DNA from: Acidimicrobiaceae bacterium
GTDB lineage: Bacteria > Actinomycetota > Acidimicrobiia > Acidimicrobiales > Ilumatobacteraceae
Direction of reading: 5' to 3'
NCBI GenBank assembly: GCA_002698945.1
Contig: NZZV01000011.1
Coordinates: forward strand, 1 to 44,298
Length of the DNA stretch: 44,298 nucleotides
The notes below the pieces were generated by a model that made no database searches, was not told where the DNA came from, and was given only the letters and a program-made list of their open reading frames with translations. A program made the translations under genes and the position numbers. Positions 1 through 44,298 of the stretch are shown piece by piece. Position 1 is the first letter of the stretch; each line of letters opens with the position of its first letter.

Positions 1-120
1 GACCATGCCCGCCACGGCAGCGTTACCCGGCACGACGGCGAACCGCAGCACGTTGAGCGTGCGTCGCTGTTCCTCGGGGAACTGATCGATCGCCGAGTCG
101 GCAGCGGCAGGGCTCGTCAC
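1..120 (-). CDS. N-terminal fragment of an unidentified protein, possibly a membrane transporter
   Basis: A minus-strand frame opens with GTG at 120 and runs off the left edge, giving 40 residues that begin MTSPAAADSAIDQFPEE and continue QRRTLNVLRFAVVPGNAAVAG. The polar start followed by a small, hydrophobic segment is compatible with the beginning of a first membrane helix, as in an MFS-type transporter, but too little is present to assign a family. It lies directly downstream of uvrA on the same strand with about 67 nt between them. No clear Shine-Dalgarno sequence precedes the GTG. Confidence 0.45.
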   Translation of the reverse strand, partial: MTSPAAADSAIDQFPEEQRRTLNVLRFAVVPGNAAVAGMV

Positions 121-187
121 GGCACACACTGTGCCAGAGTCAAGCCGCGGGAGCAGGCCCCGATCGAAGGTCGCCGGCCGAGAGGAG

Positions 188-3067
<2,880 letters not shown>

Positions 3068-3076
3068 TGCCGTCGA

Positions 3077-3082
3077 AGGCTA
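3077..3082 (-). promoter_or_regulatory. Putative -10 element of uvrA (TAGCCT)
   Basis: The minus strand reads TAGCCT, matching actinobacterial TANNNT, with 9 nt to the uvrA ATG. No convincing -35 hexamer is visible, so this may be only one of two promoters. A second TAGTGT hexamer (3147-3152) lies next to the LexA-like site. Confidence 0.4.
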
Positions 3083-3163
3083 CCGAGCTGTACAGGGCGC
3101 CGCGGAGGGGCGGTCGGCCGGGTCGTCGGATTCGTTCACTCGGGTGACACTACCACACCGGAT

Positions 3164-3177
3164 CGAACACCCGTACG
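3164..3177. promoter_or_regulatory. LexA (SOS) box-like site upstream of uvrA
   Basis: CGAACACCCGTACG matches 12 of 14 positions of the Gram-positive/actinobacterial LexA consensus CGAACRNRYGTTCG. It lies in the uvrA/pcm divergent region, 97 nt from both start codons and just upstream of a TAGTGT hexamer on the uvrA strand. The match is weaker than the one at uvrB, so function is uncertain. Confidence 0.4.
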
Positions 3178-3274
3178 ACGCCGCCCGCTCCGCTCGTCAC
3201 GGTCCGGCCCGCGCATCGCTACGGTGAACCACAGCGCCGACACGCGACCGAGCATCCTGATGAGGAGGGCAGCG

Positions 3275-3934
3275 ATGGACGAACACCGAGCGCGTCGTGA
3301 CCGGATGGTCGCCGAGCAGCTGGCCGCCCGCGACATCACCGATCAACGGGTGCTCGACGCCATGCGCCGGGTTCCTCGCCACCGGTTCGTCCCACCGGAA
3401 CTCGAGGCGGCCGCCTACGACGACCGGCCCCTACCGATCGGTCACGGGGTCACGATCTCCCAGCCCTACATCGTGGCGTTCATGACCCAAGCGCTCGAAC
3501 TCCTCCCCGGTGATCGGGTGCTCGAGATCGGCACCGGGTCGGGCTACGCGGCGGCGGTGCTCGCCGAACTCGCCGACCGAGTCGTCACCGTGGAGACGAT
3601 CGACGAACTCGCGGCCACGGCGCGCGAACGGCTCGCCGGCGCCGACGGCCGGACGAGTGACCGCATCGAGGTCGTCACGGGTGACGGTTCGCGCGGATAC
3701 CCACCGGGCGCGCCGTACGACGCGATCGTGGTGACGGCGGCCGCTCCGGAGGTCCCGCCTCCGTTGCTCGAGCAGCTCGCGCCCGGCGGCAGGTTGGTGC
3801 TCCCCGTCGGGAGCGGGGTCGAGCAACTGGTGCGCGTTCGCCGCACCGCTGACGGCGACGTCCGTGAACGACTCATGGCGGTCAGGTTCGTCCCCCTGAC
3901 CGGCAGCTTCGGCCACCGCGACGAGCCACGCTGA
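3275..3934 (+). CDS. pcm: Protein-L-isoaspartate O-methyltransferase
   Basis: Pcm methylates isoaspartyl residues in aged proteins using S-adenosylmethionine, starting their repair to L-aspartate. The 219-residue product has the typical length and signatures: N-terminal RRVPRHRFVPPELEAAAYDD, then the substrate-loop region GHGVTISQPYIVAFMTQ, and the SAM-binding motif VLEIGTGSGYAAAVLA. Later come a second acidic strand (VVTVETIDEL) and the C-terminal LAPGGRLVLPVGSG. The start is ATG 3275, preceded at 6 nt spacing by a GGAGGG Shine-Dalgarno. An in-frame ATG 15 nt upstream overlaps that Shine-Dalgarno and is less likely. It is divergent from uvrA, and a histidine kinase follows on the same strand. 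Confidence 0.93.
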   Translation: MDEHRARRDRMVAEQLAARDITDQRVLDAMRRVPRHRFVPPELEAAAYDDRPLPIGHGVTISQPYIVAFMTQALELLPGDRVLEIGTGSGYAAAVLAELADRVVTVETIDELAATARERLAGADGRTSDRIEVVTGDGSRGYPPGAPYDAIVVTAAAPEVPPPLLEQLAPGGRLVLPVGSGVEQLVRVRRTADGDVRERLMAVRFVPLTGSFGHRDEPR

Positions 3935-3974
3935 GCCGGTGCCCGGATCGGGCGCGCGAGTCGACCAGACTCGT

Positions 3975-5120
3975 ATGGTGCACCACCGTTCGACGCTCTT
4001 TCCGACCGGGCTCACGGTGATACGCGCACTCGTCATCGCACGCTGGATCGCGCTCGCCTGGATGATCGCGATCGTCGTGTTCGATCGTGCCGAGCTGCGC
4101 CACCCGATCGTGGCCTGGCTCGCCGTCGGCGTCACCTTCGCACTGACGGCGACCAGCACCTGGTTGGTGCGAACCCATCCGGCCCGACTCGCCGGGACCG
4201 CCTTCGTCTCCTGCGAGGTCGCACTGGCGCTCGGCCTGAGCATCGTCGACGGCTACGTCTTCGAACCCGGCCACGTGTTCGGGACGACCCAGAGCCTGGC
4301 GACCCAGTGGCCGCTGCTGGCCATGGCATCGGCCGGGGTGGCACTCGGGCCGCTGGTCGCCGGGGCGCTGGGTCTGCTCGTCGGCCCCGCCGAATGGATC
4401 GGGGCCATCCTCAATGGGTTCGATGCGTTCGTGCCACGACAGGTCGTGTCGTTCATCGCCACGAGTCTGTTCTTCGCCGCGGTGGGGGTGGTGGTCGGAT
4501 GGCTCGCCCGCCAGCTTCGGCGGGTCGAGGGTGAGATCGCGGACCGACGCGCGCGCGACGAGGTGGGACGCGTCCTGCACGACACCGTCCTCCAGACACT
4601 CGCCCTGGTCGAACGTCGGACGAGCACGACCGACCCCGAACTCGCCGACGCCGCGCGGACCGCCGACCGCGACCTGCGCGCCTTTCTCTTCGGCTCGACC
4701 AGCCGATCGGTCGCCGACCTGGAATCCCGGGTGCGGTCGGAGATCGAGCGTGTCCGAACCGGACACACGACCCCGGTGACCGTGAGCGTGCTCGACGACG
4801 GCTGCGGTCTCGACGACCGGGCCCAACAACTGGTCGCACGGGCGATCGCCGAAGCGGTGGCGAACGCCCTCCAGCACGCGGCGGCGACTCGCGTCGTCGT
4901 CTTCGTCGAGACCGACGACGGCGGCCAGGTGTTCGCGAGCGTCGCCGACGACGGCGTCGGGTTCGATCCGTCGGTTCCCCGAACGTCGCACGGTCTGGAT
5001 CGATCGGTCATCGGTCGCATCGAGGAGCTCGGCGGCCGTGTCGAGATCACGTCGGCACCCGGTGACGGCACCGAAGTGTGCCTCTGGACCGGCAGTCGCG
5101 CGCGAGGATCGTCGGCATGA
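3975..5120 (+). CDS. Membrane-bound NarL-family sensor histidine kinase
   Basis: A 381-residue two-component sensor. The N-terminal ~175 residues hold about five hydrophobic helices with short loops and no large extracytoplasmic domain, so the signal is probably sensed in or at the membrane. The dimerisation region contains the phospho-acceptor box VLHDTVLQTLALV (His about residue 202), the HisKA_3 pattern of NarX/DesK-type kinases. The C-terminal ATPase has an N-box (EAVANALQHA), G1 (DDGVGFD) and G2-like (GDGTEV). The start is placed at ATG 3975; a GTG at 3939 would add 12 residues and cannot be excluded. The stop overlaps the response-regulator start (ATGA), so the pair is translationally coupled. 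Confidence 0.9.
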   Translation: MVHHRSTLFPTGLTVIRALVIARWIALAWMIAIVVFDRAELRHPIVAWLAVGVTFALTATSTWLVRTHPARLAGTAFVSCEVALALGLSIVDGYVFEPGHVFGTTQSLATQWPLLAMASAGVALGPLVAGALGLLVGPAEWIGAILNGFDAFVPRQVVSFIATSLFFAAVGVVVGWLARQLRRVEGEIADRRARDEVGRVLHDTVLQTLALVERRTSTTDPELADAARTADRDLRAFLFGSTSRSVADLESRVRSEIERVRTGHTTPVTVSVLDDGCGLDDRAQQLVARAIAEAVANALQHAAATRVVVFVETDDGGQVFASVADDGVGFDPSVPRTSHGLDRSVIGRIEELGGRVEITSAPGDGTEVCLWTGSRARGSSA

Positions 5121-5743
5121 CGGCGAGTCCGATCCGCACGGTGCTCGCCGACGATCACGAGTTGATGCGATCCGGATTGCGCGGCGAACTCGGCGATCGC
5201 TTCGAGGTCGTCGGTGAAGCGGACGACGCCGACGGCGCGATCGACGTCATCACGGCGAGGTCCCCCGACCTCGTCGTGTGCGATCTCCACATGCCGCGCG
5301 GCGGCGGCCTGGCGGTCGTCCAACGCTGTGCGACGGTGTGTCCGATCGTGATCCTGACGGTGAGCGAGGCCGAGCGCGATCTGCTCGATGCCGTCGCCTC
5401 GGGAGCGGCCGGCTACCTCCTGAAGACGACGCCCGTCGACGAGCTTCGAGACGCCCTGACGGCGGCGGCAGCGGGCGAGCCGGTCTTCTCGCCGTCGCTC
5501 GCGGCACTGGTGCTCGGAGAGTTCCGGCGGTTGGCGAAGGCGGCGGATGCCGACCCGCTCACCGAGCGCGAGCGCGAGGTGTTGCAGCTCGTCGCACGGG
5601 GCAAGACCTACAAGGAGCTGGGAGTCGGCCTCGGCATCTCGCCGCGAACGGCCGAGAACCACGTCCGGAACATCCTCGGGAAGCTGCACCTCAGCCGCCG
5701 CAGCGATCTCGTCCGCTACGCCGTCGAACACGGCCTCGACTGA
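5117..5743 (+). CDS. LuxR/NarL-type DNA-binding response regulator
   Basis: A 208-residue response regulator, the cognate partner of the kinase just upstream; its ATG overlaps the kinase TGA. The receiver domain (about 7-120) shows the acidic pair ADDHEL, the phospho-acceptor Asp56 in VVCDLHMP, Thr81 in ILTVSE and Lys103 in YLLKTT. The C-terminal helix-turn-helix (about 143-205) has the LuxR pattern LTEREREVLQLVARGKTYKE and SPRTAENHVRNILGKL. The upstream in-frame start at 5078 lies inside the kinase gene and is not needed for the receiver fold. The gene's likely target is the membrane-protein gene immediately downstream, in front of which a palindrome lies. The inducing signal is unknown. Confidence 0.93.
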   Translation: MTASPIRTVLADDHELMRSGLRGELGDRFEVVGEADDADGAIDVITARSPDLVVCDLHMPRGGGLAVVQRCATVCPIVILTVSEAERDLLDAVASGAAGYLLKTTPVDELRDALTAAAAGEPVFSPSLAALVLGEFRRLAKAADADPLTEREREVLQLVARGKTYKELGVGLGISPRTAENHVRNILGKLHLSRRSDLVRYAVEHGLD

Positions 5744-5768
5744 GTCGGAACGCCTGAAAGACGTCGCA

Positions 5769-5799
5769 CCCCCTACGAACCCCTAGGGGATTGTCCGGA
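5769..5799. promoter_or_regulatory. Palindromic candidate operator between response regulator and 838-aa membrane protein gene
   Basis: This 83-nt gap contains CCCCTAC (5770-5776), then the perfect 10-bp palindrome CCCCTAGGGG (5780-5789), then the palindrome TCCGGA (5794-5799). The direct CCCCTA repeat has a 10-bp period, about one helical turn, as expected for side-by-side dimers of a NarL-type regulator. It lies 37 nt before the downstream start codon. Binding by the adjacent regulator is inference. Confidence 0.4.
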
Positions 5800-5826
5800 T
5801 ACCGCCCGCCGCCGACAACCCGGACG

Positions 5827-8343
5827 ATGGGATGCATGAACTGGCCTGCGCCCGAACTCCTGCCTCCTCCGCCGGCACCACCCGAACCGCCGGCGCCCGA
5901 GCCAACCGGAGCGGACGACGATCGTCGTGCCCGCTCGGGGCTGCCGGCGGCGACGTGGATCGCGCTGCTCGGCGGCGCGCTCGTGCTCGTCGCCGCAGCG
6001 TCGGTCGTCGTCAGCAGTTGGGACGTGATCGGGCGCAGTGGGCGAGTGCTCGGTTTGATCCTCGGCACCGGCGGCATCCTGGTCGCGTCCGAGCGACTTC
6101 GGCGTCCGGCCCCGTCGACGTCGAACATCGCTGCGCACGTCGGGACGGTGCTCGTCGGCAGCGTCGGGGTCGCGTCGCTCTCCCTGTTCGGCGTCACCTG
6201 GCCCGGCTGCCTCGTGGCCGGCGGCGCGCTCGCGTTCGCTGCGGCGACCTGGCAGTTCGATCGCTGGCGGCCGCAGCTGTTCGGCGCGGTCCAGGTCGCA
6301 GCGATCGGGGTCGCGTCGGTCGGTGCCGCCGACCTGACCGGGACGACCGGCGGCGTCATCGCCGCGCTCATCGCCCTCGCGTGGCTGGCCACCGGCGCCG
6401 AACGCCGGCCCGCAGCACTCGCCGCGCTCGCCGTCGTGTCGCCGGCCTTGACGGCCCTCGCCGACGCCGGAATCGGCGCCGGCACCTTCGAACGAGCCGG
6501 ACTCACGGGCGACCGGCTCGGCTGGTCCGGTCCGAGCGTCGGTGTGCTCGCTGCGATGGTGCTGGCCGTCGTCGCACGCCGCCGACGCGACGACGGCTTG
6601 ATGGTCGCTGCCGCTGCGTCACCGGTGCTGGGCCTTCTCACCGGCGTCGCGGCGGTCGACTCGTCGACGCTCGCCTGGTGGTGCCTGCCGGCGTTCGTCG
6701 TCCTCGCCTCCGAGGCCGCCATGCGGATGCTGCCGGCGCGTCGAACGGCGTGGGTCGTTCGCTGCGACACGGCGTCGGCCTTGGTCGCCGGCACCGCCTT
6801 GCTGGCCCCTGCCGTGGTCGGCGAGTTCGACCTCGGTACGTCGCTCACGGCCCCGTGGGCGGTGCCAGCTGCCCTGACCACGTTCGCCGTGCTCCTGCCG
6901 ACCGCGCGCTGGCGCCGGAGCGACCATGCGCTCGTCGACGTCGGGATCGCTGCCGTTGCCGCGCTCGTCGTCGCCACGTCCGCCGCCGTCCACGTTCCGG
7001 CGACGGCGCTCGCCGTCACCGCCGTCGTCGCCACGGCGGCCGCCGCGTTCCTCAGTCGTCGACTGCACCGTGTGGCGATCTGCGTCCCTGCCGCTTGGGC
7101 GCTCCGGGCGATCGCACCGCTGACGGACATCGTCGGCGACGTCACCTGGTGGATCGCCGTGGTGCTCACGGTCGCCACCGGGTCGATCGTCGTCACCACC
7201 CGAGCCCGGGTCGCGGCCGACGACGGTCCGACCGGATGGATCGAGGTGGCACTCGCCGTCGTCGGGCTCGGAGCCTTTTCGACACTGTTCGTCGACGGGA
7301 ACGCCTGGACCGCCCTCTTCTGCGGTGTCGTCGTCGCTGCCACGGCCTTCGTCCTGGTCGAGCCGCGGTGGACGACGTTGCAGATCGGCGCGCTCGCCAC
7401 GGTAGGCCTGGTCACGTCGGCGCCGACGCTCGGGACGACGACTACCGATGCGCATGCGTGGATCGGTTGGGGCGCCGCGACGATCGGCTTGCTGGGCGTG
7501 ACGCTCGTCCGACGCTCGCAACTCGCCGCACATGCGGCCGCGGCGTCGGCGGTGGTCACCGTCGCCGCCTACGCCGCCGGTGTCGGCGTCACCGCAGAGC
7601 GGGCCGCGCTCGGTTCGATGATCGCCGTCATGCTCCTCACCGGAACGGCGATGGCGCTCCAGTGGCGTTCACCGGTCGACACCGCAGCGATCACCGCCGG
7701 CGGGTTCCTCGCGCTGACCGGCGCTGTGCCGATCGACAGTGTTTGGGTCTCCGGCATCTGGGTGGTGCTCGGGCTCCAGCTGACGACATACGGCGCAGCG
7801 ATGCGACAGCCGACCGTCACCGCCGGCGGCGCCCTCGTGACCGCGCTGGCAGGCGTCAGCTTCGTGTTCACGACCGACCTCGACGACTGGGTCCGCGACC
7901 TCGTCGAGCCGGCCGACGTCACGGTCGGTGACCTGTGGATGTTCGCCACGGCCACCGTGGCACTCGTCGTCGGCTCGGCGTTGCGACGCACGACGGGCAT
8001 CACCAGCTGGCTCGCCTACGGGGCGGGTCTGACGATCGGCGGGCTGTGGCTCGTCGGTGCACAGATCGACCGGGGCCCGGTGTGGGCGCTGCCCGCCGCC
8101 GTCACCCTCGGCGTGACCGCCGCAGCGCTCGGCGCCTGGAGTCGACTCGCCGCTCCCCTCGTCATCGGCACGGTGATCACCGCAGCCACGACCTTCGTGG
8201 CCATGGGTTCCGACCTCCGAGCCGTGCCGACGTGGACGTGGCTCGCCCTCGGCGGCGCGAGCCTCCTCGGCGTCGCCGTGGTGATCGAACGCACGTCGCA
8301 GCGCGGCACCACGCTTCGAGACCTGATCGACCGGTGGGACTGA
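5827..8343 (+). CDS. Giant multi-pass membrane protein of unknown function
   Basis: The product of 838 residues is not a family I recognise with certainty. After a short proline-rich cytoplasmic tail (PELLPPPPAPPEPPAPEP, about residues 9-26) and a charged stretch, the rest is an almost unbroken series of Ala/Val/Leu/Thr-rich helices; I count well over 20 candidate transmembrane segments separated by short Arg/Asp loops. No nucleotide-binding, catalytic or transporter motif is evident. It resembles the large DUF2157/DUF2339-type bacterial membrane proteins in style, but this is only a general likeness. The start is ATG 5827, with ATG 5836 three codons later as an alternative. It follows a two-component system and a palindromic site, so it may be that system's regulated output. 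Confidence 0.75.
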   Translation: MGCMNWPAPELLPPPPAPPEPPAPEPTGADDDRRARSGLPAATWIALLGGALVLVAAASVVVSSWDVIGRSGRVLGLILGTGGILVASERLRRPAPSTSNIAAHVGTVLVGSVGVASLSLFGVTWPGCLVAGGALAFAAATWQFDRWRPQLFGAVQVAAIGVASVGAADLTGTTGGVIAALIALAWLATGAERRPAALAALAVVSPALTALADAGIGAGTFERAGLTGDRLGWSGPSVGVLAAMVLAVVARRRRDDGLMVAAAASPVLGLLTGVAAVDSSTLAWWCLPAFVVLASEAAMRMLPARRTAWVVRCDTASALVAGTALLAPAVVGEFDLGTSLTAPWAVPAALTTFAVLLPTARWRRSDHALVDVGIAAVAALVVATSAAVHVPATALAVTAVVATAAAAFLSRRLHRVAICVPAAWALRAIAPLTDIVGDVTWWIAVVLTVATGSIVVTTRARVAADDGPTGWIEVALAVVGLGAFSTLFVDGNAWTALFCGVVVAATAFVLVEPRWTTLQIGALATVGLVTSAPTLGTTTTDAHAWIGWGAATIGLLGVTLVRRSQLAAHAAAASAVVTVAAYAAGVGVTAERAALGSMIAVMLLTGTAMALQWRSPVDTAAITAGGFLALTGAVPIDSVWVSGIWVVLGLQLTTYGAAMRQPTVTAGGALVTALAGVSFVFTTDLDDWVRDLVEPADVTVGDLWMFATATVALVVGSALRRTTGITSWLAYGAGLTIGGLWLVGAQIDRGPVWALPAAVTLGVTAAALGAWSRLAAPLVIGTVITAATTFVAMGSDLRAVPTWTWLALGGASLLGVAVVIERTSQRGTTLRDLIDRWD

Positions 8344-8385
8344 GGTACGAGCGCCGTCACCACCCGTTCTCGTCACCGGCTCTCG

Positions 8386-10467
8386 TCACTGGGCGTCGCG
8401 GAGCTCGCGGCGGAGCTCGTTGATCTCGTCACGCAGCTTGGCGGCGTACTCGAACCGCAGGTCGGCCGAGGCCTCGTGCATCTCCTCTTCCAGGGTCTGG
8501 ATGAGACGGGCGAGCTCCTGCTGCGGCAGCGACTTGAGCTCACGTTGCACCTTGTCCCGCTCGCGCTGGCGTCGCTTGTCCTTGCCGGGCATCGGCGCGG
8601 TTCCGTCGGGGCGGAGCATCGACAAGATGTCGCCGACCGCCTTGCGGATCGTCTGCGGGTCGATGCCGTGCTCGATGTTGTAGGCGAGCTGCAGCTGACG
8701 ACGCCGCTGCGTCTCGCTGATCGCCCGCGTCATGGAGTCGGTCGTCTTGTCGGCGTACATCACGACCTGGCCGGCGACGTTGCGCGCGGCGCGGCCGATC
8801 ATCTGGATGAGCGACGTCTCCGAGCGCAGGAACCCCTCCTTGTCGGCGTCGAGGATGCAGACGAGCGACACCTCTGGCAGGTCGAGGCCCTCGCGGAGCA
8901 GGTTGATGCCGACGAGGACGTCGAACTCGCCGAGGCGCAGCGCCCGCAGGATCTCGATCCGCTGGATCGTGTCGATGTTGGAGTGGAGGTACCGCACCCG
9001 CAGCCCCTGCTCGAGCAGGTAGTCGGTGAGGTCTTCGGCCATCTTCTTGGTGAGGGTGGTGACCAGGACCCGCTCGTCGTTCGAGATGCGGCCGTTGACC
9101 AGCTCCATCAGGTCGTCGATCTGGCCCTTGGTGGGCTTGACGATGACCTCCGGGTCGACGAGGCCGGTCGGGCGGACGATCTGTTCGACGACCTTGGTCG
9201 AGACGCGCATCTCGTAGTCGCTCGGCGTCGCCGAGAGGAACACCGCCTGATTGATGCGCTCGAGTACCTCTTCGAACGTGAGTGGGCGGTTGTCGCGCGC
9301 CGACGGCAGGCGGAAACCGTGCTCGACCAGGATGTCTTTCCGACTGCGGTCGCCGGCGTATTGGCCGTGCAGCTGGGGCACCGCGACATGGCTCTCGTCG
9401 ATCACCATGAGGAAGTCGTCGGGGAAGTAGTCGAGCAGGGTGAACGGCGGCTCGCCGTAGTCGCGACCGTCGATGTGCATCGAGTAGTTCTCGATCCCGT
9501 TGCAGTAGCCGACCTCGCTCATCATCTCGAGGTCGTACTGGGTGCGCATCCGGAGGCGCTGCGCTTCGAGCAGCTTGCCCTCCTCCTCGAACCGCTTGAG
9601 CTGCACCTGCAGTTCGTTCTCGATCTTGCCCATCGCGACGGCCAACTGTTCGTTGCCGGCGACGTAGTGCGTGGCGGGAAACACGATCACCCGCTTCATC
9701 TCCTCGAGCGTCTCGCCCGTGAGCGGGTCGATCCGGGTCAGGCGGTCGACGGTGTCGCCGAACATCTCGATACGCAGGACCGACTCCTCGTACGCCGGAT
9801 GCACCTCGATCGTGTCGCCGCGGACCCTGAACTTGCCGCGCCCGAGCGTGACGTCGTTGCGGTCGTACTGCATGTCGACCAGACGCCGCAGGATGCTGCG
9901 CATGTCGTAGTCGACCTCGACGCTCAGATCGACGAGTTGCCCCTTGTACTCGTCGGGGTTCCCCATGCCGTAGATGCAGCTGACCGACGCGACCACGATC
10001 GTGTCGCGACGCGTGAGCAGGGCGGCGGTGGCGGAGTGACGGAGGCGATCGATCTCGTCGTTGATCGACGAGTCCTTCTCGATGAAGGTGTCGCTCGACG
10101 GGATGTAGGCCTCGGGTTGGTAGTAGTCGTAGTAGGAGACGAAGTACTCGACCCGGTTGTTCGGGAAGAACTCGCGCATCTCCTGGGCGAGCTGGGCGGC
10201 GAGGCTCTTGTTGGGCGCGAGGATCAAGGTGGGCTTCTGGACCTGTTCGATGGTCCACGCGATCGTCGCCGACTTACCGGAGCCGGTGATGCCGAGGAGG
10301 GTCTGGAATCGCTCGCCGGCATCGATGCCCTCGGCGAGGGCGGCGATCGCCTTCGGTTGGTCGCCGGCCGGTGCGAACTCGGACACGACCTGGAACGGCC
10401 GCTCCTCGGCCGTCGGTTGCGCCACGGGCATCGATCCGAGATCGGGCGGGATGGTGGTGTCGGACAC
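8386..10467 (-). CDS. uvrB: Excinuclease ABC subunit B
   Basis: UvrB is the helicase-like subunit that verifies DNA damage and recruits UvrC. About 693 residues, standard for the family. Visible motifs: [16 protein letters not shown]; Walker [11 protein letters not shown]; the beta-hairpin region [24 protein letters not shown] box; [11 protein letters not shown]; helicase motif [11 protein letters not shown]; and a C-terminal UVR domain (about 650-690, [22 protein letters not shown] with the line broken after EYAA in the structure). The GTG at 10467 is chosen as start because a TAGACT -10 lies 7 nt before it, implying a leaderless mRNA; an ATG 11 codons further in is an alternative. A consensus LexA box precedes the -10, so SOS induction is expected. 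Convergent with the large membrane-protein gene. Confidence 0.96.
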
Positions 10468-10474
10468 ACCCCAC

Positions 10475-10480
10475 AGTCTA
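10475..10480 (-). promoter_or_regulatory. uvrB -10 element (TAGACT), predicted leaderless start
   Basis: TAGACT on the minus strand, 7 nt before the GTG used as the uvrB start, so transcription should begin at or within 1-2 nt of the start codon. No good -35 is seen because the LexA box occupies that space. Confidence 0.6.
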
Positions 10481-10484
10481 GCGG

Positions 10485-10498
10485 CGAACGTGTGTTCG
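10485..10498. promoter_or_regulatory. Consensus LexA (SOS) box at uvrB promoter
   Basis: CGAACGTGTGTTCG fits all 14 positions of the LexA consensus CGAACRNRYGTTCG known from Bacillus and mycobacteria. It ends 4 bp upstream of the uvrB -10 hexamer, a position where a bound repressor would block RNA polymerase. It also lies 80 bp upstream of the divergent lipoprotein gene. Confidence 0.85.
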
Positions 10499-10577
10499 TC
10501 GAGGGGTGGTGGGAGGGCGGCGTTCACGGTGAGTGAAATGATTCGGTTTCCCTCGGACGCAGGTGCGATGGTGGTGC

Positions 10578-11174
10578 ATGCGACGGATCCAGACAGCCCT
10601 CCTCCTCACCGGTGCACTCGCCCTCGGCGCCTGTGGCGGCGACGACGAACCCGCAGCGGAACCAGCGAGTGAACCAGCAGCCGAACCGGCGGACGACCCC
10701 GCCGATGAACCCGCAGCCGAACCAGCGGACGACCCCGCCGATGAACCAGCGAGCGAACCAGCAGCGGAGCCCGCCGAGGAACCGGCGGCGCCGTCGGGTG
10801 GCGGCTCGGGGACAGCGTCGCTCACGCTCGACAACGGCGAGACGTTCGAGTTCGGCATCCTGTGCACCCTCGAGCCCCAGATCGCGGCCGGTTCGGAGAT
10901 CCTCTTCACCGCGGTCTCCTACGACGACCCGGGTCTCGACATCACCCAGTTCGGCGACGAGGGCCCCGTCACCGGCGCTGCCTCGATCTCGGTCTACGAC
11001 GGCAACTACGAGACCCTGTGGGAGGCCAGCAGCTTCTACGAGGCGTTCGGCGGCACCATCGAACTGTCCGTCGACGGCAGCACGATCAACGGCAGCGGCG
11101 ACTTCTTCGCTGCCGGTGACCCGGTCGCCAACCCCGAGCCGGTGCCGGGTACGGTCGAAGCCCGCTGCGGCTGA
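10578..11174 (+). CDS. Secreted lipoprotein with Glu/Pro/Ala repeat linker
   Basis: A 198-residue predicted lipoprotein of unknown function. The signal peptide [19 protein letters not shown] ends in a lipobox with the acylated Cys at about residue 19. Next comes a low-complexity acidic linker of EPA, DPADEPA and EPASEPA units (about residues 25-70), which probably spans the cell wall. The remaining ~120 residues form a beta-rich, Gly/Asp/Thr domain with two cysteines (GILCTLEPQ and the C-terminal EARCG) that could form a disulphide. I choose ATG 10578 because it starts directly at the signal peptide; an in-frame GTG 15 nt upstream is possible. It is divergent from uvrB. No family is recognised. 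Confidence 0.8.
10671..10742 (+). repeat. 36-bp tandem repeat in lipoprotein linker
   Basis: Two adjacent 36-bp copies (10671-10706 and 10707-10742) are nearly identical and encode [12 protein letters not shown]-type units. They sit inside a wider array of degenerate 6- and 12-bp GAACCA/GCAGCC units. Length variation by slippage is expected at such a site. Confidence 0.8.
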
Positions 11175-11207
11175 CGACGGTCGACGACCCCGGTCGCACT
11201 CGTTCGG

Positions 11208-11531
11208 TCACTCGTCGTCGTGGTGGCGCTCCTTGGCGGGAGCGTCACTCGCGCGACGCACCAGCTCGACATGGTTGGCGACGATCTTGATCTCGTCGCC
11301 GTCGTCGAACACGCGCCCTTCCAACCGTCCGCGCACCGCGATGCGATCGCCGGTGAAGAGTCGGATCGCGAAGTCGCCCACGCCGCCGAACGAGTCGAAC
11401 TCGACGTTGTCGAATCGGCCACTCTCGTCATCGTGCACCCGAACCTTCACCACGACCCGGTTGCCCTCGCCGGGACGGAACGGCCGCTCACGCACCTCGC
11501 CCACCAACTGCACGGTATTCACCCGCACCAT
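11208..11531 (-). CDS. Small single-stranded-DNA-binding-like OB-fold protein
   Basis: A 107-residue protein with the pattern of a short SSB-type OB fold: MVRVNTVQLVGEVRERPFRP, then VVKVRVHD and VEFDSFGG, then the strand GDRIAVRGRLEGRVFDDGD and a final IKIVANHVELVRR. It lacks the long Gly/Pro linker and the acidic C-terminal tip of housekeeping SSB, so it is more likely a specialised paralogue or a nucleic-acid-binding protein of unknown partner. The ATG 11531 is preferred over an upstream in-frame start (11606) because the OB strand begins immediately. It lies 40 nt downstream of the GGCT-like gene on the same strand, so the two are probably co-transcribed. Confidence 0.75.
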   Translation of the reverse strand: MVRVNTVQLVGEVRERPFRPGEGNRVVVKVRVHDDESGRFDNVEFDSFGGVGDFAIRLFTGDRIAVRGRLEGRVFDDGDEIKIVANHVELVRRASDAPAKERHHDDE

Positions 11532-11571
11532 GTTCGTGCGATCGCCCCCGGAACGCAAGCGGAACGGTGAG

Positions 11572-12162
11572 TCAGGGTTCGCGGACACGGTGGCGGAGGG
11601 GGACACTGTCGCGTCGCATCGCCACGATCGGGATGTCGGGCGGAGGTGTGGTGCGCCGATAGCGCTCCTGCTCGCCGGGAGCGAGTTCGGCGAACGCGCC
11701 GTCGACCAGATCCCAGTAGCGACGCTCGACCGCCGCCTCGCCCCGATCGCGTGCGGACCGATAGTGCTGGATCGGTTCCGATTGCGGCACGTAGGTGACG
11801 ACCCGTCCCTCGATCGGGCCCGTCACGTCGGTCAGGTCGGTCACGTCGACGCGGTCGTAGTTCCGTTCGCGGGCATCGAGCGCCGGCAGTTCGTCGTCGG
11901 TGATCCAGCCGATCACGCCGTTGGTCGTCTCGTCGGCCGACTGCTCGAGCCCCAACGCCACGATCGTCCACTGCCGGGTCGAGCCGTCGGGTTCGTCGCT
12001 CTCACCGGTGATCGACATCACCCCGTAGTTCCAGCGGCGGCCGTACCCGTTGAGGACCGCCGCGTGGAAGTCGACGCCTCGATGCAGCGGCCGACCGAGC
12101 GTGTGCCCGAACGACTCCGGGCTCACCAGCGACCCGTATCCGAACACCCAGACGCCCGACAT
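11572..12162 (-). CDS. Gamma-glutamylcyclotransferase-like (GGCT/ChaC fold) protein
   Basis: A 196-residue protein with the signature of the gamma-glutamylcyclotransferase fold. It has an N-terminal substrate-binding VFGYGSLV motif (about residues 6-13) and a putative catalytic glutamate in DARERNYDRVDV (about residue 106), the position equivalent to the general acid/base of GGCT enzymes. Members release 5-oxoproline from gamma-glutamyl peptides or amines, and some act on glutathione-like thiols; the substrate here is not readable. Length fits ChaC/GGCT proteins. ATG 12162 is supported by the GYGSL motif right after it and a TAGCGT -10 hexamer 8 nt upstream. It is probably co-transcribed with the SSB-like gene. 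Confidence 0.8.
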   Translation of the reverse strand: MSGVWVFGYGSLVSPESFGHTLGRPLHRGVDFHAAVLNGYGRRWNYGVMSITGESDEPDGSTRQWTIVALGLEQSADETTNGVIGWITDDELPALDARERNYDRVDVTDLTDVTGPIEGRVVTYVPQSEPIQHYRSARDRGEAAVERRYWDLVDGAFAELAPGEQERYRRTTPPPDIPIVAMRRDSVPLRHRVREP

Positions 12163-12170
12163 GCCCGACG

Positions 12171-12176
12171 ACGCTA
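12171..12176 (-). promoter_or_regulatory. -10 element (TAGCGT) of GGCT-like gene
   Basis: TAGCGT on the minus strand, 8 nt before ATG 12162; this predicts a leaderless or nearly leaderless transcript. No clear -35. Confidence 0.5.
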
Positions 12177-12249
12177 TCCGGTCGCCAGGCCGCCGCTCCG
12201 GAGCGAGCCACAGGAACCGATCACGCCGACGAGGCGAGGAGCGAGTTGA

Positions 12250-13314
12250 ATGAAGTCGATGGCGGCGTTCCGACTCGACACCGAACGGCTCACGATCCGA
12301 CCGCTCGCGGCGCGCGACGTGCCCGAGTTCGTGCGCTACCGCAACGTCGACGTCGTCGCACGGTTCCAGGACTGGCCGCTCCCGTACACGGTCGAGATGG
12401 CCGACGAGCTCGTCGCCGACGTCGAACGACTCGGCCGACCGACGCCCGGGCACTGGATCCAGCTGGCCATCGACCACGACCGACACCTGGTGGGCGACAT
12501 CGCCGTGTGGCTCGACGACGAGGGTCAGCTGGCAGCGCTCGGGTACACCGTCGCACCCGAGCAGCAAGGACACAACTTCGCGGTCGAGGCGACCCGCGCG
12601 ATCGTCGAGTGGCTGTTCCTCGAGGCGGGCGCGCACCGGATCACCGCCACGCTCGACCCCGAGAACGTCGCCTCGGCTCGCGTGCTGGAGCGGTGCGGCT
12701 TCGAGTACAACGGCACGGTTCGCTCGTCGGCACTCGTCCGTGGCGAGTGGGCCGACGACACCCGGTTCAGCCTGCTGCGGCCGGCCTGGGACAAGTGGCG
12801 CCACCGCGACGTCGGTCCGCCCGAGTCGATCGAACTGGTCGAGGTCAGCCACGACAACGTACGACGGGTGTGCGAGATCGAAGTGTCGCAGAGCCAGCGG
12901 CGCTTCGTGTCATCGGTGGCGTTCTCGATCGCCGACGCCGCCCACCCGCCGCTCCGCGACGGCGTGGAGGTCCGACCGTGGTACCGGGCGATCGTCGCCG
13001 ACGACCGGATCGCCGGCTTCGTGATGGTGGCGCTCGCCGACGAGGCCCATCCGACGCCGTGTCTGTGGCGCCTCCTCATCGACACCTGGTACCAGCGGCG
13101 CGGCATCGCCCGGCGGACGATCGCGCAGCTCGCGGACGTCCTCGCCGAGCAGGGATGCGACCGGCTCGACGTCAGCTTCGTCGACGAACCCGGCGGGCCG
13201 GAGCGCTTCTACGCGCAGCTCGGCTTCGAACGCACCGGCGTCATCGACGACGACGGCGAGGTGTGGGCGTCAGCCAGTCTCGACGAGATCCGCCGACGCG
13301 TCCGCGCAGCATGA
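12250..13314 (+). CDS. Tandem GNAT acetyltransferase (two fused domains)
   Basis: A 354-residue protein made of two GNAT folds. The first (about residues 8-178) is RimJ/RimL-like: RLDTERLTIRPLAARDVPEF at the start, an acetyl-CoA loop region in YTVAPEQQGHNFAVEATRAI, and the typical ENVASARVLERCGFEYNG. The second (about 195-345) is a spermine/spermidine-type GNAT, with ELVEVSHDNVRRVCEIEVS, RLLIDTWYQRRGIARRTIAQ carrying the Q/RxxG(I)A acetyl-CoA motif, and FYAQLGFERTG. Which substrates are acetylated cannot be told. ATG 12250 is preferred, with ATG 12259 three codons on. Its 3' end overlaps the convergent coaE gene by 74 bp. Confidence 0.87.
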   Translation: MKSMAAFRLDTERLTIRPLAARDVPEFVRYRNVDVVARFQDWPLPYTVEMADELVADVERLGRPTPGHWIQLAIDHDRHLVGDIAVWLDDEGQLAALGYTVAPEQQGHNFAVEATRAIVEWLFLEAGAHRITATLDPENVASARVLERCGFEYNGTVRSSALVRGEWADDTRFSLLRPAWDKWRHRDVGPPESIELVEVSHDNVRRVCEIEVSQSQRRFVSSVAFSIADAAHPPLRDGVEVRPWYRAIVADDRIAGFVMVALADEAHPTPCLWRLLIDTWYQRRGIARRTIAQLADVLAEQGCDRLDVSFVDEPGGPERFYAQLGFERTGVIDDDGEVWASASLDEIRRRVRAA

Positions 13315-13906
13315 GCAGCTGACGCCAGAGTTCGTCGACCTCGCGCCGCAGTGCCGCTTCGTCGCCGGAGTTGTCGACGACGTGGGTCGCACGCGCCAAC
13401 CGCTCCTCACGCGAGATCTGACTGGCGATGCGGTTGCGGGCGTCGGCTTCGTCCATCCCGCGGAACTCGACGAGTCGCTGCACGGCGATCTCCGGGTCGA
13501 TGTCGACGACGATCGTGGCGGCGATGTCGCGGCGTGGGTTCTCGCCGAGCAGGGGGAAGTCGAGCACGACGATGCGATCGGTGTGCCGCTGCGCCTCGAT
13601 CTGGCGTCTGATCTCGTCCTGCATCGCGGGGTGGACGATGCCGTTGAGGTCGGCGAGGGCCTGCTTGGCCTCGGGCGAGTCGCCGAAAACGACCGCAGCG
13701 ACGGCCGCTCGATCGAGCGAACCGTCGCTGCGGATGATCTGATCACCGAACCGCTCGGCCATGCGGTCGAGCACCGGCGAACCGGGCGACTGCAGGTCGC
13801 GCGCGATCTGGTCGGCGTCGACGATGATCGCACCGCGCTCGGCCAACAGCGCCGAGACGGTGGATTTGCCCGCGCCGATCCCCCCGGTCAGGCCGACCAG
13901 GAGCAT
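13241..13906 (-). CDS. coaE: Dephospho-CoA kinase
   Basis: CoaE phosphorylates the 3'-hydroxyl of dephospho-CoA, the last step of coenzyme A synthesis. The 221-residue product starts with the P-loop VGLTGGIGAGKSTVSALLAE (about 4-23) and has the family's DADQIARDLQSPGSPVLDRM. Further on it has NGIVHPAMQDEIRRQIE, the conserved DFPLLGEN region and the lid sequence RNRIASQISREERLARA. The last ~25 residues (RGRVGGSRRDWLTPTPRRRRR) are a basic tail absent from typical homologues; it coincides exactly with the overlap with the convergent GNAT gene, so it probably arose by loss of an earlier stop. It lies 14 nt downstream of rpsA, the conserved actinobacterial rpsA-coaE order, and is likely co-transcribed. 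Confidence 0.94.
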   Translation of the reverse strand: MLLVGLTGGIGAGKSTVSALLAERGAIIVDADQIARDLQSPGSPVLDRMAERFGDQIIRSDGSLDRAAVAAVVFGDSPEAKQALADLNGIVHPAMQDEIRRQIEAQRHTDRIVVLDFPLLGENPRRDIAATIVVDIDPEIAVQRLVEFRGMDEADARNRIASQISREERLARATHVVDNSGDEAALRREVDELWRQLLMLRGRVGGSRRDWLTPTPRRRRR

Positions 13907-13920
13907 CGGGCGAACGGGCC

Positions 13921-15261
13921 TCAGGCCTCGTCGGCGGGGGCTGCTTCGCCCTCGTCGGCGGGGGCTGATTCGCCCTCGGCGGGAGCCGACTCGTCGCCGG
14001 CATCGGCCGACTCGAACTCGGCCCAGGCGGCCTCGACCTCTTCGCTGGCGGCCCAGTTGCCCTCTTCGTCCACCTCGAAGTGCTCGGTGTACTCGGGGGC
14101 GAGCTCGCCACCCTCGGCGGCCTGCTTGATCGACAGCGAGATGCGGCGACGCTGCAGGTCGAGATCGATGATCTTGACCCAGAGTTCCTCACCCGGCGTG
14201 ACGACCTGCTCGGGCGAGTCGACGTGGTGCGCCGACATCTCCGAGATGTGGACGAGCCCCTCGATGCCGTCGCCCACCTGGACGAACGCACCGAACTGGA
14301 CGAGCTTGGTGACCCGGCCGTAGACGAGCTGACCGACCTCGTGGGTCTCGGCGAACTCCTGCCACGGGTCGGCCTGGGTGGCCTTGAGCGACAGCGAGAT
14401 GCGCTCGCGACTGAAGTCGACGTCGAGCACCTGGACCTTCACGGGGTCGCCGACGGCGACGACCGAGCCGGGGTGGTCGACGTGCTTCCACGACAGCTCG
14501 CTGACGTGGATCAGGCCGTCCATGCCGCCCAGGTCGACGAACGCGCCGAAGCTGACGACCGACGACACGGTGCCCTCGCGGACCTCGCCGATCTTCAGGT
14601 TGTTGAGGAAGCTGTCGCGGGTCTCCTTCTGGGTCTCTTCCAGGTAGGCGCGACGTGAGAGCACGACGTTGTTGCGGTTCTTGTCGAGTTCGATGATCTT
14701 GGCCTGGACCGTCGTGCCGATGTACGGCGCCAGATCGCGGACCCGACGCAGCTCGACGAGCGAGGCGGGCAGGAAGCCACGCAGGCCGATGTCGACGATG
14801 AGGCCGCCCTTGACGACCTCGATGACCGGACCCTCGACGATCTCGTCGGCTTCCTTCTTGGCCTCGATGTCGCCCCAGGCGCGCTCGTACTGGGCACGCT
14901 TCTTGGAGAGGACCAGCCGGCCTTCCTTGTCTTCCTTGGTGAGGACCAGCGCCTCGACCTGCTCGCCCATGCTGACGACCTCGGACGGGTCGACGTCGTT
15001 GCGGATGCTCAGCTCACGGCTCGGGATCACGCCCTCGCTCTTGTAGCCGATGTCGAGCAGCACCTCGTCCTTGTCGATCTTGACGACGGTGCCGTGCACG
15101 AGCTCACCGTCTTCGACTTCGACGATCGTGCCGTCGATGGCGTCGGCGAAGCTCATGCCGAGGTCGTTCGAGACGACCTCACGCGGTGTGTAGTTGCCCT
15201 CTTCGTCGAAGGTCCCGAAGTTGGGATCGGTGGCGGGCTCGGTGGTAGTGGTATCGGACAA
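13921..15261 (-). CDS. rpsA: 30S ribosomal protein S1 (four S1 domains)
   Basis: S1 binds mRNA on the 30S subunit. The 446-residue product has four S1 OB folds (about residues 52-121, 139-204, 225-292, 309-378), the last two being the best-conserved pair (SFGAFVDLGGMDGLIHVSE and QFGAFVQVGDGIEGLVHISE). A long acidic Ala/Glu/Asp tail follows. Four domains rather than the six of Proteobacteria is normal for Actinobacteria. The start is taken as TTG 15261 (product MSDTTTTEPATDP...) because no ATG or GTG fits before the conserved region and homologues begin with a similar acidic Thr-rich segment; there is no clear Shine-Dalgarno. A ~75-nt leader containing a direct repeat precedes it. coaE follows at 14 nt. 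Confidence 0.95.
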   Translation of the reverse strand: MSDTTTTEPATDPNFGTFDEEGNYTPREVVSNDLGMSFADAIDGTIVEVEDGELVHGTVVKIDKDEVLLDIGYKSEGVIPSRELSIRNDVDPSEVVSMGEQVEALVLTKEDKEGRLVLSKKRAQYERAWGDIEAKKEADEIVEGPVIEVVKGGLIVDIGLRGFLPASLVELRRVRDLAPYIGTTVQAKIIELDKNRNNVVLSRRAYLEETQKETRDSFLNNLKIGEVREGTVSSVVSFGAFVDLGGMDGLIHVSELSWKHVDHPGSVVAVGDPVKVQVLDVDFSRERISLSLKATQADPWQEFAETHEVGQLVYGRVTKLVQFGAFVQVGDGIEGLVHISEMSAHHVDSPEQVVTPGEELWVKIIDLDLQRRRISLSIKQAAEGGELAPEYTEHFEVDEEGNWAASEEVEAAWAEFESADAGDESAPAEGESAPADEGEAAPADEA

Positions 15262-15281
15262 GGAATGGACTGCTTTCGAAA

Positions 15282-15305
15282 CGGACAGATGAGACGGACA
15301 GATGA
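15282..15305 (-). repeat. Direct repeat in rpsA 5' leader
   Basis: Two perfect 11-bp copies of CGGACAGATGA (15282-15292, 15295-15305; minus-strand TCATCTGTCCG) with a 13-bp period lie in the rpsA leader, 20-44 nt upstream of the TTG. They may be part of an mRNA site for S1 autoregulation (inference). Confidence 0.6.
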
Positions 15306-15344
15306 CTGTTTTGGGCGCGCCGGAAGGCCCGGACGCAGGCGACC

Positions 15345-15374
15345 ATGCTAGCAGGACGTCCGCCGAGGCGGTCA
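15345..15374 (-). promoter_or_regulatory. rpsA: Putative rpsA promoter
   Basis: On the minus strand, GTGACC (15374-15369) as -35, an 18-nt spacer and TAGCAT (15350-15345) as -10. This gives a 5' leader of about 75 nt, in contrast with the leaderless promoters common in this window. Confidence 0.5.
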
Positions 15375-15408
15375 CGGCGAAATTCGCACCGGGGACGGCG
15401 CGGTTCGA

Positions 15409-16134
15409 TCAGCGGCGCGTCGCGATGACCAGGAACTCCGCCGTGTCGACGGACGGTTCGGCTCGGCGGTAGGCACCGGGTTCGACCGAGTCGATCGAAT
15501 CGACCGTCAGGTCGACCAGTTCGCACAGCAGCCGCAACTCGCGCGGGGTGTAGCAGCCGGTCCACAGGCTGGTCTCGGTCGTCGATCCGGCCTCGTCGCG
15601 GATCTCGGTCCGCTCATGGTTCACACCGGTGTCGGCGTCGAAGTCGGCACCTTCCCAGTGCTTCATCACGAAGTACGAACTGAAGGCGCTGAGCGCGAGC
15701 CGCCCACCAGGACGCAGGGTGCGTGCGATCCCGGCGAGCACGGTCCGGTCGTGACCGTCGGCGGTCATCAAACCGAACGCTCCCTGGCACAGGCAGATGG
15801 CCGCATCGAAACTGCCGGCGAGATCGTCACGCTCCACCAGGTGGCGGGCGTCCATGCGCTCGAAGGTTGCGCCGGACGGCGCCCCCTCCTTCGCGAGGTC
15901 GACGAACCGTTGGCTGACGTCGACGCCATGGGTCGCGATACCGCGTTCGGCCAGCTCGTAAGCGTGACGACCCGGGCCACAGCCGACGTCGAGCACTCGC
16001 ATGCCGGGCTCGAGACCGAGTTCGGCGACGAGGAAGTCGATCTCCTGACGGGTGCCCTTCGTGAACGAGTACCGCAGATAGGCGGCGCCGAGGTGGTCGG
16101 CGACGTCTTCGAACCAGTGATCGCGCTCAGGCAT
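15409..16134 (-). CDS. Class I SAM-dependent methyltransferase
   Basis: A 241-residue protein with the SAM-binding motif MRVLDVGCGPGRHAYELAER (about 45-64), motif II-like GVDVSQRFVDLAK, an acidic DAAICLCQGAFGLM (motif III/IV region) and the post-motif LRPGGRLALSAFSSYF. It belongs to the broad Methyltransf_11/25 type; the substrate is not readable from sequence. ATG 16134 overlaps the last 8 nt of the upstream ATPase gene, so it is translationally coupled to the iron ABC transporter operon. It may therefore modify a small molecule or protein linked to that operon (inference), or be a passenger. Confidence 0.8.
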   Translation of the reverse strand: MPERDHWFEDVADHLGAAYLRYSFTKGTRQEIDFLVAELGLEPGMRVLDVGCGPGRHAYELAERGIATHGVDVSQRFVDLAKEGAPSGATFERMDARHLVERDDLAGSFDAAICLCQGAFGLMTADGHDRTVLAGIARTLRPGGRLALSAFSSYFVMKHWEGADFDADTGVNHERTEIRDEAGSTTETSLWTGCYTPRELRLLCELVDLTVDSIDSVEPGAYRRAEPSVDTAEFLVIATRR

Positions 16135-17149
16135 CGAGCACGACCGGGTGGTGTCCGGGCCGCAGGCTCGCCCGGACGGCGGCGCCGACCTCGACCGGTT
16201 CGAGGTGGTTGCGCAACGACTTGACCCGGGCGCCGTGGGCGAGCCGAACGGTGTAGCACCAGACCGTGCCGCGGAACTCGGCATGCTCGACGACCGCACC
16301 GTCGCCGGGTTGGAGCACGATGTCGTCGGGGCGCAGCATCAGCGAGCGATCGGCCGCCGCGACCAGTGACGGGTCGAGATCGGCCGCGAGGCCGGTGACG
16401 TCGCCGGCTTCCGCGGTCGGCACGTAGCTCGCCTCTCCCATGAACGAGGCGACGAAACGGTCGACGGGCCGGTGGAACACCTCGACCGGCGTGCCGACCT
16501 GGACGATGCGACCGGCACGCAGGACGGCGATCCGGTCGCCGACGGCGAGGGCGTCGTGCTGATCGTGGGTGACGAACACCGCCGGGGTGCGGGTCGACCG
16601 CAGGATCGCCACGACGTCGTCGCGGACTCGCGCCCTCAGGTTGGTGTCGAGGCTCGCGAACGGCTCGTCCAGCAGCATCAGGTCGGGCTTGGGAGCCAGC
16701 GCCCGGGCGAGCGCGACCCGTTGACGCTCCCCGCCCGACAGCTCGTGCGGGAACCGCTCCGCGTACTCGGTCATGCCGACGAGTTCGAGCATCTCGGCCG
16801 CACGGGTCGATGACGTCTCGTCGCGGACACCGAACGCCACGTTGTCGGCGACGGAGAGGTGCGGGAACAGGGCGTGTTCCTGGAACACCAGCCCGACCCG
16901 TCGCCGCTCCGGCGGGAGCTGCACCCGGCCGTCGTCGACGACGCGATCGCCGAGTCGGATGGTGCCGGCGTCGATCGGGTGGATCCCGGCGATCGCCCGC
17001 AGGAGTGTCGATTTACCGCACCCGCTCGGTCCGACGAGCGCCAGCACCTCGTGATCGGCGAGGTCGATCGTCACGTCGTCGAGCGCGACGACCTGCCGGT
17101 GCAGCCGGCCGAAGCGTTTGGTCACGTGATCGAATTGCAGTGCCGTCAT
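16127..17149 (-). CDS. fbpC: Ferric-iron-type ABC transporter ATP-binding protein
   Basis: The 340-residue ATPase energises the adjacent permease. Motifs: Walker A GPSGCGKST (about 40-48), Q-loop VFQEHALFPHLSV, signature LSGGERQR (about 137-144), Walker B LMLLDEP (about 157-163), D-loop SLDTNLR, and switch His in VFVTHDQHDA. Residues about 240-340 form a TOBE-like regulatory domain (LMLRPDDIVLQ). This layout is that of FbpC/AfuC/PotA-type importers; the FutA/FbpA-like binding protein two genes upstream points to Fe3+. It starts 21 nt after the permease stop and overlaps the methyltransferase start. Confidence 0.88.
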   Translation of the reverse strand: MTALQFDHVTKRFGRLHRQVVALDDVTIDLADHEVLALVGPSGCGKSTLLRAIAGIHPIDAGTIRLGDRVVDDGRVQLPPERRRVGLVFQEHALFPHLSVADNVAFGVRDETSSTRAAEMLELVGMTEYAERFPHELSGGERQRVALARALAPKPDLMLLDEPFASLDTNLRARVRDDVVAILRSTRTPAVFVTHDQHDALAVGDRIAVLRAGRIVQVGTPVEVFHRPVDRFVASFMGEASYVPTAEAGDVTGLAADLDPSLVAAADRSLMLRPDDIVLQPGDGAVVEHAEFRGTVWCYTVRLAHGARVKSLRNHLEPVEVGAAVRASLRPGHHPVVLDA

Positions 17150-17170
17150 CGGGGAACTCCGGCGGTCAAG

Positions 17171-18802
17171 CTATCCGGGTCGTTCCAGCCGTCGCGAGAG
17201 CAGGGCGACGGGGACCAGCGCGACGACGATGATCGACAGCGCCGGAAGGGCCGCCTGTTCGTATCTGGACTCCGACGCCAGGTTGTAGACCCACACCGGC
17301 AGGGTCTCGAACCCGAACGGGCGCAACAGCAGCACGATCGGCAGTTCCTTGAGCGCGTCGACGCCGACCAGGATCGCCGCCGACAACAGCGACGCCTTCG
17401 ACAGCGGCAGGTGGACCCGTCGGACCGTCGCCATCGGCGTGGCGCCGAGCGAACGGGCCGATGCCGTCATCTCCTCCGACACCTGCCCGAGTCCGGATTC
17501 GACGGCACCGAGTCCGGGCGCCAGGAACCGGATCACGTAGGCGTACACCAGCACCAGCAGCGAACCGGTCGCGACCGCTCCTGGGAGGTCGAGTCCGAAC
17601 GACTCGAGGACCTCGTCGGCTCCGACGACGGCGAGCAGCACGCCCATCCCGACGACCGGGCCGGGCACCGCGTAGCCGATCGCCACCGCACGGGCCGCGA
17701 CGCCGGTCATCCGCCGACTCCCGAACCGCTGGGCGTTCGCCACCACGACGGCGACCAGCAGGCACACGGCGACCGTGATCGCCATCAACTGGAGCGAGTT
17801 GGCGAGGTACTCGGGGAACGCGTCGAGCAGCGGTGTCCCTTGCCCACCCGTCTGCTCCCGCACCGCCCAGACGACGAGCTGCAGGACCGGGCCGGCGAAC
17901 GCGACGAGGACGACGCCGCCGCACACCGCGGTCGCAGCCGCCGCCCGCCATCCCGACAGCACCCGACGCTCGAGACCGGCACCGGCACCGCCGCTCTGGC
18001 CGTACCGTGCCCGACCGCGGGCGATCCGCTCGATCGCGATCGCGACGAGCGCGAACGCCAACACCACCGTGGCGATCTCGGCGGCCGCGTCGCGGTCGTA
18101 GGTGCCACGCCAGATCCGGAACACCCCGACCGACACCGTGTCGACGCCGAAGTACTGGACCGTCGCGAAGTCGGTCAGGGTCTCCATCATCACGACGGCG
18201 GCGCCGGCCGCGATCGCGGGTCGCACGAGTGGCAGCACGACCCGACGCGCCGCCTCGGTCGGACCGGCGCCCAAGATCCGCGCCGCGAAGTACGCGCCAC
18301 CCGCCTGATCGCGGAGGGCGGCCCGGGCGAGCAGGTAGGTGTACGGATACAGCACCAGCGTGAACGCGATCGTCGCGCCCCAGATCGACTCGATGTCGGG
18401 GAACCAGGCGTCGGCGCCGAACCAGCTGCGCCACTGATCCTGCACGGGTCCGGTCGGCCCGAGCGTGGCGAGGGTGAGGAAGCCGAGGATGTAGCTCGGC
18501 ATCGCGAGCGGCAGGATCAGCATCCAGCCGAAGACGCGCACGCCCGGGAACCGATACGCCGACACCAGCCACGCCAGCCCGGTGCCGAGCACCGTCGAGC
18601 AGACGCCGACGCCGGCCAGCAACAGCGCGGTGTCGACGATCTCGCCGGGCAGACGTGTCGCCCACTGCTGCGACCAGACGTCGGTCCGCGGTGTCAGGAT
18701 GCTCGTCGCGAGCATCCCCACCGGGATCACCACGAGCGCGGCGATCACGACCGAGGTCCACGACCACCCGCTCCGGGAGGTCGGCCGACGAAACGCGATC
18801 AC
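17171..18802 (-). CDS. fbpB: Ferric-iron-type ABC transporter permease, two fused membrane modules
   Basis: The 543-residue integral membrane protein has about 12 transmembrane helices arranged as two homologous BPD_transp_1 modules, the normal FbpB/SfuB organisation. Each module has an EAA loop for contact with the ATPase: AARRVVLPLVRPAIAAGAA (first half, about residue 210) and ASARSLGATPMATVRRVHLP (second half, about residue 450). The start is GTG 18802, 16 nt after the stop of the binding-protein gene. It would form the translocation path for iron released by the lipoprotein next door. Substrate assignment rests on the neighbour rather than on the permease itself. Confidence 0.88.
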   Translation of the reverse strand: MIAFRRPTSRSGWSWTSVVIAALVVIPVGMLATSILTPRTDVWSQQWATRLPGEIVDTALLLAGVGVCSTVLGTGLAWLVSAYRFPGVRVFGWMLILPLAMPSYILGFLTLATLGPTGPVQDQWRSWFGADAWFPDIESIWGATIAFTLVLYPYTYLLARAALRDQAGGAYFAARILGAGPTEAARRVVLPLVRPAIAAGAAVVMMETLTDFATVQYFGVDTVSVGVFRIWRGTYDRDAAAEIATVVLAFALVAIAIERIARGRARYGQSGGAGAGLERRVLSGWRAAAATAVCGGVVLVAFAGPVLQLVVWAVREQTGGQGTPLLDAFPEYLANSLQLMAITVAVCLLVAVVVANAQRFGSRRMTGVAARAVAIGYAVPGPVVGMGVLLAVVGADEVLESFGLDLPGAVATGSLLVLVYAYVIRFLAPGLGAVESGLGQVSEEMTASARSLGATPMATVRRVHLPLSKASLLSAAILVGVDALKELPIVLLLRPFGFETLPVWVYNLASESRYEQAALPALSIIVVALVPVALLSRRLERPG

Positions 18803-18818
18803 GGGCGAGGAGTTCCGA

Positions 18819-19832
18819 TCAGCCGTAGCCGGCTTCGTCCATCAGCCGCACGGCGTCGGGGTTGAGCGCACCGAACACCGACGCCTGCAGCGGGTCGCGC
18901 ACGAAGTCGACGCCGAACCGTTCGACGAGCACCTCGTCGGGCGGGACGTCGGGATTGGCCGGGAACTCGTGGTTGCCGCCGATCAGCACCTGCTGGCCAT
19001 CGGTCGCGAGCCACTCGAGGAACGCAACGGCGTCCTCCGGGTGGCTCGAGTGCGTCGTGACCCCGCCACCCGACACGTTGACGTGGGTGCCGCGGTCGTC
19101 CTGGTTGGCCCAGATCAACTCGACGTTGAAGTCGGGGTTCTCGTCGTACTCGCGAGCGAGGTAGTAGTGGTTCGTGACGCCGACCTCGCACAGGCCGTCG
19201 TTGACCGCCTCGAGGATCAACACGTCGTTGCCCATGATGTCGGCGTTGGCCGCCCACCCCTCGACGATCTCGAGCGCCCCGTCGTACCCGTGGTGCTCGA
19301 TCAAGCTCGCGACGAGCGACTGCTGATAGACGTTCGACGCGTTGCGCATGCAGACCCGGTCGGCCCACTCCGGCTCGGCCAGTTCCTCGTAGGTGGTCGG
19401 AAGGTCGTCGACCGCGATCTCGTCGGGGTTGTAGACGATGGTGCGCGCCCGGACGGTCAGCCCGTACCAGAGCCCGTCGGGGTCGCTCAGCTCGGCCGGG
19501 ATCGCGGACGCCAGGACGTCGGAGTCGATCGGCTGGAACAGGCCGTCCGCCGCCGCAGCGGCGAGGTTGCCGGCGTCGACGGTGATGTAGGCGTCGGCAT
19601 CGGTCTCGTCGCCCTCGGCCGCGATCCGCTCGCGTAGTTCGGCGTCGTTGCCGGTGAGGAAGTCGACCTCGATGCCGGTTTCCTCGGTGAACTGCTCGAA
19701 CGCGGCCTCGATGCCGTAGTGGCGCCCGCTGTAGACGCGCAGGACGTCGTCGTCGCCACCGCACCCGGCAGCGGCGACGCCGACCGCGGCGAGGAGCGGC
19801 AGGGCGAGGCGACGTGTGGTTCGGGGGGTCAT
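18819..19832 (-). CDS. fbpA: Ferric-iron-binding lipoprotein of ABC transporter (FutA/FbpA-like)
   Basis: A 337-residue extracytoplasmic solute-binding protein. The signal peptide ends in a lipobox with Cys at about residue 24 (VAAAGCGG), so it is membrane-anchored. Two metal-ligand regions of the FutA/FbpA family are clear: VYSGRHYG (about 33-40) and the tyrosine pair in TNHYYLARE (about 220-228). Such proteins bind unchelated Fe3+ through Tyr and His. ATG 19832 is chosen because it sits 8 nt after the upstream fusion-enzyme stop and 5 nt after a TAGGAG Shine-Dalgarno. Operon order: fusion enzyme, binding protein, permease, ATPase, methyltransferase. Binding of an iron chelate instead of free iron is possible given the fusion enzyme. 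Confidence 0.9.
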   Translation of the reverse strand: MTPRTTRRLALPLLAAVGVAAAGCGGDDDVLRVYSGRHYGIEAAFEQFTEETGIEVDFLTGNDAELRERIAAEGDETDADAYITVDAGNLAAAAADGLFQPIDSDVLASAIPAELSDPDGLWYGLTVRARTIVYNPDEIAVDDLPTTYEELAEPEWADRVCMRNASNVYQQSLVASLIEHHGYDGALEIVEGWAANADIMGNDVLILEAVNDGLCEVGVTNHYYLAREYDENPDFNVELIWANQDDRGTHVNVSGGGVTTHSSHPEDAVAFLEWLATDGQQVLIGGNHEFPANPDVPPDEVLVERFGVDFVRDPLQASVFGALNPDAVRLMDEAGYG

Positions 19833-19839
19833 GGAACTC

Positions 19840-22527
19840 CTAGACGAGTGAGGTCGCCGGCCGGTGATCGGCGGCGACGGGTCGGGATCGTACGGTCGAC
19901 GCCAGGCGCTCACGCACCAGCCTCGGACCGTGGGTGAAGGTCCACCAGACGCCGATCGACGCCAGCACCGTGAGCGGATAGGCGACCTCGACGATGAACC
20001 AGTCCTTCATCGGCGGCCAGATCATGAAGTGGCTGATGAGGATCCACATGCTGGCCGCCGCGACGGTGGCGATCGGGGCGACCGCGGGTCGTGGCAACGG
20101 GATCTCCTTCACCCAGACGAGCAGCACCAGTCCGGTCGCGATGAAGTACTCGCGCTGGGGGTTCTGGAACACGCCGTACGCGGTGACGAGCGCGATCAGG
20201 CTGGTGGCGACCTGCTGATGTCGGCGTGTCGAGCGCTGCACGAGCCAGCCGAGCACGAAGAACCAGGCCACGGCGTGGGTCCGGAACCGCAGGTTGTACC
20301 AATCGCCCATGTCGGCCCAGTCCATCCGGAGCGTGAGGACGCCGCCGAGCAACGCGAGCGGGAACGCGTACGGGAACCGCAGGTCGAGACGACGTACCGC
20401 CGGGATGGCCGTGACGAGCAGGGTCAGCACGACGACGTGCACGAACACTTCGATGAACCAGAAGTGCCAGTGGTTGCCGGCGTGTGATCGCGGCCCGATG
20501 TAGTTGTTGACGAGGGTGAGCGTGTGCCACGTGTACTGACCCACGGCCATGAACGCCAGCGTCCAGAGCACGGTCGGCACGGCGACACGCAGCACGGTGC
20601 GGAATCCCGACCGCAACCGCGCCTGCGTGTCGGCGATCGGCATCGTGAACCGGGCGAGGTTGTAGCCGACCACACCGAGCAGCAGGTGCGATCCACCCGG
20701 TACGTGCCAGAGGCGCATGTGGGTCGAGACGACGGCGAGGATGCCGACCGCTCGGAGCACGACGGTCGTGTCGACCCGGGCGAGTCGGCGCGGCGCGCGT
20801 TCGGCGGCGAGTTCACGGACCGGACGGAGATGCCAGTCGGTCGGCAGCGATCCGAGGGCTCGCTCGAGCCGGATCGAACACTCGATGTAGCTGAGTGAGT
20901 CGCCGCCCAGACCGACGAAGGTGTCGTCGTCGGTGATCGCGTCGACGCCGAGCACCGCCATCAGCGTCGCACGCACGGCCGCGCCACGGTCGGTCGGGTC
21001 ACCGTTGCCGATCGAGGGATCACCGGGCGCGGTCGGGATCGCGTCGTGGGCGTCGCGCAGCAGCGTCGGGTAGTCGAGTTTGCCGTTGCTCGTCCGGGGT
21101 GCGGTTCGGTCGAACGCGACGATGCGGTTGGAGGGCAGGCCGGTCGCTGCGGCGACCAACTCGACCGTTCGCGACGGGTCGGTCCGAGGTGCGGCGGCGA
21201 CCACCAGATCGTCGTCGCCGGCGACGACGGCCTCGACCCCGGCATCCGCGAGTCGTCGTTCGACGTCGTCCAGGTCGATGCGGAAGCCGAACGGCTTCAC
21301 CCGCCGCGCGAGTCGACCGACCACCCGGACGAACCCGGTCTCGGGGTCGACCCGCCCGAGGTCGCCGGTTCGGAGTTCGGAGATCGTGCGGCCGAGCGCC
21401 AGATCGGCGGGTTCGGTGGCGTAGCCGAGCATGACGTTGGGCCCGCGATACACGATCTCGCCGACCGCGTCGTCGGTCACGGATCCGCGCGGATCGTCGG
21501 TCGGGCCGGGCTGGGCATCGACCTGGTCGGTCGGGCGGATCTCGAGGGTGCCACCGGGGATGGCGATACCGATCGCGTCGGGGTTGGACCGGACCGCTGT
21601 CGGTGGCACATACGTCATCCGGGCCGTGGCCTCGGTCTGGCCGTACATCGAGAACCACTGCGCATGCCAACGCCCGGCACGCGCCGACCAGGCCGCGATC
21701 TTGTCGGGGGCCATGCGACCACCTGCCTGGGCCAGGAAACGCAGTGTCGGCACCCTGATCTGCTCGGGTCCGGCTCGGTCGATCAGATCGTAGGTGTGCG
21801 GGACACCGGCGAGGTTCGTGACGCCGTGGTCGAGCAGGAGCGCCCGGAAACAGGGATCGACGACCGACGTCGACGTGACGACGACCGACGCCCCGGCGAT
21901 CAGGTGGGAGTGCAGGACCGACAATCCGAAGCTGTAGTGCAGCGGGAGGCTGGTGATGCCGACGTCGTCGGTGGTGATGCCCTGGAACTCGGCGATCGAC
22001 GCCGCGTTCGCCACGAGGTTGTCGGTCGACAGACGGACGAGCTTCGGGTTGCCGGTCGACCCGCTGGTGCTCATCAGCAGCCCGAGCTCGGGGTGGATCG
22101 ACGTCGACGGGTTCTCGTCACCGACGTCGAACCGGACGTCGAGCCGCCACTCGTCAGCGCCGACCCTCAGCGTCGCCGCCGGCGACCACCGTTCGACGAG
22201 CCGGTCGACGTGATCGGATGCCAACAGCGGGACGTCGCGCCGCGCCAACAGCGCCAGGTACGACACGACCCACTCGACGTCGTTGTCGCCGGTCAACACC
22301 ACGACGGAGCGTTCGGGCAGTCCCGCTCGGTCGAATGCCGCGACGCGCTCGTCGATCAGGTCCGCGAGTTCGCCGTACGAGATCGTTCCGGCGCGATGGG
22401 CCAGTGCAGGCTGAGACGAGCGAGCCCCGTCGCCGATCGCGAACAGGTCGGCGCCCAGGACCGTGTGCCGCTCGCCGGCGGGCTCGTTCCGTTGGCGGAC
22501 GCGTGGATGCGTCGAGGTCGTCGGCAC
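19840..22527 (-). CDS. Adenylation-carrier-membrane acyltransferase fusion (NRPS-like, Dlt-like logic)
   Basis: An 895-residue three-part protein. Residues about 30-490 form an ANL adenylation domain: A3 MSTSGSTGNPKLV, A5 MYGQTEATARM, A7 ELRTGDLGRV, A8 GRLARRVKPFGFRIDLDDVE and A10 with catalytic Lys in SNGKLDY. Its A4 region reads LPLHYSFGL, like acyl- or aryl-acid ligases, and lacks the Asp typical of alpha-amino-acid domains. Residues about 515-580 are a carrier domain with the phosphopantetheine Ser544 in GLGGDSLSYIE. Residues about 588-880 contain some ten hydrophobic helices with an acyltransferase-3 pattern (RAVGILAVVSTHMRLW). One polypeptide could thus activate an acid, load it on its carrier and transfer it to an acceptor at or across the membrane. 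The GTG start has a -10 only 6 nt upstream. It heads the iron-transport operon. Confidence 0.85.
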   Translation of the reverse strand: MPTTSTHPRVRQRNEPAGERHTVLGADLFAIGDGARSSQPALAHRAGTISYGELADLIDERVAAFDRAGLPERSVVVLTGDNDVEWVVSYLALLARRDVPLLASDHVDRLVERWSPAATLRVGADEWRLDVRFDVGDENPSTSIHPELGLLMSTSGSTGNPKLVRLSTDNLVANAASIAEFQGITTDDVGITSLPLHYSFGLSVLHSHLIAGASVVVTSTSVVDPCFRALLLDHGVTNLAGVPHTYDLIDRAGPEQIRVPTLRFLAQAGGRMAPDKIAAWSARAGRWHAQWFSMYGQTEATARMTYVPPTAVRSNPDAIGIAIPGGTLEIRPTDQVDAQPGPTDDPRGSVTDDAVGEIVYRGPNVMLGYATEPADLALGRTISELRTGDLGRVDPETGFVRVVGRLARRVKPFGFRIDLDDVERRLADAGVEAVVAGDDDLVVAAAPRTDPSRTVELVAAATGLPSNRIVAFDRTAPRTSNGKLDYPTLLRDAHDAIPTAPGDPSIGNGDPTDRGAAVRATLMAVLGVDAITDDDTFVGLGGDSLSYIECSIRLERALGSLPTDWHLRPVRELAAERAPRRLARVDTTVVLRAVGILAVVSTHMRLWHVPGGSHLLLGVVGYNLARFTMPIADTQARLRSGFRTVLRVAVPTVLWTLAFMAVGQYTWHTLTLVNNYIGPRSHAGNHWHFWFIEVFVHVVVLTLLVTAIPAVRRLDLRFPYAFPLALLGGVLTLRMDWADMGDWYNLRFRTHAVAWFFVLGWLVQRSTRRHQQVATSLIALVTAYGVFQNPQREYFIATGLVLLVWVKEIPLPRPAVAPIATVAAASMWILISHFMIWPPMKDWFIVEVAYPLTVLASIGVWWTFTHGPRLVRERLASTVRSRPVAADHRPATSLV

Positions 22528-22533
22528 GCCCCC

Positions 22534-22563
22534 AGGTTAAGGATGGCTAACACCATTTGCCAA
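22534..22563 (-). promoter_or_regulatory. Promoter of the fusion-enzyme/iron-transport operon (leaderless)
   Basis: Minus strand: -35 TTGGCA (22563-22558), 18-nt spacer, -10 TAACCT (22539-22534), then 6 nt to GTG 22527. Both hexamers are good, so transcription should begin at the start codon. The iron-box-like element at 22537-22555 overlaps the -10 and spacer. Confidence 0.65.
22537..22555. promoter_or_regulatory. Possible IdeR/DtxR iron-box-like element
   Basis: The minus strand reads TGGTGTTAGCCATCCTTAA, matching 12 of 19 positions of the IdeR/DtxR consensus TTAGGTTAGSCTAACCTAA, including the run GTTAGCC and terminal TAA. The match is modest, but the site covers the promoter of an operon that encodes a ferric-iron importer. 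Confidence 0.3.
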
Positions 22564-22634
22564 GGCGTCCTGGGAAGTTCCGGCAACTCACCCTTGACGC
22601 GTCGGTGGCGGGGCGTCGTCCGTCGCTGCGCCGG

Positions 22635-25304
22635 TCAGCCCTTCGCGTCGGCCCAGGACGACCCCCAGGCGACGTTGACCTCGAGCGGGACGTCGAGTTC
22701 GGCGGCGCCTCGCATGAGCTCGACCACCAGCTCGCCGACGGCGTCGTGCTCACCGTCGGGGACCTCGACGATCACCTCGTCGTGCACCTGCAGTACGAGC
22801 TCGCTGTCGAGTCCCACGTCGTCGAGCGCCTCGTCGATCCGGACGAGCGCCACCTTGAAGATGTCGGCGGCCAGCCCCTGGATGCCGGCGTTCATCGCCT
22901 GCCGCTCCCCCGCCTGGCGGATGCGCCAATTCGAGTTGAGCAGTTCGGGGATCGGACGCCGACGACCGAACAGGGTCTCGGTGTAGCCGTTCTTGCGCGC
23001 TTCTTGGACCGTGGCGTCCATGTACGCCTTCACGTTCGGGAACGCCTCGAAATAGGCGTCGAGGATCTTCGCCGCCTCGTCGGTGGGGATGTTGAGCCGC
23101 TGACCGAGCCCGTAGGCCTCCATCCCGTACGCGAGCCCGTACGACACCATCTTGGCCTTCGACCGCTGATCGAGGGTGACGGCGTCGGGCTCCACGCCGA
23201 ACACGCGCGCCGCCGTCGCATTGTGGATGTCCTGCTTGCCCGTGAAGGCCTCGATCAGACCCGGGTCGGCGGCCAGGTGAGCGATGCAGCGCAACTCGAT
23301 CTGGTTGTAGTCGGCCACGAGCAGCTTCCGACCCGGTGACGGCACGAACGCCGTGCGGAAGACGCGCCCGACGTCGGACCGAACCGGGATGTTGTGCAGG
23401 TTCGGCTTGTCGGAACTGAGCCGTCCGGTCCGGGCGACCGTCTGGTTGAACGTCGCGTGGATCCGACCATCGGGACCGACCTCGTGCAGCAGCCCCTCGC
23501 CGTACGTGCCGCGCAACTTCTCCACCTCGCGGTGTCGGAGCAACGGTTCGATGAACTCGGGCCACTGATCGCGCAGCTTCTCGAGGGTCTGGGCGTCGGT
23601 CGAGTACCCCGACTTGGTCTTCTTCACGCCCTGCGGGCTGAGCGCACGCTCCTCGTAGAGCAAGGCCCGCAGCTGGGTCGGTGAGTTCAGGTTGAGGTCG
23701 TCTCGTCCGGCGACCCGTCGGAGCTCGGCCGCCAACGACTCGACCTCACCGGTCAGTCGTTCGTTGATCGATCGCAACGTGTCGGCGTCGACGCCCACAC
23801 CGACGTGTTCCATCCGGGCGAGCACCCGGACGAGCGGATTCTCGATCTCTCGGTACAACCCGGTCATCCCGTGATGCTCGAGGCTCTCCTCGATCGGCCC
23901 GGCGATGTGGTGCACCGCGAGCGCGTCGCGCCCGGCTCGTTGCGCCTGGCTGACCGCGGCGCCGTCCAGGTCGAGCTGACCGGCCGCGGCAGCGTCGTCG
24001 CTGGGTGGGGCGAACGCCGTGAACTTCTCGAGCAGGTCGGCGAGTTCGTAGCGCGCCTCGGCCGGATCGATCAGGTACGCGGCGATGGCGATGTCGAGCT
24101 GCAACCCACCGAGGTCGACGCCGGCTTCGAGCAGGCTGCGCATGATCGCCTTCACGTTGTGACCACGGAGGCGCATGTGGGCCGACAGCGCCTCGGCGAC
24201 CGCGGCATCGCGGACGAGCGAACCCTCGAACCAGGCGACCTCCGACGTCGCCGCATCGGTGACGACCGCCAGACCGAGCAGGTCGCTGCGACCCGCTTCG
24301 CCCGACCAGGCGGCCGCGAGATCGAGTACCTCCAGCGCGGCGATCGCTGCGGCGACCTCGGCCGGGTCGCCGAGTTCGGTGACCTCCGCGACGAGTTCGT
24401 CGCGGGGCGTGCTGCCCTGGAGGCCCGCGCTCGGCCCGAGCGCCTCGGCCAGGCGATCGCCGAGCGTGCGGAACTCGAGGAAGTCGAAGAGGCGTCGCTG
24501 TTCGTCCGGGTTCGGGGTGATCGCCAAGTCGTCGAAGTCGACGTCGTCGATCGGCGCGTCGTGGCGGAGCAGCATCAGCTCGAGATTCTTGCGAGCGCGC
24601 TCCTCGTTGGCGCCGAGGTTCTCGCGGAGCTTCGGCGTCTGGTCGTCAACGTGCTCGAAGATGCCGTCGAGACCGCCGTACTTGTTGATCAACTTGGCCG
24701 CGGTCTTCTCGCCGACACCCGGCACACCCGGCAGGTTGTCGGAGTTGTCACCGCGGAGCGCGGCGTACTGCGGGTACAGCGCCGGGGTGACGCCGGTCCG
24801 CTCCTCGATCCCGGCCTCGTCGTAGAGGGCGTAGTCGCTGACGCCGCGCTTGTTGTACAGGACCTTGACGTGGGGATCGGCGACGAGTTGGTAGCTGTCG
24901 CGATCGCCGGTGACGATGATGACGTCGTCGCCACGCTCGACCAGACGGTCGACGGCGGTCGCGATCAGGTCGTCGGCCTCCCAGCCCACCGCCTCCACCT
25001 GCTGGATGCCGAGCGAATCGAGCACCTCGCGCACGAGACCCATCTGTTGCCGCAGGATGTCGGGCGCCGCTTCGCGCTGGGCCTTGTACTCCGGTTCGGC
25101 CTCGTGCCGGAACGTGGGCTCGGGCCGGTCGAATGCGACGAGCATCCCGTCGGGCTGGTGATCTTTCAGCACGTTGATCAGCATCGACGTGAACCCGAAC
25201 ACCGCGTTGGTGACCTGTCCGCTCGCGGTCGCCATGTCGGGCGGCAACGCGAAGAACGCCCGGTAGGTCAGCGAGTTGCCGTCGACGAGGAGGTAGGTAC
25301 CCAC
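22635..25304 (-). CDS. polA: DNA polymerase I
   Basis: Pol I processes Okazaki fragments and fills repair gaps, including those left by UvrABC. The 889-residue protein has a 5'-nuclease domain (about 1-300; LLVDGNSLTYRAF, VTGDRDSYQLV, GVPGVGEKTAAKL), a central exonuclease-like domain (about 310-500), and a C-terminal polymerase with motif A VADYNQIELR (about 661), motif B RSKAKMVSYGLAYGMEAYGL (about 713) and motif C QVHDEV (about 839). The central domain lacks the DxE exonuclease motif (LDLAAAWSGEAG at that place), so proofreading is inferred absent, as in other Actinobacteria. Motif B has Tyr where E. coli has Phe762. The GTG start has a TAACCT -10 element 7 nt upstream. Confidence 0.97.
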   Translation of the reverse strand: MGTYLLVDGNSLTYRAFFALPPDMATASGQVTNAVFGFTSMLINVLKDHQPDGMLVAFDRPEPTFRHEAEPEYKAQREAAPDILRQQMGLVREVLDSLGIQQVEAVGWEADDLIATAVDRLVERGDDVIIVTGDRDSYQLVADPHVKVLYNKRGVSDYALYDEAGIEERTGVTPALYPQYAALRGDNSDNLPGVPGVGEKTAAKLINKYGGLDGIFEHVDDQTPKLRENLGANEERARKNLELMLLRHDAPIDDVDFDDLAITPNPDEQRRLFDFLEFRTLGDRLAEALGPSAGLQGSTPRDELVAEVTELGDPAEVAAAIAALEVLDLAAAWSGEAGRSDLLGLAVVTDAATSEVAWFEGSLVRDAAVAEALSAHMRLRGHNVKAIMRSLLEAGVDLGGLQLDIAIAAYLIDPAEARYELADLLEKFTAFAPPSDDAAAAGQLDLDGAAVSQAQRAGRDALAVHHIAGPIEESLEHHGMTGLYREIENPLVRVLARMEHVGVGVDADTLRSINERLTGEVESLAAELRRVAGRDDLNLNSPTQLRALLYEERALSPQGVKKTKSGYSTDAQTLEKLRDQWPEFIEPLLRHREVEKLRGTYGEGLLHEVGPDGRIHATFNQTVARTGRLSSDKPNLHNIPVRSDVGRVFRTAFVPSPGRKLLVADYNQIELRCIAHLAADPGLIEAFTGKQDIHNATAARVFGVEPDAVTLDQRSKAKMVSYGLAYGMEAYGLGQRLNIPTDEAAKILDAYFEAFPNVKAYMDATVQEARKNGYTETLFGRRRPIPELLNSNWRIRQAGERQAMNAGIQGLAADIFKVALVRIDEALDDVGLDSELVLQVHDEVIVEVPDGEHDAVGELVVELMRGAAELDVPLEVNVAWGSSWADAKG

Positions 25305-25311
25305 CCGACGG

Positions 25312-25317
25312 AGGTTA
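25312..25317 (-). promoter_or_regulatory. polA -10 element (TAACCT), leaderless
   Basis: TAACCT on the minus strand, 7 nt before GTG 25304, between pdtaR and polA. It gives polA its own predicted leaderless transcript even though pdtaR lies upstream on the same strand. Confidence 0.55.
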
Positions 25318-25365
25318 CGCCGCGCGCGCCGCCGTCGGGCCGGGACACCGCGCGACGGGAGTCAG

Positions 25366-25941
25366 TCAGGGACGCAGGGTGCCGTCGAGGATGCGTTCGG
25401 CGACGTCGCGCATCTTCGTGCGTTCGCTCATCGCGGTGCGCTGGATGAAGCTGAACGCGTCACCCTCCTTCATGCCGCACTCGTCGATCAGCAGTCCCTT
25501 CGCCCGGTCGATCGTCTTGCGGGTCTCGAGCTGTTCGCCGAGCGCATCGACTTCGCCGGTGAGGTTGCGCAGCTCGCGGAACCGGCCGATCGCCACCTCG
25601 ATCGCCGGCACCAGATCGCTCTTCTGGAACGGCTTGACGAGATACGCCAGCGCGCCGGCGTCGCGTGCCTGTTCGACGATCTCGCGTTGGCTGAACGCGG
25701 TGAGGATCAGCACGCCGCACAGCTTCTCGCTGGTGATGATGCCCGCCGCCTCGAGACCGTCCATCCCCGGCATCTTCACGTCGAGCACGGCCAGATCGGG
25801 CTCGAGCTCGCGCACGAGTCGGACCGCCTCGTCCCCGCGACCGGTCTCGCCCACGACGTCGTAGCCCTCCTCCTCGAGGGTCTCGCGCAGATCCATGCGG
25901 ATGATGGCTTCGTCTTCGGCGATCACGACTCGGAGTGACAA
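25366..25941 (-). CDS. pdtaR: ANTAR-domain response regulator (PdtaR-like)
   Basis: A 191-residue response regulator whose output is an RNA-binding ANTAR domain; such proteins act as transcription antiterminators when phosphorylated. The receiver (about 3-118) has the acidic patch IAEDE, phospho-acceptor Asp54 in AVLDVKMPGMDG, Thr81 in ILTAFS and Lys103 in YLVKPF. The ANTAR domain (about 125-185) has the pattern LETRKTIDRAKGLLIDECGM followed by FSFIQRTAMSERTKMRDVAE. TTG 25941 is selected because an AAAGGA Shine-Dalgarno lies 6 nt before it and the receiver strand starts at residue 4. Location beside polA matches Rv1626 (PdtaR) of M. tuberculosis; the PdtaS kinase is not in the window. Confidence 0.92.
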   Translation of the reverse strand: MSLRVVIAEDEAIIRMDLRETLEEEGYDVVGETGRGDEAVRLVRELEPDLAVLDVKMPGMDGLEAAGIITSEKLCGVLILTAFSQREIVEQARDAGALAYLVKPFQKSDLVPAIEVAIGRFRELRNLTGEVDALGEQLETRKTIDRAKGLLIDECGMKEGDAFSFIQRTAMSERTKMRDVAERILDGTLRP

Positions 25942-26023
25942 CGTGGATCCTTTCTCGCCCACCGGAGTGCGGGCCGCACCATTCAACCAGACAGTCAATC
26001 AGAGCAACCGGTCTGGCGCCCGC

Positions 26024-26311
26024 TCAGCTCCCGGTCAGGCGGTCGAGCAGCTCGTCCTGCCTCGCCTCGAGCTTCGCGATCTCGTCGACGACGTGGCGGC
26101 GGTGGCGATCGAGTGCCGAGGCGTGCTTCTGGGCCTGACTCGCCTCCTGCGCGGCGCCGGGCGTCTCGGACACGAGCGCACGCAACGCCGTGTCGTCGGC
26201 GTCGTCGCGGAGGTGCATCACCTGCTCGTCGAGCTGGCCCAACTCGGCGCGCAACTGCCGCAGTCGTGTCGCGTTCTGCGACAGGCGCCGTTGGGTCAGC
26301 CACGCTGCCAT
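26024..26311 (-). CDS. Small coiled-coil protein starting 1 nt after a tRNA gene
   Basis: A 95-residue charged protein without signal peptide or membrane segment. Heptad-like spacing of Leu/Ala with many Arg, Gln, Glu and Asp (RLRQLRAELGQLDEQVMHL; VVDEIAKLEARQDELLDRL) predicts two long helices that form a coiled-coil hairpin or dimer. No family is recognised. Its ATG (26311-26309) lies only 1 nt beyond the 3' end (26313) of the upstream tRNA on the same strand, leaving no room for a Shine-Dalgarno outside the tRNA. The mRNA would therefore come either from readthrough of the tRNA transcript or, after 3' processing, be effectively leaderless. pdtaR follows about 80 nt downstream. Confidence 0.65.
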   Translation of the reverse strand: MAAWLTQRRLSQNATRLRQLRAELGQLDEQVMHLRDDADDTALRALVSETPGAAQEASQAQKHASALDRHRRHVVDEIAKLEARQDELLDRLTGS

Positions 26312-26312
26312 G

Positions 26313-26385
26313 TGCCCCGGGTGGGATTCGAACCCACACTTGACGGTGTTTGAGACCGCTGCCTCTGCCGTTGGGCTACCGGGGC
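26313..26385 (-). tRNA. Atypical tRNA with CAA (Leu) anticodon and short variable loop
   Basis: The 73-nt minus-strand sequence folds as a complete class I tRNA. The acceptor GCCCCGG pairs perfectly with CCGGGGC. The D stem has three good pairs plus a C-A mismatch. The anticodon stem is GCGGT/ACCGT (one G-U) with loop CTCAAAC, anticodon CAA at 26352-26350. A 5-nt variable loop (CAAGT) follows, then T arm GTGGG-TTCGAAT-CCCAC and discriminator A73. CAA reads the Leu codon UUG and A73 suits leucyl-tRNA synthetase, but canonical bacterial tRNA-Leu is class II with a long variable arm, which is missing here. CCA is not encoded. The downstream coiled-coil ORF starts 2 nt later. Confidence 0.85.
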
Positions 26386-26395
26386 GTGCCCGACG

Positions 26396-26401
26396 AGACT
26401 A
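26396..26401 (-). promoter_or_regulatory. -10 element (TAGTCT) of the CAA tRNA
   Basis: TAGTCT on the minus strand, 10 nt before the tRNA 5' end, the same spacing as for tRNA-Val (40864-40869). This predicts a precursor leader of only 3-4 nt. Confidence 0.45.
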
Positions 26402-26440
26402 CCGCCGCGTCGAGCCGGAGAATGATTCGATCCCGGTTGA

Positions 26441-27034
26441 TCAGCGATCGACGACGACCGTCTTCGCGGCGAGGTCCCAGACCGCCTGGCGGAGCGGCTT
26501 CGTGAACAGGAACACGAGGCTCACCACGACGATCACGAGGTTGATCAGCCCGCCGAAGTTGGCGAGCGGCAACAACGCCAGCGCTCCGGGGATCGCCCAC
26601 CGGATGATCGCGTGGCTCCACTCGACGGGCGCGCCCGTGCCGGCCTGCACGACCTTCATGCCGAACGCGAGCTTCATCGGCGTGCCACCGAACTGCTTCG
26701 TGCACACGGCGTCCCAGACGAACCCGACGGCCGCTCCCATGAGGCTGATGAGGTAGACCTTCCCGAAGCTGGCGTCGGCTCCGAACCCGCCGAGACCGCC
26801 GTCGTCGTCGCCGCTGAGGACGATCGCGGCGAAGATCGAGCCGAACACGATCGACAGGATCAGACCGTCGAGGAACCGGGCGACGATGCGCTTCCACGCC
26901 GGTGGGATCGAGGCCCCACCCGGCGCGAGCGTGCCACCGGTCGTGCCTGGCGCGCTCCCCGGATCGTTCCCGCCCGGCGGGGGCGGCGGCATCGATGACG
27001 GGGGCGGCGGCGGAGGTGGTGTGGTCGAACTCAT
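26441..27034 (-). CDS. RDD-family membrane protein with proline-rich N-terminus
   Basis: A 197-residue membrane protein. An N-terminal cytoplasmic tail rich in Pro and Gly (residues 1-45: PPPPPPPSSMPPPPPGG and a Gly/Thr/Pro stretch) precedes an RDD domain with its signature AWKRIVARFLDGLILS (Arg and Asp) in the first helix. Three further membrane segments follow, along with the conserved GGTPMKLAFGMKVVQ loop. RDD proteins have no settled general function; some are ion antiporters. ATG 27034 has a TACGCT -10 element 7 nt upstream, so the transcript is probably leaderless. It is divergent from fabD and precedes the CAA tRNA on the same strand. Confidence 0.85.
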   Translation of the reverse strand: MSSTTPPPPPPPSSMPPPPPGGNDPGSAPGTTGGTLAPGGASIPPAWKRIVARFLDGLILSIVFGSIFAAIVLSGDDDGGLGGFGADASFGKVYLISLMGAAVGFVWDAVCTKQFGGTPMKLAFGMKVVQAGTGAPVEWSHAIIRWAIPGALALLPLANFGGLINLVIVVVSLVFLFTKPLRQAVWDLAAKTVVVDR

Positions 27035-27041
27035 GGCCCGC

Positions 27042-27047
27042 AGCGTA
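27042..27047 (-). promoter_or_regulatory. -10 element (TACGCT) of RDD protein gene
   Basis: TACGCT on the minus strand with 7 nt to ATG 27034; predicted leaderless start. Confidence 0.5.
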
Positions 27048-27118
27048 GGCGTGACACGCGACACGGCAACCAACCGCGCGGGTTGTTGCGAAATGACGCG
27101 GGTTACCCACCAGTAGTG

Positions 27119-27147
27119 CTGGCACGCCGATCGAATCGGTCTAGCCT
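27119..27147 (+). promoter_or_regulatory. fab operon promoter (leaderless fabD)
   Basis: CTGGCA (27119-27124) as -35, 17-nt spacer, TAGCCT (27142-27147) as -10, then 7 nt to the fabD ATG. Transcription should begin at the start codon. Confidence 0.6.
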
Positions 27148-27154
27148 CGCCTCG

Positions 27155-28327
27155 ATGCTCGCTTTCACCTTCCCCGGACAGGGGTCGCAGCGCCCGGGTA
27201 TGGGACGCCCCTGGGTCGACCACGACAGCTGGGAACTCGTCGACGAAGCGAGCGAGGTCGCCGGCCGCGACGTCGGGGCCCTGCTCCTCGATGCCGACGC
27301 CGACGAACTCCGCGACACGCGGAACGCGCAGCTCACGACCTTCGTCTCGAGCCTGATGGTGCTCGACGCCGTCGAGCGGCTCGGCATCGACGCCGGCTTC
27401 TGCGCCGGCCACTCGCTCGGCGAGTACACCGCGCTCGCCGCCACCGGCGCGTTGGGGTTCCAGGAAGGCGTCGTGCTCGTGTCCGAACGGGCCGCCGCGA
27501 TGCACGACGCCGGCGCCGAACGTGAAGGCACCATGGCGGCGGTGCTCGGCCTCGACGACGATCAGGTGGACGTCGCCTGCAACCTCGCCGACGCCGACGT
27601 CTGGGTCGCCAACTTCAACGCTCCCGGTCAGGTCGTGATCGCCGGCTCACCGGCCGGCGTCGACGCTGCCGGCCGCCACGCGAAGGATCTCGGCGCCAAA
27701 CGGGTGATGCCGCTGCAGGTCTCCGGTGCGTTCCACACCGCGTTCATGACGCCGGCCCGCGAGCGACTCCGCGACGCCCTCGCCGCCGCCGACATCCGCG
27801 ATGCCGACATCCCGGTCGTGTCGAACGTCGATGCCAAGGCCCACGATCGCGGCGACGAGTGGCCCGCGCTGCTGTCGGCCCAGCTCGCCAGTCCGGTCCG
27901 CTGGAAGCACTGCCTGCAGACGCTCGCCTCGCTCGGCGTCACCGAGTTCGCCGAACTCGGGCCGGGCGGTGTCCTGACCGGCATGGCCAAGCGCAGCGTC
28001 GACGGGGCACGCACCATCTCGGTCGCGACCCCCGACGACCTCGACAAACTCGTCGCGTGGCTCGGCGGCGCCGCTGATGCCGACACGTCGACGATCGAGG
28101 GTGAACACCTCTTCGCCGTCGAGCGGCTCGTCGTGTCACCCGCCGCCGGCATCTTCACACCGGCCTCGATCGCCTCCGGCGACCAGATCGAGGTCGGCAC
28201 CGTGATCGGACGCGTCGGCGACCACGAGGTGCGGTCGCCGTTTCGCGGGATCCTGCAGAGTTTCATCGCCGTCGACACCGAGCGTGTCACCTCGCGTCAG
28301 CCGATCGCCTGGCTGCGCACCGACTGA
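27155..28327 (+). CDS. fabD: Malonyl-CoA:ACP transacylase with extra C-terminal biotinyl/lipoyl-like domain
   Basis: FabD moves malonyl from CoA to the acyl carrier protein to supply fatty-acid elongation. The 390-residue product has the catalytic domain at residues 1-300: FTFPGQGSQRPGM, nucleophile Ser87 in GHSLGEYTALAATGAL, catalytic His194 in SGAFHTAFM and ELGPGGVLTGM. This is about 80-90 residues longer than usual. The surplus (about 315-390) reads like a biotinyl/lipoyl hammerhead: VVSPAAGIFTP, SGDQIEVGTVIGRVGDHEV, then RSPFRGILQSFIAVDTERV. The beta-turn that would carry the modified Lys is GDHE, so no modification is expected. A leaderless promoter lies directly upstream; fabH, fabG, acpP and fabF follow on the same strand. 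Confidence 0.93.
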   Translation: MLAFTFPGQGSQRPGMGRPWVDHDSWELVDEASEVAGRDVGALLLDADADELRDTRNAQLTTFVSSLMVLDAVERLGIDAGFCAGHSLGEYTALAATGALGFQEGVVLVSERAAAMHDAGAEREGTMAAVLGLDDDQVDVACNLADADVWVANFNAPGQVVIAGSPAGVDAAGRHAKDLGAKRVMPLQVSGAFHTAFMTPARERLRDALAAADIRDADIPVVSNVDAKAHDRGDEWPALLSAQLASPVRWKHCLQTLASLGVTEFAELGPGGVLTGMAKRSVDGARTISVATPDDLDKLVAWLGGAADADTSTIEGEHLFAVERLVVSPAAGIFTPASIASGDQIEVGTVIGRVGDHEVRSPFRGILQSFIAVDTERVTSRQPIAWLRTD

Positions 28328-28348
28328 AGGCATCAGGGGGTTACCAAC

Positions 28349-29302
28349 ATGCCAGCCATCCGACCCGGCGCCACCGGTGCCGTCATCTCCGGCTGGGGAA
28401 CCGCGCTTCCCGAGAAGGTGATTTCCAACGACGAACTCGCGGCCACGATGGACACGAGCGATGAGTGGATCCGGACCCGGACCGGGATCCACGAACGGCG
28501 CGTCGGCGGCTCGACCGCCGGCCTGTCGGTCGAGTCCGGGCGCCAGGCGCTCGAGATGGCCGGGCTGACACCCGACCGCATCGACGTGCTCGTCCTCGCC
28601 ACGACGACGCCCGACAAGCAGTGGGGCACCGCGTCGCTCGTGCAACACGAACTCGGCCTGTCGTGCGGCGCGATCGAGGTGAACGCGGCCTGCTCGGGTT
28701 TCATGTACGGCCTCGTCCAGGCCCACGGGATGATCGCCATGGGGGCCGACCGGGCGCTCGTGATCGGTACCGACACGCTGTCGCGCATCACCGACTGGGA
28801 CGATCGTGGCACCGCTCCCCTGTTCGCCGACGGCTCGGGTGCCGTCGTGCTCGAGGCGGTCGACGGCCCCGGCCAGCTGCTCGCCTGGGACCTCGACGCC
28901 GACGGGTCGCTGCTGCCGATCCTGTGGGCCGACGTCGGCGGCACGATCAAGATGGAGGGCAAGGAGGTCTTCCGGCGGGCGGTGCGACTGATGGTCGACT
29001 CCGCCGAGAAGGCCATGACCCAGGCGGGGATCACCGCCGACGACGTGTCGCTCGTCGTGCCGCACCAGGCGAACATCCGCATCATCCAGGCCGCCTGCGA
29101 CCGACTCGGCATCCCGATCGAGCGCGCTGCCACGGTCCTCCACCGCACCGGGAACACGTCGTCGGCGTCGATCCCGCTCGCGCTCGCCGACGCACTCGAC
29201 GCCGGTCGGGTCCAGCACGGCGACCTCGTCCTGCTCGTCGGCTTCGGCGGCGGCATGACAGCCGGGAGCTGCGTCCTGCGCTGGGGTGGTGGCGTCGAGT
29301 GA
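28349..29302 (+). CDS. fabH: 3-oxoacyl-ACP synthase III (KAS III)
   Basis: FabH starts fatty-acid synthesis by condensing a primer acyl-CoA with malonyl-ACP. The 317-residue enzyme has the thiolase-fold catalytic triad: Cys115 in VNAACSGFMYGL, His239 in VPHQANIRII and Asn269 in GNTSSASIPLAL. It also has the N-terminal TSDEWIRTRTGI motif that contacts CoA and the C-terminal GFGGGMTAGSCVLRW. ATG 28349 follows an AGGGGG Shine-Dalgarno and lies 21 nt after fabD. Its stop codon overlaps the fabG start (GTGA). Primer preference (straight or branched) cannot be read from the sequence. Confidence 0.95.
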   Translation: MPAIRPGATGAVISGWGTALPEKVISNDELAATMDTSDEWIRTRTGIHERRVGGSTAGLSVESGRQALEMAGLTPDRIDVLVLATTTPDKQWGTASLVQHELGLSCGAIEVNAACSGFMYGLVQAHGMIAMGADRALVIGTDTLSRITDWDDRGTAPLFADGSGAVVLEAVDGPGQLLAWDLDADGSLLPILWADVGGTIKMEGKEVFRRAVRLMVDSAEKAMTQAGITADDVSLVVPHQANIRIIQAACDRLGIPIERAATVLHRTGNTSSASIPLALADALDAGRVQHGDLVLLVGFGGGMTAGSCVLRWGGGVE

Positions 29303-30042
29303 GCGATCCGACCACGAACGAACCCACGACGGCCGAACCGCGGATCGTCCTGATCACCGGCGGGTCGCGCGGCATCGGGCTCGCCTGCGCCGAACGCTTC
29401 CGCTCGCTCGGCGACCACGTCGCCGTCACCTACCACTCGTCGCCGCCGCCGGACGGGTTCTTCGGCGTCAAGTGCGACGTCACCGACACCGAGCAGGTCG
29501 ACGCCGCCTTCTCCGCCGTCGAGAACGAGTTCGGCGGTCCGGTCGAGATCCTCGTCTCGAACGCCGGCGTCACCCGCGACACCCTGCTGCTCCGGATGAG
29601 CGAAGACGACTTCGCATCCGTCATCGACGCCAACCTGACCGCGTCGTACCGGGTCACCAAACGCGCGGCGCGCGGCATGCTCAAGGCCCGGAAGGGCCGG
29701 ATCGTGCTGATGTCATCCGTCGTCGGCCTGCTCGGCGCACCCGGCCAGGCGAACTACGCGGCGTCGAAGGCCGGCCTCGTCGGGCTGGCCCGTTCGCTCG
29801 CCCGAGAGCTCGGGTCGCGTGGCATCACCGTCAACGTGGTGGCACCGGGCCCGGTTGCGACCGACATGACGGCCGCGCTCGGCGACGACCGTCTCGCCGC
29901 CATCGTCGCCGCCGTACCGCTCGAACGCGCCGCGACACCCGACGAGATCGCCGGCGCGGTCGCGTTCTTGGCGTCGGCCGACGCCGCCTACATCACCGGT
30001 GCCGTCCTCCCCGTCGACGGCGGCCTCGGCATGGGTCACTGA
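29299..30042 (+). CDS. fabG: 3-oxoacyl-ACP reductase
   Basis: FabG reduces 3-oxoacyl-ACP with NADPH in each elongation cycle. The 247-residue short-chain dehydrogenase has the cofactor loop TGGSRGIG (about 20-27), NAG (88-90), the ANLTASYRVT segment with structural Asn, Ser140 in MSSVVG, and the YxxxK pair Tyr153/Lys157 in ANYAASKAG. It ends with DGGLGMGH. GTG 29299 overlaps the fabH stop, so translation is coupled. A polar 14-residue extension precedes the Rossmann fold. The fab operon context makes the fatty-acid role more likely than any other SDR activity. Confidence 0.93.
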   Translation: MSDPTTNEPTTAEPRIVLITGGSRGIGLACAERFRSLGDHVAVTYHSSPPPDGFFGVKCDVTDTEQVDAAFSAVENEFGGPVEILVSNAGVTRDTLLLRMSEDDFASVIDANLTASYRVTKRAARGMLKARKGRIVLMSSVVGLLGAPGQANYAASKAGLVGLARSLARELGSRGITVNVVAPGPVATDMTAALGDDRLAAIVAAVPLERAATPDEIAGAVAFLASADAAYITGAVLPVDGGLGMGH

Positions 30043-30073
30043 CCCGAAGCACCACCACTCACCCGGGCGGTCC

Positions 30074-30079
30074 TACACT
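30074..30079 (+). promoter_or_regulatory. Possible internal promoter -10 (TACACT) before acpP
   Basis: TACACT lies 33 nt before the acpP start in the 70-nt fabG-acpP gap, which also contains the AAGGAG Shine-Dalgarno used by acpP. An extra promoter would fit the high ACP demand; no clear -35 is present. Confidence 0.35.
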
Positions 30080-30112
30080 GTGGAGCCGCCCACCAAGCAA
30101 GGAGACAATCCG

Positions 30113-30349
30113 TTGGATCAAGAACTGTTCGCCCGCTTTCAGAAGTGCGCCGTCGAGGTGCTCTCGGTCTCCGAGGACCAGGTGACGCCCGACGCCAAGT
30201 TCGGTGACGACCTCGACGCCGACAGCCTCGACCTGGTCGAGCTCGTCATGGCGCTCGAGGAGGAATTCGGGGTCGAGGTCCCCGAGGACGAACTCGAAGG
30301 CATCGAGACCGTCGGCCAGGCCTACGAGCTGGTCGCAGCGAAGCTCTGA
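30113..30349 (+). CDS. acpP: Acyl carrier protein
   Basis: ACP holds the growing acyl chain on its 4'-phosphopantetheine arm. The 78-residue acidic protein has the attachment motif DDLDADSLDLVELVMALEEE with Ser38, and the four-helix pattern ending VGQAYELVAAKL. The start is TTG 30113, supported by an AAGGAG Shine-Dalgarno 8 nt upstream and by homologue length; a longer in-frame extension would run into fabG. fabF begins 8 nt after its stop. Confidence 0.96.
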   Translation: MDQELFARFQKCAVEVLSVSEDQVTPDAKFGDDLDADSLDLVELVMALEEEFGVEVPEDELEGIETVGQAYELVAAKL

Positions 30350-30357
30350 GCGACGGG

Positions 30358-31545
30358 ATGCAGGGTCAGGGCCGCCGGGTCGCGATCACCGGGCTCGGCG
30401 TCGTCGCGCCGTGCGGACTGGGCAAGCAGGCCTTCTGGGACGGCCTCCTCGGGCCGGGTCTCGACGGTGTCGGTCGGCTGTCCGCCATCGACGACTGGGA
30501 CCCGTCGCCGTACTACGAGTCGCCGAAGGTCGCCCGCCGCGCCGACGGTGTCGAGCAGTACGCGATCGCGGCCGCCGCCGAGGCGCTCGAACAGTCGGGT
30601 GAGCTCAGCGTCGATCCCTCGCGGATCGGCACGATCTTCGGAACGGGCGTCGGCGGCATCCACACGCTCGAGGAGCAGATCGCGGTCCGCATCGAGAAGG
30701 GCGAACGTCGCGTGTCGCCGTTCCTCGTGCCGATGATGATGGCCAACGCACCCGGCGCGGCCGTCTCGATGCGCCACGGCTTCCAGGGCCCGTGCGAGAC
30801 CATCGTCACCGCCTGCGCGGCGGGGACCCACGCCCTGACCTACGCAGCCCGGCTGATCGCCTGGGGGCTCGCCGACGCGGTCGTCGGTGGCGGCTCCGAG
30901 CACGCCGGCACGGTCACGGCACTCGCCGGATTCGGCAACATGACCGCCCTGTCGTCATCCGGCACGAGCCGTCCGTTCGACACCGATCGCGACGGCTTCG
31001 TCATGGGCGAGGGCGCGGCGGCCTTCGTGCTCGAGGAGTGGGAGACCGCCGTGGCCCGTGGCGCCACGATCATCGGTGAGGTACTCGGTGGCGGCAGTAC
31101 CGCCGACGCCCACCACATCACGGCCCCGTCACCCGGCGGCGTCGGGGCGATCCAGTGCATGCGCCTGGCACTCGACGACGCCGGAATTTCGCCGGCCGAC
31201 ATCAAGCAGATCAACGCGCACGGGACCTCGACCCCGCTGAACGACGCAGCCGAGGCCGCGGCCATCGCCGAGGTGTTCGGGGCCCACGCCGTTCCGGTCG
31301 TCTCGACCAAGGGGGTCACCGGCCACGCGCTCGGTGCCGCCGGCGCACTCGAGGCGGCCGCGGTACTGCTGTCGTTCGAACACGGCGTCGTCCCGCCGAC
31401 CGCCAACACCAAGGTGCTCGACGACGACATGCAGATCGACCTCGTGACCGGCTCACCTCGTGACTGGACACCTGGCCCGACGATCTCCAACAACTTCGGG
31501 TTCGGCGGACACAACGGCAGCATCGTGCTCGGCCCGGCGAGCTGA
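30358..31545 (+). CDS. fabF: 3-oxoacyl-ACP synthase II (KAS II)
   Basis: FabF elongates acyl-ACP by decarboxylative condensation with malonyl-ACP. The 395-residue protein has nucleophile Cys153 in VTACAAGTHAL, His288 in INAHGTSTPLND, and the second catalytic pair in STKGVTGHALGAAGALE (Lys318, His323), ending NNFGFGGHNGSIVL. ATG 30358 lies 8 nt after acpP. It is the last gene of the fab operon; fabZ is convergent 43 nt away. The missing step in this cluster is the enoyl-ACP reductase, which must be encoded elsewhere. Confidence 0.95.
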   Translation: MQGQGRRVAITGLGVVAPCGLGKQAFWDGLLGPGLDGVGRLSAIDDWDPSPYYESPKVARRADGVEQYAIAAAAEALEQSGELSVDPSRIGTIFGTGVGGIHTLEEQIAVRIEKGERRVSPFLVPMMMANAPGAAVSMRHGFQGPCETIVTACAAGTHALTYAARLIAWGLADAVVGGGSEHAGTVTALAGFGNMTALSSSGTSRPFDTDRDGFVMGEGAAAFVLEEWETAVARGATIIGEVLGGGSTADAHHITAPSPGGVGAIQCMRLALDDAGISPADIKQINAHGTSTPLNDAAEAAAIAEVFGAHAVPVVSTKGVTGHALGAAGALEAAAVLLSFEHGVVPPTANTKVLDDDMQIDLVTGSPRDWTPGPTISNNFGFGGHNGSIVLGPAS

Positions 31546-31564
31546 CACAGCTCACGAGGGGCGG

Positions 31565-31586
31565 GCCGGCGAGTCGATCGACCGGC
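31565..31586. terminator. Weak hairpin between convergent fabF and fabZ
   Basis: GCCGG (31565-31569) pairs with CCGGC (31582-31586) across a 12-nt loop in the 43-nt convergent gap. The stem is short and there is no U-tract, so this is a tentative bidirectional terminator. Confidence 0.25.
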
Positions 31587-31588
31587 GC

Positions 31589-32026
31589 TCAGCGTCCGGT
31601 GATGCTCGTCTCCTGATCGACGACCACGAACATCAGGTTCGCCTCGGTCGCCACCTCCCCGTTCAGCAGCGCCCTGCCGTTGCCCTTGCCCGCTCGTGTA
31701 CTGAGCCGCGTCATCTCGCATTCGATGACGAGTTCGTCGCCGGGACCGACCTGGCGGCGGAATCGAGCACCATCGAGCCCACCGAACAGCGGGAGCTTGC
31801 CGGCGAAGCGTTCGTCGGCGAGCACGGCGAGCGCGCCGACCTGGGCGATCGCCTCGCACATCAGCACGCCCGGCAGCGTCGGGCGCCCGGGGAAGTGACC
31901 GGCGAAGAAGAACTCCTCGCCCGTGAGGCGCCAGCGGCCGCGAGCGGACACGCCTGGAACGAGATCGATGACCTCGTCGACGAAGAGGAACGGTGGGCGA
32001 TGTGGGAGCAGTTCATCGGGACGCAC
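31589..32026 (-). CDS. fabZ: 3-hydroxyacyl-ACP dehydratase
   Basis: FabZ removes water from 3-hydroxyacyl-ACP. The 145-residue hot-dog-fold protein has LLPHRPPFLFVDEVIDLVPG at its start, the catalytic His44 in FFAGHFPGRPTLPGVLM and Glu58 in CEAIAQ. A FGGLDGARFRRQVGPGDELV segment follows. GTG 32026 is chosen because the product then begins directly at the conserved RPDELLPHR and a TACGCT -10 element lies 7 nt upstream. It is convergent to fabF, so this dehydratase is controlled apart from the main operon. Confidence 0.93.
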   Translation of the reverse strand: MRPDELLPHRPPFLFVDEVIDLVPGVSARGRWRLTGEEFFFAGHFPGRPTLPGVLMCEAIAQVGALAVLADERFAGKLPLFGGLDGARFRRQVGPGDELVIECEMTRLSTRAGKGNGRALLNGEVATEANLMFVVVDQETSITGR

Positions 32027-32033
32027 GGCACGG

Positions 32034-32039
32034 AGCGTA
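32034..32039 (-). promoter_or_regulatory. fabZ -10 element (TACGCT), leaderless
   Basis: TACGCT on the minus strand with 7 nt to GTG 32026; predicted leaderless transcript. The hexamer is identical to that of the RDD gene. Confidence 0.5.
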
Positions 32040-32236
32040 CGCGACGCGGACCGGCGGCCCGGTGAACGTCGTCGGTTCACGTCGAGTTGACGCGATCCTG
32101 AGCCGTCTGGCCGCAGCGGGTGGGATTTCACGTCGGGTGACCGTGCCGACGCCACCACTCCTTGTGCCACAAATCAGCTGATCACAGCGTTTTCTCAAGA
32201 TTTCTTCGGAGATCTGGCAAGTGGTGTCACGCAGAG

Positions 32237-32245
32237 TGCTAATGT
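32237..32245 (+). promoter_or_regulatory. Extended -10 promoter of candidate leader RNA
   Basis: TGCTAATGT is a TGN-extended -10 (TAATGT) in a locally AT-rich stretch (32160-32245) that stands out in this GC-rich window. Two palindromes lie upstream, TTGTGCCACAA (32162-32172) and ATCAGCTGAT (32173-32182), and may be operators. Predicted start of transcription is about 32252. Confidence 0.5.
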
Positions 32246-32284
32246 TCCCACTGACCGTTTGTCCCAGGTCGGAAGGAGGCAATC

Positions 32285-32308
32285 ATGCACTACGTCAGGC
32301 CATGCTGA
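32285..32308 (+). CDS. Seven-codon ORF (MHYVRPC) with consensus Shine-Dalgarno
   Basis: ATG 32285 to TGA 32308 encodes MHYVRPC. The ribosome site AAGGAGG (32273-32279) is the full anti-Shine-Dalgarno complement with ideal 5-nt spacing, the strongest in the window. Such a strong site for a 7-residue product suggests a leader peptide whose translation, not its product, matters. The terminal Cys codon is notable because short cysteine-rich leader ORFs act as attenuators in mycobacteria, but no downstream gene is visible. Confidence 0.4.
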   Translation: MHYVRPC

Positions 32309-32474
32309 TTCCACTCGCGGCGATGACGCCGGGAGGGTCACAGCGCGCAGGTGCCTCCGCACGCTGAGCGACCGGAACGGCATCGTCGTCGCCTCTTCAT
32401 CTGATCGGCGTCGAGCGCGGATGACCCGTGGGGCAACGTCACCCGCAACCGCCGCTGATCACACCGAAAGCCAA

Positions 32475-32500
32475 CGGGGACCCGGGCGACCGGGTCCCCG
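32475..32500. terminator. Strong bidirectional hairpin downstream of trpA
   Basis: A perfect 11-bp GC-rich stem, CGGGGACCCGG / CCGGGTCCCCG, with a GCGA tetraloop. No U-tract is present on either strand, common in high-GC Actinobacteria. It lies 65 nt after the trpA stop on the minus strand and at the end of the predicted plus-strand leader RNA, so it may serve both. Confidence 0.7.
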
Positions 32501-32531
32501 TGACGCGCTCGCTGGTCGCACACCCGTGGCT

Positions 32532-32578
32532 CGTGTCAGTCACGGTCGAGACAGTCACGCCGTGTCAGTCACGGTCGA
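32532..32578. repeat. Duplicated 3' tip of trpA
   Basis: An 18-bp direct repeat, CGTGTCAGTCACGGTCGA, at 32532-32549 and 32561-32578 (29-bp period). The second copy includes the trpA stop codon and last codons; the first lies just downstream of the gene. It looks like a small tandem duplication. Confidence 0.7.
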
Positions 32579-33389
32579 TGGCGGCGCGCACCTCGGCGAC
32601 ATAGTCGCCGACAGCATCAGGACCGTGATCGATGAGACGTCGCATCATCGAAGCGCCCTGGATCACACCGTCGGCGACCCGCGTCGCCTCGTACGCCTGG
32701 GCGGCATTCGAGACGCCGACGCCCACCAGCACGGGGACGTCGGTGATCGCCTTCAGCCGACCGGCGAGCGCCGTCGCCGTTGCGGCCAGCTGGTCACGCT
32801 CCCCCGTCACGCCCAGCACGCCGACCGAGTAGAGGAAGCCGCGTGCTCGCGCCGCAACACGCGGCAATCGGTCGTCTGGCGCGGTCGGCGCGGCGAGCAT
32901 CACCGTCTCGACACCCTCGTGATCAGCTGCACGCGTCCACGGCTCCGACTCCTCGAGCGGCAGGTCGGGCAGGATGCAGCCGGAGACGCCGGCTTCGACG
33001 AGGCGGTGGGCGAACCGACGGTGGCCGTCGTGGTGGACGAGATTGTAGTACGTCATCACCAGCAGCGGGATCTCGACGTCGAGGGACGGCACCTCGTCGA
33101 GGACCGCAGCGGGTGTCGCGCCCCGGTCGAGTGCCGCCTGCGACGCCTGTTGGATGACCGGTCCGTCCATCACCGGATCGGAGAACGGGATCCCGATCTC
33201 CACGGCGTCGGCGCCACGAGCCGCGCAGGCACGGATCGCGTCCTGCCAGCCGGGATAGCCACCGGTGATGTACGGCACGAGCAGCTTGTGCCCCGCATCG
33301 CGCTTGGCGCGGAACTCCGTCTCGATCCGGCCGATTCGTTGGTCGACGCTCGATGTACCGGCCGACTGGTCGCTCGACGTGCCGGTCAC
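32565..33389 (-). CDS. trpA: Tryptophan synthase alpha subunit
   Basis: TrpA cleaves indole-3-glycerol phosphate and passes indole to TrpB through a tunnel. The 274-residue TIM barrel has catalytic Glu64 and Asp75 in [15 protein letters not shown] (spaced 11 residues as in Salmonella Glu49/Asp60). It also has the loop-6 region [18 protein letters not shown] and a phosphate-binding [12 protein letters not shown] 33389 overlaps the trpB stop (GTGA), so the two subunits are translationally coupled. A short Thr/Ser-rich extension (about 15 residues) precedes the first barrel helix. Confidence 0.96.
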
Positions 33390-34612
33390 GCGTCGCCTCG
33401 ATCGCCGAGCACGTCCATCATCTGGGCGACGTCCTTGTCGCCACGTCCGGACAGGTTGACCACCACCGTCTGGCCCTGCATGGTGTGTCCCTCGCGGCTC
33501 AGCCAGGCGATCGCATGGGCCGACTCGAGCGCCGGGATGATGCCCTCGGTCCGTGAGAGGAGCTGGAACGCCTCGACGACCTCGTCGTCGGTGACGTTGG
33601 GGTACTCGGCTCGGCCGATCGACGAGAGCCAGGAGTGTTCCGGGCCGACGCCCGGGTAGTCGAGCCCGGCCGAGATCGAGACCGCCTCTTCGACCTGGCC
33701 GTACTCGTCCTGCATCAGGTAGCTGCGCATCCCGTGGACGACGCCGGGAACACCGTGTCGTACCGCTGCGCCGCCGGCGGGCTCGACGCCGACCAGTCGG
33801 GCGTCGGTGTCGACGAAGCCGGCGAAGATCCCGATCGCGTTCGATCCGCCACCGACGCACGCCACGACGACGTCGGGGTCGGCACCGGTCGCGGCGCGGC
33901 ACTGTTCGCGCGCCTCGTCACCGATAACCCGATGGAACTGTCGCACCATCCAGGGGTACGGGTGCGGTCCCATCACCGAACCGAGGCAGTAGTGCGAGTC
34001 GCCGACGGTCGCGACCCAATCGCGCATCGCTTCGTTGACGGCGTCTTTCAGCGTCCTCGACCCCGAGTGCACCGCCTCGACCTCGGCGCCGAGGAGACGC
34101 ATCCGGAACACGTTGAGCGCCTGCCGGTCGACGTCGACGGCGCCCATGTACACCTTGCACTCGAGGCCCATCAGCGCCGCCGCGGTCGCGGTGGCGACAC
34201 CGTGCTGCCCTGCTCCCGTCTCGGCGACGAGGCGGGTCTTGCCCATCCGCTTGGCCAGCAACGCCTGGCCGAGGACGTTGTTGATCTTGTGCGATCCGGT
34301 GTGGTTGAGGTCTTCGCGCTTCATGAACACCCGCAGCCCGAGGTGCTCGCTCAGCCGGAAGCACTCCGTGAGCATCGAGGGACGCCCGGCGTAGTCGCGC
34401 AGGATCGTGTCGAGGTCGTCGCGGAAGGCCGGATCGGCCCAGGCTTCGCGGAAGCCGGCCTCGAGTTCCTGGCAGGCGGGGACGAGTGTCTCCGGGACGA
34501 AGCGGCCGCCGAACTCGCCGAACCGGCCGGTCGAGTCGGGTTCGGACATGAGTGAGTCGGCGTCGAAGCGGGTCGGGGTCGTGGTGGTGTCGGTGATCGT
34601 GCTGTCGGTCAT
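33386..34612 (-). CDS. trpB: Tryptophan synthase beta subunit
   Basis: TrpB joins indole and serine to make tryptophan using pyridoxal phosphate. The 408-residue protein has the Schiff-base Lys109 in [14 protein letters not shown], the phosphate-binding [10 protein letters not shown] loop, ETGAGQHG, and the C-terminal RGDKD segment. Start is ATG 34612. The first ~28 residues (Thr-rich, [18 protein letters not shown]) extend beyond the canonical [13 protein letters not shown] start; Met22 is an alternative start. It lies 34 nt after trpF and overlaps trpA. Confidence 0.96.
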
Positions 34613-34646
34613 GGTGGTGTGGTCCGGGGGTTCGGGGGTGTCGGGA

Positions 34647-35303
34647 CTACTCGTCGGCCCAGTCGTAGGGCAGGTCGTCGGGACCGAGGTACGGCGTCGG
34701 CGCCGCGGCGCGGGCGTTGGCGATGAAGCGACGAACGAGCGCGGCGTCCTTGCGGCCGGGCGACTGTTCGACGCCCGTGGCGACGTCGACGCCCCACGGC
34801 TCGACCGCCTGGATCGCTGCGCCGACGTTGTCGGGGTCGAGCCCGCCGGCCAGGATCAGTCGGACCGTGTCGGGGACGTCACTGACGATGTTCCAATCGA
34901 ACAACTTGCCGGTGCCACCGCCGGGCGAATCGACCATCACCAGGTCGGTGCCGTACTGATCGGCACGGGCGAGATGCGGCGAGTCGGCACCGAAGGCCTT
35001 GATCACGTACCGCACGTTGTGAGCGATCTCTCGCGACTGCTCCGGGGTCTCCCGGCCGTGGAGTTGGACCGCCTTGACCCCCGACCGGTTGGCGATCTCC
35101 ACGACGCGCGAGGGATGTTCGTCCCGGAAGATGCCGACGGTCAGGACCTCGGGTGGCAGCCGACGGGTGATGTCGTAGGCGATCTGGGGTGCGATCTGGC
35201 GCGTCGACCCGGGGACGAAGTTGAACCCGACCGCATCAGCGCCCATCGCCACGGCGAACAGCGCGTCGTCTTCGTTGGTGATCCCACAGATCTTCACGAA
35301 CAT
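34647..35303 (-). CDS. trpF: Phosphoribosylanthranilate isomerase (dedicated TrpF)
   Basis: TrpF converts phosphoribosylanthranilate to CdRP, the step before TrpC. The 218-residue barrel has catalytic Cys6 in [13 protein letters not shown], Asp125 in [23 protein letters not shown], and the phosphate-binding [10 protein letters not shown] and [16 protein letters not shown]. Many Actinobacteria (Streptomyces, Mycobacterium) lack trpF and use bifunctional PriA; a dedicated enzyme here is therefore informative. A TAGGAT -10 element 9 nt before ATG 35303 gives trpFBA its own promoter, needed because trpC is cut off by an opposite-strand gene. Confidence 0.95.
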
Positions 35304-35312
35304 GTGCGATCG

Positions 35313-35318
35313 ATCCTA
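35313..35318 (-). promoter_or_regulatory. trpFBA -10 element (TAGGAT)
   Basis: TAGGAT on the minus strand with 9 nt to ATG 35303. Predicted leader is 2-3 nt or none, so classic trp attenuation by a leader peptide is not possible from this promoter. Confidence 0.5.
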
Positions 35319-35370
35319 TGCGAGTCCCCCGCCCCTCACGCGGTCCGTTCGCCCGGGACCCCCACCGCCC

Positions 35371-35498
35371 ATTTTGTGGAAGCGATCATGCAGTCATTGG
35401 GCCAGATCGCTGCCTCGGCGTGCTCGTCCGAATTTTGTGGAAGCGATCATGCCGACAGGAGGGACTGATCACTTCCACAGAATTCGCTTCTACAGATG
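35371..35498. repeat. Cluster of four related ~20-bp elements between trpF and amphi-Trp gene
   Basis: Two identical 21-bp direct copies (35371-35391, 35432-35452; core TTTTGTGGAAGCGATCAT) lie 61 bp apart. An inverted copy (35466-35484, core GATCACTTCCACAGAATT) pairs with the second copy to form a 19-bp hairpin with one wobble and one mismatch. A degenerate inverted copy (core TCGCTTCTACA, about 35485-35498) follows. They fill the 274-nt divergent gap and could be operators, a REP-like element or a mobile-element remnant. Confidence 0.75.
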
Positions 35499-35577
35499 CG
35501 AAGCCAGCGGGCACCCCTCCGGGCGGGCGGTTCGTTCGACCCTGGCGTCGTGGCGACGCGACGGACAGGATGGGGGC

Positions 35578-35793
35578 ATGGAGTTGTTCGAGATCGAAGA
35601 CGAGCGTCGGATGAAGCGCGAAGATGCCGCCAAGTGGCTGCACGCGCTCGCCGATTCGCTCGAACGTCACAATGAGGTCGAGGTCGTGCGGGAGGGCATC
35701 CGGACTCGTGTCGCTGTGCCCGACGAAGTGGACGTCGAACTCGAGATCGAGGTCGGCGACGAGAGCTCGATCGAGATCGAGATCAGCTGGTGA
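35578..35793 (+). CDS. Small amphi-Trp domain protein
   Basis: A 71-residue protein matching the amphi-Trp family pattern: an N-terminal strand ELFEIEDERRMKREDAAKWL, a helix ending LADSLERHNEVEVVREG, alternating acidic/hydrophobic strands VELEIEVGDESSIEIEI, and the terminal Trp that names the family. The function of the family is unknown. ATG 35578 is preceded by GGGGG and a CAGGAT hexamer. It lies on the plus strand between trpF (divergent) and trpC (convergent), splitting the trp genes. The name of the family has nothing to do with tryptophan synthesis, so co-location may be chance. Confidence 0.8.
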   Translation: MELFEIEDERRMKREDAAKWLHALADSLERHNEVEVVREGIRTRVAVPDEVDVELEIEVGDESSIEIEISW

Positions 35794-35812
35794 TCAGCTT
35801 CTGACCGAGCGT

Positions 35813-36586
35813 TCAGCGAATCATGGCGGCGATCGCTGCGGCTGGGTCGCTGCTGGTCACCAGGGTCTCACCGACCAGCACGGCGTCGAAGCCCGCGGCG
35901 TGCAACGCGTGCGCATCGTCGGCGTGGCGCACTCCCGATTCGGCGACCCGCACGACGGTGTCGGGGATGATCTTGCCGACCCGAACCGCGCGATCGTGGT
36001 CGACCTCGAAGGTGACGAGGTCGCGCTGGTTGACGCCGACGAGGGTCGCCTCGGCCGCCAGGGCGACCTCGAGTTCGGTCTCGTCGTGGATCTCGACCAG
36101 CACGTCGAGCCCGATGTCGGTGGCGAGCGCGTGTAGCTCCGCGAGTTCGGAGGGTGCGAGCGCGGCGGCGATCAGCAGCAGGCAGTCGGCGCCCATGATC
36201 CGGGCGTCGGCGACATCGTGGCTGCACACCGTGAAGTCCTTGCGGATCACCGGGAGCGAGCACGCCGTCCGCGCCGTCTGCAGGTCGGCGACCGAGCCGC
36301 CGAAGAAGTCGACGTCGGTCAGCACCGACAAGCACGCCGCTCCCCCGCGTTCGTACGTGCGGGCGATCTCGGCCGGGTCGAGGCCGGCGTTGAGGTCGCC
36401 CTTCGACGGGGACCGCCGCTTGATCTCGCTGATGACGGACAGCTTCGGTGAGGCCGCCAATGCATCCCGGAATCCGCGGGCCGGTGGCTGGTCACGCGCC
36501 TCGGACAGCAGGATGTCGAGTGACCGGCTGTCGGCCGCGGCGACCTCCCGGTGCCGTTCGAGGATCGCGTCGAGGTAGATCGCCAT
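35813..36586 (-). CDS. trpC: Indole-3-glycerol phosphate synthase
   Basis: TrpC makes indole-3-glycerol phosphate from CdRP, the TrpF product. The 257-residue barrel shows SVISEIKRRSPSKGDL (substrate-binding and catalytic Lys), the second catalytic segment LPVIRKDFTVCSHDV, LLIAAALAPSELAEL, NQRDLVTFEVD and the phosphate-binding ESGVRHADDAHAL and LVGETLV. It starts 9 nt after the glyS stop on the same strand, so it is probably transcribed with glyS rather than with trpFBA. It is convergent with the amphi-Trp gene. Confidence 0.96.
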   Translation of the reverse strand: MAIYLDAILERHREVAAADSRSLDILLSEARDQPPARGFRDALAASPKLSVISEIKRRSPSKGDLNAGLDPAEIARTYERGGAACLSVLTDVDFFGGSVADLQTARTACSLPVIRKDFTVCSHDVADARIMGADCLLLIAAALAPSELAELHALATDIGLDVLVEIHDETELEVALAAEATLVGVNQRDLVTFEVDHDRAVRVGKIIPDTVVRVAESGVRHADDAHALHAAGFDAVLVGETLVTSSDPAAAIAAMIR

Positions 36587-36595
36587 GGCGGCGGC

Positions 36596-37918
36596 TCAGA
36601 AGCCGAGCTTCTCGGTCAGCACCGTCATCAACTCGGCGATCGGGACGCGCACCTGCTCCATCGTGTCGCGGTCACGGACCGTGACCGCCTGGTCGTCCAG
36701 CGAGTCGAAGTCGACCGTGACGGCGAGCGGGGTGCCGATCTCGTCCTGGCGGCGGTACCGCTTGCCGATCGACTGGGTCTCGTCGTAGTCGACCATGTAG
36801 CGCTCGCCGACCATCTTGCGCACCTCGTGGGCGAGCGGGGTCAGCGTGTCCTTCTTCGACAGCGGCAGGACCGCCACCTTGTACGGGGCGAGGCGTGGGT
36901 GCAGACGGAGCACGGTCCGGACGTCGCTCTTGTCGCCGTCGCCGACCTCTTCCTCGTCGTAGGCCGCGAGGAGGAACGCCGCCATCGTGCGGGTGGCGCC
37001 GGCCGCGGGCTCGATCACGTAGGGGACGTAGCGCTCGTTCGTCTGTTGATCGAAGTAGTCGAGACGCTCGCCGGAGTGCTCCGAGTGCTGCTTGAGGTCG
37101 TAGTCGGTGCGCTGGGCGATGCCCTCGAGCTCGTCCCAGCCCCACGGGAACAGGAACTCGACATCGCTGGTGCCGGTCGAGTAGTGCGACAGCTCGTCGT
37201 CGTCGTGGGCCCGGACGCGGAGCAGGTCGGCGGGGATGCCATGGCGCACGTACCAGTCGAGTCGCTCGGCGCACCAGTACTCGTACCAGGACGGGCCCTC
37301 GGCCGGCGGCACGAAGAACTCGAGTTCCATCTGCTCGAACTCGCGGGTCCGGAAGATCCAGTTCTGCGGGGTGATCTCGTTGCGGAAGCTCTTGCCGACC
37401 TGGGCGATGCCGAACGGCGGCTTCTTGCGGGTGGTCTGGAGCACCTGCCCGAAGTTGGTGAACATGCCCTGGGCCGTCTCGGGACGCAGGTACGCGTCGG
37501 CGCCCGACCCCTCGACCGGCCCGGCCTGGGTCTTGAACATCAGGTTGAAGGCGCGTGCCTCGGTGAACGAGTTCTTCGCGCCGCACGACGGGCACACGTT
37601 CGGGTCGTCGAGCTTGTCTTCCCGGAAACGGTTCTTGCAGTTCGTGCAATCGACGAGCGGATCGGTGAAGTTGGCGAGGTGTCCCGACGCCTCCCAGACC
37701 TGGGGTGGGCCGAGGATCGCAGCGTCGATCAGGACGACGTCGTCGCGCTGCTGCACCATTGCGCGCACCCACGCGTCCTTGACGTTGCGGAGCAGGAGCG
37801 AGCCGAGCGGACCGTAGTCGTACGTGGACCGGAAACCGCCGTAGATCTCGGCGGACGGGTACACGAACCCGCGGCGCTTGCAGAGGTTGACGATCTGGTC
37901 GAGCTCGGTTGCCGGCAT
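36596..37918 (-). CDS. glyS: Glycyl-tRNA synthetase (dimeric type)
   Basis: This enzyme charges tRNA-Gly. The 440-residue, eukaryote/Gram-positive-type alpha2 enzyme (not the alpha2beta2 type) begins IVNLCKRRGFVYPSAEIYGG and has a zinc site Cys91/94/109/112 (CTNC, CPSC). It also has class II motif 2 (GKSFRNEITP with FRTREFEQMELEFF), motif 3 (EPAAGATRTMAAFL) and a C-terminal anticodon-binding domain (about 335-440). A TAGCCT -10 element lies 9 nt before ATG 37918. trpC follows at 9 nt, linking tryptophan synthesis to a housekeeping promoter. Confidence 0.96.
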   Translation of the reverse strand: MPATELDQIVNLCKRRGFVYPSAEIYGGFRSTYDYGPLGSLLLRNVKDAWVRAMVQQRDDVVLIDAAILGPPQVWEASGHLANFTDPLVDCTNCKNRFREDKLDDPNVCPSCGAKNSFTEARAFNLMFKTQAGPVEGSGADAYLRPETAQGMFTNFGQVLQTTRKKPPFGIAQVGKSFRNEITPQNWIFRTREFEQMELEFFVPPAEGPSWYEYWCAERLDWYVRHGIPADLLRVRAHDDDELSHYSTGTSDVEFLFPWGWDELEGIAQRTDYDLKQHSEHSGERLDYFDQQTNERYVPYVIEPAAGATRTMAAFLLAAYDEEEVGDGDKSDVRTVLRLHPRLAPYKVAVLPLSKKDTLTPLAHEVRKMVGERYMVDYDETQSIGKRYRRQDEIGTPLAVTVDFDSLDDQAVTVRDRDTMEQVRVPIAELMTVLTEKLGF

Positions 37919-37927
37919 AGGGCGACC

Positions 37928-37933
37928 AGGCTA
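37928..37933 (-). promoter_or_regulatory. glyS-trpC -10 element (TAGCCT)
   Basis: TAGCCT on the minus strand with 9 nt to the glyS ATG; the leader would be 2-3 nt at most. Confidence 0.5.
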
Positions 37934-38037
37934 CGGGCTGATCTCGGCGTCCGAGACGGCCGTTTCGGCGCCTCGCCGTCGTGGACCGGCAGCGGAACGG
38001 AACCCGGCCGGACGTTCGGATGCTGCCGTGACCGGGC

Positions 38038-38043
38038 GATACT
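38038..38043 (+). promoter_or_regulatory. selO -10-like element (GATACT)
   Basis: GATACT 6 nt before ATG 38050, with TTCGGA (38015-38020) as a possible -35 at 17-nt spacing. The first base deviates from TANNNT; predicted leaderless. Confidence 0.4.
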
Positions 38044-38049
38044 GGAGCC

Positions 38050-39531
38050 ATGTCGACCGCCGTCTCAGAACTCGAACTGACGAGCAGTTTCCGAGCGGCG
38101 CTGCCCGAACTCGGCGTCGACTGGGAAGCGACCGAGCTGCCCGATCCTCGGCTGGTGGCGTTCAACGACGCGCTCGCCGTCGAACTGGGTCTGACCGCGC
38201 TCCGCGACGACGTCGAGGTGCTCGCCGGCCAGCGCCTCCTGCCCGGATCGCATCCCATCGCGATGGCGTACGCCGGGCACCAGTTCGGCTCGTACAACCC
38301 CCAACTGGGCGATGGGCGTGCGCTCCTGCTCGGCGAGATCACGACCGCCGAGGGCCGGCTGGTCGATCTCCACCTGAAGGGTTCGGGGCGTACCCCGTTC
38401 GCGCGGGGTGGCGACGGGCGGGCGGCACTGGGTCCGATGCTGCGCGAGTTCGTCTTCGCCGAGGCGCTCCACGCGCTCGGCGTGCCCACCACCCGGGCCC
38501 TCGCCGTGATCACCACCGGCGATCGGGTGCACCGCGCCGGGGACGACGTCGGGGCGCTCCTCGTGCGGACCGCCGCCAGCCACCTGCGGGTCGGCACCTT
38601 CGAGTACGCAGCACGGCTCCCCGACCGGTCGGCGCTCCGACGGCTCACCGACCACGCGATCGAACGTCACCATCCCGACGCGGCCGACACCGAGGAACCG
38701 GCACTCGGCCTGCTCGACGCGGTCGTCGGCGCGCAGGCCGAACTCATCGCGAGGTGGATGCTGATCGGCTTCGTCCACGGCGTCATGAACACCGACAACA
38801 CCACGATCTCGGGCGAGACGATCGACTACGGACCGTGCGCATTCATGAACCGGTTCGATCCCGACACCGTGTTCTCCTCGATCGACCACGGCGGCCGATA
38901 CCGGTACGCGCACCAGCCCTCGATCGCCGAGTGGAACCTCACCCGCCTCGCCGAGTCGCTGCTCCCCCTGCTCGTCGTCGAGGATCGGTCGAACCTCGAC
39001 GAGTCGGTCGCCCGGGTCCGGGCCGTGCTCGAGACGTTCATGCCTCGGTTCCGCAGCGCCTGGGAACGCGGGATGCGCGCCAAGCTCGGTCTCGTCGAGG
39101 ATCGTCCCGACGACGGCCGGCTGTTCGACGATCTCGTCACGGCGATGCGCGACGACCGGGCCGATCTCACCCTCACGTTCCGGATGCTCGGCGACGAACT
39201 CCGTCGCGACGCTCAGCTCGTGTCCGCACCTGTCGATCACGGCGACGCCGTCGCCGCCTGGGTGCCGCGTTGGCGCGAGCGCCTGACGGCGGAAGCTCGC
39301 GACACGAGCGAGGTGGTCGCCGCAATGGACGCCGTCAACCCGGTCTACGTGCCCCGCAACCACCTGGTCGAGGAGGCACTCGATGCCGCGGCCGACGGCG
39401 ATCTCGACCCGTTCCGCGAACTGCTGAGCGTCGTCACCGACCCCTTCACGCCGCGACCCGGCGCCGAGCGCTACGCCCTCCCCGCCCCCGACGAGTTCGA
39501 CCGCACCTACCAAACGTTCTGCGGCACCTGA
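38050..39531 (+). CDS. selO: SelO-family protein adenylyltransferase (pseudokinase)
   Basis: SelO/YdiU proteins have a kinase fold with flipped ATP and transfer AMP to protein hydroxyls; the E. coli enzyme is linked to redox stress. The 493-residue product has AYAGHQFGSYNPQLGDGRA, the ATP-site Lys110 in LHLKGSGRTPFARGGDGRA, HGVMNTDNTTISGETIDYGP (catalytic-loop and metal region) and VNPVYVPRNHLVEEAL. The conserved Cys third from the end (FCGT) is kept. In E. coli the last Cys pairs with an internal one in an ICNHSD segment; here that segment reads FSSIDHG, while a Cys appears nearby in DYGPCAFMN. ATG 38050 is divergent from glyS. Confidence 0.93.
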   Translation: MSTAVSELELTSSFRAALPELGVDWEATELPDPRLVAFNDALAVELGLTALRDDVEVLAGQRLLPGSHPIAMAYAGHQFGSYNPQLGDGRALLLGEITTAEGRLVDLHLKGSGRTPFARGGDGRAALGPMLREFVFAEALHALGVPTTRALAVITTGDRVHRAGDDVGALLVRTAASHLRVGTFEYAARLPDRSALRRLTDHAIERHHPDAADTEEPALGLLDAVVGAQAELIARWMLIGFVHGVMNTDNTTISGETIDYGPCAFMNRFDPDTVFSSIDHGGRYRYAHQPSIAEWNLTRLAESLLPLLVVEDRSNLDESVARVRAVLETFMPRFRSAWERGMRAKLGLVEDRPDDGRLFDDLVTAMRDDRADLTLTFRMLGDELRRDAQLVSAPVDHGDAVAAWVPRWRERLTAEARDTSEVVAAMDAVNPVYVPRNHLVEEALDAAADGDLDPFRELLSVVTDPFTPRPGAERYALPAPDEFDRTYQTFCGT

Positions 39532-39612
39532 CCAGAAGGGGTCAGGCACCTTCTGGTCGGACTGGGTTGGTCAGCTCACCCGTGGATATCAGAAGGTGCC
39601 TGACGCCTTCTG
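39530..39612. repeat. Inverted pair of REP-like hairpins between selO and the next gene
   Basis: Unit 1 (39530-39558) is a perfect 10-bp hairpin, GACCAGAAGG / CCTTCTGGTC, that overlaps the selO stop codon. Unit 2 (39590-39612) is a 7-bp hairpin CAGAAGG / CCTTCTG. The two 23-nt cores are reverse complements at 22 of 23 positions, including the loops (GGTCAGGCA versus TGCCTGACG). This is the layout of a BIME-type REP pair. It may also act as the selO terminator. Confidence 0.8.
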
Positions 39613-39630
39613 GCGCGCGAGACTGAGCCG

Positions 39631-40110
39631 ATGAGTTCGCTCACCGACGTCGCACCCGCCTTCATCGAGACCGCCCACCGGATCGTGTGGGCCACCGTCG
39701 CCACGGTCGACACCGACGGACGTCCCCGCTCTCGAATCCTGCACCCGATCTGGGAGTTCGACGGCGAACGTCTGGTCGGCTGGATCGGCACCGGTCCGAC
39801 CCCGGTCAAGATCGCCCACTTGGAACGAACCCCGTTCGTGTCGGTGAACTACTGGGACCCCACCCAGGACATCGCCACCGCCGAGTGCCACGCCGAGTTG
39901 GTCGACGACGACGACACGTGCACCCGAGTCTGGAATCTGCTGAAGGACGGTCCCGAGCCGGTCGGTTATGACCCCGCGATCATTCCGGTGTGGAGCAGCC
40001 CGACCGACGACACGTTCGTCGCCATGCGGCTCGACCCGTGGCGCCTGCGCGTCTTCCCTGGCTCGATGCTCCTCGAAGGCACCGGCAACGTCCTCGACTG
40101 GCACGCCTGA
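39631..40110 (+). CDS. Pyridoxamine 5'-phosphate oxidase-like split-barrel protein
   Basis: A 159-residue protein with the FMN/F420-binding split barrel pattern: AHRIVWATVATVDTDGRPRS, the HPIWEFDGERLVGWIGTG strand pair, KIAHLERTPFVSVNYWDP and a C-terminal WRLRVFPGSMLLEG. Family members include pyridoxamine-phosphate oxidases, F420-dependent reductases and general-stress flavoproteins; the cofactor and substrate cannot be decided here. ATG 39631 is preceded by the hexamer GAGACT at 6 nt. It lies right after the REP-like pair. Confidence 0.82.
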   Translation: MSSLTDVAPAFIETAHRIVWATVATVDTDGRPRSRILHPIWEFDGERLVGWIGTGPTPVKIAHLERTPFVSVNYWDPTQDIATAECHAELVDDDDTCTRVWNLLKDGPEPVGYDPAIIPVWSSPTDDTFVAMRLDPWRLRVFPGSMLLEGTGNVLDWHA

Positions 40111-40229
40111 GACGGCGCGGCCGCCCGCCTGCCACGTAGGTCGGACGGGCATCGCTCCGCGTTCGCGGGCCGCACCCCGATCGTCGGGTCGGAGTTGCCC
40201 GTTCCTGTGCGCTGTGGTCAGATCAGTCG

Positions 40230-40835
40230 GTGAGTCGTTCGGTCGTTGTCGGCGCAGTGATTGCTGCGGTCCTCGGATTGATCCTGTGGGCAGTGCGATC
40301 GAACGCCGACCGCAACCGGATCGGCCACGACAGCATCGTCATGCTCGGCGACAGCATCACAGCGGAAGGAGAATGGGGGCGGTTGCTGCCCGACCAGCCG
40401 CTCGTCAACGAGGGCCATCCGGGATTCACGACCGCGCAACTCGTCGCCGTCGCGGAGCGAGTGGCCGCCGCAGACCCAGCGGCCGTGATCATCCTCACGG
40501 GCACGAACGACATCCGGGACGATCATCCGCCGACATGGACGCGAGAACACCTCGAACTCCTGGTGGATCGGCTCGAGAATGGGTCCGAGGCGACGATCGT
40601 CGTCCAAACGGTCCTGCCACGGGCCGATCGATCCGATGCGGTTCGCCACGTGAACGCCGAAGTCCGCGATCTCGCCGAGCAGAGGGATCTCCGTCTGCTC
40701 GATCTGTACGAGACGTTCGACGACGGCACCGGAGCGCTGCGCCCTCACGAGACCTACGACGGCCTGCACCTCACCGTGGACGGCTACGAACGCTGGGCGA
40801 ACGAACTCGAACCGGTCCTCGAAGATCTCGGCTGA
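40230..40835 (+). CDS. Membrane-anchored SGNH/GDSL-family hydrolase
   Basis: A 201-residue protein with an N-terminal hydrophobic anchor (about residues 5-22, VVVGAVIAAVLGLILWAV) followed by an SGNH hydrolase domain outside the membrane. Block I is MLGDSITAEGEW with nucleophile Ser42; the Gly block is NEGHPGFTT; block III is ILTGTNDIRDD with Asn; block V is YDGLHLTVDGYERW with the Asp-His pair. Such enzymes act as lipases, esterases or deacetylases on lipids or polysaccharides; the substrate is unknown. GTG 40230 begins directly at the anchor. tRNA-Val follows 44 nt downstream. Confidence 0.85.
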   Translation: MSRSVVVGAVIAAVLGLILWAVRSNADRNRIGHDSIVMLGDSITAEGEWGRLLPDQPLVNEGHPGFTTAQLVAVAERVAAADPAAVIILTGTNDIRDDHPPTWTREHLELLVDRLENGSEATIVVQTVLPRADRSDAVRHVNAEVRDLAEQRDLRLLDLYETFDDGTGALRPHETYDGLHLTVDGYERWANELEPVLEDLG

Positions 40836-40863
40836 TGCCGCTCAGGGTCGCGCGTGCCACCGC

Positions 40864-40869
40864 TAGGCT
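40864..40869 (+). promoter_or_regulatory. -10 element (TAGGCT) of tRNA-Val
   Basis: TAGGCT with 10 nt to the tRNA 5' end; same geometry as the CAA tRNA at 26396-26401. No clear -35. Confidence 0.45.
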
Positions 40870-40879
40870 CTCCCGCTCC

Positions 40880-40953
40880 GGGCGTTTAGCTCAGTCGGCT
40901 AGAGCGCTTCCCTTACAAGGAAGATGTCGGGGGTTCGAGTCCCTCAACGCCCA
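40880..40953 (+). tRNA. tRNA-Val(TAC)
   Basis: A 74-nt cloverleaf: acceptor GGGCGTT/AACGCCC, D arm GCTC-AGTCGGCTA-GAGC, anticodon stem CTTCC/GGAAG with loop CTTACAA (anticodon TAC at 40914-40916, reading GUA), 5-nt variable loop ATGTC, T arm GGGGG-TTCGAGT-CCCTC with one G-U, and discriminator A. CCA is not encoded. All stems are complete, so it should be functional. Confidence 0.95.
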
Positions 40954-40988
40954 CTCCACTCCACTCGCTGCGCTCGCTCCGTGGGCGT
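40947..40988 (+). terminator. Inverted repeat sharing the tRNA-Val 3' acceptor strand
   Basis: ACGCCCAC (40947-40954) pairs perfectly with GTGGGCGT (40981-40988); the loop holds CTCGCTGCGCTCGC-type short repeats. It may act as a terminator that competes with acceptor-stem pairing. The remaining 41-41.12 kb stretch contains nothing else I can identify. Confidence 0.4.
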
Positions 40989-41120
40989 CGACGCCGCCGT
41001 GTCCATCGGCGTTCAAGTACCACGCAGGCTTCCTGGCCGGTGCGTGCTGCCGTAACTGGGCTGTCGATGTTCCTCACGGACGCTTGGGTGTCCGGCTCGG
41101 GTGGCTCCCGCTGATGTCCG

Positions 41121-41126
41121 TAGCAT
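41121..41126 (+). promoter_or_regulatory. -10 element (TAGCAT) of GFA-family gene, leaderless
   Basis: TAGCAT with 6 nt to ATG 41133; transcription predicted at the start codon. Confidence 0.5.
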
Positions 41127-41132
41127 CGGCAC

Positions 41133-41531
41133 ATGACGCAGACCGGACGATGCCTGTGCGGCGAGGTGACCTACGAGATCGAGGGCGACGTGATGGCGGT
41201 GGCAGTGTGCCACTGCGACCACTGTCAACGACAGAGCGGTGGCGCGTTCTCCACCAACCTCGTGATCCAGCCCGACCAGTTCCGGGTCAGCGGCGACCTG
41301 TCGGTCTACGAGGACCGTGGCCGAACCGGTGACGCCGTCTACGTACTCCGCAAGTTCTGCGGCACCTGCGGTTCGCCCATCGTCTCGGAACTGACCGGCC
41401 CCGGCATCCTCGCCGTCAAGGCCGGAACCCTCGACGATCGCTCCGGTGTCCAGCCGGTCGTGCAGGTGTGGCACGAGGAGCGGCAACCGTGGGTCGTCAT
41501 GCCCGAGATGGCGACCGTCGAGCAGGAGTAG
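41133..41531 (+). CDS. GFA (glutathione-dependent formaldehyde-activating)/CENP-V-like zinc protein
   Basis: A 132-residue protein with the seven zinc-ligand cysteines of the GFA fold: Cys7 and Cys9 (RCLCGEV), Cys26, Cys28 and Cys31 (VCHCDHC), and Cys76 and Cys79 (FCGTCGSPI). The best-studied member, Gfa of Paracoccus, is named for S-hydroxymethyl-glutathione formation, but most homologues have no proven substrate, and Actinobacteria usually use mycothiol rather than glutathione. The leaderless promoter supports ATG 41133. A hairpin terminator follows at 41545. Confidence 0.88.
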   Translation: MTQTGRCLCGEVTYEIEGDVMAVAVCHCDHCQRQSGGAFSTNLVIQPDQFRVSGDLSVYEDRGRTGDAVYVLRKFCGTCGSPIVSELTGPGILAVKAGTLDDRSGVQPVVQVWHEERQPWVVMPEMATVEQE

Positions 41532-41544
41532 ACGGTCCGAGCGT

Positions 41545-41578
41545 CGGGTGACGCCAGCACCTCACGACTCGTCACCCG
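41545..41578 (+). terminator. Hairpin after GFA-family gene
   Basis: A perfect 9-bp inverted repeat, CGGGTGACG (41545-41553) and CGTCACCCG (41570-41578), with a 16-nt loop, 13 nt after the stop codon. No U-tract. Confidence 0.5.
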
Positions 41579-41641
41579 GTTCGGCCAGAGCGTCACCGAC
41601 GCTTCTGATCGCATCCTGCTCGCGCCGTCCTGTCGGATCGG

Positions 41642-41647
41642 TAGCGT
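41642..41647 (+). promoter_or_regulatory. -10 element (TAGCGT) of lipoprotein-malQ operon, leaderless
   Basis: TAGCGT with 7 nt to ATG 41655; the hexamer is the same as that of the GGCT-like gene. Confidence 0.5.
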
Positions 41648-41654
41648 CGCCGTC

Positions 41655-42602
41655 ATGCGACCACTCCGCTGGTGCGCCCTTGCCCTCGTGCTGACGGCCT
41701 GCGCCTCCGAAACGACGTCCGACTCGACGACCGACGACACGACCACGAACACGGCCCCGACACCTCCGACCACGACGACGGTCGACTCGTTCCCGACGAG
41801 CACGACGACAGCGACGACGGCGCCGGGCACCAGTGTTCCCCCGCCGACGATCTCGTCGACCGCGCCCGCCACGACCGCTCCCGCCACGACGAGCACGGCG
41901 GTCGATCCCAGGTTCGAGCCGCTCGTCGGGCGATGGGCGCACTACGACGTGGTGGCCTACGAGGACGGCACCCTCAAGACCCTCATCATCAGCTACGGCT
42001 TCAACGACTTCGACGTCGCCGATGGTCAGTTGATCGACCAGGGCTCGTTCTGCTTCTCGGAGCAACGCACCGACCAGCCGATCGAGACCTCGCTGTCGGA
42101 CGCGGCGACCCAGGCCATCGAACCGCCTCCGACGCCGGTCACCGTCGAGGAGATCGACGACACCCTGCGAATCACGCGCCTGCCGACGCCGACTCCCGTC
42201 GGGATCGAACTCGCCGACCCGGCCAACGAGCCACTCCCCGACGACCCGGACGATCCCCGCATCGTCGACGACGACGGTGACGGCAAGCCGGGGATCACCG
42301 TGAACATCCGGGTCAGCGACGAACTGACCGGTGAGCTCTACATCGCCCGCCGCGAGATCTTCGCCTACGAGGCCTACCTGGTCGATCAGGACACACTGCA
42401 GGGCACCGTGACCGACGACTCCGAACAACTGGTGATCGGCGCCAGTGACCCGGTGTTCGACATGGCCACGGAGTGGGTGCAGTACCCCGATCCGGCCCGC
42501 AACCCGATCATCTTGAAGCGAGTCGACGCCGACTGGGACTGCGATCGACTCGCCGCCGAGCGGGACCAACTGTTCCCGCCGACCCCGGAGGTCGACTGGT
42601 GA
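41655..42602 (+). CDS. Secreted lipoprotein with Thr/Pro-rich linker, coupled to malQ
   Basis: A 315-residue predicted lipoprotein of unknown function. The signal peptide MRPLRWCALALVLTAC ends in a lipobox with Cys16. Residues about 17-85 are a Thr/Pro/Ser/Asp linker (TTTTV, TTTATTAPG, TTAPATTST), probably flexible and cell-wall-spanning. The mature domain (about 88-315) is acidic and beta-rich, beginning FEPLVGRWAHYDVVAYEDG. It contains an EF-hand-like Asp loop, DDDGDGKPG, that may bind Ca2+. Its stop overlaps the malQ start (GTGA), an unusual coupling of a surface protein with a cytoplasmic glucanotransferase. No family is recognised. Confidence 0.8.
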   Translation: MRPLRWCALALVLTACASETTSDSTTDDTTTNTAPTPPTTTTVDSFPTSTTTATTAPGTSVPPPTISSTAPATTAPATTSTAVDPRFEPLVGRWAHYDVVAYEDGTLKTLIISYGFNDFDVADGQLIDQGSFCFSEQRTDQPIETSLSDAATQAIEPPPTPVTVEEIDDTLRITRLPTPTPVGIELADPANEPLPDDPDDPRIVDDDGDGKPGITVNIRVSDELTGELYIARREIFAYEAYLVDQDTLQGTVTDDSEQLVIGASDPVFDMATEWVQYPDPARNPIILKRVDADWDCDRLAAERDQLFPPTPEVDW

Positions 42603-44110
42603 CGAGCACCGCACCCTTCCCGTCACGATCGTTCGGGGTGCTCATGCACCCGACCTCGTTCCCGGGACCCGAACCGATCGGCACGCTCGGTGCCGAGGCG
42701 CACGAGTTCGTCGACTGGCTCGCCTCGACCGGTGCGTCGATCTGGCAGATCCTGCCCCTCACGTATCTCGGCGAGGAGGATTCGCCGTACTTCAGCCCGT
42801 CGTCGTTCGCCGGCAACACCTGGCTGATCGATCTGCGCGAGTTGGTGGCGGCCGGCCTCCTGGGTGGCATCGGCACACCACCGACGCCTGGTGGACCGCC
42901 GGGGCCGGTCGACTTCGACCGGATGCGTGAATGGAAAGCGCCGCTGCTCGAAACGGCGGCCGGCACGTTCCTCGCCGATGACGGGCACCCGTGGTGGCCC
43001 GAGTACGAACGCTTCGTTGCCGACGCACCCTGGTTGGCCGATGTCTGCCACTTCATCGCCCGCAAGCGCACCGATCCCGACACGCCGTGGTGGGAGTGGG
43101 ACGGACCGATCCGGCGTCGTGAGACCGCGGCGCTCGCCGCGTCGGCGATCGAGCATGCTGCGGCGATCGAACGTGAGCACGTCCTCCAGTTCTTCTTCGA
43201 GCGTCAGTGGCGGGCCCTCCGGCAACGGGCCAACGCCGCCGGCATCCAGGTGCTCGGCGACGTGCCGATCTACGTCGCCCCGGACTCGGCCGACGTGTGG
43301 GCCCACCAGGATCAGTTCCAACTCGACAGGGCGGGGCGACTCACGGCACAGGCGGGGGTGCCGCCCGACTACTTCAGCGAGACCGGTCAACTGTGGGGCA
43401 ACCCGATCTACCGGTGGGACGAGATGGCCGACGACGGGTTCACCTGGTGGGTCGATCGCCTGCGACGCACCCTGGATCAGGCCGACGTCGTGCGGATCGA
43501 TCACTTCCGGGCGTTGTCCGCCTACTGGTCGGTACCGGCGGGCGACGACACCGCGATCGGCGGCGAGTGGGTGCCGGGTCCCGGTCAGGCGTTCGTCGAC
43601 GCGGTCCGTCGGGCGTTCCCCGGTCTCCCGATCGTCGCCGAGGACCTCGGCGACCTGGACGACGATGTGCTCGCGTTGCGGGACCGCAACGATCTCGTCG
43701 GGATGCGTGTCCTCCAGTTCGGGTTCGACGGGCCCCCGAACGATCACCACCCGAGCCGGATCGTCGAACGCAGCGTCGTCTACACCGGCACCCACGACAA
43801 CGACACCCTGGCCGGCTGGTGGACCTCGTCGCCCCGGAGCCGCAAGGAGCGGGTACGGCGCGACACCGGCATGCCGCCACGGGTTCGTACCCGCCGAGCG
43901 GTGTGGTGGTTGATCGAGGTCGCGCTCGACACGCCGGCGGTTGCGGCCGTCGTCCCGATGCAGGACCTGCTCGTGCTCGGCACCGAGGCCCGCATGAACG
44001 TGCCGGGCACCGACACCGGCAACTGGCGCTGGCGACTCGAGCCGGGACTGCTCAGCGACCGCCTCGCCGCCGACCTGCGAGCGCTCGCCACGGCGACAAC
44101 CCGCTGCTGA
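42599..44110 (+). CDS. malQ: 4-alpha-glucanotransferase (amylomaltase, GH77)
   Basis: MalQ transfers alpha-1,4-glucan segments between maltooligosaccharides and works in glycogen/maltodextrin metabolism. The 503-residue product has the short bacterial GH77 length. Catalytic residues: nucleophile Asp301 in VVRIDHFRAL, acid/base Glu348 in IVAEDLGDL and transition-state Asp400 in YTGTHDNDT. The early GDVPIYVAPDSADVW and GNPIYRWDEM motifs are typical. GTG 42599 is fixed by the overlap with the lipoprotein stop and by the conserved N-terminus SFGVLMHPTSFPGP beginning at residue 11. A probable terminator hairpin follows, then tandem repeats. Confidence 0.95.
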   Translation: MTSTAPFPSRSFGVLMHPTSFPGPEPIGTLGAEAHEFVDWLASTGASIWQILPLTYLGEEDSPYFSPSSFAGNTWLIDLRELVAAGLLGGIGTPPTPGGPPGPVDFDRMREWKAPLLETAAGTFLADDGHPWWPEYERFVADAPWLADVCHFIARKRTDPDTPWWEWDGPIRRRETAALAASAIEHAAAIEREHVLQFFFERQWRALRQRANAAGIQVLGDVPIYVAPDSADVWAHQDQFQLDRAGRLTAQAGVPPDYFSETGQLWGNPIYRWDEMADDGFTWWVDRLRRTLDQADVVRIDHFRALSAYWSVPAGDDTAIGGEWVPGPGQAFVDAVRRAFPGLPIVAEDLGDLDDDVLALRDRNDLVGMRVLQFGFDGPPNDHHPSRIVERSVVYTGTHDNDTLAGWWTSSPRSRKERVRRDTGMPPRVRTRRAVWWLIEVALDTPAVAAVVPMQDLLVLGTEARMNVPGTDTGNWRWRLEPGLLSDRLAADLRALATATTRC

Positions 44111-44125
44111 CGGTCGCTGAGGAGT

Positions 44126-44157
44126 GCAGCGCCATCGCGAGGCAACCGCCGCGCTGC
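44126..44157 (+). terminator. malQ terminator hairpin
   Basis: GCAGCGC (44126-44132) pairs with GCGCTGC (44151-44157), 16 nt after the malQ stop, with an 18-nt loop. No U-tract. Confidence 0.45.
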
Positions 44158-44166
44158 GGAGGCACG

Positions 44167-44298
44167 CTTCTCGGTGCATCTGGTTGCGCCTCCCGCAACC
44201 ATCGCCGCCGAGATCCCGGGTCCCAGCGTTGGTGCGCGCCTTCTCGGTGCATGGAGTTGCACCTCCCGCAACCATCGCCACCGAGATCCCGGGTCCCA
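44167..44298. repeat. Tandem 73-bp-period structured repeat reaching the window edge
   Basis: Two 59-bp units (44167-44225 and 44240-44298) are identical at about 54 of 59 positions and separated by 14 bp. Each unit folds: unit 1 has inner stem GGTTGCG/CGCAACC (44182-44188 with 44194-44200) and outer stem TCTCGG/CCGAGA; unit 2 has outer stem TCTCGGTG/CACCGAGA (44242-44249 with 44279-44286) and inner GTTGC/GCAAC. The array may continue beyond the window. Confidence 0.8.

Follow-up and report, generated by a model that had tools for sequence, protein, structure and literature searches.

In the Dlt system, the proteins DltA, DltC, DltB, and DltD activate an acyl group, carry it, and move it across the membrane. 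Another arrangement is found in epsilon-poly-lysine synthetase (Pls) and similar NRPS-like proteins, where an adenylation (A) domain and a carrier (T) domain are followed by a membrane part. The described ferric importers of the FbpABC/FutABC kind have, to our knowledge, no acylation enzyme. As for the AT3 membrane acyltransferases, the fusion partners named in the excerpted literature are SGNH, alanine/serine racemase, and NRF domains, and an adenylation-carrier pair is not among them. Here, we describe a gene from an Acidimicrobiaceae bacterium that joins A, T, and AT3 domains in a single protein and adjoins a ferric importer. It lies in a stretch of 44,298 nucleotides (the window; contig NZZV01000011.1). 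Our literature search for an A-T-AT3 architecture found none described; the excerpted text of one candidate description, PMC554113, lists ordinary NRPS architectures.

A fused adenylation, carrier, and AT3 gene

The fusion gene, its domains, and the genes beside it are as follows.

19840 to 22527, minus strand: A-T-AT3 fusion ORF, 895 aa, GTG start
21040 to 22527, minus strand: A domain, residues ~1 to 496, motifs A3 to A10 (Pfam AMP-binding)
20824 to 21000, minus strand: T domain, residues ~510 to 568, phosphopantetheine Ser544 in GGDS (Pfam PP-binding)
19843 to 20790, minus strand: AT3 membrane domain, residues ~580 to 895, R592-X10-H603 (sub-threshold Pfam Acyl_transf_3, hydropathy peaks, and motif counts)
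18819 to 19832, minus strand: ferric-iron-binding lipoprotein of the FutA/FbpA type, ATG at 19832 (PDB matches)
17171 to 18802, minus strand: double permease of a ferric ABC importer, two BPD_transp_1 stretches (Pfam)
16127 to 17149, minus strand: importer ATPase, ABC_tran and TOBE_2 (Pfam)
15409 to 16299, minus strand: methyltransferase adjoining the importer genes

Our data confirmed that the window ORF is a genuine A-T-AT3 fusion. Pfam and motif searches agreed with a preliminary description, made from the sequence alone, of an 895-residue ORF with adenylation motifs including the A10 lysine, a GGDS carrier, and an AT3-like region. Scanned whole, the protein matched AMP-binding at 132.5 bits and, above its cut-off, PP-binding at 28.5 bits (residues 517 to 559), and it gave no Acyl_transf_3 (PF01757) match. 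That match appeared only in a scan of the C-terminal part by itself, where its 28.0 bits (E = 1.4e-6) fell short of the Pfam cut-off of 31. Among 10 relatives scanned whole, 8 had an Acyl_transf_3 match, which exceeded the cut-off in four (L016, L018, L050, and L103) and fell short of it in four more, and 2 had none; PP-binding lay above its cut-off in 8 of the 10, below it in L095, and was absent in L103. MBOAT models did not match the membrane part of the window protein or of 10 relatives. Averaged over 51 aligned relatives, the AT3 part showed 10 hydropathy peaks at a threshold of our own choice, which bears out the roughly 10 helices described initially. For four A-T-AT3 proteins, none of the best 25 NCBIfam matches listed for each was above its own cut-off, and a mechanical promoter and terminator scan gave no signal above chance.

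The motifs of the window protein are TSGSTG (154), YGQTE (295), TGDL (387), NGK (481, with the A10 Lys483), and GGDS (541, with Ser544). In the A domain, Y295, G296, E299, D389, G404, K411, and the A10 lysine K483 are present in all 51 long members (at least 600 aa), and G159 in 50, the remaining one having a gap. The carrier Ser544 is likewise found in 51/51; the motif around it varies to GGNS in five of the Mycobacteriaceae and to GVDS in L056.

Among 397 genomes of the order, 25 encode the fused protein, all with E values of 5.1e-94 or lower; in G403, a further genome with matches, the AT3s are all stand-alone (~5e-40). The fusion was found in 15/395 genomes of a class sample and 15/396 of a phylum sample, which partly contain the same genomes. 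It also occurs on plasmids of Rhodococcus, Mycolicibacterium, Arthrobacter, Rhizobium, and Leisingera. A related-locus search of genome contigs with a single protein as the query returned two loci. The A-T-AT3 frame was recovered at 53 of 54 loci, and at the remaining one (L065) it was missed by ORF picking and seen by tblastn. Fifty of the 51 long members measure 733 to 979 aa and one measures 1,141 aa, the run-on frame of L013 having been cut to 812; the tree and the motif counts cover these 51 of 54 proteins, leaving out L017 and L058 (<600 aa) and L065 (no picked ORF). A sequencing error joining two ORFs, considered at the outset as a possible origin, is thus contradicted by the recovered frames, and the spread of fused relatives across Actinomycetota, Rhizobiaceae, and Leisingera shows that the fusion is no assembly or joining error.

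Linkage to ferric importers

The fusion gene ends 7 nt, not 8 nt as first given, upstream of the lipoprotein ATG. Pfam and PDB matches upheld the initial identification of the downstream genes as those of an Fe3+-binding lipoprotein, a double permease, an ATPase, and a methyltransferase. The lipoprotein has a lipobox-like AAGC, and its best solved matches are the ferric-binding proteins 7li0 (8.8e-73) and 2pt1 (7.1e-65). H222, Y223, and Y224 are invariant in 13/13 aligned ferric SBPs, and we take the tyrosines Y223 and Y224 to be iron ligands. Three groups of ferric SBP occur at the linked loci, with 7li0, 1xvy, and 7w3w as best PDB matches of the one member searched per group. Of the 54 loci, only the window and two others of the same genus have the methyltransferase, and we therefore rejected it as a component of the system, to which it had been assigned before.

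A complete ferric importer lies alongside the fusion gene at 22 of the 54 loci, in six arrangements, and at 15 of the 40 whole-genome loci; since the plasmid loci were chosen by hand (15 of the best 30 matches listed, one repeating L092), 22/54 is not a random sample. By clustering, the importer permease family occurs at 20/54 loci. The notion of a transporter at every locus was rejected, as 32/54 loci have no adjoining importer, some of them on short contigs. By count, then, most homologs have no iron transporter beside them, an outcome that the preliminary description had named as speaking against its reading. The coupling to ferric import that it proposed nevertheless holds at the 22 loci and reaches further, with iron-box-like sites before unlinked members. 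Its view of the gene as operon leader is correct for the window and fails as a general rule, given the unlinked loci and the Mycobacteriaceae, where the fusion gene comes last in the importer gene order.

On the tree of 51 proteins, the importer label requires five changes, at least three of them forced by starred branches. A ferric SBP of the linked type is encoded in 35 of 40 A-T-AT3 genomes, as a single copy in 32 of the 35; in the other five, none was found at E = 1e-20. Within the order, it is found in 21/25 A-T-AT3 genomes versus 202/372 others (Fisher p = 0.0025, kinship ignored), a modest co-occurrence. A PPTase is encoded in 9/9 genomes searched, this family being common anyway.

Probable iron regulation and neighboring genes

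We scored 19-mers against what we take to be the DtxR/IdeR box consensus. A site counted if it had at least 12/19 matches and lay between 90 nt upstream and 20 nt downstream of the start. The test excluded the five alphaproteobacterial loci, any importer or methyltransferase gene recognized by its blastp score, and any gene with <100 nt of sequence. An iron-box-like 19-mer was present at 23 of 45 actinobacterial members, the other 22 having none of at least 12/19, compared with 14 of 513 control genes. For the unlinked members taken separately, the figure was 12/24 against the same controls. The site in the window lies directly upstream of the start codon.

22537 to 22555, minus strand: weak DtxR/IdeR-box-like 19-mer, 12/19 matches

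As 8 of 100 shuffles equal this score, the window box is weak on its own; that of the same-genus locus L014 is stronger (14/19, 0/100 shuffles). Among the loci listed in a first scan, the alphaproteobacterial L096, L104, and L106 scored 11/19 each. The Mycobacteriaceae fusion gene has no box of its own (8 to 9/19 in five), and 19-mers before the first importer gene, which encodes the SBP, score 15 (L090), 13 (L097), 13 (L105), and 11 (L091) of 19 matches. A DtxR-family regulator is encoded in 10/10 genomes searched, although this family, too, is common anyway. In a published microarray, Sinorhizobium meliloti SMc00592 is induced along with the hmu, fhu, and iron-ABC genes (PMC2848241, Table 2), its nearest profile being that of SMb21431; we identify SMc00592 as the S. 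meliloti A-T-AT3 member by gene order. Together, the sequence pattern and this microarray support iron regulation of the fusion gene.

These data bear on two alternatives to a direct role in iron capture. The first is a chance pairing, in which an ordinary mobile enzyme of fused domains came to lie near transporters. While the many plasmid-borne members and the 32 loci with no adjoining importer are in line with this, a complete importer at 22 loci, with its SBP type mostly present once per genome, the separate label changes on the tree, the iron-box-like sites, and the S. meliloti coinduction make it very improbable. The second is that surface acylation is one arm of a general iron starvation response, altering envelope charge or permeability and neither binding nor delivering iron. 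The iron-box-like sites at unlinked members agree with such a response, AT3s are reviewed in the excerpted text of PMC9558356 as modifiers of surface carbohydrates, and the stand-alone AT3 AimS is linked to nutritional immunity in Acinetobacter in that of PMC13345540. An importer-specific pairing in six arrangements and with three SBP groups exceeds what shared regulation needs, and we consider this explanation improbable.

The neighboring genes bear on a third alternative, in which the AT3 domain passes the carrier-bound acid to a siderophore or another small diffusible chelator at the membrane and the product brings Fe3+ to the ferric SBP. The stand-alone AT3s CmmA, MdmB, and Asm19 act on small molecules. 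Their use of acetyl-CoA in vitro, cited in the excerpted text of PMC9833829, counts in favor of such a chelator, as do the iron-box-like sites together with the importer linkage, and the two MsbA-type ABC transporter genes that adjoin the fusion gene at the unlinked locus L061 (for these ABC proteins, no model among the matches listed was above its own cut-off). Against it, the SBPs match proteins that bind Fe3+ directly, and no siderophore biosynthesis family recurs beside the fusion gene: clustering placed no family outside the importer at more than 5 of the 54 loci, and Pfam detected no siderophore synthesis family among 20 neighboring proteins at eight unlinked loci, four of the 20 having no match. 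Dedicated biosynthetic neighbors at the unlinked loci were rejected for the same want of recurrence. We hold acylation of a diffusible chelator to be unlikely.

Predicted acyl transfer, candidate acid, and proposed function

The His/Arg active site of AT3 proteins, whose loss would have spoken against the initial reading, is kept in the alignment: R-X10-H of TMH1 (R592 and H603) is intact in 51/51 long members, as in 30/30 AT3 controls. The RXXR site of TMH3 differs. An RXXR-kind motif (R or K allowed) occurs in 28/30 controls, whereas the window protein has R643, T644, and R647, not a standard RXXR, and across the 51 members the first Arg is found in none at the aligned place and the second, for which simulations reportedly show binding to the CoA 3'-phosphate, in 40. 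This nonconservation fits, and does not prove, a donor attached to the phosphopantetheine arm of the protein itself and not to CoA. Since 27/51 members have a basic residue at the position preceding that of the first Arg, making a shifted R-X3-R possible in 21, and most retain the second Arg, a CoA-free reading drawn from RXXR is weak.

For the A domain, the best PDB sequence match is 3wvn (9.8e-21), which we take to be VinN; its Asp and Arg fall where the published VinN numbering puts them once a shift of 16 is applied to both. Aligned to VinN, the pocket of the window protein is S199, F200, S203, G241, A266, A268, M294, A302, R303, and K483, and it is nearly invariant across the 51 relatives. 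The A4 position of the amino acid-binding Asp holds Cys in 41/51 and Ser in 10/51, so that Asp is absent, as described initially. R303, aligned with VinN Arg331, a known carboxylate-binding position, is present in 51/51; of VinN Asp230, Ser299, and Arg331, only the Arg is kept, Asp230 being Cys or Ser here and Ser299 being Ala. As controls, 29 A domains were taken from the same genomes; after removal of 7 that did not pass the motif check, 22 remained, of which 3 have a gap in the Arg column. The activated acid is perhaps a dicarboxylic acid, a reading of the carboxylate site that, with Ala in place of Ser299, stands on a single residue. The earlier suggestion of an acyl or aryl acid is thus retained as to the missing Asp and revised as to the class.

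Considering the domains, invariant residues, and recurrent linkage to ferric importers seen in the sequences, we infer an acid class, a carrier-borne donor, an acceptor, and an iron-ligand role and propose the following model. The cytosolic A domain would adenylate a small carboxylic acid, perhaps a dicarboxylate of central metabolism, which would be loaded onto Ser544 of the protein's own carrier. The phosphopantetheine arm, replacing CoA, would then enter the pore of the 10-helix AT3 domain and offer the acyl group to an acceptor outside the cytoplasm, for which the preliminary description had suggested an iron chelator, an envelope glycolipid, or a surface site; His603 and Arg592 would be the catalytic residues. 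The product, a carboxylate-bearing ester or amide exposed on an envelope component or a secreted molecule, may retain Fe3+ near the surface and hand it over to the FutA/FbpA-type importer. That the protein is a self-contained transmembrane acylation enzyme, induced by iron starvation and making a surface Fe3+ ligand for the importer, seems to us an evenly balanced proposition. Its most specific form is doubtful, namely, a single-gene iron-ligand synthetase that, when iron is scarce, activates a dicarboxylate of central metabolism, moves it across the membrane on its own arm, and yields an envelope-bound or secreted Fe3+ ligand feeding FbpA/FutA importers. The preliminary interpretation is, overall, partly supported.

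If the model is correct, it would describe a ferric capture route that differs from both siderophores and direct uptake. It would also describe an AT3 with a carrier-bound donor, which we did not find described in the literature searched. A widespread protein whose only annotation is "AMP-binding protein" would turn into a defined, iron-tied transmembrane acylation machine, offering a one-polypeptide system in which to ask how AT3 proteins obtain their acyl donor. The model also suggests an acylation step in FbpA/FutA ferric uptake, of which we found no mention in the literature searched.

The known systems each share part of this design. FbpABC and FutABC resemble the neighboring SBP, permease, and ATPase. 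The VinN-type enzymes (VinN, BolO, and AfcQ) share the Arg331 equivalent, but these beta-amino acid enzymes differ at the substituted Asp230 and Ser299 positions and use a free-standing ACP in place of a fused carrier. The fusion shares with Pls the order of A, T, and membrane part, yet its membrane part matches AT3 and its pocket lacks the amino acid Asp. Like the AT3/TmAT proteins OafB, OatA, and VanT, it has R-X10-H and 10 hydropathy peaks and presumably performs transmembrane transfer, but it adds N-terminal A and T domains and does not conserve RXXR. The fusion also resembles the Dlt system, whose division of labor, as the preliminary description had proposed, appears to be reproduced here in one polypeptide. 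An acyl group would be activated, loaded onto a carrier, and transferred across the membrane to an acceptor outside the cytoplasm. The differences are AT3 in place of the MBOAT protein DltB, a pocket lacking the A4 Asp for an amino acid such as D-Ala, and a pairing with iron import.

Architecture and distribution of the fusion

Our data support the prediction that the fusion of adenylation (A), carrier (T), and acyltransferase-3 (AT3) domains, A-T-AT3, is a transmembrane acylation enzyme that is regulated by iron and works together with ferric importers. In the window, two genes frame its operon:

19840-22527, minus strand: A-T-AT3 ORF (895 residues; Pfam domains AMP-binding and PP-binding)
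15409-16299: methyltransferase, at the operon end, between the importer and rpsA

The ORF lies downstream of polA and is followed, after 7 nt, by a lipoprotein gene whose product has ferric-binding proteins as its closest solved relatives, and then by double permease, ATPase, and methyltransferase genes. This is the operon of the preliminary description, apart from the 8-nt gap reported there. Among the 54 loci compared (the window, 39 whole-genome loci, and 14 plasmid loci), the methyltransferase was seen only in the window and at two loci of the same genus (L012 and L013). The C-terminal part of the window protein matched Acyl_transf_3 with an E value of 1.4e-6, below the Pfam cut-off, which 4 of 10 scanned relatives passed; averaged over 51 relatives, the AT3 part shows ten hydropathy peaks.

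A profile of the T-AT3 part of the family (eight rows) found the fusion in 25 of the 397 genomes sampled from the order; a wide score gap separates the fused proteins from the stand-alone AT3s of one further genome, at about 1e-40. The latter (L046 and L047 of genome G403; frames of 329 and 338 aa) were the sole further matches up to 1e-25 in this sample. Matches also occurred in 15/395 genomes of the class and 15/396 of the phylum, sets that partly overlap, and in plasmid records of Rhodococcus fascians D188, R. opacus B4, R. gordoniae, Mycolicibacterium chubuense, Arthrobacter, Rhizobium etli, Sinorhizobium meliloti, and Leisingera. Given this recurrence, the fusion is genuine and not the sequencing error that had been considered as an alternative. 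Of the 14 plasmid loci, 13 carry the public annotation "AMP-binding protein," the remaining record being unannotated there. For four A-T-AT3 proteins scanned, no curated NCBIfam model scored above its cut-off among the matches listed. The alphaproteobacterial members (L095, L096, L103, L104, and L106) form their own long branch and have no adjoining ferric importer. In five Mycobacteriaceae members (L090, L091, L092, L097, and L105), the carrier serine motif is GGNS, not GGDS.

Gene position and predicted iron regulation

A complete ferric importer, comprising a substrate-binding lipoprotein (SBP), permease, and ATPase, adjoins the A-T-AT3 gene at 22/54 loci, so that the proposed iron-transporter neighborhood holds for these loci; none was seen beside the gene at the other 32, some of which are on short contigs. 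Six arrangements were seen.

Arrangements of the A-T-AT3 gene and the importer (L numbers are individual loci)
A-T-AT3 first: window genus, L081, Rhodococcus
A-T-AT3 last: Mycobacteriaceae, L082
Divergent: L049
Convergent: L062
A-T-AT3 between permease and ATPase, opposite orientation: L015, L080
A-T-AT3 after ATPase, SBP and permease divergent: L016

When flanking genes of the 54 loci were clustered, permeases were found at 20 loci, SBPs at 19, and ABC ATPases at 13, the last being a mixed cluster that takes in ATPases from loci without the importer; no other family exceeded five loci. Mapped on a quickly built tree of 51 proteins, the presence of the importer requires five changes, at least three of which are forced by well-supported branches. 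The importers do not descend as a single operon: SBPs from different groups share only about 30% identity, and one member from each of three groups had a different best solved relative (7li0, SfuA 1xvy, and 7w3w). A ferric SBP is encoded in 35 of 40 A-T-AT3 genomes, as a single copy in 32 of those 35. Within the order, it accompanies the fusion in 21/25 genomes versus 202/372 others (p 0.0025, kinship ignored), but as it is common there anyway (223/397), this signal is modest, and adjacency is the stronger sign of an iron link.

On the R. fascians D188 plasmid (L093) and on M. chubuense pMYCCH.01 (L097), genes for P-type ATPases and cadmium resistance lie close to the acylase-importer set, joined at L097 by arsenic resistance genes, as if the set belonged to a metal-handling island. 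At L061, where no importer adjoins, two overlapping MsbA-type ABC transporter genes (9142-12824) lie on the opposite strand beside the A-T-AT3 gene; they might conceivably form a paired siderophore transporter like IrtAB. ABC ATPase matches are also close to the gene at L066 and L058.

For each gene, we scanned the 90 nt ahead of the predicted start and the 20 nt following it for the DtxR/IdeR box, using what we take to be its consensus and counting sites with at least 12/19 matching positions. Among the 45 actinobacterial members whose flanking sequence sufficed, 23 have such a site in this region, versus 14/513 other genes of the same loci, and 21 of the 23 sites start 20 to 42 nt before the predicted start. 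Members without an adjoining importer, taken alone, have them in 12/24 cases (Fisher p 1.8e-11, kinship ignored). In the other 22 members the scanned region contained none; they include five Mycobacteriaceae genes placed last in their operon, where 3 of 4 scored SBP genes carry a site of 13 to 15/19. The window site is weak (12/19, equalled by 8/100 shuffles). All ten genomes searched for a DtxR-family gene, nine of which encode the fusion, contain one, but the family is common and was also matched in 11/14 control genomes. In G117, a genome in which the importer does not adjoin the fusion, the sole ferric SBP gene lies about 2 kb from a DtxR-family regulator gene (contig C14, 94198-97431).

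Around the member of S. meliloti strain Ak57, gene-by-gene numbering agrees from ndk, SMc00595 (PMC2912261), to uvrC, SMc00602 (PMC12542648). Counting back from ndk, the member would by gene order be SMc00592. In Table 2 of PMC2848241, SMc00592, a "hypothetical, transmembrane protein," rises with hemin, ferrichrome, and iron-ABC genes. Among the 36 genes of that table, itself iron-rich (17/36 by its authors' count), its profile is closest to that of SMb21431, described as a possible component of an iron ABC transporter SBP.

Acid pocket and acyl donor

Pocket positions were mapped by alignment to the adenylation enzyme VinN. The string is Cys/Ser-Tyr/Phe-Ser-Gly-Thr-Ala-Met-Ala-Arg, with one exact string in 35/51 members of at least 600 aa; the window protein has Ser-Phe-Ser-Gly-Ala-Ala-Met-Ala-Arg. 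Cys or Ser replaces the amino-group-binding Asp of VinN, in agreement with the missing amino-acid Asp noted initially in the A4 region, and VinN Ser299 is replaced by Ala. Arg303 aligns with VinN Arg331, which, according to citing papers, binds the second carboxylate of the substrate (PMC7756342 and PMC12186527); none of the 22 other A domains of the window genome has Arg in this column (3 are gapped there). The pocket is conserved in members with and without the importer, and in actinobacteria and alphaproteobacteria, which points to a single shared acid, possibly a dicarboxylate. The lack of recurrent biosynthetic neighbors suggests that acid and acceptor are supplied by ordinary metabolism.

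Across the 51 members, A10 Lys483, carrier Ser544, W690, E693, and the AT3 R592-X10-H603 are invariant, so that the feared loss of the AT3 His/Arg site is not seen. According to PMC9833829, conservation among AT3s is absolute for R-X10-H and high for RXXR, whose second Arg, Arg74, is one of the residues that bind the CoA 3'-phosphate in simulations. The first Arg is missing at the aligned place in 51/51 members, and the second is retained in 40/51; an RXXR-kind motif (R or K allowed) occurs in 28/30 ordinary AT3s from seven A-T-AT3 genomes. However, a basic residue stands immediately before that place in 27/51 members, of which 21 also retain the second Arg, so part of the family may have a shifted motif. 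The change could reflect a relaxed need for CoA, if the phosphopantetheine of the fused carrier is taken as the donor; the fusion as such argues more strongly for a carrier-borne donor. All nine genomes searched encode a PPTase-family protein, as most bacteria do.

Relation to known systems

The literature searched, which mostly excludes subscription papers, contained no description of the A-T-AT3 architecture; the fusion partners named in the AT3 literature consulted are SGNH, alanine/serine racemase, and NRF domains. A-T-AT3 is of the AT3 type, with one AT3 motif, RXXR, not kept as such. Although it is not a member of the Dlt system, to whose work it had been likened, it shares with Dlt the logic of activating, carrying, and moving a group across the membrane, combined here in a single protein.
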